From Alcanivorax sp. 24 (GTDB taxonomy: Bacteria; Pseudomonadota; Gammaproteobacteria; Pseudomonadales; Alcanivoracaceae): DNA of 64,000 bases. Shown here piece after piece: positions 1 to 64,000 of this stretch (positions are counted from its first letter, which is position 1; each line of letters starts with the position of its first letter). Under the pieces are notes generated by a model. The model was given only the letters and a program-made list of their open reading frames with translations, did no database searches and had not been told where the DNA came from. The translations under genes were made by a program, and so were the position numbers. The stretch is taken from contig NZ_SNUA01000005.1 in NCBI RefSeq assembly GCF_004360225.1, positions 124,001 through 188,000 of the forward strand. The letters run 5' to 3'.

Positions 1-231
1 GGCCGGCACCGGCAAAGCCGGAGACAATGGCACGATTCGCCAATCCTGCGCCGCCCCGACCCAGCGCCAGCCGCAGCCCGCCCAATGTTCCAGTACCGCC
101 CGGGTCCGCCGGCCGGCCTGGGCCGGTAGCGGAGCGCCCACCACCACCAGGGTCGGTCCGACGCTTCGCGAACGCGTGGCGGCCCAGTCCCGCAGGCCGG
201 CGGCCTGATCCGCCCCGGGTAAAGCGGTCAT
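1..231 (-). CDS. FlhG/FleN-like protein, degenerate, C-terminus cut by window edge
   Basis: The frame is open for 77 codons to the left edge and starts with an ATG that overlaps the flhF stop in an ATGA. This is the slot where flhG/fleN (MinD-type ATPase controlling flagellar number) normally follows flhF. Residues 8-14 read DQAAGLR, matching the DQAxxLR motif by which FlhG stimulates FlhF GTPase. Where a deviant Walker A (GKGGVGKT) is expected, the sequence reads TLVVVGAPLPAQAGRRTRAV, with no P-loop lysine. It may be a degenerate FlhG that keeps only the FlhF-activating function. The call rests on position and one motif, because most of the protein lies outside the window. Confidence 0.6.
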   Translation of the reverse strand, partial: MTALPGADQAAGLRDWAATRSRSVGPTLVVVGAPLPAQAGRRTRAVLEHWAGCGWRWVGAAQDWRIVPLSPALPVPA

Positions 232-2273
232 GACGCCCTCATCAGACGCAGGGCGTCATGGGTGCGGATCACATGCAGCAACGCCGTCAACAACCGCTCC
301 GGCGTACGCCGGCGACGTGGTCCGAGTAAGCCCAGGACCCGGCCGCGAGTCGCCACCGCCCAGTCGCTCTGTTCCTCGTCGAGACGGCAGGCCAGAGCCG
401 CCAGTCCGGCGGCGGCGGAACGATAAGACGCGTGATGGGAAGAAGGTGAAGAATCGCCCGACGACAAAGCGGCGCTCTCCGACAGTTCCCGCAAGGCCCG
501 CTGGCCGAGCCCGGCCACCGCCTGCCCCCGCCACAACGCCAGCAAATGCGGCCGCGCCCGCGACAGATCCCAATCATTCGGCAACAGCGCATAACGCCAG
601 CCGCGCACCCGATCGGTCTCGGGATCCCGCGCTTGCAGGAACCAGGCACGGACCAGTCCGCTGTACCGGCGGCCGCACGCCGCCGCCACCGGCAAGGCAC
701 GCAGGCTGACCCGCAACGTGCGCCCCTTCCGCCGCAACAGCGCCTCCCCCTGCTCCGGCGCCTGCTCGCGCAGCGCCCACAAGGGCTGAAGGTCGCCGTG
801 GTAGCGCACCCGCGCCTGTGCCGACACCGTGGCCAGCCAGGGCAGACCCTGGCGATCCAGCCACCGCCAGTTGGTGGCCCCGGGCACCCCGGAGAACACT
901 GGCATCAGCGACGGGTAATGGCGGCGGCACCATTGCAGACAGCGAATACGGGACGCCTGTTCCGGCGGCCACAGCGGCCAGGCCTCGCCCTCCTTGCCCA
1001 GCACCAGGGCGGCCTCATCCCGCGCCACCGGCCAGAACAGCCAGCCGGCCTCATCGCTCGGTGGCAGCGGTGGCTGCCGCTGCCATTGCCCCGCCAGCGC
1101 CTGTTCCAGCCAGGAGAAGCCGGGCACCTCGCGACGCAGGACGGCGAGGGTATTCACCAGGGTTCCGGTCTGGGCCAATGGATTGAACGGCAGCGTGCCG
1201 CCGGTCCGGCAGTCGCCCTGATTCAACGCTTGCCGGACCAGTTCGGCACCGTCCAGAGGGGCCAGATCTTCCGGCACCCGTTGGCCATCACATTGGAACC
1301 AGGGCCGCAGTCCCTGACCGATCACCACGTCCAGCAACGGCGCCATACGGGCCGCTTCATCGCTCTTGGTGATGATGACATCGTCCAGCGTCATCCCGGC
1401 TTGCCGCGCGGCACGGCGATAGTGAGTGCTGACCTCGTCCAGGGTCTCCGCCTGGCTGGCCGCGTTCAGCAACAGCACGGCCCGGGTGCTGCGCGCGCCA
1501 CCCACCAGAGGCGCGAACCCTTCCGCCAGACGTTCATCGCGCTGTCCCAGCCCCACCGTGTCGATGATCACCAGACGCTTGTCGTTCAAGACTCCCGCCA
1601 GCGACGCCAGCGTGCGCCCCGGTGACAGTGGATGCAGCTCCACGCCGAGCAGTTCCGCGTAAACACGCAATTGGTCCCGGGCCGCCACCCGGTAGCCGTC
1701 GGCACTGACCAGGGCGACCTGATCCGCCCCCCAGCGCATGGCGTAATGCGACGCCAGCTTGCCGACGGTGGTGGTTTTGCCGACGCCGGTGGGGCCCACC
1801 AACGCCAGGACGCCGCCTTCGGCCAATTTGTCCCAGGGCCGCGCCTGGGCGTTGAGGCGGCGCGCCAGTTGTTGTTCCACCCAGGCGCGGGCGGCATCGC
1901 CCTCACCCGCTTCTTCCGGCAGCCCCGTCAGCACATCGGTGATCAGAGCGGCACTGAAACCAGCGCCGCGAAGCGTCGCCGCCAACGGCGAATCGGCGGC
2001 GCCCTCGCCACGCTCCCGGCGCCGCAACAGCGCCCGTAGTGTTTCCACTTCCTTCAGCAACAACCGGCTGACATCAGCGTCGCCTTCCGCCATCGGCAGG
2101 GCCTCGCCGGAAGGCGGAGACGCGGGGGTGTCTTCCCCCTCGCGCAGGGCGACCAGCTCCACGCCACCGGGCACCTGGCGGTTGGCCACGATCAGGGCAT
2201 CGTCACCCAGGGCCTCACGGACCCGGCGCATGGCCTCGCGCTGCGTCGGCGCGACAAAACGATGAACACTCAT
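228..2273 (-). CDS. flhF: Flagellar biosynthesis SRP-like GTPase FlhF, with long C-terminal extension
   Basis: FlhF is an SRP-family GTPase that places the flagellum, usually at the pole. The N-terminal domain (about 1-45) is typical of the family. The NG domain carries G1 GPTGVGKT at 160-167, G3 DTVG at 238-241, G4 TKSD at 302-305 and the closing RVPEDL at 332-337. At 681 residues it is much longer than common FlhF proteins (about 430-500). The excess is a tryptophan- and arginine-rich segment of about 310 residues after the GTPase domain that I cannot assign. It lies 22 bp after flhA and overlaps the flhG-like gene by 4 bp, so the three are probably co-transcribed. Confidence 0.95.
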   Translation of the reverse strand: MSVHRFVAPTQREAMRRVREALGDDALIVANRQVPGGVELVALREGEDTPASPPSGEALPMAEGDADVSRLLLKEVETLRALLRRRERGEGAADSPLAATLRGAGFSAALITDVLTGLPEEAGEGDAARAWVEQQLARRLNAQARPWDKLAEGGVLALVGPTGVGKTTTVGKLASHYAMRWGADQVALVSADGYRVAARDQLRVYAELLGVELHPLSPGRTLASLAGVLNDKRLVIIDTVGLGQRDERLAEGFAPLVGGARSTRAVLLLNAASQAETLDEVSTHYRRAARQAGMTLDDVIITKSDEAARMAPLLDVVIGQGLRPWFQCDGQRVPEDLAPLDGAELVRQALNQGDCRTGGTLPFNPLAQTGTLVNTLAVLRREVPGFSWLEQALAGQWQRQPPLPPSDEAGWLFWPVARDEAALVLGKEGEAWPLWPPEQASRIRCLQWCRRHYPSLMPVFSGVPGATNWRWLDRQGLPWLATVSAQARVRYHGDLQPLWALREQAPEQGEALLRRKGRTLRVSLRALPVAAACGRRYSGLVRAWFLQARDPETDRVRGWRYALLPNDWDLSRARPHLLALWRGQAVAGLGQRALRELSESAALSSGDSSPSSHHASYRSAAAGLAALACRLDEEQSDWAVATRGRVLGLLGPRRRRTPERLLTALLHVIRTHDALRLMRAS

Positions 2274-2295
2274 GCCGCTTTTCCTTTATTGGCGT

Positions 2296-4380
2296 TCATG
2301 GCTGCATCCCGATCAGTTCGGTAACGCGCAAGCTACGGTCATCGGGGATTTCCGCCTGCGACAGCACCACCAGGTGACGCAGGCGGCGGCGCAGGAACCG
2401 GGCCAGCAGGCCACGCAAGGCCGGCACCACCACCAGCACCGGCGGCAAGCCGGCGTTCTCCTGGCGTTCCAGGGCGGCACTGGCCTGGCTCATCAGCGTG
2501 TCCGCCAGGCCCGGCTCCAGTGCACCGCCACCATTGAGCGCTTGCTCCAGCACTTGTTCGAGGCCGGCGTCGAGGCCGATCACCGACAAGGTTCCGGTGG
2601 CGGAGAACCAACGGTCGGTGATGGCCCGGCCCAGGGCCACGCGTACCCGGGCGGTCAGTTCTTCCGCGCCGGTCTGGGCATTGCCCGGCTCCGCCAGGGC
2701 ATCGAGGATGGTGCTCAGATCCCGGATCGGCACATCCTCGTCCAGCAGGTTTTGCAGAATGCGTTGCAGCGTGGTCAGTGACACGGCCTTGGGCACCACC
2801 TCTTCCACCAACGGCTTCTGCTCTTCGCCCAGTTTGTCCAGCAATTGCTGGACCTCCTTGCGTCCGAGCATTTCCGCGCCGTAGCGGTGCAACAAATGAT
2901 TGAAGTGGGTGGCCACCACGGTGCCGGCGTCCACCACCGTGTAACCGTACACCTGGGCCCGTTCCCGCTGGGATTCATCGATCCATACCGCCGGCAGACC
3001 GAAGGCGGGATCGTGGGTGGCACGCCCTTCCAGGGTGCCGGAGACCTGACCGGGATCGATGGCCAGCCACTGGCCGGGGAATGCCTGGCCGCGTCCCACT
3101 TCCGCGCCCTTGAGGGTGATCACATAGCTGTTGGCATCCAGTTCCAGGTTGTCGCGGATGTGCACCACCGGCGGCAGAAAACCCACGTCCTGGGCGAATT
3201 TCTTGCGCACGCTTTTGATCCGCCCGAGCAGTTCGCCGTGCTGGCGATGATCCACCAGCGGAATCAACCGGTGCCCCACTTCCAGTCCCAGGGTGTCGAT
3301 CAGACGCACATCGTCCCAGGTGGCTTCCGGGACTTCCGGCGCCGGCGCCGGCGCGGCTTCAATGTGCTGTTCCGCCAGGTTCCGATCGCGCCGCCGGAGC
3401 AAATACCAGGCGAGCCCGCCCAGCGCGAGAGTGAACAGCAAGAACACCAGGTTCGGCATTCCCGGCACCAGCCCCAGCAGTCCCATCACGCCGGCGGCCA
3501 GGAACATCACCTTGGGGTTGACCAGCAACTGGTCGATGATCTGCTCGCCGATATCCTGGTCGGTGTTGACCCGCGACACGGTGACACCGGCGGCGGTGGA
3601 GATCACCAACGCCGGGATCTGCGCCACCAGGCCATCACCGATGGTCAGTAGCGCATAGGTACGGCCCGCTTCGGCGAAGCTCATGTCGTGCTGCAACATG
3701 CCAATCAACAAACCGCCGAGTACGTTCACCACCATGATCACCAGACCGGCCACGGCATCGCCGCGCACGAACTTGCTGGCGCCGTCCATGGAACCGTAGA
3801 AGTCCGCCTCCTTGGCCACATCGGCACGGCGACGGCGGGCCTCCTCCTCGCCGATCAAACCGGCGTTGAGGTCGGCATCGATGGCCATCTGCTTGCCCGG
3901 CATGGCGTCGAGGGTGAAGCGCGCGCCGACCTCGGCGATACGCCCGGCGCCTTTGGTGATCACCACGAAGTTGATCACCACCAGAATCAGGAACACCACC
4001 AGACCGACGGCGAAGTTGCCGCCCACCAGGAACTGGCCGAACGCCTCGATCACCTTGCCGGCGGCATCGCCACCCTCGTGGCCGTCCATCAATACCACCC
4101 GGGTGGAGGCCACGTTCAGCGACAAGCGCATCAACGTGGTGAACAGCAACACCGATGGAAAGGCGGAGAAGTCCAGCGAGTTGAGGGTGAACATACTGAC
4201 CAGCAGCACCATCACCGCCAGGGCGATATTGAAGGTGAAGAACAGATCCAGCGCGAACGGCGGCAACGGCAGGATCAGCATGGACATGACCAGCAGAATC
4301 AGCACCGGTCCGGCCATGATCTTCATCGGCACGTTCTTTATCGACAAAGAGGCCCCCGCCCCCAGCAGCGATCCGATCAT
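2296..4380 (-). CDS. flhA: Flagellar type III export gate protein FlhA
   Basis: FlhA forms the nonameric ring of the export gate in the inner membrane and docks chaperone-substrate complexes on its cytoplasmic domain. The 694-residue length is normal. About eight hydrophobic segments fill residues 20-320. The conserved FHIPEP-family loop is visible (NFVVITKGAGRIAEVGARF, then DAMPGKQMAIDADLNAG). The soluble domain runs from about 345 to the end. The ATG overlaps the flhB stop by 4 bp, so translation is probably coupled. Confidence 0.98.
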   Translation of the reverse strand: MIGSLLGAGASLSIKNVPMKIMAGPVLILLVMSMLILPLPPFALDLFFTFNIALAVMVLLVSMFTLNSLDFSAFPSVLLFTTLMRLSLNVASTRVVLMDGHEGGDAAGKVIEAFGQFLVGGNFAVGLVVFLILVVINFVVITKGAGRIAEVGARFTLDAMPGKQMAIDADLNAGLIGEEEARRRRADVAKEADFYGSMDGASKFVRGDAVAGLVIMVVNVLGGLLIGMLQHDMSFAEAGRTYALLTIGDGLVAQIPALVISTAAGVTVSRVNTDQDIGEQIIDQLLVNPKVMFLAAGVMGLLGLVPGMPNLVFLLFTLALGGLAWYLLRRRDRNLAEQHIEAAPAPAPEVPEATWDDVRLIDTLGLEVGHRLIPLVDHRQHGELLGRIKSVRKKFAQDVGFLPPVVHIRDNLELDANSYVITLKGAEVGRGQAFPGQWLAIDPGQVSGTLEGRATHDPAFGLPAVWIDESQRERAQVYGYTVVDAGTVVATHFNHLLHRYGAEMLGRKEVQQLLDKLGEEQKPLVEEVVPKAVSLTTLQRILQNLLDEDVPIRDLSTILDALAEPGNAQTGAEELTARVRVALGRAITDRWFSATGTLSVIGLDAGLEQVLEQALNGGGALEPGLADTLMSQASAALERQENAGLPPVLVVVPALRGLLARFLRRRLRHLVVLSQAEIPDDRSLRVTELIGMQP

Positions 4381-5534
4381 GACGCGACTCCTTGATCAGC
4401 GGCGGGTACCGCCAGGTCATCGGGCACCGGCAGATCCCGTGGCGGCATCGGCGAGGCTTCACCGCTGCCACGGGCGCTCTTGAGACGGAACGCCCAGACC
4501 AGGACTTCCGCCACGGCGGTGTACAGCGCGGCGGGGATTTCCCGGTCCAGCTCCACATGGCGATACAGTGCCCGCGCCAGCGGTGGCGCTTCCAGCAACG
4601 GCACCCGGTGTTCCTCTGCCAGAGCACGAATGCGGGCCGCCACCTGATCCACGCCTTTGGCCACCACCCGGGGCGCGGACATCTGGCCTTCCTCATAGCG
4701 CAAGGCCACGGCGAAATGGCTCGGGTTGGTAACGATCACATCCGCTTCCGGCACTTTGCTCATCATGCGCTGGCGCGCCACGCTCTGCTGCTGCGAGCGG
4801 ATACGTGCCTTGAGTTGCGGATCCCCTTCGCTTTCCTTGTGCTCGCGTTTGATCTCTTCCTTGCTCATCCGCAGCTTCTTGGCATGGCTCCAGAGCTGAT
4901 AGGGCACATCGATCAGCACCGACACCAGCAGTGTCAGCACCATCAAACCGCTGGCGGACGCGGCCAGCGCCAGTGCGTTGGTCATCGCCAGACGCAGCGG
5001 CTGCTCCATCAGCGCCATGAATTCCCCTTTGTGGCGCAGCAGAAAAAACACCGCCACTCCACCCACCAGGATCGACTTGGCCAGCGCCTTGGCCAGTTCC
5101 GCCAGCGCCTGGCTGGAAAACATGCGTTTCAGGCCCGCGATGGGATTGAGCTTGGAGAATTTCGGCTGCAGCGCCTTGGCGCTCATGGACCAGCCACCGG
5201 TGAGCATCGGCGCCACCAGCGCCACCACCAGCAGTAACAGGAATAACGGCACCAACGCCAGCAGGGTCCGCATGCCCAGCTCCGCCACCCGTCCGAGCAT
5301 CGGCCCGGTATCCAGGGCCTGGCGCCGCTCGAACAGGAACGACTGCTCCATCACCAGGCCGAGCTGGGCGAACAACGGGCCGGACATCACCCACAGACCA
5401 CCCACCCCGGCGAACAGCAACAGAAAGGTAGCCAGCTCCCGCGAACGCGGCACCTGGCCTTCTTCCCGCGCCTGTTCCAATCGTCGGGGAGTAGCCGGTT
5501 CGGTCTTTTCCTGGTCCTGGGTATCGTCCGCCAT
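4377..5534 (-). CDS. flhB: Flagellar export switch protein FlhB
   Basis: FlhB changes export specificity from rod/hook to filament substrates through self-cleavage of its cytoplasmic domain. The 385-residue protein has the typical start (QEKTEPATPRRLEQAREEGQ), four hydrophobic segments between about 35 and 210, and a cleavage region reading VIVTNPSHFAVALRYEEG. The usual NPTH cleavage motif is NPSH here, a conservative change that keeps the N-P bond. It begins the flhBAF run, 189 bp after cheZ. A paralogue of the C-terminal domain alone is encoded at 20476-20763. Confidence 0.97.
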   Translation of the reverse strand: MADDTQDQEKTEPATPRRLEQAREEGQVPRSRELATFLLLFAGVGGLWVMSGPLFAQLGLVMEQSFLFERRQALDTGPMLGRVAELGMRTLLALVPLFLLLLVVALVAPMLTGGWSMSAKALQPKFSKLNPIAGLKRMFSSQALAELAKALAKSILVGGVAVFFLLRHKGEFMALMEQPLRLAMTNALALAASASGLMVLTLLVSVLIDVPYQLWSHAKKLRMSKEEIKREHKESEGDPQLKARIRSQQQSVARQRMMSKVPEADVIVTNPSHFAVALRYEEGQMSAPRVVAKGVDQVAARIRALAEEHRVPLLEAPPLARALYRHVELDREIPAALYTAVAEVLVWAFRLKSARGSGEASPMPPRDLPVPDDLAVPAADQGVAS

Positions 5535-5640
5535 GGCATCGTCAAGGAAGGCTGGGTATTCGGCCCATCATTGTCGGTAAAGCAGCGGCGGAACTAACGG
5601 TGGATTAGAGGCAGGGAATGGGGGTTATTCGAAAGAATCG

Positions 5641-5707
5641 CGAGCAAGGTCGCTTCCCACAGAGAGCGCCACGGAGCCGCTGTGGGAAGCTGCCTTGGCG
5701 GCGAATT
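5641..5707. repeat. GTGGGAAGC-type extragenic palindrome (REP-like), cheZ-flhB gap
   Basis: Between cheZ and flhB, an imperfect inverted repeat pairs a CTTCCCACAG half with CTGTGGGAAGCTGCCTTGGC. It is one of eight places in the window carrying this family. The rest of the 189 bp gap shows no recognisable gene; a promoter for flhB could lie here, but I cannot assign one. Confidence 0.75.
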
Positions 5708-5723
5708 GGCCGTAAAGCTACGT

Positions 5724-6380
5724 TTAAAACCCCAATTCGTCCAGCAGCGAATCCACCTGATCCTGGCTGCTGACCACATCTTCCCTGGCGGCATCGATCT
5801 GCGGCCCGTTGATCAGGGATTCGTCGCGGCGGCGCTGCATTTCATCGCGTTCCCGGCCTTCCGGAACGTTGTCCAGCAACACCTGCAGCAACTGCCGCTC
5901 CACCTCCTGGATCACCTCCATCATCTTCTTGATCACCTGGCCAGTGAGATCCTGGAAGTCCTGGGCCATCATGATTTCCAACAATTCCTTGTTGGTGGCC
6001 TGCGCCAGGTCCGGCGCCTCGCCGAAAAACGCCCGTGTGTCGTTGACCAGATCACGGGCCTGATCCAGCTCCTTGGGTTCCTGGAACCAGGCTTGCCAGC
6101 GCTGATCCAGATCTCCGGCGCGGTCGGCCAGCTGGTTTTGCAATGGCTGCGCGCGATCAATGGCGTTAAGCGCCCGGTCGGCCGCCTGTTCGGTCATGGT
6201 GGCCACGTAACTAAGGCGGGCACGGGCATCCGGAATCGCCTCCGCCGCCTTGACCACTTCCTTATCCAGACCCAGTTCGCGCATGCTGTCGCGTAACATG
6301 CGGGTAAGCTGGCCAATACGCTGGACCAGATCGTCGGATCCGGCTCCCCCTTCGCTGATATGCCCGGCCTCGTTGCTCAT
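5724..6380 (-). CDS. cheZ: Chemotaxis phosphatase CheZ
   Basis: CheZ dephosphorylates CheY-P and ends the motor-reversal signal. The 218-residue protein has the long helical hairpin and the catalytic segment [16 protein letters not shown], in which D144 and Q148 correspond to the catalytic Asp143 and Gln147 of the E. coli enzyme. The last 13 residues ([13 protein letters not shown]) are the CheY-binding tail. It follows cheY by 90 bp in the same direction. Confidence 0.97.
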
Positions 6381-6470
6381 GCTGCTTTCTCCTGCCTCGG
6401 GATGTCCGACGTCCCGCCGGTCCTGGCCGGCGGCGCGCTTTCACGATTCCCGGATGCTGCCTGTCACTGG

Positions 6471-6857
6471 TTATGCGCCGAGTTTCTCGAAGATCTTGTT
6501 GAGCTTTTCTTCCAGGGTGACGGCGGTGAACGGTTTGACGATGTACCCGTTGGCTCCGGCCTGGGCCGCGGCGATGATGTTTTCCTTCTTCGCCTCGGCC
6601 GTCACCATCAACACCGGCAGGTGACTCAGATCGCCGTCAGCGCGGATCCGTTTGAGCATTTCCAGACCATCCAGATTGGGCATGTTCCAGTCCGACACCA
6701 CGAACTGGAAGCCACCACCGCGCAGCTTGGTCAGGGCCTCCTGTCCGTCTTCCGCTTCATCCACATTGCCGAATCCCAACTCCTTGAGCAGGCTGCGGAT
6801 GATGCGCCGCATGGTGGGAAAGTCATCCACCACCAGAATACTCATGTTCTTGTCCAC
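6471..6857 (-). CDS. cheY: Chemotaxis response regulator CheY
   Basis: CheY is a single receiver domain that binds FliM and FliN when phosphorylated by CheA. The 128-residue protein has the acid pair D11/D12, phospho-acceptor D56 ([12 protein letters not shown]), T86 and K108. It lies between an MCP gene and cheZ, as in the E. coli meche operon, so supply and removal of the signal are co-encoded. The target motif EIDALL is present in FliM of this window. Confidence 0.98.
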
Positions 6858-6884
6858 GATTGTGTTCTCCGCTACTTGGTCCGG

Positions 6885-8636
6885 TCAGAACTCTTCCCAG
6901 TCATCCTCGGCGGTCACCGCTTCACGGCGCGGCACCACCTTCTTCAGTTTTTCTTCCGCCGTTGCCGGCTTTTTCTCGCTGACGGCACCGTCGTCCACGT
7001 CGGCTTCGATGTCGGCCGGCGTTTCCGGATCGTCCCCGGCTTCCTGCTTGCGCCACAACGACAGGGACGCCAACTGTTCAGGCCGCAGCCGGAAAATCGC
7101 CACCGCTTTCTCCAGACGCCGCGCCTGCTCTTCCAGCGATGCGGCGGCGGCAGTGGCTTCCTGCACCAGCGACGCGTTTTGCTGGGTCACTTCATCCATT
7201 TGCGTCACCGCCTGGCTGACTTGTTCGATACCACCACTCTGTTCCTGGGAGGCGGAGGAGATTTCATCCATGATGTCGGTGACCCGTTTCACCGCGGCCA
7301 CCACTTCCCGCATGGTCTCGCCGGCCTCTTCCACCAAGCGGGACCCTTCGTCCACCTGCGAGACCGAGCTTTCGATCAGTGCCTTGATCTGACGGGCCGC
7401 GTCGGCACTGTTGCCCGCCAGGTTACGCACTTCTCCAGCCACCACCGCGAAGCCGCGCCCCTGCTCGCCGGCCCGGGCCGCCTCCACCGAGGCGTTCAGC
7501 GCGAGAATATTGGTCTGGAAGGCGATGGAATCGATCATGCTGGTGATTTCCGCCACCTTGCGGGAGCTGTCGGAAATACCACGCATGGTGCCAATCACCT
7601 GGTCCATCACGGCGCCACCACGGCCGGCGGTGCCGGAGGCGTCGTTGGCCAGGCCGCTGGCCTGGCGCGCGTTGTCGGCGTTCTGCTTCACCGTGGCGGT
7701 GAGTTGCTCCATGCTGGTGGCGGTTTCCTCCAACGAGGCGGCCTGCTGTTCGGTACGGGAAGACAAGTCCGCGTTGCCGCTGGCGATCTCGGAAGCGCCG
7801 ACATAAATGGCGTTACCGCTTTCCCGCACTTCGGTGACGATCTTGCCGAGGCTGTGCTGCATTTCCGCCATGGCGGTGAACAGCTTGCCGATCTCATTGT
7901 TGCCCGGCACTTTGATCTCCTCGGACAGATCGGCGCGGGCGATGCGCTGCAGGTTTTCCACCGCCCAGCTCAACGGTTTCACCACCACGCCGCGCAGCAT
8001 CAGGTACACCAGCACCATGATGATGCCGGTGAGCACCAACATGCCGATGCCGATGTAGGAGAACAAAGCGGTCTGCTTCTGATAATGGCCCATCACCTCC
8101 TGGCCACGTTCATCGCCATAACGGGTGAAGTTGGTCAGGGTGTCATTCAGGTCGTCGTTGGGGGTTAGCAGTTCCTGGCGCAGATTACGATAAGTACGCA
8201 GGTCGCCTTTCTGCAGATAATCGTATTGCATCTTCACCAGACGCAGTACTTCCTTGTAGGCCCCCGCCAGCTCATTCGCCCGGGCCTCGCCCATTTCATC
8301 CTTGGGGCTGTCGACGAAGTTTTGAAAGCGACGTTCCGCCCTTTCCAGAAAACCGCTGACGCGCTGGATCTGGTTGTCCGCCACCAGCCGCATGCCGTTG
8401 TCCAGATAATCAGCGGCCAGATCCATTTCGATACGCGCCTGGTTCAGCAAGGTACTGGCCCGGGCAACCTGATTGAGTTGCTGCACATTGACCTGATTAA
8501 GGGTGGAGATGGAAGCATCCACCACCTGGTTGGTGAGGATGCGGATAGCGGCGATACCGCCGATCAAAAGCGCGCAGCAAATCAGCGCTCCGGCCACCGC
8601 CGTATTGATGTTGATATTTCGCACGAATTTCATCAT
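6885..8636 (-). CDS. Methyl-accepting chemotaxis protein with CheR/CheB docking tail
   Basis: This 583-residue transmembrane receptor has TM1 at about 11-32, a helical periplasmic domain of about 160 residues that looks like a four-helix-bundle ligand domain, TM2 at about 190-212, a HAMP domain, and the signalling domain with tip [20 protein letters not shown]. The last residues, DDWEEF, match the xWxxF-type pentapeptide that tethers CheR and CheB, so this is probably the high-abundance receptor. The ligand cannot be read from sequence. It sits between cheB and cheY. Confidence 0.93.
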
Positions 8637-8669
8637 AGCCGGCCTTTCCTTTTTTCAAGGTTATTCTGT

Positions 8670-9722
8670 CTATACCCGCTGAGCCCGCCCGGAGGCGGCC
8701 GCCAGTGCCATCAGACGCGGCGCCACCTGATTCAGCGGCAGCACTTCGATCGCCGCGTCCAGAGCGATAGCCTCGCGAGGCATCCCGAACACCAGGGAGG
8801 TGTCCTGATCCTGGGCCAGGGTGTGGGCACCGGCTTCACGCATGGCAAGCAGTCCCCCGGCACCATCCTTGCCCATACCGGTGAGCAGAACGCCAATGGC
8901 GTTGCGGCCGGCGTGCCGCGCCGCGGAGCGGAACAACACATCCACGGAGGGTCGGTGGCGATTCACCGGTGGCCCATCATCGAGGTGAATCACATAGTTC
9001 GCGCCGCTGCGGGCCAACAGCATGTGCGCATCCCCTGGCGCGATGTACACGTGACCGGGCAGCACCCGCTCTCCGTGTTCCCCTTCCTTCACCGTCACCG
9101 CGCTGAGCCGGTTGAGCCGTTCGGCGAACGACCGGGTGAATCCGCCGGGCATATGTTGCGCGATCAGAATCGCCGGGCTGTTCGGCGGTAACGGCGACAG
9201 CACTTCCCGGATCGCCTCGGTTCCCCCCGTTGACGCTCCCAGAATCACCAGTTTCTCACTGGAAATGATCGGCGCCTTCAACTTCGTCGGTGGCGTCCTG
9301 TTGTCGTTGGCGCGGCGCGGCCGGGAGCGAGCCGTGGCACGAATCTTTTCCGCGATCAGCTCGCTGTAGTCGAGCATCCCCGAACGAATCCCCAACGACG
9401 GTTTCTCAATGAAATCCACCGCACCCAGTTCCAGGGCCCGTAACGTAATCTCCGATCCGGCCTGGGTCAGTGACGACACCATCAGTACCGGCATCGGCCG
9501 CAGGCGCATCAGGCGCTCCAGAAAGTCGAGCCCGTCCATGCGTGGCATTTCCACGTCCAGCGTCAACACATCCGGGTTATGCTGTTTGATAAGATCCCTG
9601 GCCACCAACGGATCCGGCGCCACCGCCACCACTTCCATATCGGGATGGCCGTTGATGATCTCGCGCATCAAGTCACGAATCAGCGCGGAATCGTCGACGC
9701 ACAGCACGCGAATTTTTTCCAT
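8670..9722 (-). CDS. cheB: Protein-glutamate methylesterase/deamidase CheB
   Basis: CheB removes methyl groups from receptor glutamates when phosphorylated. The receiver domain (1-125) carries D10/D11 and phospho-acceptor D56 ([14 protein letters not shown]). The catalytic domain has the serine region [12 protein letters not shown], the histidine region IAQHMPGGF and the aspartate region [10 protein letters not shown] sigma-28-like promoter lies upstream at 9792-9818, so cheB and the downstream MCP-cheY-cheZ genes may be transcribed separately from cheR. Confidence 0.98.
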
Positions 9723-9791
9723 AGCCCAAACCCGCCCCTGTTACGGTGGAAACATTGCAATGGCGTTGGTTCAACAGTCCTACTGGTTAGC

Positions 9792-9818
9792 TTATCGGCC
9801 GCGAGTCGCCAACCTTGA
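9792..9818 (-). promoter_or_regulatory. Sigma-28 (FliA) promoter upstream of cheB
   Basis: On the minus strand the site reads TCAA-N15-GCCGATAA, against the flagellar sigma-28 consensus TAAA-N15-GCCGATAA. The -10 is perfect and the spacing exact; one -35 base differs. The same TCAA variant occurs upstream of flgK. The leader to the cheB ATG would be about 60 nt. Confidence 0.7.
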
Positions 9819-9832
9819 GGCCGGATTGGGCA

Positions 9833-10696
9833 TTACCCGCCGCCGTCATGCCCTGCCAGCGAGTACACTGTCTGACCACGGGAGCGGAAACGGTCGCTCA
9901 GGTAGGCGACATTTTCCGAGTGGCCGGCGAACAACAACCCGTCGGGCTTGAGTCGATCAGCCAACCGCCCGAGCACCCGGCTCTGAGTTTCCCGGTCGAA
10001 GTAAATCATCACGTTGCGGCAGAAAATGGCATCGAAGCGTTGCCCGGTGGGCCAGTCCCGGCCGACCAGATTCATCACCTGGAAACGTACTTTTCCCGCC
10101 AGGGAGGGTTTGACCCGGGCATAACCGGTGCGGGCGCCGCTGCCTTTCTGGAAGAACCGCCGCCGACGCTGATCATCAAGGCGTGCTACCTGCTCCAGCG
10201 GATAGACGGCACGTCGGGCACGATCCAGGGCCTCGGTGTCGATGTCGGTGGCCAGCACCTCCACGTTGACATGCTCTCCCAGGGTTTCCAGCAACGTCAT
10301 GGCAATGGAATAGGGTTCTTCGCCAGTGGACGCGGCGGCACTCCATACCCGGACCGGATCCCTGCGGCCGCGGACATGATCGGCCAGGATCGGAAAGTGG
10401 TGCGATTCGCGAAAAAAGGAGGTCAGATTGGTGGTGAGGGCGTTGACGAACGTCTGCCATTCCTCGCCTTTTCCACTGGCCTCCAGACCCGCCAGATAAT
10501 CTCCGAAACGGGTCAGACCGCGGGCACGCACCAGGCGACCGACGCGGCTGTACACCATGTCCTTTTTGTGCTCCGCCAACACAATACCCGCGCGCTGATA
10601 GATCAGATCGCGGATTTTTCTGAAGTCATTGGCGGAAAAATGCAGATCGCGCTCTGAAAACAGGGACGCAGCCTCGATCTCTTGCGGCGGATTCAA
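9833..10696 (-). CDS. cheR: Chemotaxis protein methyltransferase CheR
   Basis: CheR uses S-adenosylmethionine to methylate receptor glutamates. The N-terminal helical domain (about 10-90) is followed by a Rossmann-type methyltransferase fold with AASTGEEPYSIAMTL near 120-135 and FDAIFCRNVMIYFD near 225-238. The 287-residue length is usual. It starts 1 bp after the aer-like gene ends, so the two are one transcription unit. Confidence 0.97.
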   Translation of the reverse strand: MNPPQEIEAASLFSERDLHFSANDFRKIRDLIYQRAGIVLAEHKKDMVYSRVGRLVRARGLTRFGDYLAGLEASGKGEEWQTFVNALTTNLTSFFRESHHFPILADHVRGRRDPVRVWSAAASTGEEPYSIAMTLLETLGEHVNVEVLATDIDTEALDRARRAVYPLEQVARLDDQRRRRFFQKGSGARTGYARVKPSLAGKVRFQVMNLVGRDWPTGQRFDAIFCRNVMIYFDRETQSRVLGRLADRLKPDGLLFAGHSENVAYLSDRFRSRGQTVYSLAGHDGGG

Positions 10697-10697
10697 A

Positions 10698-12359
10698 TCA
10701 GCTCCCCGCTTCCATCAGCAGCGGCGGATCGGTCCGGACCGGGTGGCCCGCCTGTTGCCGATCGACGCCGCGCAAATGAAATACCGCCACCGAATGGCCG
10801 AGTGTATCGACCTCACCGCGCAACGCGCCGGCGGCGTCGGCGGACCCCTGAATACGGCGGGCGTTGTGTTGCATGGTCTCGTCCATCCGTGTCACCGCCT
10901 GGTTGATCTGAGCGATACCAGAGCTCTGCTCCTCGGACGCGCAGGTGATCTCCCCCATGATGTCGTTGACGCGGGTCACCGACGCCACCACCTCCCGGAT
11001 GGTGCTCTCCGCCCGGTGAACCAAATCGGCCCCGCTCTGGATTTCCCGGCCTGAGTTGGCGATCAGATCACGAATCTCTTTCGCCGCGGCGGCGGACCGC
11101 CCCGCCAGGTTGCGGACCTCGCTGGCCACTACCGCGAAGCCGCGCCCCTGCTCACCGGCCCGGGCCGCTTCCACTGAAGCATTGAGCGCCAGAATATTGG
11201 TCTGAAAGGCGATGGCGTCGATGCTGTCGATGATCACCGTCATCTTGTTGGAACTGGCGGTAATACGCTCCATGGTATTGACCACTTCGCCCATCACCTC
11301 GCCGCTGTGCGCCACCTGACCGGCCGCCTGCGAGGCCAGCTCACTGGCCTGCCGCGCGTTGTCGGCGTTTTGCCGCACCGCGCTGGTGATTTGTTCCATG
11401 CTGGACGCGGTCTGCTGCAGCGACTCGGCCTGCTGTTCGGTCTGGGAAGACAGATCGCGGTTGGCTTCGGCAATACCGCGAGCCGCCGGCGTCACCACCG
11501 CGATACCCTCGTTGACATGGCTGACGATACTGCCAAGGCAGCGCTGCGTGACCGCCAGCGCCATGTTCAACCGCCCCGCTTCCCCCAAAGTACGCTTCGG
11601 CGGCTGTGCCGCCAGATTGCCGGCGGCGATCTGGAACGTGAACATCACCGCCTCACGCAACGGCTTCAGCAAGGCGCCGGCGGTCATCACCCCGAGCAAT
11701 GCCAACACCGGCACGCCAGCGACCAACAGCAAGCCATGCGCCAACATCAATCGGCCGCGCACCGGATCATCCGACGGCAAATGGCTCACGCCGTAGAGCC
11801 CCACCACGCTACTGATCGCCAACAACACCACCGCCAATAGCGCCAATCCTCCCAAACGCACGGCGCCACCACGCCGCCGCAGGCGCCGCCGCCAGCTATC
11901 CGGCCCCCGCCTCAGTATCTCTCCCCGCTCCAGGGAGAAGCGATGCCCTTTGTCCGTATTCATGGCGGCGTAAGCGTGTTCCGCCCGGATCACACTATCG
12001 GCGTCCGGTTTCAGGCGCACCGACACATACCCCTTGATCTCGCCGTCTTCCATGATCGGCGTGACATGCGCCTTGACCCAATAGTGGTCACCGTTCTTGC
12101 GGCGGTTCTTGATCACACCAACCCAGGTACCGCCCGCCTTGAGCGTCCGCCAGAGGTTTTCAAACGCCAGCGGCGGCATATCCGGGTGGCGAACCAGGTT
12201 ATGGGGGGCGCCCAGCAACTCCTCCCGGCTGAATCCACTGACCTCAATGAAGGCGGGATTGGCATAGGAGATTTTGCCGCGCAAGTCCGTACGGGAGATA
12301 AGAAAGTGATCATCGCGCAGGGTATATTCCCGTTGCGTGACGGGCTGATTATCACGCAT
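10698..12359 (-). CDS. aer: Aerotaxis receptor, Aer-like (PAS-TM-MCP)
   Basis: The N-terminal PAS domain (about 10-120) aligns with E. coli Aer without offset: R57, H58, D60 (VRHPDMP) and W70 are all present, as is the segment [16 protein letters not shown]. These are FAD-pocket residues in Aer, so redox or energy sensing is likely. Two hydrophobic stretches lie at about 163-190 and 205-235, followed by the signalling tip [20 protein letters not shown]. There is no large periplasmic domain. It sits in the position occupied by tap in E. coli and overlaps the upstream MCP gene by 8 bp. Confidence 0.9.
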
Positions 12360-13611
12360 GCACTACCTCCGTCACGGCGCCAGCGACGATATTCTTGTCG
12401 GAGCTTTTTCCCTCCGCGTCGTTGATCACTCGCGCCAGCGTGAACAGCGCCACCGCCTGCCGCAGCCGCGCGGCTTCGCCTTCCAGTTCGCTGGCCGCCG
12501 CGGCCGCCTCTTCCACCAGAGCGGCGTTGCGCTGCGTCACCTGATCCATTTGCGTGATGGCCTGATTGACCTGGCCAATACCCTTGCTCTGCTCCTGGGA
12601 GGCGGAAGCAATCTCATCCATGATGTCGGTGACCCGGCGCACCGCTTCGACGATTTCGGTCATGGTACTGCCCGCCTGATCCACCAGTCGGGTCCCGGCT
12701 TCGATGCGCTCCACCGACGTCTCGATCAACGCACGGATCTTTTTCGACGCTTCGCCACTACGCCCGGCCAGAGCACGGACTTCTCCCGCCACCACCGCGA
12801 ACCCCCGGCCCTGCTCACCGGCCCGGGCCGCTTCCACCGACGCGTTCAGCGCCAGGATATTGGTCTGAAAGGCGATGGAGTCGATCACCTCGATGATCTC
12901 GGTCACCTGACGGGCACTGCCGCTGATTTCCGCCATGGTGCCGACCACCTCGCCCACTACCTCACCGCCCCGTTGCGCGGCTTGTGACGCGCTGGCCGCC
13001 AGCTGGCTGGCCTGGCGGGCATTGTCGGCGTTCTGCTCCACCGTCGAGGTGAGCTGCTCCATACTGGCGGCGGTCTGTTCCAGCGACGCCGCCTGATGTT
13101 CCGTGCGCGAGGACAAATCAGTGTTGCCTTGAGCGATTTCACCGGCGCCCTGATAAATCCCCTGGCTGCTGTCACGCACGGTGGCCACGGTGCGGGACAG
13201 GCTTTGCTGCATGTCCGACAGGGCCGCGTAGAGCTGACCGATTTCATTATTGCCGCGCGCCTTGATCGGCTCCGACAAGTCGCCTTTGGCCATCCGCTCG
13301 AAGTGCCCCACCACCTTGCGCAGAGGCCGGATAACATTCACGGTCACACCCCACAGCACGATCACCACCAGCACCACCGATACCGCGATCACCGCGCCGA
13401 TACCCCACCGCATGGTGGCGGCGTAGGATTCGAAAGCCGCCAACGCCTGGCTGCCGGCGTCACCGGATTGCGCCGCCAACCGGATCATCGCGTCATGGCT
13501 TTGATCGAGGATGTACACACTCTGCGCGCTCAGAATCAGGATCAACAGCGAAAACGCCGCCAGAACCAGACCCCAGCTTACTTTGACCGTCATGTTATCC
13601 AGTACTTTCAC
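12352..13611 (-). CDS. Short methyl-accepting chemotaxis protein with minimal periplasmic loop
   Basis: This 419-residue receptor has TM1 at about 12-32, only about 35 periplasmic residues, TM2 at about 68-92, a HAMP domain and a complete signalling domain (tip [20 protein letters not shown]). With so small an outer loop it cannot hold a Tar-type ligand domain; it may sense membrane state or work with partners. It lacks the xWxxF tail of the MCP at 6885-8636. It follows cheW by 30 bp. Confidence 0.92.
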
Positions 13612-13641
13612 GATGGTTATCTCACTCGGCTCGTGGGCATC

Positions 13642-14142
13642 TTATTCACCAACGCGCTCAACGATGGCCAATTCCTCGCTGGTGAGCAGTCTCTCTATGT
13701 CCACCAGAACCAGCATGCGTTCTTCCAGATTGCCGAGTCCATGGATGTAGTCCAAAGGCAGACTGATACCGAATTCCGGCGGCGGTTTGATCTGTTCGGC
13801 GGTCAGGGTCATCACGTCCGAGACCTGATCCACCACGATGCCCACTACACGGGTACCGATATTGATGACGATCACCACGGTCTGCTGGTTATAGTCGGCG
13901 CTGGCGAGACGGAATTTCAGGCGCAGGTCGACGATTGGCACGATCACGCCGCGCAGGTTGGCCACGCCTTTTATGAAATCCGGCGCGTTGGCGATGCGGG
14001 TAACGTTCTCGTAGCCCCGGATCTCCTGGACCTTGAGAATGTCGATGGCGTACTCCTCGTCACCCAGGGAGAACACCAGGAATTCACGGCTGCTGATCTC
14101 GGCGGCTTTCTTGACGGGATTGACGGAAACCAGGTTGCTCAT
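13642..14142 (-). CDS. cheW: Chemotaxis coupling protein CheW
   Basis: CheW links receptors to CheA in the signalling array. The whole 166-residue protein is a CheW domain, with [20 protein letters not shown] near the start and the conserved [13 protein letters not shown] segment. Its ATG overlaps the cheA stop by 4 bp, so the two partners are translationally coupled. Confidence 0.97.
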
Positions 14143-16142
14143 GATGCGGAAACCTCCTTGGAGGAAAGGACAGTGGAGTTTCGAGCGACCGCGTCACTCG
14201 CTTTCTTGCTTTGGCTGAGACGATGCAGGTCGGGAATATCCAGAATCAGCGCGACGCTGCCGTCACCGAGAATGGTGGCGGCGGACACGCCGGGGACCTT
14301 GCGGTAGTTGGTTTCCAGATTTTTGACCACCACTTGCTGCTGGCCCACCAATTCATCCACCAGCAGCGCATAACGGCGCCCCTCTCCCTGCACGATGACC
14401 ACAATCGCCGCGGTCGGATCGGTGACGGCGCCGGACACCTCCATGGCATGGTGCAACGCCACCAGGGGCAAATAGTCCTCACGCACTTTCAACAGCACAT
14501 CGCCGCCGGCCATGGTGTAGAGATCATCGGCGCGCGGCTGTAACGATTCGATCACCGCGCTGACCGGCAAGATAAAAGTCTCCTCCCCCACCCGTACCGA
14601 CATGCCGTCGAGAATGGCCAGGGTCAACGGCAAGACAATGCGGGTACGAGTACCCACACCGGCTTCGGAGAGCACTTCCACATGACCGCCCATGGCCTGA
14701 ATGTTGCGTTTGACCACATCCATGCCGACACCACGGCCGGAAACGTCGCTGACCGCTTCGGCGGTGGAAAAGCCCGGCGCGAAGATCAACTGCCAGACTT
14801 CCTCGTCACTCATGTTGTCGGACACCGGCAGCCCGTTACCGCGGGCCTTGGCGAGAATCCGCTCGCGATCCAGACCGGCACCGTCATCACTCACCTCGAT
14901 CAGTATGTTGCCACCCTGGTGCTGAGCGGACAGCGTGAGGCGGCCGGTGCCCGGCTTACCGGCGGCGGCGCGAAGCTCCGGCGTTTCCAGGCCGTGATCC
15001 AGGCTGTTGCGAACCAGATGCGTAAGCGGATCGATGATGCGTTCGGTGAGGCTCTTATCCAGTTCGGTGGATTTGCCCTCGGTGATCAATTCCACATCCT
15101 TGCCCAACTTGCCGGCCAGATCACGCACCAGCCGTGGGAAACGGCTGAATACATAGTCCATTGGCACCATGCGCACGGACATCACCGCTTCCTGAAGATC
15201 CCGGGCGGTACGCTGCAACAGGCTGAGGCCGGAGGCGAAGCCACCATCGCCGGTGACGTCGGAATCCTCCACCACCTGATTGAGCATGGATTGGGTAATG
15301 ATCAACTCACCCACCAGGTTGATGATATGGTCGACCTTGGCCACCGGCACCCGGATCGAGGAGTTGGCGCCACTGTCCCGGCTGTCGACGGCCGGCCGCG
15401 CGGCGCGTTTGGTTTCAGCTTTGGGAGGCGGCTCCGGCGTTTTCACCGGCACCGGCAGCCGTTCCGGGGGGATACTGCGGATGTCCAATTGCTCAGGCTC
15501 GACGATGAAACACATCACCGCCTCGATGTCATCGGCGCTGGCGGTGGACTGCATCAACACCTCGTAGCGGTCGTCTTCACCTCGCGTTTCCAGCACATCG
15601 CCAAGCTGACCCAACTCCTCGATGAGCAGTTCCCGATCCCTTTCCGACACACCAAGCAGAGCCACGCTAAGGGGTTGTCCAGCCCCGCCACTGGCCGGTG
15701 GCGGCGAGGACGGAGCCACCGTGGTAGCGGGAGCCACATCGCCCGCCGGCTCACCAATTTCCTCCAGCGCCAGCTTCCGTAGCACCTCACAGATACGGGC
15801 CATCGCCTCCGCGTCCGGCTCCACGCCTTGGCGGTAGGCCTCCAGTTGGTCGTGTAGCATGTCTTTCGCTTCCAGAAAGGTATCGACGATGTCACGACGC
15901 AGCGTGAGTTCGCCGCGACGGGTGTAATCGAGCAGGTTCTCCAGCAGATGGGTGGTGCGTTGCAGCGCCTCGAACCCGAAAGTGCCGGCGCCTCCCTTGA
16001 TGGAGTGGGCCGCCCGGAAGATGGCGTTAAGCTGTTCCATGTCCGGGTTGTCGACATCCAGTGCCAGCAAATGGGCTTCCATGTCCCCCAACAATTCCTC
16101 GGCTTCCTCAAAGAAGGTGCTGTAAAAATCGCTGATATCCAT
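14139..16142 (-). CDS. cheA: Chemotaxis histidine kinase CheA
   Basis: CheA phosphorylates CheY and CheB. The 667-residue protein has a P1 HPt domain with phospho-acceptor H46 ([19 protein letters not shown]), a P2-like region after a Pro/Ala linker, a dimerisation helix pair, a P4 ATPase domain with N box [12 protein letters not shown] and boxes [11 protein letters not shown] and GRGVGMDVV, and a C-terminal CheW-like P5 domain. It starts 2 bp after motB ends, in the motAB-cheAW order of enterobacteria. Confidence 0.98.
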
Positions 16143-16144
16143 GG

Positions 16145-17005
16145 TTACTCCTGTAGCGGGGTCAATGCCGCCGGCTCGCTTTCCACGCGAATACGCCGCG
16201 CCGCCCGTTCATTCAGCACCAGTATCGTGATACGACGATTGACCGGATCCCCGGGGTGACTGCCGATCATTGGCACCCGATCACCCAGTCCCGCCACGCG
16301 CAGTAACTTGTCCGGCTCAAGACCACCGGCAATCAATTCACGGCGCGAGGCGTTGGCGCGGTCGGCGGACAACTCCCAGTTGCTGTAGCCGCGCTCACCG
16401 TTGGCATAGGGCAGGCTGTCGGTATGGCCGGTGATGCTGAGCGGGTTTGGCAGGTCATTCAGCAGCGGCGCGAGGGTGCGCAACAACTCGCGCATATAGG
16501 GCGCCACCTGATCACTGCCCAGATGAAACATGGGGCGAGGATCGGTATCCAGAAGCTGAATCCTCAGCCCCTCCGGGGTCACGTCGAAACGCATCTGTTG
16601 ACGCAGTTCGCGCAAGCTGTCGTCGGCGCTGATGGTGCTCTCGATGCGCCGCTGCAACTCCAGGAACTGACGCTGCATCTCCGCCGGCCGGGTCTGGTCG
16701 CGCAGGTCAATACGTGCCTGTTCCCCTTTGGCATGGGCCGGGTCATCGCCGCCGCCGGGAATCGCACTGGTACTGGCGGTACTGCGGTCACCGCCGGTCA
16801 TCGCCACGTTCAGCGGCGTGCGGAAATACTCGGCCAGTCCCTGCAATTGCTGCGGCGTGGCGGTGGAGATCATCCACAAGACCAGGAACAATGCCATCAG
16901 CGCCGTCATGAAATCGGCCAGCGCGATCTTCCAACTGCCGCCGTGATGCGCCTCGGCACGACGCGAGCGGCGACGAACGACAATGCGGCGAACGGCCTCA
17001 CTCAT
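16145..17005 (-). CDS. motB: Flagellar stator protein MotB
   Basis: MotB forms the proton channel with MotA and anchors the stator to peptidoglycan. The single membrane helix holds the proton-accepting aspartate D31 (IALADFMTALMALFLVLWMI). The C-terminal OmpA-like domain has ITGHTDSLPY and a long WELSADRANASRR helix. The 286-residue length is normal. The ATG overlaps motA by 4 bp. Confidence 0.97.
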   Translation of the reverse strand: MSEAVRRIVVRRRSRRAEAHHGGSWKIALADFMTALMALFLVLWMISTATPQQLQGLAEYFRTPLNVAMTGGDRSTASTSAIPGGGDDPAHAKGEQARIDLRDQTRPAEMQRQFLELQRRIESTISADDSLRELRQQMRFDVTPEGLRIQLLDTDPRPMFHLGSDQVAPYMRELLRTLAPLLNDLPNPLSITGHTDSLPYANGERGYSNWELSADRANASRRELIAGGLEPDKLLRVAGLGDRVPMIGSHPGDPVNRRITILVLNERAARRIRVESEPAALTPLQE

Positions 17006-17889
17006 GCCTCACCCACACCCACGCCCTTGTCATCACGCGGGGTGCCGCGCACATGATCTTCCAATTCACTGAAGCTGGGACGCTCGCTGGTGTGCAGCGC
17101 CTTGCGCCCAAACTCCACCGCCAGCTGCGGAGCATAGCCGTTCAGGTTGGCGAGCAGGGTGACGCGAATGCATTGCAGCATCTTCACCCCCTCATGCACC
17201 TGCCGGTCAATGCGACTGGCCAGCGGGTTGACGAAACCGTAGGCCAGCAGAATGCCGAGAAAGGTACCCACCAGCGCCTGGGCGATCATGTATCCCATCG
17301 CATCCACACCCGCGTCGGCGGCCCCCAGCGCCTTCACCACCCCGAGCACGGCGGCGACGATACCAAAAGCGGGCAAGGCGTCCCCGACCTTGGATAACGC
17401 ATCGGCGGGGATATGCGCTTCGTCCTCGAACGCCTCGATTTCATGGGCCATCAGTTCATCGAGCTCATGCGGGTCCATGCTGCCGCTGATCATCAATCGC
17501 AGGTAATCGGTGATGAAGCCCATGATCATCGGGTCTTCCCGCAGCTCCGGATAATCGGCGAACAGCTCGCTGTCCCGCGGATTCTCGATATCACGCTCAA
17601 TGCCCAGTACCCCTTCGCGGCGCATCTTCGACAGCAGCTTGTACAGCAGCGACATCAACGACATGTAGGTTTCCTTGCCGTAGCGGGTGGTGCGCTTGAG
17701 CTGAGACGAGGAACGCAGCGTGGCTTTGATCGCCTTGCCATTATTGGCGGCGATGAAGGACCCCACGGCGGCACCACAGATCATCATGATTTCACTGGGT
17801 TGATAGAGCGGACCGAGATGACCGCCGGCCAGAAAAAAGCCACCGAACACGGAAAACGCCACGATGATGAAACCAATGGGGATCAGCAC
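17002..17889 (-). CDS. motA: Flagellar stator protein MotA
   Basis: MotA is the four-helix stator subunit whose cytoplasmic loop contacts FliG. Helices are visible at about 2-24, 33-50, 168-190 and 200-222. The conserved loop segment MRREGVLGIERDIE and the proline-containing VGDALPAFGIVAAVLGVVKA are present. It has its own sigma-28-like promoter at 17962-17988 and is separated from flhC by the 92 bp repeat array, unlike the short flhC-motA gap of E. coli. Confidence 0.97.
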   Translation of the reverse strand: MLIPIGFIIVAFSVFGGFFLAGGHLGPLYQPSEIMMICGAAVGSFIAANNGKAIKATLRSSSQLKRTTRYGKETYMSLMSLLYKLLSKMRREGVLGIERDIENPRDSELFADYPELREDPMIMGFITDYLRLMISGSMDPHELDELMAHEIEAFEDEAHIPADALSKVGDALPAFGIVAAVLGVVKALGAADAGVDAMGYMIAQALVGTFLGILLAYGFVNPLASRIDRQVHEGVKMLQCIRVTLLANLNGYAPQLAVEFGRKALHTSERPSFSELEDHVRGTPRDDKGVGVGEA

Positions 17890-17961
17890 AACCGGATTCC
17901 TTACGCCGCTGAATCAGTTCACCGCCTCCGGGGAGCACGGTTTACGAACACTCTCACTTCT

Positions 17962-17988
17962 GTATCGGCAGGAACGGGTGGGGCTTTA
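17962..17988 (-). promoter_or_regulatory. Sigma-28 (FliA) promoter of the motA-motB-che operon
   Basis: On the minus strand the site reads TAAA-N15-GCCGATAC, with exact 15 bp spacing and one mismatch at the last -10 base. The leader to motA would be about 65 nt. It lies downstream of the repeat array, so late-gene transcription of motAB-che starts separately from flhDC. Confidence 0.85.
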
Positions 17989-18057
17989 GGGGAATGTGCG
18001 TGGGTATGACGGTTCTCGTTGAACCTGCCGTAGCCGACCACTTCCCATGGTTGGGGC

Positions 18058-19095
18058 CACGAAGGCACTGTGGGAAGCTTGCTTGCAAGCGAATGGAGCA
18101 ACACCGGAGGCCGGCATTCGCCAGCAAGCTGGTCTCCCACGGTTTGAGCCACTAAGCCTCCGTGGGAAGCTTGCTTGCAAGCGAATGGAGCAACGCCGGA
18201 GGCCGGCATTCGCCAGCAAGCTGGTCTCCCACGGTTTGAGCTACCAAGCCTTCGTGGGAAGCTTGCTTGCAAGCGAATGGAGCAACGCCGGAGGCCGGCA
18301 TTCGCCAGCAAGCTGGTCTCCCACGGTTTGAGCTACCAAGCCTCCGTGGGAAGCTTGCTTGCAAGCGAATGGAGCAACACCGGAGGCCGGCATTCGCCAG
18401 CAAGCTGGTCTCCCACGGAGTGTGCCACTAAGCCTCCGTGGGAAGCTTGCTTGCAAGCGAATGGAGCAACGCCGGAGGCCGGCATTCGCCAGCAAGCTGG
18501 TCTCCCACGGAGTGTGCCACGAAGGCACTGTGGGAAGCTTGCTTGCAAGCGAATGGAGCAACACCGGAGACCGGCATTCGCCAGCAAGCTGGTCTCCCAC
18601 GGTTTGAGCCACGAAGCCTTCGTGGGAAGCTTGCTTGCAAGCGAATGGAGCAACGCCGGAGGCCGGCATTCGCCAGCAAGCTGGTCTCCCACGGTTTGAG
18701 CCACTAAGCCTCCGTGGGAAGCTTGCTTGCAAGCGAATGGAGCAACGCCGGAGGCCGGCATTCGCCAGCAAGCTGGTCTCCCACGGAGTGTGCCACGAAG
18801 GCACTGTGGGAAGCTTGCTTGCAAGCGAATGGAGCAACGCCGGAGACCGGCATTCGCCAGCAAGCTGGTCTCCCACGGAGTGTGCCACGAAGCCACTGTG
18901 GGAAGCTTGCTTGCAAGCGAATGGAGCAACGCCGGAGACCGGCATTCGCCAGCAAGCTGGTCTCCCACGGAGTGTGCCACGAAGGCACTGTGGGAAGCTT
19001 GCTTGCAAGCGAATGGAGCAACGCCGGAGACCCTATTCGTCAGCAAGCTGGCTCCCACAGAGTGTGCCACGAAGCCGCTGTGGGTAGCCTGCTAG
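18058..19095. repeat. Tandem array of 92 bp paired extragenic palindromes
   Basis: Between flhC and the motA promoter the core GTGGGAAGCTTGCTTGCAAG recurs at 18070, 18162, 18254, 18346, 18438, 18530, 18622, 18714, 18806, 18898 and 18990, exactly 92 bp apart, with a degenerate last copy near 19080 (90 bp). Each unit holds that half, a short CGCCGGAGGCCGGC-type palindrome, and an opposing half CAGCAAGCTGGTCTCCCAC. The joints between units alternate between a GGTTTGAG type and a GGAGTGTG type. The terminal copy overlaps the flhC stop codon. No gene is present: the long open frames here arise because the repeat lacks stops in all frames. Confidence 0.95.
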
Positions 19096-19664
19096 GCGTA
19101 GGAGGCCGACACCGAACCGTCGTCCAGCAGCGGTCCCGTGCTCCGGGCTCGTTTCCGGGTCTTGCCCGCCCGCGACGGTGGCTGACAAATACCACAGACG
19201 AAATTCTGCGTCGGAGTATGGGCATGGGTGACGAAATGCCCTCCGCAACAGGTACAGGCGGATAGCTCGAACATTTCGCTTTCAAAAAAACGTACCAGGG
19301 TCCAGGCGCGGGTCAGCCCCAGCACCGGCTCGGCGCCATCCAACGCCATTTGCTCCAGGTAAAGCCGGTAGGCCTTGACGAACCCTTCCATACGCCCGCA
19401 CCGCTGATGCACGGTGAGGTGACGAAAGAAGCCGTAGAACAACGACGAGTGAATGTTCGGCAACCAGGTAATGAACCAGTCCGTGGAAAACGGCAACATG
19501 CCCTTCGGCGGCGACATGCCCCGTACTTCCTTGTACAGACGGATCAACCGGCCACGACTGAGCTCGGTCTCTGATTCCAGCACTTGCAACCGGGCGCCCA
19601 GTTCAATCAGCTCAATAGCAAGCTGCACCTGCCGCATCTCGCCAACCAGACTCTTTTCGCTCAT
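19092..19664 (-). CDS. flhC: Flagellar master transcriptional activator FlhC
   Basis: FlhC forms the FlhD4C2 complex that activates class II flagellar promoters with sigma-70. The 190-residue protein matches the family in length and has zinc-site cysteines C137, C140, C157 and C160 ([10 protein letters not shown] and FVCGIC), at the same numbering as E. coli. It starts 3 bp after flhD. Its stop codon lies inside a degenerate unit of the adjacent repeat array. Confidence 0.97.
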
Positions 19665-19667
19665 GAC

Positions 19668-19994
19668 TCACCCTTGCCGCGCGGCCACGGCATCGCCGGT
19701 GGCGGTCATCAACAAGGCGGCATGGGTCTGCCCCAGCCCCTGTTCACGCTTGTGATTGGTCAACGCCTGCAACTGGCCGGCGTCATCCAACCCGAGTCGG
19801 AACAGAAACTGGTTGGTACGCGCCAGACGGCTGAGTTGACGCGCGGAGAGGGACAACAGCACCTCCGCCATGGACTCGTCGATTTTCAAACGAAACAAAG
19901 CGGTGGCGTAATCTTCCTGCAACAGGCGTTGTGCCAGCAGCAGATAGGTCAGATTCAGATCCTGAATTTCATTCAGTATGTTGTCGACGTTCAT
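19668..19994 (-). CDS. flhD: Flagellar master transcriptional activator FlhD
   Basis: FlhD is the partner of FlhC. The 108-residue protein begins MNVDNILNEIQDLNLTYLLL and matches E. coli FlhD (LLAQRL, MFRL-like LFRL, TNQ, HT). The open frame extends 63 codons further upstream, but the ATG at 19994 is chosen because family similarity starts there and AAGGAG lies about 9 nt upstream. Two CRP-like sites lie 205-251 bp upstream, so catabolite control, as known for E. coli flhDC, is plausible. Confidence 0.95.
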   Translation of the reverse strand: MNVDNILNEIQDLNLTYLLLAQRLLQEDYATALFRLKIDESMAEVLLSLSARQLSRLARTNQFLFRLGLDDAGQLQALTNHKREQGLGQTHAALLMTATGDAVAARQG

Positions 19995-20198
19995 TGTTGC
20001 GCTTGCTCCTTCGGTACCCGTACCGAGAGAGTCCCTGACCTGCTTTGGCCGAGGACTCCCGATCCCCCGTTCCATCCGTCTTGCCCGCCGGCCGGCATCG
20101 TTTCGATGGGCGGCGGGAGCCTGCTCATCGGCACCGGTGATATTGTTGTTCCGGTGGGCTTTTGAGTCGGGACCTTCGTCCACGACTAAGCATTTAGC

Positions 20199-20214
20199 GT
20201 GACAAGCATCACAC
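20199..20214. promoter_or_regulatory. CRP-like site, flhD-proximal
   Basis: The sequence CGTGA-N6-TCACA matches 9 of the 10 defined bases of the CRP/Vfr consensus TGTGA-N6-TCACA. It is in an AT-rich stretch upstream of flhD, centred 31 bp from the second site. I could not fix the -10 box, so the promoter class is unresolved. Confidence 0.65.
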
Positions 20215-20229
20215 TAAAGTACCAAAATA

Positions 20230-20245
20230 GTGATACATTTCACAT
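20230..20245. promoter_or_regulatory. CRP-like site, flhD-distal
   Basis: The sequence AGTGA-N6-TCACA matches 9 of the 10 defined consensus bases. Its centre is 31 bp (about three helical turns) from the flhD-proximal site, so two dimers would sit on the same DNA face. The stretch 20190-20280 is distinctly AT-rich for this window and is the best candidate for the flhDC control region. Confidence 0.65.
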
Positions 20246-20339
20246 ACCACTTTTGAATTATTTCAAACTTTCAACTTCTTTCAGGATAGAGGCGGGAGAA
20301 TGCGGGAAACGGCGGCGAACCGGCTGGGTTTGGAGAGCC

Positions 20340-20434
20340 ACCGAGAAACGTCATGCCGGACTCGATCCGGCATTTCCCTCTACCAGGTCATACAACCGGT
20401 AGAGGGAGAACCCGGGTCAAACCCGGGATGAAGC
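20340..20434. repeat. Composite hairpin element (ATGCCGGA/CCCGGGT family), copy 1
   Basis: Three hairpins follow one another: ATGCCGGA-5nt-TCCGGCAT (20353-20373), CCCTCTACC-13nt-GGTAGAGGG (20376-20406) and CCCGGGT-CAA-ACCCGGG (20411-20427). A similar composite lies in the opposite orientation at 40179-40273. Here it sits just downstream of the fhlB-like gene on the minus strand, so it may also end the fliD operon transcript. No gene is visible in 19995-20475. Confidence 0.7.
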
Positions 20435-20475
20435 AAGGGGGGTAAGCCCGGAATAACAAGGTGTTCAGGGGTTCC

Positions 20476-20763
20476 TCAGGTCTGCTCCCCAGGCGGATCC
20501 TGCTCCAGTTGATGGACCCAGACCAGCAACTCCGCCACCACCTGGTACAGGGCTTCGGGAATACGCTGGTCCAGATCGACGGTCATCAGCAAAGCCACCA
20601 GCTCCGGCGCGCCATGGACGAAGACGCCATGGCGGCGGGCCTCTTCCACCAGCCGCTCGGCCAGGTCGCCGTAGCCCTTGGCCATGACCCTCGGGGCACC
20701 GTCGCCTTCCCGATAGGCCAGAGCCACCGCCCGGCGGCGCGAAGTATCGCTCCCCTCACTCAT
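20476..20763 (-). CDS. FhlB-like protein (isolated FlhB C-terminal domain)
   Basis: This 95-residue soluble protein resembles the part of FlhB that follows the NPTH cleavage site. Shared blocks with the FlhB of this window include PRVMAKG versus PRVVAKG, and VVAELLVWVHQLEQ versus AVAEVLVWAFRLKS. It lacks the membrane domain and the NP(T/S)H motif. Such stand-alone domains (FhlB/FlhX) are thought to replace or modulate the FlhB C-terminal fragment, but the role here is inferred. It overlaps the second fliK-like gene by 8 bp and ends the fliD-S-T-fliK-like operon. Confidence 0.85.
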   Translation of the reverse strand: MSEGSDTSRRRAVALAYREGDGAPRVMAKGYGDLAERLVEEARRHGVFVHGAPELVALLMTVDLDQRIPEALYQVVAELLVWVHQLEQDPPGEQT

Positions 20764-21847
20764 CGGCGTTTTGCTCCGGATCAGGCTTCGCCACCTTGAT
20801 CAAGACCCGCAGCCCCAGAGCCTCGAGGCGGTCCCGGAGCATCGACTCTCCTGCGCGCAGACACACCAAGGTTTCTTCCCTCGGTGCCGTCAATTGGAGA
20901 TTCAAGCGGTCTTCCCGCAACCACAGTTGTACCCGGATCTCGCCGAGCGCTTCGGTGCTCACTTCCAATTGCGACCGCCAGGTTCCCTCCTCCTCGCCGG
21001 AACGGCGGGGGTTTTCACCGTCGGCGTCGGACCGGGACTCCCGTGGCGGAGCCTGTATCAGCAACGCGGCGAACAACCCCGACCAAAGGTCACCTTCCCA
21101 GCGCAATACCGGCGTCGCCAGCAACTCCAGTTGGTGACGTACCACCGGCTGCACACTCTCTTCCACGGTGGCGACATGACGTTGCCCGGCGGCAGCGGCC
21201 ACTGGCGGCTCCCCATCCGTTTCCCCGATACCAGTAATTACCATGCCCTCCGCCCCCCTGATCGTGGCGGGTCCCGGCGCCGGGACAAGCCCGGGCGTGG
21301 CGGCCGGCCCCGGCGCCAGCCGCATTTGCGGCTCCGCCCGCAAGGCCGCCAGAGGACGTTCACCGCGAAACCATTGGCCCAGGTGGGATTCGTAGAACAA
21401 GCCGCTGTGCTCCACGCTGCCCCGTAGAGCCGCCGCCAACGGAGCGGGAGACAGCGGCGGCCCGGACAACAGCGGCCCCGCCGGCCGCACCGCGGAAGGC
21501 GGCGCGGGGTAGCGGATCAAAAGATCGGCGATGGCGCGGGCGGCACCGCTGAAATGGGTTCTGGTGGATGCCGGTGTGGCGCCCGGGGTCAATACCGATG
21601 CGGGCGGCGGTGCCCGCTCCCCGGCCTTGGCGGCATCCCGGGCGTGGACCTCCGCTATCCCGGGTGATTTCGGCGACGGAGATTGAGGCGCCAATGGCGG
21701 ACGCTCGTCCCGCCCCAATGCCTCGATGGCCTGCCCGGGCACCAAGGGGGTGACCGGTTGATTGAGCGGCGTTGGCGCCGGGCCATCCATCCGTCGCCCG
21801 AGCACCTGGTGCAGCAGGGTATCGAGCAACGGCGTGATGGTGCTCAC
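20756..21847 (-). CDS. Second FliK-like protein (hook-length control C-terminal domain)
   Basis: The 363-residue protein has a long Pro/Ala-rich N-terminal half and a C-terminal domain (about 265-350: LEVSTEALGEIRVQLWLRED, then LNLQL and LRDRLEALGL) resembling the FliK C-terminal fold. The main fliK is at 34452-35516, so the cluster has two FliK-type proteins. This one is paired with the FhlB-like gene, mirroring the FliK-FlhB interaction of the export switch. The function is inferred from domain and context. Confidence 0.75.
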   Translation of the reverse strand: MSTITPLLDTLLHQVLGRRMDGPAPTPLNQPVTPLVPGQAIEALGRDERPPLAPQSPSPKSPGIAEVHARDAAKAGERAPPPASVLTPGATPASTRTHFSGAARAIADLLIRYPAPPSAVRPAGPLLSGPPLSPAPLAAALRGSVEHSGLFYESHLGQWFRGERPLAALRAEPQMRLAPGPAATPGLVPAPGPATIRGAEGMVITGIGETDGEPPVAAAAGQRHVATVEESVQPVVRHQLELLATPVLRWEGDLWSGLFAALLIQAPPRESRSDADGENPRRSGEEEGTWRSQLEVSTEALGEIRVQLWLREDRLNLQLTAPREETLVCLRAGESMLRDRLEALGLRVLIKVAKPDPEQNADE

Positions 21848-22260
21848 GGCGTCCCTTTATGCAACGGGTCGCGATGAAAGCGCGCTCGGCCGTCCACCAC
21901 CTGGGCGGAATGAGACTGATAGGTGCGATGCAGGTCCTGGCGGCGGCGGCTGGTGCCAAGCAGTTGATCAAGCTCGTCGCGACGTGCCATCAAGCAGCGG
22001 CGCACTTCCAGATCCTGTTCAAGAATCCGCTCCAGCAACGCCGCCTTGCGCTCCTGTTCTTCCACGTTGAAGGACAGATCCCGCTCGATGCGTGACAGAC
22101 GATCCACCTCGAGAACATAACGGGACTGTTCATCCACCAGCGCCTCCCAATCCTTCTGCCGGACACAGGCCAGCATTCGGGTGGACTGGGCAAGCAGGGT
22201 TTCATAGCTTACCAACACCCCCTCGGGGGTCGGCACGGAGTCCGTGTTTTGACTACTCAT
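21844..22260 (-). CDS. fliT: FliT-like flagellar chaperone
   Basis: FliT is an export chaperone for FliD and, in enterobacteria, an inhibitor of FlhDC. The 138-residue protein is almost entirely helical and has the family's features (VSYETLLAQSTRMLACVRQK, then W and a run of charged heptads). Similarity in this family is low, so the call leans on the fliD-fliS-fliT order. The ATG overlaps fliS by 4 bp. Confidence 0.85.
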   Translation of the reverse strand: MSSQNTDSVPTPEGVLVSYETLLAQSTRMLACVRQKDWEALVDEQSRYVLEVDRLSRIERDLSFNVEEQERKAALLERILEQDLEVRRCLMARRDELDQLLGTSRRRQDLHRTYQSHSAQVVDGRARFHRDPLHKGTP

Positions 22261-22682
22261 ACCCCCTCCGCGGAATGCCGTGGATCAATGTCGCGCCAGG
22301 CGGACCCGATATTTTCCAGCAGCTCCGCCGCTTGCCGCAGACGCTCGTCGTCATTATACAGGTTGGCGGCCAGCAGCAGCCGCGCCACATAGTCATACAA
22401 CGCCGCCAGACGTTCGGCCAACTCGCCACCACGCTCCAGGTCAAGCGCGGCCTTCAGACCATTGTTGACGATGTCCAGCGCCTTGGAGATCGTGGCTCCT
22501 TTTTCCGCGGCGCGGCCGTCCTGCAAATGCAGGCGGGCGGTGCGGATGGCGCTTTGCGCTCCATCAAAAAGCAAGGTAATCAATTGGTGGGGACTGGCGG
22601 ACATCACGCCACTCTCCACCCCCACTCTGGCGTAGGCGCCGGCTCCGCGTGCAAAGGCGGAATGACCACCGGTATTGTTCAT
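22257..22682 (-). CDS. fliS: Flagellin chaperone FliS
   Basis: FliS binds the disordered flagellin C-terminus before export. The 141-residue protein has YARVGVESGVMSASPHQLIT followed by LLFDGA, the family signature. The ATG at 22682 is chosen over an upstream TTG because GGGAGCG lies about 6 nt before it. It follows fliD by 119 bp. Confidence 0.95.
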   Translation of the reverse strand: MNNTGGHSAFARGAGAYARVGVESGVMSASPHQLITLLFDGAQSAIRTARLHLQDGRAAEKGATISKALDIVNNGLKAALDLERGGELAERLAALYDYVARLLLAANLYNDDERLRQAAELLENIGSAWRDIDPRHSAEGV

Positions 22683-22801
22683 GATCCGCGCTCCCAACCT
22701 GGCTTGGAAAGCCGGCCCGCCATGGACCAGTGAGCCGCTCTCGTCTCACCATACACCGCCATTTCGTCAGCCTCCCGGGTTCCGTTTACTGCTTTCGTTT
22801 T

Positions 22802-24151
22802 TTACTGCTTCAATTGCGCATTGAGCATGTCGAACTGCTGGGTCAAATAGCTGCTGGTGGCGTTCATCTGCGCCACCATACTGTCCAGTTTCTGGAACTG
22901 GGTACGATAACGCTCCACGGTGGCGGCGATGCTCTGCTCCATGCGGTCGTAGCGTTTCGACAGACTGTCGATGCTGGTCTGAAAGCCCTCGGTGACGCGA
23001 TCAATCATGCCGTCATCCTCCAGCATGTCTTCCAGCGCGGAATCCAGCTTGCCGATCATGCCGTCGCCCTCGTCACGGCCAACAAAGAAACGGGACACCC
23101 CTTCCAGATTATTGCTGATGGCTTCGTCGAGATCGTCGTCATCCACCTTCAGGGTGCCATCCCGTTGCAGGGAGACCCCCAGGTCCGCCAGCACCCGGTA
23201 TTCGCCTTCGTCCACGCCGGCACTCAGCACCCCGCGCAATTCGGACTCAATACGGCGCACCGTGGAATTCCCTATCAGCTCGCCACTTACGCCGGTTTCA
23301 CTGTCGAAACGGGTCAGACTGCCGAGACTCTCCTTGAGGTTATTGAAGGCGGAGACGAAATCGTTGACCGCCTTTTTGATCGCATCCGTGTCCCGGGTGA
23401 TATCCAGGCTGGATTCGCCTTCTTCCACCAGATTCAAGGTAACGCCCTGGATCGCGTCTTCCACCTTGTTACTCTGACTCTGCATGGCGATGCCGTTGAT
23501 GGTGAATTCGGCGTTGCGGGCGGTCACCTCGGAGGCGCCATCCAGGGACAGCGCGGAACCCAGCCCGCCGGAGAAGCTGACGCCACTGATCGCCTCTTCC
23601 GTTCCGGTCTTCGTCGACGTCATCACCAGCCGGTAGGGCGTGCCGCTGCCGTCGTTGACGATGGAGGCCTGCACGCCCTTGTTCTGGTCATTGATGGCAT
23701 CACGCAGATCCTTGAGGGAGCTCTTGTCCGCGCTCAAAGTGACCTCGAGGGATTCACCGTTGGCCAGATCGATGGAGACCGATCCCGCCCCCAGATCCGC
23801 ATCCTTATCGGCCACCCCCTGGGTGGCGATACTGTAAGCGCGGGCACGCTGGGTCACATTGATATCGAAGCTGCCCAGCGCCACATCCGTACCGGTGGTG
23901 AAGGTGATCGATTCACCAGTCTGGCTGGTGGCCACGCTGCGGAAGCTGTCTTCTTCACCCAAGGTCTCGGCGGCGTCCTGGAACTTTGCCAGCGCGCTCT
24001 CCAGGGTACCGAAGGCGGAGATCTTGGCCTGGTAGCTGGCCGCCTGATTGGTGATCGGGGTCAGCTTCTGCCGCTCGGCGGCCTCGAGCTGATCCAACAA
24101 TCCATTCAGATCCAGGCCGGACCCGACGCCTAAAGATGCGATGCTGGCCAT
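22802..24151 (-). CDS. fliD: Filament cap protein FliD (HAP2)
   Basis: FliD caps the growing filament and folds incoming flagellin. The 449-residue protein has the N-terminal signature (SLGVGSGLDLNGLLDQLEAA), FliD_N and FliD_C domains, and a C-terminal coiled coil (about 395-449). Its sigma-28-like promoter at 24252-24278 gives a leader of about 95 nt. It is divergent from fliC. Confidence 0.97.
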   Translation of the reverse strand: MASIASLGVGSGLDLNGLLDQLEAAERQKLTPITNQAASYQAKISAFGTLESALAKFQDAAETLGEEDSFRSVATSQTGESITFTTGTDVALGSFDINVTQRARAYSIATQGVADKDADLGAGSVSIDLANGESLEVTLSADKSSLKDLRDAINDQNKGVQASIVNDGSGTPYRLVMTSTKTGTEEAISGVSFSGGLGSALSLDGASEVTARNAEFTINGIAMQSQSNKVEDAIQGVTLNLVEEGESSLDITRDTDAIKKAVNDFVSAFNNLKESLGSLTRFDSETGVSGELIGNSTVRRIESELRGVLSAGVDEGEYRVLADLGVSLQRDGTLKVDDDDLDEAISNNLEGVSRFFVGRDEGDGMIGKLDSALEDMLEDDGMIDRVTEGFQTSIDSLSKRYDRMEQSIAATVERYRTQFQKLDSMVAQMNATSSYLTQQFDMLNAQLKQ

Positions 24152-24251
24152 AGTGCTTCCTTCTCCTGGCAGGAAAGTGAAACGGAAGGGGCAAAAGGGG
24201 ACAGGCTCCTCCCCGGCGTGAGGCCTTCCGGATCCTCACCGCTTACCTCAG

Positions 24252-24278
24252 CTATCGGCCCCACCGCAGCGGACTTTA
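24252..24278 (-). promoter_or_regulatory. Sigma-28 (FliA) promoter of fliD
   Basis: The minus strand reads TAAA-N15-GCCGATAG, with exact spacing and a single mismatch at the last -10 base. It is one of the best sigma-28 matches in the window and drives fliD-S-T and the genes after them. Confidence 0.85.
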
Positions 24279-24331
24279 GCGTCTTTGGCAAAAAGTGAAG
24301 CGTCGATTAGAAGGAGGAATGCACGGTATCT

Positions 24332-24455
24332 CCGGACGCCGATAATGCAAAACCAGACCCAACGCCCTGGCAAGTACTAAAACGCTTATTTATTTCCGCA
24401 ATGCTCTTCGACCTGGTGTTCTAAAGCGTCCGGCATCAAGCGTCCGGCGTCCGGC
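24332..24455. repeat. CCGGACGC/GCGTCCGG-bounded dispersed element, copy 1
   Basis: A segment of about 100 bp is bounded by CCGGACGC (24332-24339) and GCGTCCGG (24426-24433, repeated at 24440-24447 and again partly to 24455). Its interior (for example CGCTTATTTATTTCCGC, ATGCTCTTCG and GGTGTTCTAAAGCG) is similar to 28536-28630. It may be a small MITE-like element. It lies in the fliD-fliC gap, whose other contents are the two sigma-28 promoters and a C tract. Confidence 0.7.
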
Positions 24456-24474
24456 TTTTTTTCTCCCCCCCCCC

Positions 24475-24501
24475 TAAAGCTCCCCGCCGAACCGCCGAAA
24501 G
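24475..24501 (+). promoter_or_regulatory. Sigma-28 (FliA) promoter of fliC
   Basis: The site reads TAAA-N15-GCCGAAAG with exact spacing (one clear deviation in the -10). The leader to the fliC ATG is about 80 nt and contains short GC-rich hairpins. A run of ten C residues (24465-24474) abuts the -35 element directly. Confidence 0.8.
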
Positions 24502-24590
24502 ACTGAATAACGGCCCGCGCCGTTGCGGCGCTCCCGATGGGAGCCGCCGGTGTAGCTAAACCGATTTGGTCACCAGCAAAGGACACTGAT

Positions 24591-25703
24591 ATGTCAGTCA
24601 TCAACACCAACATTACCGCCATGATCGGCCAGCAGAACCTGGGCCGTTCCCAGAGCGCGCTGCAAACCTCAATGGAGCGTCTGTCTTCCGGCCTGCGTAT
24701 CAACAGCGCCAAGGACGATGCCGCCGGTCAGGCCATCGCCAACCGCATGAGCTCCCAGATCACCGGTCTGTCCCAGGCCCAGCGTAACGCCAACGACGGC
24801 ATCTCCGTGGCCCAGACCGCGGAAGGCGCCCTGAACCAGATCAACGACAACCTGCAGCGTGTCCGCGAACTGACGGTTCAGGCACAGAACGGCACCAACA
24901 GCGGCTCTGACCTGACCTCCATCCAGGACGAAATCAATCAGCGCCTGTCAGAAATTGATCGCATTTCCAAAGAAACCGACTTCAACGGCGTTAAGGTACT
25001 GGCCAGCAACCAGGATCTGTCCATTCAAGTTGGCGCCAATGATGGCGAGAAGATCACCCTGAACCTGAAAGAAATCAACTCCACCACCCTCAAGCTCGGC
25101 GGCTTCAATGTGGGCTCGCTGTCCGGCTCCCTGACCGAAATCACCACCGATGATGGCGCCGGCAACACCACTACCAACCAGATCGACCTGAGCGGCATTG
25201 CCAACGGTCCAGCCGGTGATGTTACTTTGCACGGTTATGGCGCCTACGACTCCACCACAGGCAAATACGCTGAGTACGCCATCAAGGACGAAGACGGCAA
25301 CATGTACAAAATTGCCGCCGCCGATGTTGCAGCCAACGGCGCGGTAACCCACGATTTCACCGATGCGGCGGGTCTGCAAGCCGCCAAGGATGCATACGAC
25401 GCCGACGCGGAAGCTGGCCTGACCGCCACCGCCAATCCGCTGGATACCCTGGACACCGCTCTGAGCACCGTGGATTCCCTGCGTTCCGAGCTGGGTGCCA
25501 TGCAGAACCGTTTCGAGTCCGCCATCACCAACCTGGGCACCACCGAAACCAACCTCTCCGCCGCCCGTTCCCGCATCGAGGACGCGGACTACGCGGTGGA
25601 AGTGTCCAACATGACCCGTGCGCAGATTCTGCAGCAAGCCGGTACTTCCGTGCTGGCTCAGGCCAACCAGGTACCGCAGTCCGTGCTGTCCCTGTTGGGT
25701 TAA
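24591..25703 (+). CDS. fliC: Flagellin FliC
   Basis: Flagellin is the filament subunit. The 370-residue protein has conserved D0/D1 regions at the start (MSVINTNITAMIGQQNLGRS, then LSSGLRINSAKDDAAGQAIA) and end (ILQQAGTSVLAQANQVPQS). The variable centre is only about 110-130 residues, so the surface domains are small. The ATG at 24591 is chosen over an upstream in-frame ATG by similarity and an AAAGGA site. It is a single flagellin gene, with a sigma-28 promoter and a strong terminator. Confidence 0.98.
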   Translation: MSVINTNITAMIGQQNLGRSQSALQTSMERLSSGLRINSAKDDAAGQAIANRMSSQITGLSQAQRNANDGISVAQTAEGALNQINDNLQRVRELTVQAQNGTNSGSDLTSIQDEINQRLSEIDRISKETDFNGVKVLASNQDLSIQVGANDGEKITLNLKEINSTTLKLGGFNVGSLSGSLTEITTDDGAGNTTTNQIDLSGIANGPAGDVTLHGYGAYDSTTGKYAEYAIKDEDGNMYKIAAADVAANGAVTHDFTDAAGLQAAKDAYDADAEAGLTATANPLDTLDTALSTVDSLRSELGAMQNRFESAITNLGTTETNLSAARSRIEDADYAVEVSNMTRAQILQQAGTSVLAQANQVPQSVLSLLG

Positions 25704-25761
25704 TGTTTATCGGTGCCCGGCCCCTGGCCGGGTGCTGCTTTTGCGCTCACCTTCGCATCAG

Positions 25762-25787
25762 GCCCCCATTTTTTGGGGGCTTTTTTT
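25762..25787 (+). terminator. Rho-independent terminator of fliC
   Basis: GCCCCC, an A/T loop, GGGGGC and seven T residues form a textbook intrinsic terminator about 60 nt after the fliC stop. Confidence 0.93.
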
Positions 25788-25808
25788 GTGACCGCCGCCC
25801 TACACCGG

Positions 25809-25877
25809 TTCGCTGCCAAGGCAGCTTCCCACAGCGGCTTCGTAGTTCCCTCTGTGGGAAGCTGCCTTGGCAGCGAA
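25809..25877. repeat. Perfect 26 bp-arm extragenic palindrome after fliC
   Basis: Arms 25809-25834 and 25852-25877 are exact inverse complements around a 17 nt loop, with core CTGTGGGAAGCTGCCTTGGC. The left arm plus loop (38 bp from 25809) is repeated identically and in the same orientation at 27943, on the other side of the beta-lactamase/LysR pair. Confidence 0.9.
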
Positions 25878-25929
25878 TACAGAATGGACTCTCGCGCCAG
25901 TAGCTTGGCTTGCAGGGCAAGCGCCCCTT

Positions 25930-26826
25930 CTACCCTTTACTCACCATCTCCGCCACCTCGGCGATGATCCGGTCCCGGGCTCCGGCTTCCGCCTTTGGCA
26001 TCTCGCAATACACCGTCACCAATATTGCCCCCCGGTCCCGCGACCAAGCCACACCAATGTCATTACCGTAGCCCAGTTCATCGCCGCTGGTGCCGGTTTT
26101 GTCGGCCACCAGCCAGCCGTCCGGAAAGCCGGCACGCAGCCGCCGGTCCCCGGTTTTGTTGGCGATCATCCACGCCGCCAGTTGCGCGCGGCCGTGGGCG
26201 GAAAGCACTTCGCCGAACAACAACCGATGCAGGGTCTCCAACATCGCCGCAGGCGAGGTGGTGTCGTATTCGCCATCAGGACCACCATAACCATTCAGTT
26301 CCGGCTCCAGCCGATCCAGCCGTGTCACTGGATCACCGCTTTCGCGCAGAAAATCCGTCAGCGCCCCGGGGCCGCCAAAGCTCTTTATCAGCAGGTTGGC
26401 GGCACCGTTGTCGCTCCAGGCCACCGCCGCTTCACACAGCTCCGCCACGGTCATGCCCCCTTCTCCGGTTCGCTTCCCGGTCACCGGCGACCAGCCCACC
26501 AGATCCTCCCGGGACACCAACAGCCGCCGGTCCAGACTCTCCTCGCCGCGATCCACCCGCGCCAGCACCAGTGCCGCCGCCAACGCCTTGAAGGTACTGC
26601 ACATAAGAAAACGCTCATCCACACGGTGGCCGGCTCGATAGCCGGTGGCGAGATTCCAGACCGCCACCCCGACACGGCCACCATGCCGGTGCTCCCACTC
26701 CTGGCACCGGCGACTCAGCAGGTCACTCACCTTACCGTGATCGGTGGCCTTCGCCGCCAGCCCCATGACCGGCAACGCCAACATGGAGCCCAGCAGAAAA
26801 CCTCTGCGTGACAGTCCCGCGCTCAT
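25930..26826 (-). CDS. Class A beta-lactamase, predicted Tat-exported
   Basis: This 298-residue serine beta-lactamase hydrolyses beta-lactams in the periplasm. The Tat-type signal (SRRGFLLGSMLALPVMG) spans about residues 6-22. Active-site motifs are S77-T-F-K80, SDN at 138-140, E174 in EPELN and KTG at 243-245, equivalent to Ambler 70-73, 130-132, 166-170 and 234-236. A cysteine precedes the active serine, but no cysteine follows KTGT, so the class A carbapenemase disulphide is absent. Divergence from an AmpR-type LysR gene suggests inducible expression, as for L2-type enzymes. Spectrum cannot be predicted. The ATG has a GGGAGA site upstream. Confidence 0.93.
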   Translation of the reverse strand: MSAGLSRRGFLLGSMLALPVMGLAAKATDHGKVSDLLSRRCQEWEHRHGGRVGVAVWNLATGYRAGHRVDERFLMCSTFKALAAALVLARVDRGEESLDRRLLVSREDLVGWSPVTGKRTGEGGMTVAELCEAAVAWSDNGAANLLIKSFGGPGALTDFLRESGDPVTRLDRLEPELNGYGGPDGEYDTTSPAAMLETLHRLLFGEVLSAHGRAQLAAWMIANKTGDRRLRAGFPDGWLVADKTGTSGDELGYGNDIGVAWSRDRGAILVTVYCEMPKAEAGARDRIIAEVAEMVSKG

Positions 26827-26906
26827 ATCCCGTTCTCCCTGCCATTTCCGCGCCTTCGGCCCTTTCCGTCCGGTCGCGACGGCTACTATGGGAAGCCACC
26901 AACGCG

Positions 26907-26942
26907 TTGACAAACGATCAATTCTCCACTCAGATATGAGAA
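26907..26942. promoter_or_regulatory. Putative LysR/AmpR operator and divergent promoter region
   Basis: In the 145 bp between the divergent genes, TTGACA (26907-26912) could be a -35 box, and TTCTC-N11-GAGAA (26922-26942) is an interrupted palindrome of the T-N11-A type bound by LysR proteins. AmpR-type regulators bind in exactly this position. The -10 box is not clear. Confidence 0.5.
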
Positions 26943-26971
26943 AACCTTGGCCTTCGACCAGAATCGCTCCA

Positions 26972-27865
26972 ATGGATGTTCCGCAACTGCCCCTGAATGC
27001 CCTGCGCGCCTTCGAGGCTTCCGCCAGGCTGTGCAACTTCACCCGCGCCGGACAGGAACTCAACGTCACCCAGACCGCCATCAGCCACCAGGTCAAGGCG
27101 CTGGAAGACCAACTTGGCGTTACCCTTTTTACCCGGCTTCCCCGGGGGCTGGCGCTCACTGATGAAGGTCAGGCGCTACTGCCGGTCCTGACCGACGCTT
27201 TTCGCCGTATCAGCGGCGCCGTCACCCGCGTGCAAGAAGGCCGTTTCCAGGAAGTGGTGACCCTTGGCGTGGTCGGTACCTTCGCCTCGGGGTGGCTGCT
27301 GCCACGCCTGTCCGACTTCCGTGATCGCCACCCGGCCATCGATTTGCGTTTGAAGACCAACAACAACGTGGCGGATATCGTCGCCGAAGGGTTGGATTAC
27401 TTCATTCGCTTCGGTGATGGCGCCTGGCACGGTACCGACGCTGTTCCGTTACTGGACGCGCCGCTGTCGCCAGTCTGTGCCCCGGCGCTGGCGAATCAGT
27501 TGAAGCAACCGGCGGACTTGCACGCGGTGCCACTGCTGCGCTCGTTCCGCCGCGATGAATGGGAGCGCTGGTTCCGGGCCGCCGACACGGTACCGGCGAC
27601 ACCCCGGGGCGGCATGTTTGATTCCTCTGCCCTGTTGCTGGAAGCCGCCGCGGGCGGCGAAGGCGTGGCCCTGTTACCGGTGACGATGTTCCAGGAAGTG
27701 CTGAAACAAGGCCGGGTGAAGCAACCCTTCGAACTGGTCGTGGATACCGGCCGCTACTGGCTGACCAAACTGAAATCGCGGGAAGAAACGCCAGCCATGC
27801 TGCAGCTTCGCGCCTGGCTGGAACAATCTTTACGCGGAGGCGGCGCCGCGGCCTTGCCGAGATGA
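26972..27865 (+). CDS. AmpR-type LysR transcriptional regulator
   Basis: The 297-residue protein starts MDVPQLPLNALRAFEASARL, very like AmpR/GcvA proteins, with a winged helix-turn-helix (FTRAGQELNVTQTAISHQVK) and a LysR effector domain from about 95. It is divergent from the class A beta-lactamase, the usual arrangement for inducible enzymes controlled by muropeptide-sensing AmpR. The start is set by similarity; an ATG 12 codons upstream is possible. Confidence 0.88.
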   Translation: MDVPQLPLNALRAFEASARLCNFTRAGQELNVTQTAISHQVKALEDQLGVTLFTRLPRGLALTDEGQALLPVLTDAFRRISGAVTRVQEGRFQEVVTLGVVGTFASGWLLPRLSDFRDRHPAIDLRLKTNNNVADIVAEGLDYFIRFGDGAWHGTDAVPLLDAPLSPVCAPALANQLKQPADLHAVPLLRSFRRDEWERWFRAADTVPATPRGGMFDSSALLLEAAAGGEGVALLPVTMFQEVLKQGRVKQPFELVVDTGRYWLTKLKSREETPAMLQLRAWLEQSLRGGGAAALPR

Positions 27866-27880
27866 ATTTGGAGATTGCCA

Positions 27881-27980
27881 CGAAGCTGCTGTGGGAAGCT
27901 GGCTTGCCAGCAAATCCAGCGTGAATTCATATCTGTGGCCCCATTCGCTGCCAAGGCAGCTTCCCACAGCGGCTTCGTAG
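27881..27980. repeat. Paired extragenic palindromes downstream of lysR
   Basis: Two opposed copies of the GTGGGAAGC family lie at 27881-27914 and 27942-27980. The second contains a 38 bp sequence identical to the one at 25809-25846. A further degenerate GGGAAGCTGCC follows near 27991. Confidence 0.85.
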
Positions 27981-28041
27981 TCTGGTTGGAGGGAAGCTGC
28001 CGAATCGGAATGCAGGCATGCCAGCACTTCGCCCCAACCTC

Positions 28042-28068
28042 TAAAGTTTTTCCATGGCACGCCGATAC
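28042..28068 (+). promoter_or_regulatory. Sigma-28 (FliA) promoter of flaG
   Basis: TAAA-N15-GCCGATAC, with exact spacing and one mismatch. The leader to the flaG ATG is about 37 nt. Confidence 0.85.
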
Positions 28069-28111
28069 TCCTGCCAGACGTTACCTGTGAAAACCAATAA
28101 GGATCATCGCC

Positions 28112-28462
28112 ATGAGCGCTCCGGTGGACCCGCTGGCCTCGTCGTTGCCGTCACAGTTTTCTTTTCAATCCGCCCGGCAGAGGGTGGAACGGGTGCTGGC
28201 TCAGTTACCCCTGACCGATTCGCAAACCCGCCAGCCCGAGCCGGACCGCGACAGCCTGGTGGAGCCGGTGCAACGGATCAACGACGTGTTGCGCCCCTAC
28301 GGTGTGCAGTTTGATCTCAGTGATGATTCCGGCCGGACCATCATTCTGGTGGTGGACCGGGAGAGCGGCCAGGTGATCCGCCAGATACCGCCGGAGGAAG
28401 CGCTCAATGCCTATCAGCGCATGGAAGAAATGAAAGGGCGACTGTTGCGCTTGGAAGTATAA
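28112..28462 (+). CDS. flaG: FlaG family protein
   Basis: FlaG proteins influence filament length; the mechanism is poorly known. The 116-residue protein has an unstructured N-terminus and the FlaG domain (about 50-116) with VQFDLSDDSGRTIILVVDRE and the family motif VIRQIPPEEAL. An AAGGA site precedes the ATG. In many genomes flaG lies next to fliC-fliD; here the beta-lactamase/LysR block separates them. A heptamer repeat starts directly after the stop codon. Confidence 0.93.
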   Translation: MSAPVDPLASSLPSQFSFQSARQRVERVLAQLPLTDSQTRQPEPDRDSLVEPVQRINDVLRPYGVQFDLSDDSGRTIILVVDRESGQVIRQIPPEEALNAYQRMEEMKGRLLRLEV

Positions 28463-28535
28463 GCCGGACGCCGGACGCCGGACGCCGGACGCCGGACGCC
28501 GGACGCCGGACGCCGGACGCCGGACGCCGGACGCC
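28463..28535. repeat. Heptamer tandem repeat (GCCGGAC)10
   Basis: Ten perfect copies of GCCGGAC plus GCC follow the flaG stop codon without a gap. The unit equals the terminal sequence of the dispersed element at 24332-24455, as if that end had been amplified. The open frames across it are artefacts. Confidence 0.95.
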
Positions 28536-28640
28536 AAAAGATGAAAAGCCGACCCGAACGCCTCGGCAAGCCCCGAATGCGTTTATTTACATCCGCCATG
28601 CTCTCCGTCTCGGTGTTCCAAAGCGTCTGGCGTCAAGCGC
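28536..28640. repeat. CCGGACGC/GCGTCCGG-bounded dispersed element, copy 2
   Basis: The segment following the heptamer array is similar to 24340-24433 (shared GCGTTTATTTA-like, ATGCTCT and CGGTGTTC-AAAGCGTC blocks) and ends in GCGTCTGGCGTCAAGCG just before the fliE stop codon. Together with the heptamers it forms a second copy of the putative element. Confidence 0.65.
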
Positions 28641-28644
28641 TCCC

Positions 28645-28962
28645 TCACACTTGCATATTCATGATTTCTTTATAGGCGGACACCAGCCGGTTACGCATTT
28701 GCACGCCCATTTCAAACGCCACACTGGCCTTCTGCGAATCCACCATTACCTGCGGCAATGACACATTCGGATCCCCGGCCTGAAAAGCCCGGGCCTGCTC
28801 TCCGGCGGCCTGCTGCAAACCATTGATCCGCTCCAGCGACGCACGCAACTCGTTGGCGAAATCACCATGCCCGCCGGTGGAGCCGGAACCGGACACCCCC
28901 CCGGCATCCGCGGCCAGTTGCCTCATCTGACTCAGCACGGATTGAATCTCCGGCGTGCTCAT
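28645..28962 (-). CDS. fliE: MS-ring/rod junction protein FliE
   Basis: FliE joins the MS-ring to the rod. The 105-residue protein has the family C-terminus (VMVDSQKASVAFEMGVQMRN, then RLVSAYKEIMNMQV). The ATG at 28962 is chosen because GGAGA lies about 8 nt upstream and the length fits; a 56-codon upstream extension is rejected. fliE is divergent from fliF, as in E. coli. Confidence 0.96.
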   Translation of the reverse strand: MSTPEIQSVLSQMRQLAADAGGVSGSGSTGGHGDFANELRASLERINGLQQAAGEQARAFQAGDPNVSLPQVMVDSQKASVAFEMGVQMRNRLVSAYKEIMNMQV

Positions 28963-29226
28963 TTCGCTGTCTCCGGTTTTTTTGATAGCGCCCAGACTAG
29001 CAAGGCGGTCCGAATCGCGATGCCGGTAATTAACGACAAAAAGACAGGCTTTTCTCGCCTTTGCGTGGCGGCGCTCTACGCATAATGGCAAAGCCCACGG
29101 CTCCATGAGCCCGTTCACGCAAGCGACCATAGGTTAGGCAAGGGTGATCATGTATCGCGTTCTTCTGCATCGACAGCGTCCCCGGCGCGGACTCGCGCAC
29201 CGCCTTGAAGCGGGAACCCGGCCATC

Positions 29227-30921
29227 ATGAGCGGGGCGTCCACCGGCAACGCCACCACCGCCACCGGCCAGTCCAGCCCGCTGGCTCCCTGGCTGGCCAG
29301 GCTGCGCGCCAATCCGCTTATCCCATTACTGGTGGCGGGCGCCGCGGTGGTGGCGATCGTCGCCGCGTTGTTGCTGTGGGCCAGCGCTCCCACCTACCGC
29401 GTGTTGTTCAGCAATCTCACCGAAGCGGACGGCGGCCGCATCATCGCCGCCCTTGAACAACAGGGTGTGCGGTACCGTTTCAGCGAGGGCGGTCAGGCCC
29501 TGCTGGTGCCCGGCGATCAGGTGCACAAGCTACGTTTGCAACTGGCGGAACAGGGGCTGCCGGAAGGCGGCAATGTGGGCCTGGACATCATGGAGAAGCA
29601 GGCGTTCGGCGTCAGTCAGTTCGCCGAGCAGGTGAACTTCCAGCGCGGCCTGGAAGGCGAGCTGGCCCGCTCCATCGAAGCGCTGGGTCCGGTGGAACGG
29701 GCCCGTGTGCACCTGGCGCTGGCCAAACCCTCTGTCTTCATCCGCGACCGCCAGCCCGCCAAAGGCTCGGTGGTTCTGACACTGCAGCCCGGCCGCGCGC
29801 TCGGCGATGCCCAGGTCAACGCCATGGTTCATTTGGTGGCCAGCAGCGTACCGGAACTGGCGCCGGAAGACGTCACCGTGGTGGATCAAGGCGGCCGCCT
29901 GCTGTCCCGGGAAACCGGCCCCGGCCATGATCTGGACGGCACCCGCCTGCGCTATACCGAGGAAGTCGAGCGCGCCTATCAACAGCGCATCGAAAAAATC
30001 CTGGAGCCGATTCTCGGCCGTGGCAATGTGCGGGCCCAGGTCACCGCGCAGATCGACTTCAGCCGCCGCGAGCAAACCGAGGAACGCTACGGCCCGAATC
30101 AGGACGGCAACCCGGCGGCGATTCGCAGCAAACGCATCAATGCTGTTTATGAAGACCCGGACGGCGGTGCCAGCGGTATCCCCGGCGCGCTCAGCAACAC
30201 GCCTCCGGGGGAAGCCACCTCGCCGATCAACAACGACGGTGGCGACAATGATGATGAGGAAGACACCCCTCCCCAGCGCGTCCGCCAGGACGATCTGATC
30301 AACTACGAGCTGGATCGCAACGTCACCCACACCCAACATCATCAGGGCGGCATTCAACGCCTGTCCGTGGCGGTGGTATTGAATTACAGGGAAAAGACCG
30401 GCGAGGACGGCACCGTTCAACTGGCCCCGCTGAGCGACGAGGAACTCGACCGCATCACCGACCTGACCCGGCACGCCATGGGGTTCTCGGCGGAGCGCGG
30501 CGACGGCCTGGAGGTGGTCAACAGTCCGTTCGCCGATTTGTCCGAGCCGTTCGAGGAAAGGCCCTGGTGGCAATCACCGCAGTGGGTGGATCTGGCGTTG
30601 GGTCTGGGCCGCTATCTGCTGGTGGCGCTGGCCGCCCTGCTGCTCTACCGGTTGATCCTGCGCCCGTTGATACAGCGCTATACCGCCTCTCCCGCCGAGC
30701 CTCCCCGGCCGACGGCGGGGGGCAATGTCTCCACCGTGGTCGGCGACGACGAGGACAACGACCTGGATCCGGAAGAAGCCGTGGCCCGGCGCCGGCGCCA
30801 GCGGCGCAAGACCCTGATGTACGAAAGCAATCTGAAGGACCTGCAGGACCTGGCCCGGGACGACCCGGCCATGGTGGCCATGATCCTGCGTAGTTGGATG
30901 AACCGTAATGAGCCGACCTGA
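29227..30921 (+). CDS. fliF: Flagellar MS-ring protein FliF
   Basis: FliF forms the membrane ring on which the motor assembles. The 564-residue protein has TM1 at about 33-52, ring-building motifs ([36 protein letters not shown]), an acidic insert near 340-355, TM2 at about 457-480 and a C-terminal FliG-binding tail. It overlaps fliG by 14 bp. The 264 bp between fliE and fliF hold only a weak GGCTC-CAT-GAGCC repeat (29099-29111), with no clear FlhDC box. Confidence 0.97.
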
Positions 30922-31924
30922 CAGCAGCGCGCGCACCGCCAGCGGCGCCCGGCGCGCCGCCATTCTTTTGCTGGCCCTGGACGAAGACAGCGCCGCGGAA
31001 GTATTCCGTCACTTGTCCGCCCGAGAGGTGCAGGACATCAGTCAGGAAATGGCCGGCCTGAAGCACATTTCCCATGAGGAAATGCATCAGGTACTGGAGG
31101 ATTTTTACGACGAACAGGAGCAATTCGCCGCCCTCAACCTGCGTTCCACCGATCACATCCGTTCGGTGCTGGTCAAGGCGCTGGGGCAGGAACGGGCCTC
31201 CAGTCTGCTAGAGGATATTTTCGAACAGCACGCCGGCAATTCCGGTATCGACGCGCTCAATCTGATGGACGCCAATGTGGTGTCGGAAATGATTCGTGAC
31301 GAACACCCGCAGATCATCGCCACCATCCTGGTTCATCTGGAACGGCGCCAGGCCGCCGACGTGCTCGAACAGTTCGACGAGAAATTACGCAACGACGTGG
31401 TATTGCGCATCGCCACGTTCAGCGGTGTGCAGCCGGCGGCATTGCAGGAGCTCACCGAGGTACTCGGCGGCATGCTCGATGGTCAGAACCTCAAACGCAG
31501 CAAGATGGGCGGGGTGCGCACCGCCGCCGAGATTCTCAACCTGATGAACTCCAGCCAGGAAGAAGCGGTGATCAAAACCGTGCGCGCCCACAACGAGGAT
31601 CTGGCCCAGCGCATCATTGACGAGATGTTCCTGTTCGAGAATCTGCTGGAACTGGACGACCGCAGCATCCAGCTGTTGCTCAAGGAGATCGACACCAAGT
31701 CGCTGATGGTGGCACTCAAAGGCGCCGAGGAAGCACTTACCGAAAAATTCCTGCGCAACATGTCCCAGCGTGCCGCCTCTCTGTTGCGCGAGGACATGGA
31801 AGCCAGTGGCCCAATACGGGTTTCGCAGGTGGAAAACGAACAGAAAGCCATTCTGCAGATAGTGCGCCGCCTCGCCGACAATGGCGACATCGTACTTTCC
31901 GGCGGGGACGATCTGTATGTCTGA
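30908..31924 (+). CDS. fliG: Flagellar motor switch protein FliG
   Basis: FliG is the rotor subunit that receives torque from MotA. The 338-residue protein contains the EHPQ motif ([16 protein letters not shown]), the middle domain, and the C-terminal charged torque helix ([20 protein letters not shown]). It overlaps fliF by 14 bp and fliH by 8 bp. Confidence 0.98.
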
Positions 31925-32627
31925 TTCCACCTCCCCGAGCGCGTCCTGGCGACGCTGGCGAATGGGTGATCTGGAACGCCCGCGAGCCGAGCGTCCGGAG
32001 ACCAAGGCGGCCAGCCCACAACGCCCCGCGGATCAAAGCTTTGATGCGCGCTCCGAACTGAACGCCCTGCGCCGGCAGGTCCGTGACCAGGCCTACCAGG
32101 AGGGCCGCCAGGCCGGTTTCGAGGCCGGTCAGGAACAAGGCTATACCCAGGGTCTGGAACAAGGTCGCCACGATGGCGAGCAACAAGCACGGGAGCAGGC
32201 GGCGGCCAGTCTCGCTCCCCTGGCCGAACTCGCCACCCAGTTTCAAAACGCGATCCAGACCCTCGATCGGCAGATCGCCGACGACCTGGTCGATCTGGCC
32301 CTGGCGGTGGGCAAGCAGCTGGCCGGCGAGGCGCTTACCGCTCGTCCTGAGCAGGTGCTGGCTCTGGTGCGAGAGCTGCTCCACCAGGAACCGCAACTGG
32401 GCGCCGACCCACGCCTGTGGCTGCACCCGGATGACCTGGTCCTGGTGGAAGAGCATCTCGCCACGGAACTGACCGCCGCCGGCTGGCAGGTCCGGGTCGA
32501 CCCGGACCTGCAACGGGGCGGCTGCCGGGTCACCGGTGATGCCGGCGAACGGGACGCCAGTCGCGCCTGCCGCTGGGACATGCTGCTGGCCAAACTGCGG
32601 CGCCAACCGCGCGAGACTGAAACTTGA
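31917..32627 (+). CDS. fliH: Flagellar export ATPase regulator FliH
   Basis: FliH binds the FliI ATPase and ties it to the C-ring. The 236-residue protein has an N-terminal tryptophan motif ([13 protein letters not shown]), a helical [20 protein letters not shown] segment with GxxxG repeats, and a C-terminal FliI-binding domain. The ATG at 31917 lies inside the last codons of fliG; an upstream in-frame ATG is less likely. Confidence 0.93.
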
Positions 32628-33982
32628 CGGCCACGACTCACCATGACCATTGGCGCGAGGCCCTGCAACGGGTCGGCCAGCGCCTGGCCAGCACGCCCCC
32701 CTACCGGGAGAGCGGCCGCATCGTGCGGGCCACCGGTTTGGTGCTGGAAGCGGTGGGTCTGCGTGTTCCTCTCGGCAGCGGCTGCCGCATTGAGCTGGCC
32801 GGGCGCGGGTTCGCCGAAGCTCAGGTGGTTGGATTCGCCGGCGAGCGATTGTATCTGATGCCCTTGGCGGAGCTGCACGGGCTGTCTCCCGGAGCCCGGG
32901 TGTTACCACTCGCTGATGAAGGCGGCACTCGCCGTTTTCCGCTCGGCGACACCCTGTTGGGGCGGGTGGTGGACGGCAACGGCATGCCTCTGGATGGCGG
33001 CGCGTCGCTTGGCGACTGTCCCCATGGCGGTCTCGACAGTGTTCCTCTCAATCCCATGGACCGGGCGCCCATCGACACCCCGATTGATGTCGGTATCCGC
33101 GCCATCAACGCTCTGCTCACCATCGGCCGGGGACAACGCATGGGCCTGTTCGCCGGTTCCGGCGTGGGCAAATCGGTACTGCTGGGAATGATGGCCCGCT
33201 ACACCAGCGCCGATGTCATCGTGGTGGGCCTGATCGGCGAGCGGGGCCGCGAGGTGAAGGAGTTCATCGAGCATATTCTCGGTCCCGAGGGCCGCCGCCG
33301 GGCGGTGGTGGTGGCGGCCCCGGCGGACACGTCGCCCTTGCAGCGTCTGCAAGGCGCGGCCTACGCCACCCGGTTGGCGGAGGGTTTTCGCGACGCCGGC
33401 CACAACGTGCTGTTAATCATGGATTCGCTGACCCGTTACGCCATGGCGCAGCGCGAAATCGCCCTGGCCATCGGCGAACCACCCGCCACCAAGGGCTACC
33501 CGCCGTCCGTGTTCGCCAAGTTGCCGGGGCTGGTGGAGCGGGCTGGTAACGGTACCCCCGGCAGTGGTTCGATCACCGCTTTTTACACCGTGCTCACCGA
33601 AGGCGACGACCAGCAGGATCCGATCGCCGACGCCGCCCGCGCCATTCTCGATGGTCATGTGGTGCTGTCGCGCTCCCTGGCCGAGGCCGGCCACTACCCG
33701 GCCATCGATATCGAGGCCTCGATCAGCCGGGCCATGACGCAGCTGGTGCCCGCCGCCCAGCTACGCCGGGCCCAGCGCTTCAAACAGCTTTTTTCCCTGT
33801 ATCAGCGCAACCGCGATTTGATCGGCGTCGGCGCCTACAGCCCCGGCCACGATCCGCAGCTGGATCAAGCAGTGCAGCTGTATCCGCGCCTGGAAGCGCT
33901 GCTGCGCCAGGACACCAACGAATGCGCCGGGCTGCAGGACGCCCACGGCGCCTTGACCCACCTGATCGGAGATCCGCCATGA
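32624..33982 (+). CDS. fliI: Flagellum-specific export ATPase FliI
   Basis: FliI is the F1-like ATPase of the flagellar export apparatus. The 452-residue protein has Walker A ([15 protein letters not shown]), the family motif [15 protein letters not shown], and Walker B ([19 protein letters not shown]). No in-frame ATG lies near the start, so a TTG that overlaps the fliH stop (TTGA) is the best start, implying translational coupling. It overlaps fliJ by 4 bp. Confidence 0.97.
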
Positions 33983-34434
33983 CACCCTCGTCGCCGTTGG
34001 ACACTTTGATCGAGCAGGCCCGCCAGGCCCGCGATCAGGCCGGACACAGCCTTGCCGACGCCCGGCGCGGTCAGCAAAACACCGTGGCGCAATTGTCCAC
34101 GCTGGAGAATTACCGCAATGAGTACGCCGGCCGGTTACAGGACGCTCTTGCCCGGGGTATGGATACACTGACGCTGAATACCTATCGCCGCTTCCTGGCC
34201 TCCCTGGATCAGGCCATCGAACAGGCACGGCGGGTATTGAACGAGCAACAGCGCGCCGTCGACGCCGGCCAGGACCATTGGCGTCAACGGCAACAGCGGC
34301 TGTCCTCATTCGATACCCTGGCGACGCGTCGCCAACAGCAACAGCAATACCGGGAACACCGCCAGGAACGGCGACAAACCGATGACATCGCCGGCAACCT
34401 GCACCAACGCCGGCGCCCCGGCACAGCGACCTGA
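33979..34434 (+). CDS. fliJ: Flagellar export protein FliJ
   Basis: FliJ is a coiled-coil protein that links the FliHI complex to FlhA. The 151-residue protein is almost all helix, rich in Q and R, with no membrane segment. The ATG overlaps the fliI stop (ATGA). The family is poorly conserved, so the call leans on position and helical character. Confidence 0.9.
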
Positions 34435-34451
34435 AGAGTCGGAGGAGCCCC

Positions 34452-35516
34452 ATGGACATTCAATCTCTGTTGACCCTGCCCGGCGGTGGCCTGAAGCCCG
34501 CCACGAACGCTACCCCCGCCGAAGGCACGGACTTCGCCACGGCCTTGCGGTTACTGAGCCAGAACGCCGCTCAACCGGCGCCGGCCGGACTTCAGGCTGA
34601 CCTCCCCGCCGCCACGGCGCTGACGCCGCTGTCCGATAACACGCTCAGCCAGGCATTGACCGCGCCCCTGCTCGGTAACGTAAAAGAGCCGTTGAGAGTA
34701 TTGCCGGATCACACCACGGGCCAGGAGGCCGGAGACGAACCGGAAGCGGTGACGGCGCTGTTGACTCCGATGGTTCAAACCGCCGCCCCGGCGACACCCA
34801 CCGGCGAGAACGCGGACGCGGGTTCCGAATCACGGAAAGCCCGCGCGCCAGCCATGGTCACGCCGCCCTCCCCGGTCACGGCGGATGCCCAAGGGCTCAA
34901 GATGGAAAGCCAAAGCTCCGCTCCGCCGTTGCCTCCCCCCACGGCCACGGCGGAATCCATGGACCCGACCCGGCCGCCGGTGTCATCCACCAGCGCGGAT
35001 GCGCCCTTGATCAGCGCTTCCGCCAATGAGCGGCCCACCACCTTAACGGCACCGACAACACCGTCGCCCACCGTGACCAGCGCCGCCCTCACCACCACCG
35101 TGGGTCAGCCGGGCTGGGGGCAGGAGCTGGGTCTGCAATTGGCACAATGGCAACAGCGCGGTGAACATCGGGTGGAACTGCATCTGCATCCGGCGGAGCT
35201 GGGGCCGCTCTCGGTCTCCCTCAAAGTGGATGACCAAGGCGCCCAGGCCCAGTTCTTCTCCGCCCACGGCCAGGTCCGCCAGGCTCTGGAGCAGGCGCTG
35301 CCGCAACTGCGCGAGGCACTGGCGCAGCAAGGTATCAGCCTGGGTGAAGCCAGCGTCAATGATCAGCAAGCAGGGCAGCAGCAACCGTCCCATTTCGCGC
35401 AATCGGAATCCGGCGCCTCATCCAACGCCCTACTGACCGACACCGAAATTCCCGAGCCTGCCAGCTCTCCGGCTCGCACTGTGTCGGTGAGTCAGGGTGT
35501 GGATTTGTACGCTTGA
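34452..35516 (+). CDS. fliK: Hook-length control protein FliK
   Basis: FliK measures hook length and triggers the FlhB switch. The 354-residue protein has a low-complexity Pro/Thr/Ala region (about 1-215) and a C-terminal hook-length domain (about 222-305) with the family motif VELHLHPAELGPLSVSLKVD and LREALAQQGISLGEASV. It is the last gene of fliFGHIJK, followed by an extragenic palindrome. A second FliK-like gene lies at 20756-21847. Confidence 0.95.
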   Translation: MDIQSLLTLPGGGLKPATNATPAEGTDFATALRLLSQNAAQPAPAGLQADLPAATALTPLSDNTLSQALTAPLLGNVKEPLRVLPDHTTGQEAGDEPEAVTALLTPMVQTAAPATPTGENADAGSESRKARAPAMVTPPSPVTADAQGLKMESQSSAPPLPPPTATAESMDPTRPPVSSTSADAPLISASANERPTTLTAPTTPSPTVTSAALTTTVGQPGWGQELGLQLAQWQQRGEHRVELHLHPAELGPLSVSLKVDDQGAQAQFFSAHGQVRQALEQALPQLREALAQQGISLGEASVNDQQAGQQQPSHFAQSESGASSNALLTDTEIPEPASSPARTVSVSQGVDLYA

Positions 35517-35537
35517 GATGCCGGGCTCCGGCCCGTT

Positions 35538-35610
35538 ATTCGCTGGCAAGCCAGCTTCCCACGGAAGAGGAGCGACGTAGCCTCTATGGGAGCCTGCCTT
35601 GGCAGCGAAT
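35538..35610. repeat. GTGGGAAGC-type extragenic palindrome between fliK and fliL
   Basis: Two opposed halves (ATTCGCTGGCAAGCCAGCTT... and ...TGCCTTGGCAGCGAAT) pair imperfectly. It separates the fliFGHIJK and fliLMNOPQR units. Further on, AGCCATG-GT-CATGGCT (35677-35692) is a separate short palindrome that could be an operator for the fliL operon. Confidence 0.8.
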
Positions 35611-35744
35611 GATGCACCGCTACCCTTCTCCCCAAGCCTAAAACCCCGAGATAACCCCATTAGCGCGTCCTATTCCAGCCATGGTCATGGCTTCGTCATC
35701 GGCATACTCGACGGCGTGAGGAGTAGTTGATCAGGCGGATGAGC

Positions 35745-36212
35745 ATGGCCGAAAAAAAGGGTTCACGGAAACTGGTGTGGCTGATCGCCGCGTTGCTGGT
35801 GATGACCACCTCTCTGGCGGCAGCCAACGTCTATTTGCTGATGGATAAGAGCGGCGACAGCAAACTCGCGGCGAAGGTGGTGCAGACCGCCCGTTCGCCA
35901 ATCTACGTCAAAGTCGATCCTTTCACGGTGAATTTGCGTGACGATTTCTGTGGCCGCCATCTTCTGTACGCGGGGATATCCCTGCAGGTGGGCGACAGCA
36001 CCACCGAGGATTTCCTCAATGACTTCATGCCCCAGGTGCGCAGCCGGCTGTTGCTGCTGACCTCGGGCCAGAAGGCCGGGGAGATGATGACGCCGGAAGG
36101 GAAAGCGGCGCTGATCGAAAAGATCCTCGCCCTGTTCGAAAAGGAACTGGTGAGCGGCCAGCCGACGCTGCGGGTGGACGATGTTCTGTTCACCGAGTTC
36201 ATCGTGCAATGA
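35745..36212 (+). CDS. fliL: Flagellar basal body-associated protein FliL
   Basis: FliL surrounds the stator and supports motor output. The 155-residue protein has an N-terminal membrane anchor (LVWLIAALLVMTTSLAAANV) and the FliL periplasmic domain ending VLFTEFIVQ, typical of the family. Starts at 35739 and 35745 are both possible; the latter is preferred because AGGCGG lies about 7 nt upstream. Confidence 0.93.
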   Translation: MAEKKGSRKLVWLIAALLVMTTSLAAANVYLLMDKSGDSKLAAKVVQTARSPIYVKVDPFTVNLRDDFCGRHLLYAGISLQVGDSTTEDFLNDFMPQVRSRLLLLTSGQKAGEMMTPEGKAALIEKILALFEKELVSGQPTLRVDDVLFTEFIVQ

Positions 36213-36254
36213 CACGCCTTCCGATATTCACCGACGCCGCCCGACGATAACGCC

Positions 36255-37286
36255 ATGTCCCAAGACGATCTGCTGTCCCAGGAAGAAATCGACGCGCTGC
36301 TGAACGGTCCCGGCGGCGATGACGACGGCGTCAAAACCGACGAGTCGCGGATCAAGCCGTACGACCCGGCCTCGCAGCATCGGGTGATCCGGGAACGGTT
36401 GCATAGCCTGGACATCATCAACGAACGCTTCGCCCGTCATTTCCGCGTGGCCCTGTTCAACCTGATCCGGCGCAGTGCCGATATCACCGTGGATTCCGTG
36501 CGCTATCAGAGTTTCAAGGATTTCGCCCGCAATCTGCCGGTGCCGACCAATCTCAATCTGATCGCGATGAAACCACTGCGCGGCACCGCCCTGGTGGTAT
36601 TTCCACCCGGCCTGGTGTTCATGGTGGTGGACAATCTGTTCGGCGGCGATGGTCGTTTCCTGACCCGCTCCGAGGGCCGGGAATTCACCAATACCGAACA
36701 GCGGATCATTCGCCGGGTGCTGCGCCTCGCCATCGATGCCTACCAGGAATCCTGGAGCACCGTTTTCGCCCTGGACGTCCAGTATCTGCGTTCGGAGATA
36801 CAGGCCAAGTTCGCCAACATCACCAACTCCCCCAACGAGATCGTGGTCAATACCACTTTCCATCTGGAGGTCGGCAATCTGGCCAGCGACTTTCAGGTGT
36901 GCATCCCCTACTCGATGATCGAGCCGCTACGCGATGTGCTCACCAACCTGGGCCCCAATGGCCGCGAAGGGGATCAAAGCTGGACCCGGCGGATGGCCGG
37001 CGAGTTACGCCAGACCGAGGTGGAGCTGGTGGCGGAGTTCGTTTCCGTGGCCAGCCGCATCGCGGACGTGATGGCACTGAAGCAAGGCGATGTATTACCC
37101 ATCGAACTACCGGACAGTGTCCGCGCCCACGTGGACGGTGTTCCAGTCATGGAGTGTGAATACGGCAGCCGTGAAGACCAGCGGGCGTTGCGCGTGGTGC
37201 GCATGATCGATCACACCGGTCCACCTTCGAGCTCCCCGTTCGTTAAAGCGTCCACGCCGCAACCCAAGGAATCCGAAGATGAGTGA
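36255..37286 (+). CDS. fliM: Flagellar motor switch protein FliM
   Basis: FliM binds CheY-P and forms the C-ring wall. The 343-residue protein starts MSQDDLLSQEEIDALLNGPG, with the CheY-binding EIDALL motif, followed by a CheC-like middle domain and a C-terminal SpoA domain. It overlaps fliN by 8 bp. Confidence 0.98.
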   Translation: MSQDDLLSQEEIDALLNGPGGDDDGVKTDESRIKPYDPASQHRVIRERLHSLDIINERFARHFRVALFNLIRRSADITVDSVRYQSFKDFARNLPVPTNLNLIAMKPLRGTALVVFPPGLVFMVVDNLFGGDGRFLTRSEGREFTNTEQRIIRRVLRLAIDAYQESWSTVFALDVQYLRSEIQAKFANITNSPNEIVVNTTFHLEVGNLASDFQVCIPYSMIEPLRDVLTNLGPNGREGDQSWTRRMAGELRQTEVELVAEFVSVASRIADVMALKQGDVLPIELPDSVRAHVDGVPVMECEYGSREDQRALRVVRMIDHTGPPSSSPFVKASTPQPKESEDE

Positions 37287-37794
37287 TCCCAATAAACCCG
37301 ATCAGCCGGAGCAGCCGGAGCAGCCGGAGCAGCCGGAGCACGATGACCTCTGGTCCGAAGCGTTGAACGAAAAAAACAGTGGCGGCGAGGACGACCCCTG
37401 GGCCGAAGCCCTGGCCGAGCAGCAAGCCGGTGACGCCAGCGATGACCCGACCGGCGGCGGCGATGCCACCCGCAACGCAGGTGGCCAGGTGTTCAAGCCA
37501 CTGGAAGCGGAAGCCGGGTCTGGTTCCGGGCCGCGCGATCTGGAAATGATCATGGACATTCCGGTGAAGCTGACGGTGGAGCTGGGGCGTACCCGCATCA
37601 CCATAAAACAGCTGCTCGAGCTGGCTCAGGGGTCAGTGATTGAACTGGACGGCCTGGCCGGCGAGCCCATGGACATTCTGATCAATGGATACCTGATCGC
37701 CCAAGGCGAGGTGGTGGTGGTGGACGATCGCTACGGCATCCGTATCACCGAAATCGCCACCCCGTCCGAACGGGTCCAGAAGCTGAATCGCTGA
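37279..37794 (+). CDS. fliN: Flagellar motor switch protein FliN
   Basis: FliN forms the base of the C-ring and docks FliH. The SpoA domain (about 92-165: MDIPVKLTVELGRTRITIKQ, EPMDILINGYLIAQGEVVVV) is standard. The 90-residue acidic N-terminus is longer than in E. coli and starts with a PEQ repeat encoded by four perfect copies of the 9-mer CAGCCGGAG (37303-37338). Confidence 0.97.
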   Translation: MSDPNKPDQPEQPEQPEQPEHDDLWSEALNEKNSGGEDDPWAEALAEQQAGDASDDPTGGGDATRNAGGQVFKPLEAEAGSGSGPRDLEMIMDIPVKLTVELGRTRITIKQLLELAQGSVIELDGLAGEPMDILINGYLIAQGEVVVVDDRYGIRITEIATPSERVQKLNR

Positions 37795-37797
37795 ACC

Positions 37798-38223
37798 ATG
37801 AACACCGATACCCTGACACAACACGGTGAAGGCTGGATCGGACTCGCGGTGATCGGTAAAACCGCGTTCGCCCTGCTGCTTATCGTCGCCATTATCCTGT
37901 TGTGCGCCTGGCTGCTGCGCCGCCTCAACAACCTGCCCGGTCAGGGTCAGGCACTGAAAGTGGTCAGCAGCCGCGCCCTGGGTCCCAAGGAACGGCTGGT
38001 CGTGGTGGAGGTGGAAGGCACCTGGCTGGTGCTTGGCGTTAGCGGCGGCGGCATCAGCAAGGTTCATGAATTGCCGGCGCCGAAGCGAGCCGCGCTCGCG
38101 GGCGAGCATCGGGACGTCGCGAATCAGGACATCAGTTTCGCCGCGCGCTTCGCCAAAGCGCTCAACGGGAGCGAGCGGAAAGGGTCCGGCGGCACCGGCA
38201 AAACCCGCGGGACCGGATCATGA
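37798..38223 (+). CDS. fliO: Flagellar biosynthesis protein FliO
   Basis: FliO helps assemble the FliP ring of the export gate. The 141-residue protein has a single membrane helix (about 21-40) followed by [20 protein letters not shown] and [13 protein letters not shown], the family pattern, and a basic Gly-rich tail. It overlaps fliP by 4 bp. Confidence 0.93.
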
Positions 38224-38978
38224 AGCGCGGCCAGCGCTGGCTGCTGGTGGCCACCCTGCTGGTGTCCGCGCTGATGCTGCCTGATCTGGCCGGGGCGCAA
38301 GCCAGCATTCCCGGTCTCACCAGCCAGCCCACCGCCGACGGCGGCCAGCAGTGGTCGATCCAGCTGCAAACGTTGTTGCTGCTCAGCAGCCTGGCGTTCC
38401 TGCCCGCTCTGTTGCTGATGATGACCTGCTTCACCCGCATCATCATCGTGTTCAGTTTGCTCCGCACCGCCATGGGGACCCAGTCGGCGCCGCCCAATCA
38501 GGTTCTGCTCGGACTCACTCTGTTTCTCACTTTCTTTATTATGTCGCCGGTGTTGAACCGGGTTTATCAGGAAGCCTGGGTGCCATTGTCCAACGATGAA
38601 ATGGGCTTCGAGCAGGCGCTCAGCGTCGGCAGCGAGCCGTTCCGGGAATTCATGATAGCGCAGACCCGGGAGCCGGATCTGGCGCTGTTCGCGCGGCTGG
38701 CCAAGGCGGAAAACCTGAATGGGCCGGAGGACGTGCCATTGCGCGTGTTGCTACCGGCGTTCGTGACCAGCGAACTGAAGACCGCGTTTCAGATTGGCTT
38801 CACCATTTTCATTCCATTTCTGATCATCGATCTGGTGGTGGCCAGCGTGTTGATGGCCCTGGGCATGATGATGGTGCCGCCAGCGACCATTTCGCTGCCT
38901 TTCAAACTGATGCTGTTCGTGTTGGTGGACGGTTGGCAACTGCTGATCGGCTCGCTGGCGCAGAGCTTTTTCGTCTGA
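38220..38978 (+). CDS. fliP: Flagellar export gate protein FliP
   Basis: FliP is the core of the FliPQR export gate. The 252-residue protein has a cleavable signal peptide (cleavage near [10 protein letters not shown]), the motif [20 protein letters not shown], four membrane helices and [20 protein letters not shown] near the end. Confidence 0.98.
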
Positions 38979-38991
38979 CCGGAGGAACGCC

Positions 38992-39261
38992 ATGACACCG
39001 GAAGCGGTAATGGGCCTGGCCTATCAGGGCATGATGGTAACGCTGATGCTGGCGGCGCCGCTGTTGATCACGGCTCTGGTGATCGGTCTGCTGGTCAGTC
39101 TGTTCCAGGCCACCACCCAGATCAACGAGATGACGCTTTCGTTCATTCCGAAGATTCTCGGTGTGTTCGCAGTGGTGGTGCTGGCCGGTCCATGGCTGCT
39201 GCATCTGATCATCGACTTCACCCGCGAGCTGTTCCAGAACCTGCCGCTGCTGTTGTCCTGA
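38992..39261 (+). CDS. fliQ: Flagellar export gate protein FliQ
   Basis: FliQ is an 89-residue gate subunit with two membrane helices (about 15-38 and 55-75) and the family segment SLFQATTQINEMTLSFIPKI. GGAGG lies just upstream of the ATG. Confidence 0.98.
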   Translation: MTPEAVMGLAYQGMMVTLMLAAPLLITALVIGLLVSLFQATTQINEMTLSFIPKILGVFAVVVLAGPWLLHLIIDFTRELFQNLPLLLS

Positions 39262-39266
39262 CCCCA

Positions 39267-40058
39267 ATGATTCAGGTCACCTTCGATCAGCTGCACACCT
39301 GGCTGACCGCCTTCTGGTGGCCTTTTCTGCGTATTCTGGCGTTTTTCAGCGCCGCGCCGTTGCTCGGCCATTCCAGCGTGCCCCGGCAGATGAAGATTGG
39401 CCTGGGGCTGCTGATCTCCATCGCGATCGTGCCTCATCTGCCGGCGCCCCCGGCGATTCCCGTGCTGTCCTGGGCCGGCCTCGGGGTCTCGGTGGAGCAA
39501 GTTCTGATCGGCGTGGCCATGGGGCTGGTATTGCGGGTCATGTTCGCGGTGGTGATGGCCGCCGGCGACTTCATCGGGCTGCAGATGGGCCTCGCCTTCG
39601 CCACCTTCGTGGCCCCCGACACCGGCGCCAACACCATGATCGTATCGCGTTTTCTGTACATGATAACGCTGCTGATGTTTCTGGCGGTGAACGGCCATCT
39701 GATGGTGATCGACACCCTTGCGGGCAGCTTCCGGACACTGCCGGTGGGGCTGGCCGGTCTGGATAGCGATGGCTTCGAACTGCTGGTGCGCTATGGCGGT
39801 ACGATATTCGCCTCCGGTCTGATGCTGGCGCTGCCTCTGGTCTGTGCACTGCTGATCACCAATCTGGCGCTCGGCATCCTGAATCGCTCCGCGCCTCAGT
39901 TAACGGTGTTTTCAGTGGGTTTCCCGTTGTCGTTGACCCTGGGGCTGTTTCTTCTGACCGTACTGATGGGGGACCTTGGGCGTTTTCTTCAGGGCTTGTT
40001 CGGGGAAGGACTGGAGGTTTTGCAGCATCTGCTGGAACGTTTGGCATCCCCTGTTTGA
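39267..40058 (+). CDS. fliR: Flagellar export gate protein FliR
   Basis: FliR completes the FliPQR gate. The 263-residue protein has several membrane helices and family motifs (RILAFFSAAPLLGHSSVPRQ, VMAAGDFIGLQMGLAFATFV). The ATG at 39267, 5 bp after the fliQ stop, is chosen by similarity. No clear ribosome site precedes it, which suggests coupling to fliQ. Confidence 0.97.
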   Translation: MIQVTFDQLHTWLTAFWWPFLRILAFFSAAPLLGHSSVPRQMKIGLGLLISIAIVPHLPAPPAIPVLSWAGLGVSVEQVLIGVAMGLVLRVMFAVVMAAGDFIGLQMGLAFATFVAPDTGANTMIVSRFLYMITLLMFLAVNGHLMVIDTLAGSFRTLPVGLAGLDSDGFELLVRYGGTIFASGLMLALPLVCALLITNLALGILNRSAPQLTVFSVGFPLSLTLGLFLLTVLMGDLGRFLQGLFGEGLEVLQHLLERLASPV

Positions 40059-40077
40059 GAGGCCTTTGGAGAGATCG

Positions 40078-40151
40078 ACTGTGGGAAGCTTGCTTGCAAG
40101 CGAATGGACTTTCCAGCCCAAAGATTCGCTTGCAAGCAAGCTTCCCACAGT
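40078..40151. repeat. Perfect 28 bp-arm palindrome between fliR and flgL (probable bidirectional terminator)
   Basis: Arms 40078-40105 and 40124-40151 are exact inverse complements with an 18 nt loop and the GTGGGAAGCTTGCTTGCAAG core of the big array. It lies between the convergent ends of fliLMNOPQR and flgBCDEFGHIJKL, where a strong hairpin could stop or protect both mRNAs. Confidence 0.9.
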
Positions 40152-40178
40152 GACTTCGTAGGGAATTCCTGAAAAGCC

Positions 40179-40273
40179 CCGTCATCCCAGGCTTGACCCG
40201 GCCCCCTCTGGAGGGCGCATCACTTCGTAGCGGGAGATGCCGGATCCAGTCCGGCATGACGTTTTTCAGCGGC
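40179..40273. repeat. Composite hairpin element (ATGCCGGA/CCCGGGT family), copy 2
   Basis: Read on the minus strand, the block has the same order as 20340-20434: ATGCCGGA-5nt-TCCGGCAT (40237-40257), a TCCC(G/T)CTAC block, a spacer, and an imperfect CCGGGTCAAGCCTGGG hairpin. It sits between the fliR/flgL palindrome and the flgL stop. Confidence 0.7.
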
Positions 40274-40304
40274 TTCATGGCTCATGCCATGAGAAACCGG
40301 CCCT

Positions 40305-41498
40305 TTACATCCGGTCGAACAGCGACATCCCCTTGATGCCCATGAAGCTCTGTTGAGCGGCTTGCAGACCGACCTGGCGCAGCACGTACTCGGAAATCGC
40401 TTCGACGTAATCCAGATCCACCAGATCCGACATGGTCTGCTCGTAGTTGAGAGTACGGTTCTCCGCCACCGTATCCACCACGTCCAACTCGTTAAGGCGG
40501 GCGCCAACCGAGGCCCGCACGGTGAGAACATTGTCCAGGCCATTGTCCAGTTCGCGCAGTGCGTTGTTCAGGGTGTTGGTACGCGCCGCCTTCTCCGCGT
40601 CGGTGGAGGCCGGATTCTCCAGCACCGCCAGAGCCCGCTCAAAGGTCGCGAACAAGTCCGGATCCATGTCGGCGGCTTTGTCCACCGCGATACTGTCACC
40701 GTCCGCCGGCGCGCCTTCCAATGTCATGGAGAGACCGCCGAAACGGATCGGTTCACCTTCCTGATAAGGTTGCGGCACGCCTCCGTTGACCCTGTAGGTG
40801 ATATCGGTTCCGTCGTCGGCGAACTCGATGGTAAAGGCGCCACCGAAGTCCGGGTCATCGACATCAACCACGTCCGGTCCGGTGAAGGTCAGGGATCCAC
40901 TATTGCCGCCTTCGGCGCGAGCCAGATAGCCGGCACTGGTATGCACACTCTGGAAGATGTCCTCGCCGTTATCGGACACCGGCATCAAACGGGAGGCATC
41001 GATGCGCTGCTGGCGCACCCGGGTATCCCCCACATAGTCCACGCCGCCGCCGTTTTTGACGAACGGCGGGCTGTCGTCCTGGTAGCCGCCGAACAGATAA
41101 CGGCCGTTACCGTCGGTGGCGTTGGCCTGGCCGAGCAGGGTTTCATAGATCCCGCGCAATTCACTGGCGGCGGAATCCCGGTCAGCGTCGCTGAGCGTGC
41201 CATTCACCGCCTGCAGGATCAGTGTCTTGGCTTGAGTGATTGAATCACTGGCGCTGTTCAGCACGCTCTCTTCCTGGGACAGCGCATTGCGCGCGCTGAC
41301 CCTCGCGTCACCATATTGTTCGGTGAGCGCCAGGGATTGCGCCACGCGGACCGCCTGGGAAGCGGCTTGCGGATCGTCGGACGGATTGACTACCCGCCGC
41401 CCGGACGCTATCTGCTGACTGACTTTCATGAAGTCCGCCTGCTGCCGGTTCATGGAGGTCATGCTTTGCTCGAACATGGTCACCGTACTGATACGCAT
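40305..41498 (-). CDS. flgL: Hook-filament junction protein FlgL (HAP3)
   Basis: FlgL links the hook-associated FlgK zone to the filament. The 397-residue protein has the flagellin-like start MRISTVTMFEQSMTSMNRQQ and QQIASGRRVVNPSDDPQAA, and a C-terminal helix ending QQSFMGIKGMSLFDRM. It follows flgK by 20 bp and shares its sigma-28-like promoter. Confidence 0.97.
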   Translation of the reverse strand: MRISTVTMFEQSMTSMNRQQADFMKVSQQIASGRRVVNPSDDPQAASQAVRVAQSLALTEQYGDARVSARNALSQEESVLNSASDSITQAKTLILQAVNGTLSDADRDSAASELRGIYETLLGQANATDGNGRYLFGGYQDDSPPFVKNGGGVDYVGDTRVRQQRIDASRLMPVSDNGEDIFQSVHTSAGYLARAEGGNSGSLTFTGPDVVDVDDPDFGGAFTIEFADDGTDITYRVNGGVPQPYQEGEPIRFGGLSMTLEGAPADGDSIAVDKAADMDPDLFATFERALAVLENPASTDAEKAARTNTLNNALRELDNGLDNVLTVRASVGARLNELDVVDTVAENRTLNYEQTMSDLVDLDYVEAISEYVLRQVGLQAAQQSFMGIKGMSLFDRM

Positions 41499-41518
41499 AA
41501 CGAGGGCTCCTTGACCGG

Positions 41519-43138
41519 TTAACGCAGGCCAAGAATCGAATCCAGCACGGTGCTGCCGACTTCGATCACCTTGGCGTTGGCCTGGAAATACTGTTGGAAA
41601 CGGATCAGGTTGGTGGCTTCCTCATTGAGGTCCACCCCGGATACCGACTGTTGCACGGCGCTGAGTTGCTCCTGCAAACCCTGCTGTGCCGCCAGATTCA
41701 CCTTGACGATATTGGTGCGGTTGCCAACGTCCCCCACCAACGAGGCGTAAGCCTGGCTGAACGTGGCGTTGCCGCTGACCAGAGACTGGTTCTGCAATTC
41801 CTGCAGCGCCAGCGCGTTTTCGTTGTTGCCGCTGCCGGCGGCACTGCCGGCGGCGATCTCGGCGGTATCGCGAATCAGCATTTCCATACCACCGGCGGCA
41901 TACCGGGTGGGCTGAACCTCGAAGCGATCATTGGCGACGAGCTGTGTCGGGTCATCAATGGTGACGACCACGCCACCGAAGCTGAGCTGGTTATTGGCAT
42001 CCAGGGTGGCATTGACGGTTTCGCCATTGTCCTTGCGAGTAATGGCGAACTCACCGGTGGCGGGATCAACCACGGTCACCGTGTAATCGCTGGTGGTCAA
42101 ATCACCGGCATCGCCAAAGGCAACCGACAGCGTGGCGGTGCCGGTGTTATCGGCGTGGCTGTACAGGCGGGGGGTACCAATGGCGAACATGTCGCCGCCG
42201 GCGTCGCCATTCAAATCAACACCGGCACGGTGCTGCTCATTGAAGGCCCCGGCCAGGGATACCGCCAGACGGCCCAGCTCGTTCTGGGTTTTATCCAGAG
42301 TCTCTTCGCGGAAGTTCAACAGCCCGCCCAGGGTACCGCCCTGAATGTTCTTGCTCTTCAGTTCCACCAGGTTACCGGCGGAGTCGTGGTAGCCCACCAC
42401 CAGACGGGACGGGTCGGTCTTTGATTCCACCGCTTCCAGATCGAAACTACGGGTACCGGCCACCAGCGGCTGGCCATTACCGATACTCAGGTTGTAGGTG
42501 CCGCTTTCCTGCACCGACAACTTGACGTCGACACGCTCACTCAGTTCCGCCACCAACTGGTCGCGTTGATTGAGCAAGGCGTTCGGTGCTTCGCCCTGCT
42601 TGGCTTTGGCCAGGGCAATTTCCCGGTTCAGATTGGCGATCTGCTCGGCGGTGTTGTTGATCTGAGTGATCTCGTCACTGATCTGTCCGTTAATACCACT
42701 CTGCATGTCATCCAGGTATTGCTGGAACGAGCGGAACTGGGCGGACAAGGTATCGGCGCTACCGATCACGCCCTGGCGGGACGCGGGGTCGGAAGGCGCC
42801 CCGGCCAGGTCTTCCAGGGAGGAGAAAAATTTCTGGATCAGCGGAGCCAGGCCGGCCTCCTGATCCGCCAACAGATTGTCAATCTGGCTGACCTGAGTCT
42901 GGTAGGCCTGCAAGGCGCTGGCGTTGCTGGTGGATTGATTCAGTTGCTCGGCCACGTATTGGTCGAACTGACGCTGAATGTCGTTTACCCGCACGCCGTT
43001 GCCGACCCCGCGTTCACCCAGCAAAACCAGCTCCCGGTTGTAGCCGGGCGTGTAGACGTTACTGATGTTGTTGCTGGTGGTGTACAGCGCGTTCTGGGCC
43101 GCGTTCAGACCACTCAGGCCAATGGAAAACAAGCTCAT
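41519..43138 (-). CDS. flgK: Hook-filament junction protein FlgK (HAP1)
   Basis: FlgK caps the hook and begins the junction. The 539-residue protein starts SLFSIGLSGLNAAQNALYTT and has the NNISNVYTPGYNR rod/hook signature. The C-terminus (GVDLNEEATNLIRFQQYFQA, ANAKVI) is typical. A sigma-28-like promoter precedes it, so flgKL can be expressed late, apart from flgB-J. Confidence 0.97.
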   Translation of the reverse strand: MSLFSIGLSGLNAAQNALYTTSNNISNVYTPGYNRELVLLGERGVGNGVRVNDIQRQFDQYVAEQLNQSTSNASALQAYQTQVSQIDNLLADQEAGLAPLIQKFFSSLEDLAGAPSDPASRQGVIGSADTLSAQFRSFQQYLDDMQSGINGQISDEITQINNTAEQIANLNREIALAKAKQGEAPNALLNQRDQLVAELSERVDVKLSVQESGTYNLSIGNGQPLVAGTRSFDLEAVESKTDPSRLVVGYHDSAGNLVELKSKNIQGGTLGGLLNFREETLDKTQNELGRLAVSLAGAFNEQHRAGVDLNGDAGGDMFAIGTPRLYSHADNTGTATLSVAFGDAGDLTTSDYTVTVVDPATGEFAITRKDNGETVNATLDANNQLSFGGVVVTIDDPTQLVANDRFEVQPTRYAAGGMEMLIRDTAEIAAGSAAGSGNNENALALQELQNQSLVSGNATFSQAYASLVGDVGNRTNIVKVNLAAQQGLQEQLSAVQQSVSGVDLNEEATNLIRFQQYFQANAKVIEVGSTVLDSILGLR

Positions 43139-43167
43139 CGACGGTATCCCTGCGTTATCTAATCAGG

Positions 43168-43194
43168 TTATCGGCGGCGGCGGGCGCTACTTGA
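43168..43194 (-). promoter_or_regulatory. Sigma-28 (FliA) promoter of flgK-flgL
   Basis: The minus strand reads TCAA-N15-GCCGATAA: perfect -10, exact spacing and one -35 mismatch, the same variant as at cheB. The leader to flgK is only about 25 nt. Confidence 0.72.
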
Positions 43195-43264
43195 GTCCCG
43201 GCGGCGGTTTTATTTGTATTGACGGCCAGAGCATCTGATGTTCGACCTTTTTATATGGCTCGTC

Positions 43265-43336
43265 ATTCGCTGCCAAGGCAGCTTCCCACAGCGGCTCCGT
43301 AGTAACCTGCTGTGGGAAGCTGCCTTGGCAGCGAAT
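43265..43336. repeat. Perfect 28 bp-arm palindrome between flgJ and flgK
   Basis: Arms 43265-43292 and 43309-43336 are exact inverse complements around 16 nt, with core CTGTGGGAAGCTGCCTTGGC. It lies 28 bp after the flgJ stop and upstream of the flgK promoter, so it may end or stabilise the flgB-J transcript. Confidence 0.9.
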
Positions 43337-43363
43337 AGCGCACCCGCACATTGCGGGATTACA

Positions 43364-44263
43364 TTAGTCGATCGTCGTGCTTGCCAGCGAGGTGCCGCTC
43401 AATCCCTCCATGACCGCAATCAATTTCTCCGCGTAGGCCGGATCGGTGGCATAACCGGACGCTTGCAGGGCACGAGCGGCGCTGTGCGCATCCGGCGCCG
43501 ACATTACCCCGGCGTAACGCGGATTTTCAGTGAGCAGACGACCATGATCGGCGAAGGCATCGGCGTAAGAGTCATAAACACGGAAACGATCCACCTGCCG
43601 GACCTTCTCACCATCCACGTACTCGTGGGTGATAATGTCGGTCGTGTTGCCGCGCCACCCCGTCCCGGCCTTGATGCCGAACAGGTTATGACTGTCGGCG
43701 CCCTCGGCGGTGTGAATGCGATGGCGCCCCCAACCGGTTTCCAGCGCCGCTTGCGCCAGCAGCAATTCCCGTGGCAGACCGCTGCGTTCACTGGCTTCGC
43801 CGGCGGGCCCGGAGAGCCGTTGCAGGAACGCCTCCTTGCTCCATTCCGCCTGACGTTCCACCACCCCGGCAAAGCGGTCCGGCGCGGTGACCGGTAACGC
43901 CTGCTTCGCCCCCAAAGCACGGGGCACGGCTCCAAAAGCAGCCGGCACCTCGGTACCGCCGCCGGCCCGTGGCGACAACTGGCTGATCAGTTGCTCCGCC
44001 AGACCGACGCCACGACCCGCCACATGTTGCGCCAGCTGCTGGTCCGCCAGCGATTGATAGAAGCGGGACTGGTTGCTGTCGAGCAAATCCGAACGAGGGA
44101 CCGCATCACGCATGCTCTTGACCATCCGCTGCAAGAACAACGCTTCGAACTGTTGCGCCGCGTGCGCCAATTGTTTGGCCGGTTCCAGAGCGGCTTTTTG
44201 CTTGAGCCGCTGCAGCCCCTGCAAATCGAGGGCGAACTGGTTATTGCCCGCGCCAACAGCCAT
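43364..44263 (-). CDS. flgJ: Rod assembly protein and peptidoglycan hydrolase FlgJ
   Basis: FlgJ caps the rod and opens the peptidoglycan. The N-terminal rod-cap domain (about 1-95: AAQQFEALFLQRMVKSMRDA) is joined to a C-terminal glucosaminidase-type domain (about 140-299) with the catalytic-region motif LLAQAALETGWGRH and SHNLFGIKAGTGW. The ATG at 44263 shares one base with the flgI stop (TGATG). Confidence 0.96.
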   Translation of the reverse strand: MAVGAGNNQFALDLQGLQRLKQKAALEPAKQLAHAAQQFEALFLQRMVKSMRDAVPRSDLLDSNQSRFYQSLADQQLAQHVAGRGVGLAEQLISQLSPRAGGGTEVPAAFGAVPRALGAKQALPVTAPDRFAGVVERQAEWSKEAFLQRLSGPAGEASERSGLPRELLLAQAALETGWGRHRIHTAEGADSHNLFGIKAGTGWRGNTTDIITHEYVDGEKVRQVDRFRVYDSYADAFADHGRLLTENPRYAGVMSAPDAHSAARALQASGYATDPAYAEKLIAVMEGLSGTSLASTTID

Positions 44264-45414
44264 CACAGTATCTCCAGTTCCGCGCGCAGCGCGCCGGCTG
44301 ACTTGAGCGCCTGAAGGATCGACATCAGATCCTGGGGCGTGGCGCCCAAGGCATTCAGCGCGTCCACCACTTCCATCAGGTCCGCGCCTTCCACCACCTG
44401 CAGTGCCCCGCCCTCCTGCTCGATACGAATATCACTGTCCGGCACCACCACGGTTTCCCCGTCACCAAACGGCGCCGGCTGACTGACACCAAAACGGGTG
44501 TCGATGGTGACCGAGAGGTTGCCGTGGGCCACCGCCGCCGGTCGCAGCGTGACGCGCCCGTTCAACACCACCGAACCGGTACGGGCATTGATTACTACCT
44601 TGGCGGGGGCGTCCGAAGGATTCAGCGCAATGCGTTCCACCCGCGCCATGAACGCCACCCGGCGATTATCGTCGCGGGGGCCGACCAGACGAATGACACC
44701 GCCGTTGACGGCACTGGCCACCGGCGAGCCAAACTCCTGGTTGATCGCCTGCACCGCGCGCCAGGTGGTATCGAAATCGGCATCGTGGAACTGCAATTCC
44801 AGCACACCGTTGTCTCCACCGAGCTGTAACGGTACTTCCCGCTCCACCATGGCGCCGCCGCTGATACGGCCACCGGCCTGTTGATTGATCTGAGCACTGC
44901 TGCCGCCGGACTCGGCGCCAACCCCACCGACCAGAAGGTTACCCTGGGCCAGGGCATAGGTTTGGCCGTCCACGCCTTTCAGCGGCGTCATCAGCAAAGT
45001 GCCTCCACGCAGGCTGCGCGCATTGCCCACCGAGGACACCACCACGTCAATGCGCTGCCCGGGGCGGGCGAACGCCGGCAGATCGGCGGTCACCATCACC
45101 GCTGCCACGTTACGCAGCTGCATGTTGGTACCCGCCGGCACGGTGATACCCAACCGCGAAAACATATTGGTCAGCCCCTGGGTGGTGAACGGCGTCTGCA
45201 TGGTCTGGTCGCCGCTGCCGTCCAGCCCCACCACCAGGCCATATCCCACCAGGGTGTTGTCACGCACGCCGGCAAAGCTGGCCAGTTCCCGCAGAGTTTC
45301 CGCGCCGGCGGACAGTGGCCATGACAACAGCAGGAACAGCCATGCCGCCAACCATTTTGGGCGGTGCGATCGGGAACGAGGTAAGGCAAACAGTTTCATG
45401 GTTGGCGCCGTCAT
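44263..45414 (-). CDS. flgI: Flagellar P-ring protein FlgI
   Basis: FlgI forms the periplasmic P-ring. The protein carries a Sec signal ([17 protein letters not shown], cleavage before ETLRE) and family motifs [14 protein letters not shown] and [17 protein letters not shown]. The start at 45414 overlaps the flgH stop as TGATG; a second ATG five codons downstream is also possible. FlgA of this window is its assembly chaperone. Confidence 0.96.
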
Positions 45415-46106
45415 CAGAACGGGGAGATATTCAGGAAGAACCGCTGCAGCCACCCCATGTGCTGAGCTTCATTGATGTAGCCGTCGCCGACATATTCGAT
45501 GCGCGCGTCGGCGACCCGGGTGGACAGTACCGAGTTGTCGCCGCGAATCACCTGGGGATCCACCACGCCGGCGAAACGGATGAATTCCGTTCCCTGGTTG
45601 ATGGCGATCTGTTTTTCCCCCCGCACGCGCAGATTACCGTTGCTCAGCACCTCCAAAACGGTAACGGTGAGGGTGCCGGTGAAACTGTTGTTGGCCCGGG
45701 AACCGCCGCCCGCTTCGAAGGTGTTTTCACCGGTCAGGTCGAAGCCATAGTCGGCCAGGCCCTCCAGCCCCTTGGGCAGCACTTGCGGCGTAAAGGTGCT
45801 GTTGCCGGTACGGTTGGCATTACTGCTGGAGACTTTGCTGGCGCTGACTTCTTCGTCGAACACAATGGTCAGCACATCACCGGTCATACGCGGCCGGTTG
45901 TCCTCGAACAGCGGGTGATAGCCACGCCTGGCCTGAAAAATGGAGCCGTTGGCCTGGGGCGCCGGCGGCTGGGCGATCTCCACCCGCTCCTGTTCACCCA
46001 CCACGGAAGGGCGCGGCAGTTGCGCGCAGCCCGCCAACAGAAACAGGCCCAGGGCCAGCCCCCACCGGCGCGGATCAGAGCTGGGTGAGCCGGGCAAGCA
46101 TTTCAT
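45414..46106 (-). CDS. flgH: Flagellar L-ring lipoprotein FlgH
   Basis: FlgH forms the outer-membrane L-ring. The 230-residue form has a lipoprotein signal with lipobox LLAGC (lipidated C27) and the family segments [20 protein letters not shown] and [20 protein letters not shown]. The start is uncertain: ATG 46106 overlaps the end of flgG by 32 bp, an ATG at 46139 is also in frame, and neither has a good ribosome site. Confidence 0.93.
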
Positions 46107-46857
46107 CGGAGGTTTGCACTGCCTTGCTGTTGATCTCATAGGCCCGCTGGGTCTGGATCATGTTGACCATTTCCTCCACCACATTGACGTTGGAGGTTTC
46201 CACATAGGATTGGTAAATCCGGCCGGCGCCGTTCATGCCCGGCATGCTTTCGGTACGCATACCGGAAGCGGCGGTCTCCAGGTAAAGATTCTCGCCGATG
46301 CTTTCCAGGCCGGCGGCGTTAACGAACGTGGACAGGGTCAACTGCCCCACTTCGCGGGCATCGGTGGAACCGGGCTCGGTGATGGAAACAATACCGTCCT
46401 GACCGATGGTGACGCTGAGCGCGTTATCGGGAATCAGGATCGCCGGCTCCAGCGGGTAACCACTGGACGTCACCATCTGGCCGTTCTCATCCAGCTGGAA
46501 GCTGCCGTCACGGGTATAGGCGATGGTACCGTCCGGCATCAGCACCTGGAAAAACCCCTTGCCGTTGATCGCCAGATCCCGTGAGTTACCGGTCTGCTCA
46601 AGCCCCCCCTGAGCGTGCAAACGTTCGGTGGCCACCGGCCGCACCCCGGTGCCGATCTGCAGACCGGACGGCAAGCGGTTCTGTACATCGTTCTGACCGC
46701 CGGGCTGACGCAGATTCTGATACAACAAATCCTCGAACACGGCGCGGGATTTCTTGAACCCATTGGTGCTGACGTTGGCCAGGTTATTGGCGATCACGTC
46801 CATCTTCACCTGCTGCGATTCGAGACCGGTCTTGGCGGTCCACAAAGAGCGAATCAT
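46075..46857 (-). CDS. flgG: Distal rod protein FlgG
   Basis: FlgG builds the distal rod. The 260-residue protein starts [20 protein letters not shown], has the rod signature [15 protein letters not shown] and ends with the matching C-terminal helix ([20 protein letters not shown]). Its length equals that of E. coli FlgG. Confidence 0.98.
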
Positions 46858-46910
46858 GGCGATGTCCTCTTTCGGTTATCTCGTTATCGGGCCGCATTCG
46901 CGGGCCGACC

Positions 46911-47648
46911 TCAGTTCATCGACAACAGAGCGTTGGCGCGCTGTGAGTTCTGGTCGGTGTGCTCGATCACTTGCAGCTGCATCTCGTAGCGGCGGGCGGT
47001 GTTGATCATCGACACCATGGCTTCCATGGTGCTGACGTTGCTGCCTTCCAGGGCACCGGATTGCAGACGACCCAATTCATCACGCGGCAGCACACCGGCT
47101 CCGGCGCGGAACAAACCGTCATCACCGCGCTCAAGATTTCCGGCGGCGGCGTTAACCAGTTTCAGACGTCCGACCTCGGCGATGGCATCGGGCTGCTCCC
47201 CGGCGCCGATGGCGCTGACGGTGCCGTCGGCGCCGATCGAGAGGCTGGCACCGAGCGGCACCACGATGGGGCCGCCATCGCCAATCACCGGCCGGCCGGC
47301 ACTGGTCAGCAATCCCTCGCCGTTGACCTGAAGATCACCTCGACGGGTGTACGCCTCGGTGCCGTCGGCGCCCTGTACCGCCAGCCAGTTGCCCTCCTGC
47401 AGAGCCACGTCCAGATCACGACCAGTGGCGTTGATCGGACCGATACTGAAATCGGTGCCCGGCGTGGTCGCCATCATCGACACCCGCGTCGGCAGTGCTC
47501 CGTCACCCCGCACCGGCACCGCCCGCAGCGCGTGAATCTGCTCGCGAAAGCCGGAGGTGGTGGCGTTGGCCAGATTGTTGCTGACCACCGCCTGCTGGTC
47601 CTGGCTTTGCTTAGCCGCCACCATGGCGGTATAGAGTATGCGGTCCAT
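46911..47648 (-). CDS. flgF: Proximal rod protein FlgF
   Basis: FlgF is a proximal rod subunit. The 245-residue protein has SNNLANATTSGFREQIHALR near the start and the C-terminal MVSMINTARRYEMQLQVI helix. It lies between flgE and flgG, as in the standard operon. Confidence 0.97.
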   Translation of the reverse strand: MDRILYTAMVAAKQSQDQQAVVSNNLANATTSGFREQIHALRAVPVRGDGALPTRVSMMATTPGTDFSIGPINATGRDLDVALQEGNWLAVQGADGTEAYTRRGDLQVNGEGLLTSAGRPVIGDGGPIVVPLGASLSIGADGTVSAIGAGEQPDAIAEVGRLKLVNAAAGNLERGDDGLFRAGAGVLPRDELGRLQSGALEGSNVSTMEAMVSMINTARRYEMQLQVIEHTDQNSQRANALLSMN

Positions 47649-47665
47649 ATCTCAAGCCTCGACGA

Positions 47666-48847
47666 TTAACGCAGGTTCACCGCGTTCTGCAGAACCTCGT
47701 CCTGCACCTTGATGGTTTGAGTGTTGGCCTGGTAATTGCGTTGGGCGATGATCAGGTCCACCAGTTCGGAGGTCAGATCCACGTTGGAGACCTCCAGCGC
47801 CTGGGATTCCACGTTGCCGAACATGCCGGTACCCGCCAGCCCCAACAGCGGCTGCCCGGAGGTACCGGTTTCCACCCAGGCGTTATCGCCGGCCGGCCGC
47901 AAACCTTCGGGATTGCGGAAGTTGGCCAGGGCCAGGGTGCCGAGCACCTGAGACTGCTCATTGGCGTAATTACCAATGATGTTGCCGTCGTCGTCCACGG
48001 TGACCCCCACCAGGCTGCCCGCGGTGTAACCGTTCTGATCCAACGAGCCCAGGTCGAATTCCTGACCGAACTGAGTGGTACCTCTGAAGTTGATGCCGAA
48101 CGTCACGTCATCGGCGCCGTTGTTCATGGCAAAGGCGTGGTCCGGAAAAGTGCTGTTGGCTTCATCCAGGGTGCCGTTGCTGTTAAAGCGCAGCTCACCG
48201 GTGTTGGCCGCATCCACGGTGCCATCCACGGCACTGTGAACCGCCCATTCATTCTCACCGGTTTTGACGAAGTACAGCGTCATGGTGTGCTGGACACCGA
48301 GGGAATCATAGACCGTGGTGGTGTTGGCGTAGGAGTAGGTGTCGTCGTCCGCCGGATCGAAGGCGTCGGTGATGATGTCGCTCTCCGCGTCCAGATTGAA
48401 GGTGGCATCCACGCCAGTGGTGGCGCTGGCGTTCATGCCACCGGCCGGCACCTGCAGCACCTGTGGTTGGCCGCCAGTGCCAACCCCCTCCGGGAAACCG
48501 GTGAGACGGGCACCCTGAGCGTTCTCCAGATAGCCTTCCTTGGTCAGGGTCAGCTGGCCGTTACGGGAATAGACAATCTGGTCACCCTGCAGATAACGGA
48601 AGAAGCCGGCCCCATTGATGCCAAGGTCCAGGTTCCGCCCGGTGCTTTCCAGCGTCCCGTTGGAAAAGTCCTGCAATACGCCGGCCACTCGCACCCCCTG
48701 GCCGACTTTGGCGCCGGTATAGACATCGGCGAACTGCACCGATGACCCCTTGAACCCCACTGTCTGGGAGTTGGCGATATTGTTGCCGACCACATCCAGT
48801 TGACTGGCGGCCGCGTTAAGACCGCTCAATGCCTGAGAAAAACCCAT
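47666..48847 (-). CDS. flgE: Hook protein FlgE
   Basis: FlgE polymerises into the hook. The 393-residue protein begins MGFSQALSGLNAAASQLDVV, has GNNIANSQTVGFKGSSVQFA and ends with the rod/hook C-terminal helix (LVDLIIAQRNYQANTQTIKV). The length is close to the 402 residues of the E. coli protein. Confidence 0.98.
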   Translation of the reverse strand: MGFSQALSGLNAAASQLDVVGNNIANSQTVGFKGSSVQFADVYTGAKVGQGVRVAGVLQDFSNGTLESTGRNLDLGINGAGFFRYLQGDQIVYSRNGQLTLTKEGYLENAQGARLTGFPEGVGTGGQPQVLQVPAGGMNASATTGVDATFNLDAESDIITDAFDPADDDTYSYANTTTVYDSLGVQHTMTLYFVKTGENEWAVHSAVDGTVDAANTGELRFNSNGTLDEANSTFPDHAFAMNNGADDVTFGINFRGTTQFGQEFDLGSLDQNGYTAGSLVGVTVDDDGNIIGNYANEQSQVLGTLALANFRNPEGLRPAGDNAWVETGTSGQPLLGLAGTGMFGNVESQALEVSNVDLTSELVDLIIAQRNYQANTQTIKVQDEVLQNAVNLR

Positions 48848-48861
48848 CTTTCAGCTCCTGT

Positions 48862-49545
48862 TCAGAGAATCTGCCGGACTTCGTCCAGCGTCACCGGATC
48901 GGAAATGCCGCCAAGGTCCAGACGCGGCTGACCGTCGGTTCCCATCTTCACCCCGTTGACCAGGGCATAATTCAAGGTGGTAACGTCCATCGACGTGTCA
49001 CCGCTGGTGGCGGTCACCGAAACCTTATAAGCGCCTTCCGGCGCCAGGGTTTCGTCTTCCAGTTTGCCGTCCCAGACAAAGGACTCGACACCGGCGTCCA
49101 GGGCGCCCAGTTCAAAGCGGCGCACCACCTGCCCGGAACCATCGGTGATAGTGACCACGACGTTATCGGCGCCTTTATCCAGCTCCACACCGAACGGTGT
49201 GGTGGCTCCCTCTTCACCCACCAGCACCCGATCGCCGGAAACCAGCACCCCCCGGCCGATCAGGGCGGTGGCCTGCAGTGCCTTGCCGGCGTCGATTTGA
49301 TCGTTGATTTCTCCGAGCCGGGCATTGAGTTCCTGGATGCCACTGACGGTATTGATCTGCGCCAGCTGCGAGGTCATCTCCGCGTTTTCCATCGGATTCA
49401 TCGGATCCTGATTTCTCAGTTGCGTCACCAGCAGAGTCATGAAACTGTCCTGCAACTCACCGGCGGCGCCGCGGCTGCCGCCACTGCTGGTGCTGTTCAT
49501 ACTGTTCAGAACGGAGTTACTAATGTTCTGGGTGGCAGCCGCCAT
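48862..49545 (-). CDS. flgD: Hook cap protein FlgD
   Basis: FlgD caps the growing hook and is discarded when FlgK binds. The 227-residue protein has the conserved FMTLLVTQLRNQDPMNPMEN segment near residues 30-50, followed by Ig-like and tudor-like C-terminal folds. It shares one base with the flgC stop. Confidence 0.97.
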   Translation of the reverse strand: MAAATQNISNSVLNSMNSTSSGGSRGAAGELQDSFMTLLVTQLRNQDPMNPMENAEMTSQLAQINTVSGIQELNARLGEINDQIDAGKALQATALIGRGVLVSGDRVLVGEEGATTPFGVELDKGADNVVVTITDGSGQVVRRFELGALDAGVESFVWDGKLEDETLAPEGAYKVSVTATSGDTSMDVTTLNYALVNGVKMGTDGQPRLDLGGISDPVTLDEVRQIL

Positions 49546-49943
49546 CAGTTCTCTCCCACGGTCAGGGTTTTCAGCATCATCTGTTTGCTGGTGTTGAGCA
49601 CTTCCACGTTGGCTTCGTAGGAACGGGAGGCGGCGATCATGTTGACCATTTCATGAACCGGCTCCACGTTCGGCATGGTCACGTAGCCCTGTTCGTCCGC
49701 CAGCGGATGATGGGGCCGGTACTCGCGACGCAGGGGCGCCGGGTCCTCCACCACTTCCCGCACCGACACGCCAACACTGCCTTCCCCGTTTTGGCGGCTT
49801 TCGAACACCACCTGGCGCGCCCGGTAGGCTTCACCATCGGGCCCGGCAACGCTGTCGGCATTGGCCAGATTGCTGGCGGTGACGTTCATGCGCTGGGCCT
49901 GAGCCACCATCGCCGAGCCGGAAATTTCAAAGATGGAAAACAT
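49545..49943 (-). CDS. flgC: Proximal rod protein FlgC
   Basis: FlgC is a 132-residue proximal rod subunit with [20 protein letters not shown] at the start, [20 protein letters not shown] and a C-terminal rod helix. It follows flgB by 14 bp. Confidence 0.98.
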
Positions 49944-49957
49944 AGCGGCTTCCTTTT

Positions 49958-50374
49958 TTATTCCGATTGCATGGCGCCCTTGAGGCTCTGAATACGGCTG
50001 TTGATCATGGTGAGCGCGGCCTGGTAACGGACCGAGTTATCGGCGAATTGCACCCGTTCCACATCCATGTTCACGGTGTTGCCGTCCAGGCTCGGTTGGT
50101 CCGGCACCCGGTACAGCAAGTCCACCTGCTCAGAGGATATCCCGGCGGTCCCTGACGGAAAGTGCCGCTCGGACGTGGTGGTCAAATGCAAGGCCCGCGC
50201 CTGTTCACTCCCGGCCACCGCCCGCGCCAGCTCATCGGAGAAGTTGAAGTCACGCGCTTTGAAATGCGGGGTGTCGGCGTTGGCGATGTTGCCCGCCAAC
50301 ACCCCCTGCCGTTGGTGACGAAGTTGCAGCGCCTGCTGGTAGAAGTTCAGGGCACCGGCCAGTTTGTCGATCAT
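49958..50374 (-). CDS. flgB: Proximal rod protein FlgB
   Basis: FlgB is the rod subunit next to FliE. The 138-residue protein has [20 protein letters not shown] and HFKARDFNF, the family signature. The ATG at 50374, preceded by AAAGGAG, is chosen over a 39-codon upstream extension. It heads the flgBCDEFGHIJ operon, divergent from flgA. Confidence 0.97.
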
Positions 50375-50451
50375 GGCGAAACTCCTTTTGGATACCACCA
50401 GACTAAAACGGGCGGGGACACGGCAAACGGCCAAACAGCCCCCTATTTGAT

Positions 50452-50459
50452 CGTTATTT
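50452..50459 (-). promoter_or_regulatory. Possible FlhD4C2 half-site in the flgA-flgB gap
   Basis: The minus strand reads AAATAACG, matching the AAATA(A/G)CG half of the enterobacterial FlhD4C2 box, in the AT-rich middle of the divergent flgA/flgB region where such a box is expected. The second half-site is not convincing. Confidence 0.25.
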
Positions 50460-50522
50460 CGTTTATTCGCCTGCTGGCGGGTTTCGTACAATGCCGTTAT
50501 CAGGCCGTGGGAGAAGCAACGG

Positions 50523-51188
50523 ATGAAGGCATTGCGCTGGCTGGTTACCGGCTTGTTACTGACAGCCGCCTCGCTGGCGGTGGCGGTGGCTCCGATGGAG
50601 CAACAGGCCAGGGCCTTTCTGTTGCGGGAGGCCGCCGGGTTGGGGGATCACATCGAGGTGACGATGCAATCGCCGACCGCGCCTTTACCGCAATGCGGCG
50701 ACGCCACCCCGTTTCTACCTGGTCATCAGCGCCCCCTGCTCGGACCGGTGACCGTCGGCGTGCGCTGTGATGGTCAGGTCCGTTATCTGCAGGCCCGGGT
50801 CAGCGCCCGGGGGCGCTACTGGGCTGCGGCGCAAAACCTGGACGCCGGCACCATTCTGGAAAAAGACGACCTGCGAGCGCGGGAAGGGGACCTGAGCACC
50901 CTGCCACGCCGGACGGTCACCGATCTGGATCAGCTTGTTGGCAAGGAACTGACCCGCCCACTGAACGCCGGCATGGTGTTGCAAGACAGCGTATTGCGGG
51001 TACGGCCGCTGGTACGCCGGCGACAACCGGTGAAGGTGGAAGCCATGGGAACCGGCTTTCGTATCGAACGCGCGGCCCACGCTCTGGAAGACGGCGCATT
51101 GGGTGAGCGGATCCGGGTGCGCTTGCCGGACCGGCGGGTGCTGACAGTGGTGGTGAGCGGGCCAAACCGGACCCGGGTCACATTTTGA
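50523..51188 (+). CDS. flgA: P-ring assembly chaperone FlgA
   Basis: FlgA is a periplasmic chaperone for FlgI. The 221-residue protein has a signal peptide (about 1-22, cleavage near AVAVA-PMEQQ) and a C-terminal SAF-type domain (AAQNLDAGTILEKDDLRARE, LTRPLNAGMVLQDSVL). It is divergent from flgB. Confidence 0.95.
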   Translation: MKALRWLVTGLLLTAASLAVAVAPMEQQARAFLLREAAGLGDHIEVTMQSPTAPLPQCGDATPFLPGHQRPLLGPVTVGVRCDGQVRYLQARVSARGRYWAAAQNLDAGTILEKDDLRAREGDLSTLPRRTVTDLDQLVGKELTRPLNAGMVLQDSVLRVRPLVRRRQPVKVEAMGTGFRIERAAHALEDGALGERIRVRLPDRRVLTVVVSGPNRTRVTF

Positions 51189-51199
51189 CCTTTCCGGGC

Positions 51200-51226
51200 T
51201 AAAGCGCCGGGTTTTTCGGCCGATGA
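51200..51226 (+). promoter_or_regulatory. Sigma-28 (FliA) promoter of flgM
   Basis: TAAA-N15-GCCGATGA, with exact spacing and one -10 mismatch, between flgA and flgM. In enterobacteria flgM has both a class II (via flgA) and a class III promoter; this site gives the same dual control here. Confidence 0.82.
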
Positions 51227-51288
51227 AGGGTGGGAGGGGACCTTGAACGACCTCAAGGCACCTCCGCGAACGCAATGGAGAGACAGCT

Positions 51289-51573
51289 GTGAAAATTGAC
51301 CATCCGCACCCCTTCAGCGCCAATCGCCCGGTGCAGGAGAAAGCCGCCGAGCGCAGCGTCGAGCGTTCCGCCAGCGAACCCGCGGAAACCAGCCCGGCGG
51401 CGGTAACTCATCTGCGCCGGGACTGCGGTGACGAAGACATCGACACCGCGCGGGTGGCGGAAATCCGCCAGGCGATCAGCGAGGGCCGCCTGGAAATCCG
51501 GGCCGATCGCATTGCCGACGGGTTGATCGAGCGGGTTCGGGAAGAACTGGAAACGCGGTCCGATCCTTCATGA
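51289..51573 (+). CDS. flgM: Anti-sigma-28 factor FlgM
   Basis: FlgM binds sigma-28 until the hook is complete and it is exported. The 94-residue protein has a disordered N-terminus and the helical sigma-binding half (DIDTARVAEIRQAISEGRLE, IRADRIADGLI), the family signature. The start is GTG with GGAGA upstream. It overlaps flgN by 4 bp. Confidence 0.95.
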   Translation: MKIDHPHPFSANRPVQEKAAERSVERSASEPAETSPAAVTHLRRDCGDEDIDTARVAEIRQAISEGRLEIRADRIADGLIERVREELETRSDPS

Positions 51574-52019
51574 GTCTGAATACCCATCTGCAGCGCCAGC
51601 ACGATCACCTGGCCTCGCTGGGGCACTTGTTGTCCGAAGAGCGGGCATTGCTGGTTGAGGGCAGCGTCGATGGTCCGGCGCTGGGGGCCGTGGCGCAACG
51701 CAAAGCCGCCCTGCTGGAAACACTCGACACTTTCGAGAGCCGGCGCCGGGACGCCCTGCGGCGGCTCGGCTATGACAATACCCCCCAAGGCGACGAGCAG
51801 GCGGCCCGCGAGGCGGGCTGTCTGCCGTTGTGGCGGGCGATCCAGGCCCATGCCCGGGCCGTGGCCGCGGACAACCGGATCAACGGTGAGTTGATCGAAC
51901 TGCGCGCGGCCAACAATCTGAGGCTGCTCAATGCCCTGCGCGAACAGGCCGGCAATCCGTTGTACGGCCCCGACGGCCAGCCCGGCCCACGCGGCGGACG
52001 GCTGTCCTCGTCCGCTTGA
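51570..52019 (+). CDS. flgN: Flagellar export chaperone FlgN
   Basis: FlgN is the chaperone for FlgK and FlgL. The 149-residue protein is helical, with LLSEERALLVEGSVDGPALG and a C-terminal ELRAANNLRLLNALREQ segment followed by a Gly/Pro tail. Conservation in this family is low; the overlap with flgM supports the call. Confidence 0.92.
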   Translation: MSLNTHLQRQHDHLASLGHLLSEERALLVEGSVDGPALGAVAQRKAALLETLDTFESRRRDALRRLGYDNTPQGDEQAAREAGCLPLWRAIQAHARAVAADNRINGELIELRAANNLRLLNALREQAGNPLYGPDGQPGPRGGRLSSSA

Positions 52020-52070
52020 TCAACGTTTCCGACTCTTCCGTATTCTGTGAGCAGGAATGACAACGTGGCA

Positions 52071-53306
52071 ATGACTCTCAAACAGGCGATCGTCGACGAC
52101 GATGCCCTGGACGTCATGCTGGCCTGTCGGCCGGTGTACAGCAAGAATCAGGACCTGGCCGCTTTCCAACTGCTGCTGCAAGGCAGTGGGGACGGCGTCA
52201 CCTTGTCCGACATCGAATCCAGCCATCCGGTGATTCTGGGCACCTATTCGCAGGTTTATCAGGACGGCCGCACCCGCACCATACCCACTTTCCTGCGCGT
52301 GACCCCGGAAGTGCTGCTGGCCCGGTCGTTACCTCATCTGCCCAAAAAACAGTATATCCTTGACCTCGACCACGGTTTGGCCGAGCCGCAAGTGTTGCTG
52401 GATCAGGCCCGACGCTGGGCCGGTCAGGGTTACCGCCTGGCGCTGGACGGCTTCGGACCAACCGACAAGATGGATCCCGCGCTGCTGGATCTGGTCCACA
52501 TTATCAAACTGGATGTTCGCCGCTTCGACGACGATACACTGCGCGCCACCGTGGAACGGCTCCGGCCCCACGGCGCCGACCTGCTTGCCGATCATCTGGA
52601 TGATCGGCGCCGTTTCCGCGTCTGTCTGGAATTAGGGTTCAGTTACTACCAAGGTGACTTCCTGTCCACGGCGGTACCGGTGAAAGGCCGCAAAATCGCC
52701 GGCAATCAGTTGTTGTTGCTGCGCCTGCTCGCCGAACTGCATAACCCGGAAGCAACGCCATCCTCACTGGAGGCCATTGCCATCCAGGACGCGCACCTGA
52801 CCTGGCGCATTCTGCGCGTGGTCAATTCCGCCGCCCAGGGTTTACACCGTGAGGTGAGTTCCCTGTCCCAGGCCATCGCGTTGCTGGGCATGGACGAAAT
52901 GCGCCGCTGGGCCAATCTGCTGTTGGTCCACGGCAGCCAGAACAAACCCGCCCATCTGGTCCGCAATATGCTGGTGCGCGGACGCATGTGCGAAGTGATG
53001 GCCGAGCTTTCCGGCGAGGAGGTCCCGGTGAATCATTTTATCGTCGGCCTGCTCTCACAACTGGACGTCATCACCGACATCGCCATGCCGGAATTGATGG
53101 ACCAGGTGCCGCTGAGCCAGGAAGTGAAACGTGCCCTGGTCGCCCGGGAAGGGAAACTCGGAGACCTGCTCAACGAGGTGGAACACTACGAAAACGGCCG
53201 CTTCGACCGGCTCACCAGGCTTAACGACACTTCGTTCTACGAAGTGGCCTATCGCCATAGCGTGGCCTGGGCCCGGCAGATTCAACAGGCTCTCGGCAGC
53301 TTGTGA
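52071..53306 (+). CDS. EAL-like/HDOD two-domain signalling protein (YuxH family)
   Basis: The 411-residue protein has an EAL-type fold (about 1-195) joined to an HDOD domain (about 200-400; LTWRILRVVNSAAQGLHREV, QAIALLGMDEMRRWANLLLV). The EAL signature is missing (LLLQGSG in its place) and other catalytic acids look altered, so c-di-GMP hydrolysis is unlikely; a binding or scaffold role is more probable. Its place after flgMN suggests a link to motility. GTG codons at 52065 and 52047 are alternative starts. Confidence 0.85.
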   Translation: MTLKQAIVDDDALDVMLACRPVYSKNQDLAAFQLLLQGSGDGVTLSDIESSHPVILGTYSQVYQDGRTRTIPTFLRVTPEVLLARSLPHLPKKQYILDLDHGLAEPQVLLDQARRWAGQGYRLALDGFGPTDKMDPALLDLVHIIKLDVRRFDDDTLRATVERLRPHGADLLADHLDDRRRFRVCLELGFSYYQGDFLSTAVPVKGRKIAGNQLLLLRLLAELHNPEATPSSLEAIAIQDAHLTWRILRVVNSAAQGLHREVSSLSQAIALLGMDEMRRWANLLLVHGSQNKPAHLVRNMLVRGRMCEVMAELSGEEVPVNHFIVGLLSQLDVITDIAMPELMDQVPLSQEVKRALVAREGKLGDLLNEVEHYENGRFDRLTRLNDTSFYEVAYRHSVAWARQIQQALGSL

Positions 53307-53387
53307 CATCCGGCCACGGCGGCGCGGTCAATGGGCTCCGCGCCGCTGCCTTGCTAGCATGAGTCTTTCGCTAATAAGGATAATGTC

Positions 53388-53837
53388 ATGACCCTGCCAC
53401 GCTCCCTGCCTGTATGGCTCCTGCTGACCCTGGCCGCCCTGCTCACCGCCTGCGACAGCGGGCCCGGCGACAATGTGATACGCGATGCTCTGAACGCGGA
53501 GCTGGAACAGGGGCATCTCAACGAATTGCTGGAAGTGGAAGAGGTTGAGCAACTCAGCGCGGTGGAGGACAGCCAGGGCGATTACAGCGTGGAAGTGAAT
53601 TATCGACTGCGCGCCCGCAAGGGCCTGGCCGACTACGCCAGTGAAATTCGTGGCGACAGCGAACGCGAACCCATGGACCGTTTCGCCATGACCATGGCCC
53701 TGGCCGCGGTACGTGTGGAATTCGGCCCGTTCGAGGAAGGCGACACCTTCAATCGGGAACGGCGGCTGGTATTCAGTAAAGGCGATCAGGGCTGGCAAAT
53801 GAAAAGCGCTTTGGGGGCAAAACCGGATCAACAATGA
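53388..53837 (+). CDS. Small predicted lipoprotein of unknown function
   Basis: The 149-residue protein has a lipoprotein signal with lipobox LLTAC (C22), so it is probably membrane-anchored. The rest is acidic and helical in its first half (LEQGHLNELLEVEEVEQLSA) and ends with a strand-rich part (RRLVFSKGDQGWQMKSAL). I do not recognise the family. AAGGAT lies upstream of the ATG. It is on the plus strand alone, convergent with rimI. Confidence 0.8.
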   Translation: MTLPRSLPVWLLLTLAALLTACDSGPGDNVIRDALNAELEQGHLNELLEVEEVEQLSAVEDSQGDYSVEVNYRLRARKGLADYASEIRGDSEREPMDRFAMTMALAAVRVEFGPFEEGDTFNRERRLVFSKGDQGWQMKSALGAKPDQQ

Positions 53838-53867
53838 TTGTGGCGATGCGAGTTGCCCGGATACCGT

Positions 53868-53937
53868 ATTCATAGCCAAGGCCACTCCCACAGGGGGAGC
53901 TGCAGAGTCGCTGTGGGAAGCTGCTTTACCAGCGAAT
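53868..53937. repeat. GTGGGAAGC-type extragenic palindrome between convergent genes
   Basis: A degenerate pair of halves, ATTCATAGCCAAGGCCACT and CTGTGGGAAGCTGCTTTACC, lies between the lipoprotein gene and rimI. It is the last copy of the family seen in the window; none occurs from here to 64000. Confidence 0.75.
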
Positions 53938-53984
53938 GGCGTGTTTTTGCCTGCCAGCGTGTTACGTGTAAGGCCCCTTGCGCA

Positions 53985-54443
53985 TCACAGCATCAACGTC
54001 ATCAGCACCGCGTCCTCGTGGCCGTCGGTGGTCCGGTAATAATTGGGGCGCCGGCCGCACACCTCGAAACCGAGCTGTTCATAGAGCTTTCGCGCGCCCT
54101 GGTTGCCTGCCCGCACTTCCAGGTACATTACCGACATGTCCTCGTCGACGGCCCGGGCAATGGCCTGCTCCAGCATCCAGCGGGCGATGCCACGCCGTTG
54201 CCAGGCCGGCGCCACCGCGATGTTCAGCAGATGGGCCTCATCCAGCACCGCGGACAACACCATGAAGCCGGCGATTTCCCCCTCTCGGGTCGCCACCTTG
54301 CAACGGTAACCGCTGGAAAGACAGCTGCGGAAATTGGTCATCGACCAGGGCGTCAACTGACAGGCCTGTTCCACCACCAGTACCCGATCCAGATCCGCGC
54401 TGGTCATGGTGCGCAGACGCACGTCGTCGGTGATCTCAGCCAT
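53985..54443 (-). CDS. rimI: Ribosomal protein S18-alanine N-acetyltransferase RimI
   Basis: RimI acetylates the N-terminal alanine of S18. The 152-residue GNAT protein has the acetyl-CoA motif (LLNIAVAPAWQRRGIARWML), the ARKLYEQLGFE segment and the family ending RRPNYYRTTDGHEDAVLM. It overlaps the holD-like gene by 8 bp, the same pairing as holD-rimI in E. coli. Confidence 0.93.
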   Translation of the reverse strand: MAEITDDVRLRTMTSADLDRVLVVEQACQLTPWSMTNFRSCLSSGYRCKVATREGEIAGFMVLSAVLDEAHLLNIAVAPAWQRRGIARWMLEQAIARAVDEDMSVMYLEVRAGNQGARKLYEQLGFEVCGRRPNYYRTTDGHEDAVLMTLML

Positions 54444-55176
54444 GGAAGCCCGCTGCCACCATCGCCCGCCAGCTGCGTTTTTTGTGCCGCGCCGGCTCCG
54501 AGAGCATCTCCTCCAGACTGCTCACCACCAGAGCCTCCATCTCGCCGAGCTTGAACGGTTGATAGCGTTCCGTGCCGAGAACCTGCTTCGCCAGAGCCTC
54601 GTCCAGACAAAACAGCGTGCGCTGCCCGCCATCCAGCCGCGCTAAACCGGCGACGAACGCGGCCAAGGCCTGGGAGGCGGCATTCCGGTCCATCGGTTGA
54701 TCGTCGGTCAGCGGACAATAGAACCGGCGCGGCCGGGCCGGGCCGGCGGCGAACAACGCCAGCAGCGATGCCGCCAGGGCGCCGTCGTGACGGCCCAGCC
54801 CCGGCGCCTTGGCATCGCTTTGTTGAAATAGCAACCAGGTTTCACCGGCCAGATGCGCTTCGAGCGTGAAAACCACCGCCTGATCGGCGGCGACAGGCTC
54901 CGGCGAGGGCTGAACCGGCGCCGGCGGCGGCGTTGCCGCGGGCCGCTCCGACGGCGTCCGTTCCAATTCACGGGACAACGACGGCGGCGCTTCCGGCGCC
55001 TCGGTTGCCACCGCTGCGGGAGGCGCTTCGGCGCTCGCTGGCGCGGCCTTCGGGGTCGGTGGAGGCTCCGGCGGCGCCAGTTCCGGAGAAGGCGCCGCGC
55101 CGGGCAGCGCCACCCGCGCCACCCAGGGCGTCAGCCCCAGGGCCTTCAGGTAACTCTGCCGTTGCGGTTCATTCAT
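54436..55176 (-). CDS. HolD-like protein (DNA polymerase III psi subunit) with Pro/Ala linker
   Basis: The N-terminus (RQSYLKALGLTPWVAR) resembles the chi-/tau-contacting region of E. coli psi (LQQLGITQW). A Pro/Ala-rich linker of about 80 residues follows, then a globular C-terminal domain (about 100-246). The 246-residue length is well above the 137 of E. coli HolD. The start at 55176 is chosen because GGAG lies 6 nt upstream. The assignment rests on the N-terminal motif and the neighbouring rimI. Confidence 0.6.
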   Translation of the reverse strand: MNEPQRQSYLKALGLTPWVARVALPGAAPSPELAPPEPPPTPKAAPASAEAPPAAVATEAPEAPPSLSRELERTPSERPAATPPPAPVQPSPEPVAADQAVVFTLEAHLAGETWLLFQQSDAKAPGLGRHDGALAASLLALFAAGPARPRRFYCPLTDDQPMDRNAASQALAAFVAGLARLDGGQRTLFCLDEALAKQVLGTERYQPFKLGEMEALVVSSLEEMLSEPARHKKRSWRAMVAAGFHG

Positions 55177-55287
55177 GGGCCGCTCCATTGCGGCTGGCTT
55201 CCGCACTTATCAATACACTGACACGCCGTGACTGACATGCCGTGTTTGCGTGCCGCGTGCCAGCGTATTGCGTGAAGGCGCCTTTGG

Positions 55288-56835
55288 TCATACGTCCGCG
55301 GCCTGCGGATGGGCCCGCTGCAGCCCCGACGCGAAATGATTCAGAGCGTTCAGATACGCCTTTGCCGAAGCGCTGATGATATCGGTGTCGGCGCCGTGGC
55401 CGTTGACGATGCGCCCTCCTTTTTCCAGCCGCACGGTCACTTCGCCCTGGCTGTCGGTGCCCGAGGTAATGGCGTTCACTGAATACAGGGACATGCTGCA
55501 GTTGCTTTGCACCAGGGACTCAATGGCCTTGAAGGTAGCGTCCACCGGTCCGGCGCCGGCGGCGGTGGCCTCCCGTTCCTCACCGTCCACGTTGATGACA
55601 ATGCGCGCCTTCGGCGTTTCGCCGGTACAGGAGGTCACCTCCAGCACCACCAGTTGGTAACGCTCCTGTTCCGCTGCCTGGCGGGTATCGCTGACCAGCG
55701 CCTGCAGGTCCTCGTCGAACACCTCGTGCTTCTTGTCGGCCAGATCCTTGAAGCGCTGAAACGCTATGTTCAGCGACGCATCGGAGCCCAGCGGGATCCC
55801 CAATTCTTCCAGACGGGCGCGGAAAGCGGCGCGGCCGGAGTGCTTGCCAAGCACCATGCGGTTGGTGTGCCAACCGACGTCCTCGGCGGACATGATCTCG
55901 TAGGTTTCGCGGTGCTTGAGCACACCGTCCTGATGGATACCGGACTCATGGGCAAAGGCGTTGGCGCCGACGATGGCCTTGTTGGGCTGCACCGGGAAGC
56001 CGGTGATGGTGGAGACCAGTTTCGACGCCGGCACGATCTCGCGGGTGTTGATGCCGGTGTCCACCGGAAACAGATCCTGGCGGGTACGCACCGCCATCAC
56101 GATTTCCTCCAGGGAAGCGTTACCGGCCCGCTCGCCCAGTCCGTTGATGGTGCACTCCACCTGGCGGGCGCCGGCCTGCACCGCCGCCAGGGAGTTGGCC
56201 ACCGCCAGGCCCAGATCGTTGTGGCAGTGCACCGAGAACACCGCCTTGTCGGCGTTCGGCACCCGCTCCAGCAGGGAACGGATGGTGTGGGCGAACTGCT
56301 CGGGGATGTTATAGCCCACGGTGTCCGGGATATTGATGGTGCGGGCACCGGCGTCGATGGCCGCCTCGACGATACGGCACAGGAAATCCAGTTCGGAACG
56401 ACCGGCGTCCTCGCAGGAGAACTCCACGTCGTCGATGCGGTTACGGGCGTGCTTGACCGCCGCTACCGCGTTTTCCACCACCTGGTCCGGCGTCATCCGC
56501 AGCTTGTGCTCCATATGAATGGGGCTGGTGGCGAGGAAGGTGTGGATGCGGCCCGACTCGGCCCCCGCCAGCGCTTCCGCGGCGCGATCGATGTCCTCGG
56601 CCTTGGCCCGCGCCAGGGAACAGATGGTGGATTCGCGCACGGTATCGGCGATCGCCTTCACCGCCTCGAAATCACCCTGGCTGGCGATGGCGAAACCGGC
56701 CTCGATGACATCCACCCGCATCCGCTCCAGCGCCTTGGCGATGCGCAGTTTTTCGTCCTGGTCCATGGTGGCGCCGGGGCTTTGCTCGCCGTCACGCAAG
56801 GTGGTGTCGAATATGATCAGGCGCTCTTTGTTCAT
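55288..56835 (-). CDS. leuA: 2-isopropylmalate synthase LeuA
   Basis: LeuA condenses acetyl-CoA with 2-oxoisovalerate, the first step of leucine synthesis. The 515-residue protein has the TIM-barrel motifs [14 protein letters not shown], the metal-binding HCHND near residues 203-207, [14 protein letters not shown], and a C-terminal regulatory domain (about 390-515) that normally binds leucine. No leader peptide or attenuator is visible in the 61 bp upstream gap. Confidence 0.97.
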
Positions 56836-56896
56836 CGTCGTGTCTCGCCAAGTATGGGGGTCATCGATTCTAGCAAATCAGCCCGGACCGGGGGTA

Positions 56897-58621
56897 TCAA
56901 ACCAGATGCAGTTCCCGCAACAGTTCCTCGCGGAGCTGCTCCCCGGCCTGCTGCCCGGCGATGCCCTCGGCCACTCGCACCCGCCCGCTCTCGTCCTCCG
57001 CATAGAGGTTCATGTATTCCATCACCCGACCATTGGTGGTGGAGCTGACCGCGCTGTCGAGCACCAGTTGAGCGGCGTTGCGCAGCCGCATGCGGCGCTG
57101 GCGCAGCGGAATCCCCAGCCAGCGCCGGCGGCTGCGCACTTCGTCGCCACGGATCACCACCTGAAGACTGCGTCCGAGCATATACAGCGTTACCAGGACC
57201 AGGCCGTAGCCCACCAACCCGAACACGCCGGCCATCAAGTACAGCATGCCGCCCTCATCAAGGGCCAGCGTCAGCAGGAAGGTACCCACCGCGGCAAAGA
57301 TGCCGCCGAACAGCAGAAAGCCCAGTTTCAGGCCCAGATTGCGGCCGGCACGGCTGGTCACCGTCAACCCCAGGCCGGTGCGCTTGATCACAATCTGCTC
57401 CCTGGCCGATGCCAGCGCCGCTTCCTCACGCTCGCGACGGTCCTCCGCCACGTGGGACTCCGGCAGGGTGAAGCGACTGCCGACGTCGCCTTGCATCACC
57501 GGAATCGTCCAATCGCGACGTAACTGGCGCCCCTCCACGTCACCCCCCATGGAAACCTGCCAGTGCACCGATTGCCGGCCACGCTGATAGGTGGGCGGCA
57601 TACTCCCCGGCACATCGAAACAGAACTGAACACGGCTGTCGCGCAGGCCCGACTCTATATACCCATTTTGCTCGCCCTGCCACAGTACCGTGGTATCAGT
57701 GCGGCGCTCATCGCCACTGCCACGGGTCTCCTGATGCACACATGAAAGCGATACGTTGAACCGGGCCGAATGGGGCACGACCCGGTTGATCAGGATTTCA
57801 CCGCCCACCTGCCCGCCGGCATAGCCCGGATTCGGGTCCAGGGTCAGCGGTGTCGGGCCAAAGAACTTGTAACGGCGCCGGCCCATCCAGCCTCCGGCCA
57901 CCACCAACAGCCCGATCAGGGGGAACAGAAAGATGAACAGCATGGCGTAATCGCCTCGCGGCACGCCCTCCACCGCGCTCATATAGCCCGGCGCCGGCAC
58001 CAGCACGAAAATCAGGCCGAACACGACCAGGCAGCCATGCCCGGACTTCTGGTTGCTGTAGTAAACCGGCTCGCCCGCGTCCCCCTCGCCCCCGGTTGGC
58101 GATTTCGCTTTACGATTAAAGAAGTACAGCAGGCCACCGCCGACCAGCATGAACACCGCCCCGAACGCGAAGCCGAAAATCAACGAGCCGGAGCGCAGGC
58201 CGCGTTCCAGATAAGCCTTTTCCGGCTGGTCCGGATTCACCCAGGCCTGCACCGGCTGTTGCGTCAGCCGGGCCCGCTCCAGACGCCGGGCCAGACGCTG
58301 CCAGAAATCGTCAAAGTTATCACTGCCGCCGTACAGAGACACCGATTCACTGGTGTAGGTGCGCCCCTGGTACTGGTATTGATAGCGCGCACTCACGCTG
58401 TAGGTGGTGGAGTCCTCCGACGTGCTGCGATTCAGACGGCTGTCCAATACCTGGGCCGGCACCCGTTCCCAGCTGTCGGTCTGCCAATAATGAAACAATG
58501 GCTTCAATGCGACGAAGTACATGGCGGCCAGGCCCGCCAGAAGAAAGGCCGCGGCGAATCCGTTCAGCAGGCACCCCGGCCCTTTGCTACCTTTCCTTGT
58601 GTCCGATACGGCTTCGTTCAA
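56897..58621 (-). CDS. DUF3592-type membrane protein
   Basis: The 574-residue protein has membrane helices near 20-42, 148-168, 203-222, 228-246, 425-448 and 455-478. Between the first two, the segment SWERVPAQVLDSRLNRSTSE and YQYQYQGRTYTSESVSLYGG match the DUF3592 pattern. Beta-rich soluble parts follow. The function is unknown. Its start overlaps the rhombosortase gene by 35 bp, so the two are probably co-transcribed. Confidence 0.75.
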   Translation of the reverse strand: MNEAVSDTRKGSKGPGCLLNGFAAAFLLAGLAAMYFVALKPLFHYWQTDSWERVPAQVLDSRLNRSTSEDSTTYSVSARYQYQYQGRTYTSESVSLYGGSDNFDDFWQRLARRLERARLTQQPVQAWVNPDQPEKAYLERGLRSGSLIFGFAFGAVFMLVGGGLLYFFNRKAKSPTGGEGDAGEPVYYSNQKSGHGCLVVFGLIFVLVPAPGYMSAVEGVPRGDYAMLFIFLFPLIGLLVVAGGWMGRRRYKFFGPTPLTLDPNPGYAGGQVGGEILINRVVPHSARFNVSLSCVHQETRGSGDERRTDTTVLWQGEQNGYIESGLRDSRVQFCFDVPGSMPPTYQRGRQSVHWQVSMGGDVEGRQLRRDWTIPVMQGDVGSRFTLPESHVAEDRREREEAALASAREQIVIKRTGLGLTVTSRAGRNLGLKLGFLLFGGIFAAVGTFLLTLALDEGGMLYLMAGVFGLVGYGLVLVTLYMLGRSLQVVIRGDEVRSRRRWLGIPLRQRRMRLRNAAQLVLDSAVSSTTNGRVMEYMNLYAEDESGRVRVAEGIAGQQAGEQLREELLRELHLV

Positions 58622-59186
58622 ACCCTGTCACTCCCATCATCAGGAAAACACCACTGATCGCCCCATACAGATGGGCGTTCACGTAAACACTGCCCCCGAT
58701 CCAGCCACGCAGATAATCCACGTCATAACCGGGCCATTGCTCGACCAGCAAACGGCCGGCCACCACCGCCAGCACCAGCGAATGCAGCCACGGGTGGCCA
58801 CGCCAGCCGAGTAACAGGCAGAACACCAGCAAGGCATGCAGCAACCCGGACAGCCCCACGTACCAGTCCAGCCCCGGGTCGAGAAGGTACAGCGCGACGC
58901 TGGAAAACAGTCCGCAAAACAGCAGCCATCCCCAGAACCGGCAGCGATCCAGCACATCACGGAAGAAATGGACGATCAGACCAAGCCCGGCCAGATTCAT
59001 CACCGTATGCCACAGGTTCAGATGGCTGACGTGAGCGCTCCACAGCCGCCAACCCTGGCCCGCCGCCAGCGCCGCGCGATCGTATCGCAACCAGGGATTG
59101 ATCCACTGGTGGGCCACGCCCAGCGCCAACACCACGAGCGCGAAGGCCGCCACATGGCGCCACAGTTTCCGGTCCCGAACGACCAT
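58587..59186 (-). CDS. Rhombosortase-type rhomboid protease
   Basis: The 199-residue intramembrane serine protease has about six helices, the nucleophile motif GLSG with S113 (YVGLSGLLHALL), the catalytic histidine H172 (VNAHLYGAISG) and an HLNLWHTVMN loop. Rhombosortases cut GlyGly-CTERM tails of secreted proteins. I see no GlyGly-CTERM protein in the window, so its substrates must be elsewhere. It could also be an unspecialised small rhomboid. Confidence 0.82.
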   Translation of the reverse strand: MVVRDRKLWRHVAAFALVVLALGVAHQWINPWLRYDRAALAAGQGWRLWSAHVSHLNLWHTVMNLAGLGLIVHFFRDVLDRCRFWGWLLFCGLFSSVALYLLDPGLDWYVGLSGLLHALLVFCLLLGWRGHPWLHSLVLAVVAGRLLVEQWPGYDVDYLRGWIGGSVYVNAHLYGAISGVFLMMGVTGFERSRIGHKER

Positions 59187-59243
59187 CTGGCCCCCTCGTG
59201 TCGTTGCCTTTACTCTACAGGCTCACCCAAACGGACTTGCCCC

Positions 59244-59645
59244 ATGCCGAAACCCTCCCCCTACGTCTTACCCGCCGCCCTGGCCATCCTCGCATTGGCG
59301 GCCCCGGTTTTCGCTGCCCAACCCCTGTGCGGGAAGAAGATCGCCGAAGTGGAACGTCAGCAGGCGGAAGCACGCGCTCACGGCCATGACCACGAAGCCC
59401 GGGGGCTGCAACGGGCCCTGGACGCGTTGCGCAACAAGTGCACCGATCAAGGCCTGATCGACGATGCCCGGGCCGAAGTCAGCGAAAAACAACGGGAAGT
59501 AGCCGAACGCCAGGCCGACCTGGACGCCGCCATCCGGGAAGGGGACCAGGACGATATCAAAAAGCGAAGGAAAAAGCTCAGCGAGGCACGACAGGAATTA
59601 CTTGCTCACCAATCGGAGCTGGACCGGCTGGATGCCGGACGCTGA
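59244..59645 (+). CDS. DUF1090 family periplasmic protein (YqjC-like)
   Basis: The 133-residue protein has a signal peptide (cleavage near VFAA-QPLCG), two cysteines (C29 and one in RNKC) and a long charged coiled coil (QREVAERQADLDAAIREGDQ). This matches DUF1090, whose function is unknown. The start is set by the signal peptide. It is divergent from the rhombosortase. Confidence 0.85.
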   Translation: MPKPSPYVLPAALAILALAAPVFAAQPLCGKKIAEVERQQAEARAHGHDHEARGLQRALDALRNKCTDQGLIDDARAEVSEKQREVAERQADLDAAIREGDQDDIKKRRKKLSEARQELLAHQSELDRLDAGR

Positions 59646-59730
59646 ATGCATTCCGGCCCCAGTAACAATCCAACCGCTCTCCCCTTACCGGCCTTCCGTA
59701 CTTGCCGGGCAGCCGAAGGGGAGTCGCAAC

Positions 59731-59751
59731 GGCGTTCCGCGTCGGAACGCC
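59731..59751. terminator. Hairpin between convergent DUF1090 and sulfatase genes
   Basis: GGCGTTCCG-CGT-CGGAACGCC is a perfect 9 bp stem with a 3 nt loop. No T tract follows on either strand, so it may be a weak bidirectional or Rho-assisted terminator. Confidence 0.5.
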
Positions 59752-59762
59752 TCCGGGCAGGC

Positions 59763-61949
59763 TCAAGGGCACGGCCCGAAATGGTCGGAGATCACCGCCC
59801 GGTCCACGGCGTCCGTGACGCCGTCCAGGTTGAAATCGTAAACGCTGGAGCCGCTCCACCCGCCGTCGACCAGGGCGTCGAGGTTGGCCAGGTCGGCTTC
59901 GTCCACCCGGCGGTCCTGATTGCCGTCGCCGGGGCACTCGCCCGGTGACGCCAGAATCGCGTCGAGCTGGTCACTCAGCTCGGCGTGGCGGGCACGCTCT
60001 TCATCACTGAGCGATGACGGATCACCGCCGGCCAGCAGGTCGCTGCCCTCGCTGTCCAGCCTGGGCGTCGGCGCCTGTTGATCGATGCGGTAGAACTCCT
60101 CGGAATACACGTCGATGGGGCCATCGCTGTCGATGTCGTAATCCAGCGCATGGTTGCGCACCAGTTTGTACTCGTCGTCACGCACCGCCTGATAGACGGT
60201 CCAGCCCATCCCCTTGCGGTCAGCGTCGTAGCGCGCCGGGTCGTCCTGATAGATGGCCTGATTGACCTGCCAGCATTGCGTCAGATCACCCCGCACCACC
60301 TCCGGCGCATCGGCGCCAACGCCCCACCAGACGCCGCCGTTGTCCTCGCACACCGCCTTGTTGACCGGCGTGTGCGAGCAGGTGGTGGCGATCACGCAGG
60401 GGCCATTACGGCCGCCGCCGGCCTGCAGGTTCAAGCCCCCTACGGTGAAGTTGTATTGGCGCAGGGTGGGCTGGGCCGGATCGAGCAGGTAAGGCAGCAT
60501 CGACACCCCGTCGTGCCCGTTGGGAATCAGTCCGGCCACCTCCAACCCGGCGATCTCACCGAACAGATGGAATACGTCGGCGGCATTGACCATGCTGCCG
60601 ACGTCACGGTCCGGCATCGCCACCATCGGGCCGGCGATGATCAACGGCACCCAGACGCCGGTCTGATAGGCGGTCCCTTTGGCCCGGGTGACGTCGAAGG
60701 GTGGTTTCACCGTGGTGCCCAGGGAGCCGTTGTCGCCGACGATCACCACCACGGTGTCGCTCTCCGGCCGATACACCAGGGCGCCGTCCTCGCCCCGTTC
60801 GGCGATGCCGGTTTCCACCAGCAGCCGGCCCAGTTCCACGTCCATCGCTTCGATCAGAGCGTCGGTGAGCAGCCGTTGATTGACCAGATTATCGGTGCCC
60901 ATGCCGCAGTCGGTGCGCATGGCGGCGGTGGCGTCCGAGGGCAACAGGTTCCCCGGAGGTACCTGCAAGGGGGTGTGCGCGGCGCTGAAACTCACCGTCG
61001 CCATCCAGGGGGTGCCCGCCTTACGGGTGTTGATCCAGTCGCGGGCGGCATCGACTTCAAGGGTGGAGCGATAGCCCCGACCACGGGGATCGGTGAGCGC
61101 CGCTTCTTCCACCCCCTCCTCGCTGTTGATCACCAGCGGCGAGACGTAATGGGCGTTCTCACGCTCGAAATCCAGCGCCGCCGGCGCGCTCGACTGACAC
61201 GCCCGGGCCGGCACCAGGATGCCGCCGCGGGCCAGGCATTGCAGACCGGCGGAGTCGCCGTGCTCCACACTGGTCAACCGCGAACAGGCGGTGCCCTCGC
61301 TGCTCTGGACGTAACAGGCACCGAAAGCGGCGCCGTGCAGCGGGTCCTCGACAACGCTGGGCACGAAGCCACAGCTATAGGTGCCTTCCGGTGCCACGCC
61401 ACCGGCGGTGGTGTCGATGGAACCGGGCAGGCCACCGGTCCAGCCGTGGAAATAATCCCAGCCCAATTCCCCGGGCGTGCCGTTGCCGGCCACGTTGTGT
61501 TCCGGTCCGGCCAGATGGAATTTCCCGAACATGGCGCTCTGGTAGCCGGCCTGTTTCAGCAGTTTCGGGATGGTGGTGGCGTAGGGGCTGAGCTGCGAAT
61601 TGGCCAGGTCGTTGGGCCCGATCGCCTGATTGATGTGGGTGCGCGTCGGGTAGCTGCCGGCCAGCAGGGCGGCGCGGCCCGGCGAGCATTCCGGCATCGA
61701 CCAGGTGTTGCGGAAGCGCACCCCTTCGGCGGCGATGGCGTCGATGCTGGGCATGCTCGGCGGATGGACGCCGCCATAGCCCATCGACGGCATCTGATCG
61801 ATGCCCACATCGTCCATGATCACGAACAGGATGTTCGGCCGCTGTGGCGTGTCATCGCCGGCCGCCGTGTCCGAGTCGGAATCCAGCCAGCAGCCCGACA
61901 CCGTCAAGGCGATGCCGGTCAGTATCAACCGGTGACTTACCCTATTCAT
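59763..61949 (-). CDS. Sulfatase-family lipoprotein with C-terminal EF-hand/dockerin-like repeats
   Basis: The 728-residue protein has a lipobox (LTVSGC, C20) and an alkaline phosphatase-like sulfatase core. It has FVIMDDVGID (metal site), the modification motif CSPGR in place of the usual CxPSR, GKFHLAG, SAAHTPLQVP and VVIVGDNGSLG. The cysteine would need conversion to formylglycine. The C-terminal 60 residues carry two Asp-rich loops (DGNQDRRVDEADL, DFNLDGVTDAVD) like dockerin/EF-hand calcium sites. The ATG has AGGAGG upstream and overlaps the cytochrome gene by 8 bp. The substrate is unknown. Confidence 0.88.
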   Translation of the reverse strand: MNRVSHRLILTGIALTVSGCWLDSDSDTAAGDDTPQRPNILFVIMDDVGIDQMPSMGYGGVHPPSMPSIDAIAAEGVRFRNTWSMPECSPGRAALLAGSYPTRTHINQAIGPNDLANSQLSPYATTIPKLLKQAGYQSAMFGKFHLAGPEHNVAGNGTPGELGWDYFHGWTGGLPGSIDTTAGGVAPEGTYSCGFVPSVVEDPLHGAAFGACYVQSSEGTACSRLTSVEHGDSAGLQCLARGGILVPARACQSSAPAALDFERENAHYVSPLVINSEEGVEEAALTDPRGRGYRSTLEVDAARDWINTRKAGTPWMATVSFSAAHTPLQVPPGNLLPSDATAAMRTDCGMGTDNLVNQRLLTDALIEAMDVELGRLLVETGIAERGEDGALVYRPESDTVVVIVGDNGSLGTTVKPPFDVTRAKGTAYQTGVWVPLIIAGPMVAMPDRDVGSMVNAADVFHLFGEIAGLEVAGLIPNGHDGVSMLPYLLDPAQPTLRQYNFTVGGLNLQAGGGRNGPCVIATTCSHTPVNKAVCEDNGGVWWGVGADAPEVVRGDLTQCWQVNQAIYQDDPARYDADRKGMGWTVYQAVRDDEYKLVRNHALDYDIDSDGPIDVYSEEFYRIDQQAPTPRLDSEGSDLLAGGDPSSLSDEERARHAELSDQLDAILASPGECPGDGNQDRRVDEADLANLDALVDGGWSGSSVYDFNLDGVTDAVDRAVISDHFGPCP

Positions 61950-64000
61950 AACCCCCTCCTTGTTCTCCGTTTTTGTCATGGTGGGGCCCGGTGCCGCTCC
62001 GGCGGCTGAATACCGGGTCCCAGGGATTCTGTTCTCTGAGCTCGGCCAGCAAGGCGCGCCTCTCATCCGGTCGGTCGCCCAGCAAGTTCAACAGGGCCAG
62101 ACGCAGCGACCGGTCGGCCGGGTGGGCGCGCAACTGCTGGCGCAGCACCTGCCGGGCCCGCCTCGGCTGGCCGCCATCGTGCAGGGCGATGGCCAGCACA
62201 TAGGCGTAATCGCCGTTGTCCGGCGCCAGACGGTGGGCCGCCTGGAACGCCGCCAGCGCCGCCCGATGCTCGCGGTGGCGCACCAACGACAGCCCCAGGG
62301 CATGACGCAGGCTGGCCTCGTCCGGGTACCGGGCGATCTGCTCGCGCAGCAGGGCGCGCGCCCGGTCGGCCTCGCCCTTGTATTGCTCAAGCCATTGCGC
62401 CAGCAGCACGGTGGCCGGGAAGAACGCCGGATCACGGCGCAGGGCGTCGCGCAGCGCCGCTTCGACCCGATCCTGACGACCGGTAAGCAGGTACAGGTTG
62501 GCGAGATTGAAGTGGGCGTCGGCGCGCTCCAGCAGGCCTTGCTGCACCGCTTCGTATTCCGCCAGCCAGGCCGGCGGTGGCGTGTGCCGCGAGCCACCAC
62601 TGGCCTGCAACCGTTGCCAGGCCGCCGCCAGCCGAACCGCGCGCACCGGGTCGGTCAGCAGCGGCTGCAAGGCCGCCACCACCTCGCCGGGGGGTAACAG
62701 GGCCGGGGCCATCGCCACCGCCGCTTCGCGTACCGCCGCGGCCTGGTCGGCCAGGCCGTCGCGCACCGCCTGACCCGCCCGCGCCGACGGATAGGCCGGC
62801 AGTTCAGAAAGCAGAGCGGCACGCCGCAATGCCGGCAGATCCTGCCGCGCCAGTTGTTCGAACAGCGCGCCGGCGGCACCCGCTTCGCCGCCACGGGCCT
62901 TGAACAGCGCCCGCGCGTAGCCGCCGTCTCGTGGTTGATGATCCGGGTACCAGCGGCGGAAAGCGTCGATCAGCGGCCCCTCGGCCTCGCCGGCGTGGCA
63001 TTGCAGACAGGCGTCGTCGTGGCCCAGCGCCCGCGCCTGCGCCGGGTCCGGCGAGGTGAAGCCGTGATCATGGCGAAGGTCATTGCCCATATAGACCTTG
63101 CCGGGCATGTGGCAGGCCTGGCATTGCGCCCCCGGCGAGCCGGCGGCGTGATGATGGTGCGCCGGGCTGTCGTAGTCGCCGGCGCGCAGGCCATCACCAC
63201 GAATCGCCGGGCGCACCGGCTCGCCGGTGCCGTTGTGGCACTGTGTGCAGACCGCGTTGCCGGGGGCACGCAAGGCGCCGCTGTGGGCGTTGTGGCAATC
63301 CGAGCAGACCACGCCGGCGGCGTGCATGCGGCTTTGCACGAAAGCGCCGTACTCGAACACTTCGCCCCGGATGGTGCCGTCCACCTCGTACAGATCCGCG
63401 CTCAGCCCGGTCACCCGGTAATCGTCACGCAGGGCGGCGCCGGGGTGGGCACCGTCGCCCAGCGGTGCGCGCCGACTGTGGCAGCGCGCGCAGGTGTCCA
63501 CCTCGGAGGCACGGGCGGCGTCGGTGAGGGGCACCTCGAAACCGTGGCCGGGCACCGCCTCCGCTGGCGCCCGCGCCCACGCCAGATGCCGTGAGGCCGG
63601 GCCGTGACAGCTCTGGCAGCCCACGCCCAGGGCCCGCCAATGGCTGTCGAAGCGGTCCCCGGCGGCATCGTAGCCCCGTTGAAAACCGCTGGTGTGGCAC
63701 TCGATGCAGATGAAGTTGGCGTTCTGGGCGGGCTGGCGCCAATGCAACGGGTGCCGCTCGTCCACCTCCGGCCGGTCATAGAGATGGAACCAGGACCGCG
63801 TTTGCGTATCCCAGGCCACGCCATACGCCTGCAGCCGCCCGCCCTCCGTTTCCAGCAGGTATTGCTGCAGCGGCTCCCAGCCGAAGGTGTAGGCCACCTG
63901 GTGTTCTTCCGGTTCACCGTCCCGCTCCTGGGTGCGAATCCAGAACTCGCCGTCTCTGCGAAAAAAAACGCTGCTCTGGGTCTCGCCAACGAAACCGGTG
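61942..64000 (-). CDS. Multiheme cytochrome c with C-terminal TPR domain (5' end outside window)
   Basis: The frame runs 34 codons beyond a GTG at 63897 to the right edge, and the protein family has conserved sequence there (VFFRRDGEFWIRTQERD), so the true start lies outside. Seven CXXCH haem motifs are visible (CIECH, CQSCH, CARCH, CSDCH, CTQCH, CQACH, CLQCH). The last 300 residues form HEAT-like and then TPR repeats (DAHFNLANLYLLTGRQDRVE). It resembles cytochrome c554-type/TPR proteins, probably periplasmic or exported. It is transcribed into the sulfatase gene; a functional link is inferred only. Confidence 0.88.
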   Translation of the reverse strand, partial: TGFVGETQSSVFFRRDGEFWIRTQERDGEPEEHQVAYTFGWEPLQQYLLETEGGRLQAYGVAWDTQTRSWFHLYDRPEVDERHPLHWRQPAQNANFICIECHTSGFQRGYDAAGDRFDSHWRALGVGCQSCHGPASRHLAWARAPAEAVPGHGFEVPLTDAARASEVDTCARCHSRRAPLGDGAHPGAALRDDYRVTGLSADLYEVDGTIRGEVFEYGAFVQSRMHAAGVVCSDCHNAHSGALRAPGNAVCTQCHNGTGEPVRPAIRGDGLRAGDYDSPAHHHHAAGSPGAQCQACHMPGKVYMGNDLRHDHGFTSPDPAQARALGHDDACLQCHAGEAEGPLIDAFRRWYPDHQPRDGGYARALFKARGGEAGAAGALFEQLARQDLPALRRAALLSELPAYPSARAGQAVRDGLADQAAAVREAAVAMAPALLPPGEVVAALQPLLTDPVRAVRLAAAWQRLQASGGSRHTPPPAWLAEYEAVQQGLLERADAHFNLANLYLLTGRQDRVEAALRDALRRDPAFFPATVLLAQWLEQYKGEADRARALLREQIARYPDEASLRHALGLSLVRHREHRAALAAFQAAHRLAPDNGDYAYVLAIALHDGGQPRRARQVLRQQLRAHPADRSLRLALLNLLGDRPDERRALLAELREQNPWDPVFSRRSGTGPHHDKNGEQGGGYE

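Follow-up and report, generated by a model that had tools for sequence, protein, structure and literature searches.

The flhC-motA gap of Alcanivorax sp. 24 carries a long tandem REPIN array, one of many in its genome

The window, a stretch of 64,000 nucleotides from the marine bacterium Alcanivorax sp. 24 (host genome placed in the genus Alloalcanivorax), carries the flagellar genes flhD, flhC and motA on the same strand, and the gap between flhC and motA contains a long tandem repeat (Table 1). As the sequence-only reading had stated, this array starts inside the flhC stop codon (19092-19094); the distance to the -35 element of the sigma-28-type promoter, which we take to be that of motA, is 67 bases, in agreement with the ~70 bp stated there. 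The stop codon is a TAG also in A. xenomutans and A. balearicus, both devoid of the array, and therefore the array did not create the flhC stop. Both species keep the sigma-28-type promoter of motA as well; in L099 and L104, from two species of the genus that stand further off, TCAA replaces TAAA in this promoter. L096, L098, L102 and L106 did not enter this comparison. According to the portion of PMC10578931 considered here, the sigma-28 promoter of motA in E. coli sits within flhC and also gives rise to the MotR sRNA, whereas in the window it lies beyond the array.

The core GGGAAGCTTGC is found 11 times between 18072 and 18992, and all ten intervals measure exactly 92. The claim of a 92-bp period without a single indel holds for these ten core intervals but not for the flhC-side unit, which is 2 bp shorter and more diverged. 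Two types of unit joint had been described and were recovered, units 1-10 ending in either TTTGA (5/10) or AGTGT (5/10). Each unit consists of two inverted REPs with a 5' GTGG, spaced alternately 48 and 44 bp. The REP pattern matches the window 35 times (0.87 expected from shuffles), and 21 of the 35 matches are inside the array; since decayed half-REPs are present at both array edges, the inverted REP pairs with GTGGG inside number about 12 (by eye). Across units 1-10, variation is limited to 11 of the 92 columns, all of which belong to the spacers (11/42) rather than to the REP arms (0/50). A nearest-neighbour growth pattern among the array units was not significant (correlation 0.14, permutation p 0.17).

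Table 1. Features of the flhC-motA region (window coordinates) and copies of the composite element in the window genome.
Feature	Position	Strand	Remarks
motA	17002..17889	-	Pfam MotA_N, MotA_ExbB
Presumed sigma-28-type promoter of motA	17962..17988	-	TAAAGCCC-N11-GCCGATAC
Decayed half-REP, motA side	18027..18050 (approximate)	-	alignment, by eye; also in A. xenomutans
Tandem REPIN array	18056..19093	no strand	92-bp units; Tandem Repeats Finder: period 92, 11.3 copies as assembled, 94% matches, 0% indels, score 1691
REP type A, GTGGGAAGCTTGCTTGCAAGCGA	first intact copy 18070..18092, last 18990-19012	+	11 copies
REP type B, GTGGGAGACCAGCTTGCTGGCGA	first copy 18118..18140, last 18946-18968	-	10 copies
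Diverged flhC-side unit	18976..19067	no strand	2 bp short compared with other units; by eye
Decayed half-REP overlapping flhC stop codon	19080..19102 (approximate)	+	by eye
flhC	19092..19664	-	Pfam FlhC, E 1.6e-86
flhD	19668..19997	-	Pfam FlhD, E 3.4e-35
Composite element copies	L128:1026-2477; L114, L118, L120, L121, L124, L127, L129, L131, L132, L138, L140, L144		window genome

REPINs consist of two inverted REP palindromes and form a non-autonomous repeat family associated with the RAYT tyrosine transposase. The array units are such inverted REP pairs able to form a long hairpin, so that the earlier comparison with BIMEs was right in kind. Furthermore, each repeat begins with a 5' GT(A/G)G tetranucleotide followed by a palindrome, in line with the REP definition in PMC3686654, and near-identical REPINs follow one another in tandem with their flanking sequence included, as in the tandem REPIN clusters defined by Bertels and Rainey 2011 (PMC3116915), both definitions being taken from parts of these papers. 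Elsewhere in the window there are six more REP pairs (5638-5704, 25810-25876, 27891-27967, 35540-35608, 40081-40148 and 43267-43334) and two single REP-like matches; the six pairs mostly have a different palindrome (GCTGCCTTGGCAGC), one that was not found in the arrays. The window also contains a perfect 9-bp tandem repeat, CAGCCGGAG, of 4.2 copies (37303-37340).

The predicted folding agrees with the hairpins proposed from the sequence: RNA folds of four units and two joints had energies from -41.1 to -49.4 kcal/mol (z from -3.3 to -5.2), and a 71-nt stretch folded as DNA gave z -4.1. The suggested binding of IHF, a trait of one class of E. coli BIMEs, found no footing in a search for predicted sites, as 18056-19093 contains no match to the IHF consensus at ≤1 mismatch. 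Three intrinsic terminators were found in 17.8-20.3 kb against 3.2 expected, none of them within the array. A search of Rfam left the array without a match (one chance hit outside it, E 0.68) and gave only eight matches, all far under the gathering scores, at three other array loci; a near-match search of plasmids gave no match. We rejected a CRISPR, which has identical repeats and unique spacers, as the spacers of the array themselves repeat. A coding array was rejected as well: 92 bp do not make a whole number of codons, and the many overlapping frames follow from the repeat.

Of 80 flhC loci compared, 72 also contain motA and 8 lack it in the locus. The flhC-motA gap is 1202 bp here versus 84-325 bp in these 72 other loci, none of which holds a comparable array; in the 12 other genomes of the genus, which are partly of the same species, it is 84-276 bp. 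In A. xenomutans (gap 276 bp), one decayed REPIN aligns to unit 1 and shares with it both the spacer and the junction on the motA side, and A. balearicus (gap 152 bp) has a remnant-like piece alone. In A. mobilis, this gap (L022:2291-2565, also L104) contains a heptamer-armed palindromic stretch with GCCGGAC-type repeats and without REPINs. At three other array loci, comparison with the three nearest genomes revealed an array at 0 of 9 places; at one of these loci (L110), a single REPIN is present in two of the genomes by scan and in the third by eye. An identical unit number in all relatives, set beforehand as speaking against the sequence-only reading, was not found, the relatives compared being without the array here. 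Given the single decayed REPIN at this position in A. xenomutans, growth of the array in situ appears, from these alignments, the most likely course.

The array is one member of a genome-wide REPIN family. Two queries with the REPIN unit gave 286 and 289 matches in the genome, and 28 of 29 arrays examined lie between two genes as predicted by heuristic gene calls; high copy number and mostly intergenic position are both expected of REPs. Arrays were surveyed in 40 stretches around the ~150 matches listed per query, so further arrays are missed. These stretches and the window, with contig C99 left out, contain 32 runs with at least three anchored intervals. Four of these runs make up only two arrays, one divided by the pattern and the other by the cut at C12:20000, so that the total is 30 arrays; six runs lie at contig ends and, in the worst case, would be halves that pair up into three arrays. 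The number of separate arrays is therefore 27 or more, with at least 26 besides that between flhC and motA. A flagellar speciality is not borne out by this distribution, and a special flagellar role of the array is a priori unlikely. The units measure 87-97 bp across the genome (mostly 88-94 bp), with up to 12 anchored intervals per array. Their mean identity is 0.95 within arrays and 0.86 between arrays (the latter from the first four units), and the flhC-motA units share 0.94 identity among themselves compared with at best 0.89 to any other array. Both unit spacers are alike in arrays at different loci, and therefore, apart from local growth, longer pieces may have spread or arrays may have converted one another.

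The genome has four Y1-type genes at E 0.01. One of them, on contig C12, encodes a protein of 151 aa (Y1_Tnp, E 1.4e-9) that resembles TnpA-REP 4er8 (E 6.8e-5); a REPIN is located just past its stop codon and a 9-unit array ~107 bases upstream. Judging from its sequence, this is a RAYT gene of the cognate type (Y1/HUH) flanked by the same REPs, while the loci of the other three Y1-type genes gave no REP-like match. At E 0.001, relatives of the 151-aa RAYT, including many weak ones, occur in 35 of the 46 genomes that represent the bacterial family. When one REP pattern was applied to 20 RAYT loci, the REP type of the array was seen in the window genome and in G001, other GTGG REPs in G006, G008 and G009, GTAG REPs in G002 and a few weaker matches at two loci (L155, L161); 12 loci were without a match. 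RAYT and REP are not strictly paired: genome G012 has 53 REPIN matches and no match to the 151-aa RAYT, and genome G002 has 57 REPIN matches although its RAYT is flanked by GTAG REPs instead. The RAYTs of the close relatives G002 (L151) and G001 (L149) are 58-67% identical to that of the window genome, and the FlhC proteins 95-96%.

Among 37 arrays tested, 23 have at least one flank in common with others; the flhC-motA array has none. The shared flanks belong to a composite element with the order GCCGGAC heptamers, left arm (~140-220 bp, a few longer), header REPIN, 92-bp units, right arm (~140 bp) and inverted heptamers. In 13 copies, the span from header to trailer is 214 (three times), 396, 397, 405, 489, 577, 584, 673, 766, 949 or 1133 bp, that is, 214 bp plus 0, 2, 3, 4, 5, 6, 8 or 10 times 92, within 7 bp. 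These 92-bp steps imply that whole units were gained or lost between copies. The trailer has 24 matches over at least 134 of 148 bases in the window genome and none comparable in the 12 other genomes of the genus, where the longest match covers 73 query bases (71%) and the best-scoring one 59 bases (95%). In the window itself, GCCGGAC forms a perfect 7-bp tandem repeat of 10.4 copies (28463-28535), and there are a heptamer pair (24442-24455) and a trailer remnant of 33 bases (24360-24393).

The proximity of the RAYT gene to arrays, together with the similarity of both unit spacers at many loci, could also indicate that a transposase deposited the array in one step, e.g. from a circular or rolling-circle intermediate containing REPIN units; a model in which circular intermediates may give rise to arrays is related in the part of PMC3733652 considered here. 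We regard such deposition as improbable, since a resident REPIN with the same spacer and junction exists in A. xenomutans, the array units are closer to one another than to those of any other array, and the composite copies differ by whole units between constant flanks. The recent tandem amplification proposed in the sequence-only reading is supported by the 72 loci without a like array, the decayed REPIN of A. xenomutans and the composite elements varying in whole 92-bp units.

The position of the array exactly between flhC and the motA promoter, the constancy of the REP arms in ten units with variation confined to the spacers, and the whole-unit differences between composite elements might instead point to a selected regulatory module, in which a strain-variable unit number tunes flhDC mRNA stability or motA read-through as a length switch for motility. 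This is very improbable: at least 26 other arrays of the family occupy unrelated places, the relatives compared have no array in this gap, and constant arms with variable spacers also occur in arrays without flagellar neighbours. Indeed, in 20 arrays that each have four or more units of equal length, 69 of 1000 columns vary in the REP arms and 127 of 834 in the spacers (columns are not independent); the contrast rests mainly on arrays without shared flanks, one of which (L134) tends the opposite way. Of 29 arrays with gene context from heuristic gene calls (contig-end arrays left out), 14 lie between co-directional, 12 between convergent and 2 between divergent genes, and 1 could not be assigned; these counts fit avoidance of gaps with promoters alone.

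The number of units could be an artefact, a really shorter or longer array having been expanded or collapsed by the assembler. Several arrays are found at contig ends, and ~3.4 kb of the 7277-bp contig C99 consist of exact pieces of several arrays, 325 bp being exact with the flhC-motA array. However, the latter is inside a 318-kb contig with unique flanks, exact repeats inside it reach at most 139 bp, and its units differ by up to 10 bases, so that reads of at least 250 bp could resolve it. We consider an artefact possible but not the likelier case: the existence of the array is hardly in doubt, and the count of 11, being that of the assembler, is uncertain. Note that the pieces in C99 (G000:C99, L108) occur in both orientations and give this contig the look of an assembly chimera.

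Taken together, we favour, with a probability of roughly 80%, that the array is a tandemly amplified REPIN, multiplied in place and chiefly a by-product of the expansion of its family. The ancestor would have had a single REPIN between flhC and motA, which, together with its spacers, would have multiplied into ~11 near-identical 92-bp units, most likely by unequal recombination or replication slippage between units. As the array lies between the flhC stop codon and motA's own sigma-28-type promoter, it probably forms a hairpin-rich 3' end of the flhDC mRNA, and the last part of run-on flhDC transcripts would be a series of strong hairpins. Such structures could keep exonucleases off the flhDC 3' end and lower read-through into motA; a measurable effect is conceivable, if somewhat doubtful. 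A still bolder proposal is that the family behaves like satellite DNA, having built dozens of arrays whose period is nearly fixed and which are absent from the relatives compared, and forming a variable block inside the composite element (at least 24 trailers), and that the flhC-motA array likewise creates a strain-variable flhDC-motA boundary nudging the flagellar cascade. We think this unlikely. Two lines of work offer themselves: composite copies differing by 92-bp steps within one genome make the growth of REP arrays directly testable, and with a natural block of hairpins behind flhC its effect on the mRNA of the flagellar cascade can be measured.

A titles-level search of one literature collection found no paper on REP or REPIN arrays of Alcanivorax. 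The feature between flhC and motA belongs to a known kind, being a long tandem array of REPINs and one of many, and it can be set beside systems described in the parts of three papers considered here. It resembles E. coli BIMEs, i.e. REPIN-like doublets in tandem in intergenic gaps (PMC3686654); for these, interaction with IHF, gyrase and DNA polymerase I has been reported in the same text, whereas no IHF-like site was found in the array. With the GTRG-tagged REPs and RAYTs of fluorescent pseudomonads (PMC3686654), it shares the 5' GTGG followed by a palindrome, and the pseudomonad REP GTGGGAGCTGGCTTGCCAGCGAT is very like the array REPs; the genus here, however, is Alloalcanivorax, and arrays so long are not mentioned in the portion of that paper compared. 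The GTAG/CGTC palindromic repeat super-families (PMC3733652) likewise form large clusters with dimers reiterated in tandem together with flanking DNA, and "Alcanivorax" has 0 occurrences in the corresponding text. A further parallel is Pseudomonas fluorescens SBW25, with its inverted REP pairs forming hairpins, tandem clusters that include flanking sequence and clusters beside RAYT genes. For SBW25, the portion of PMC3116915 considered gives 16 tandem clusters, the largest of four REPINs, whereas in the genome studied here the arrays number at least 27, have up to 12 anchored intervals and, at flhC-motA, a period of 92 bp; they thus exceed the SBW25 clusters reported there in both length and number.
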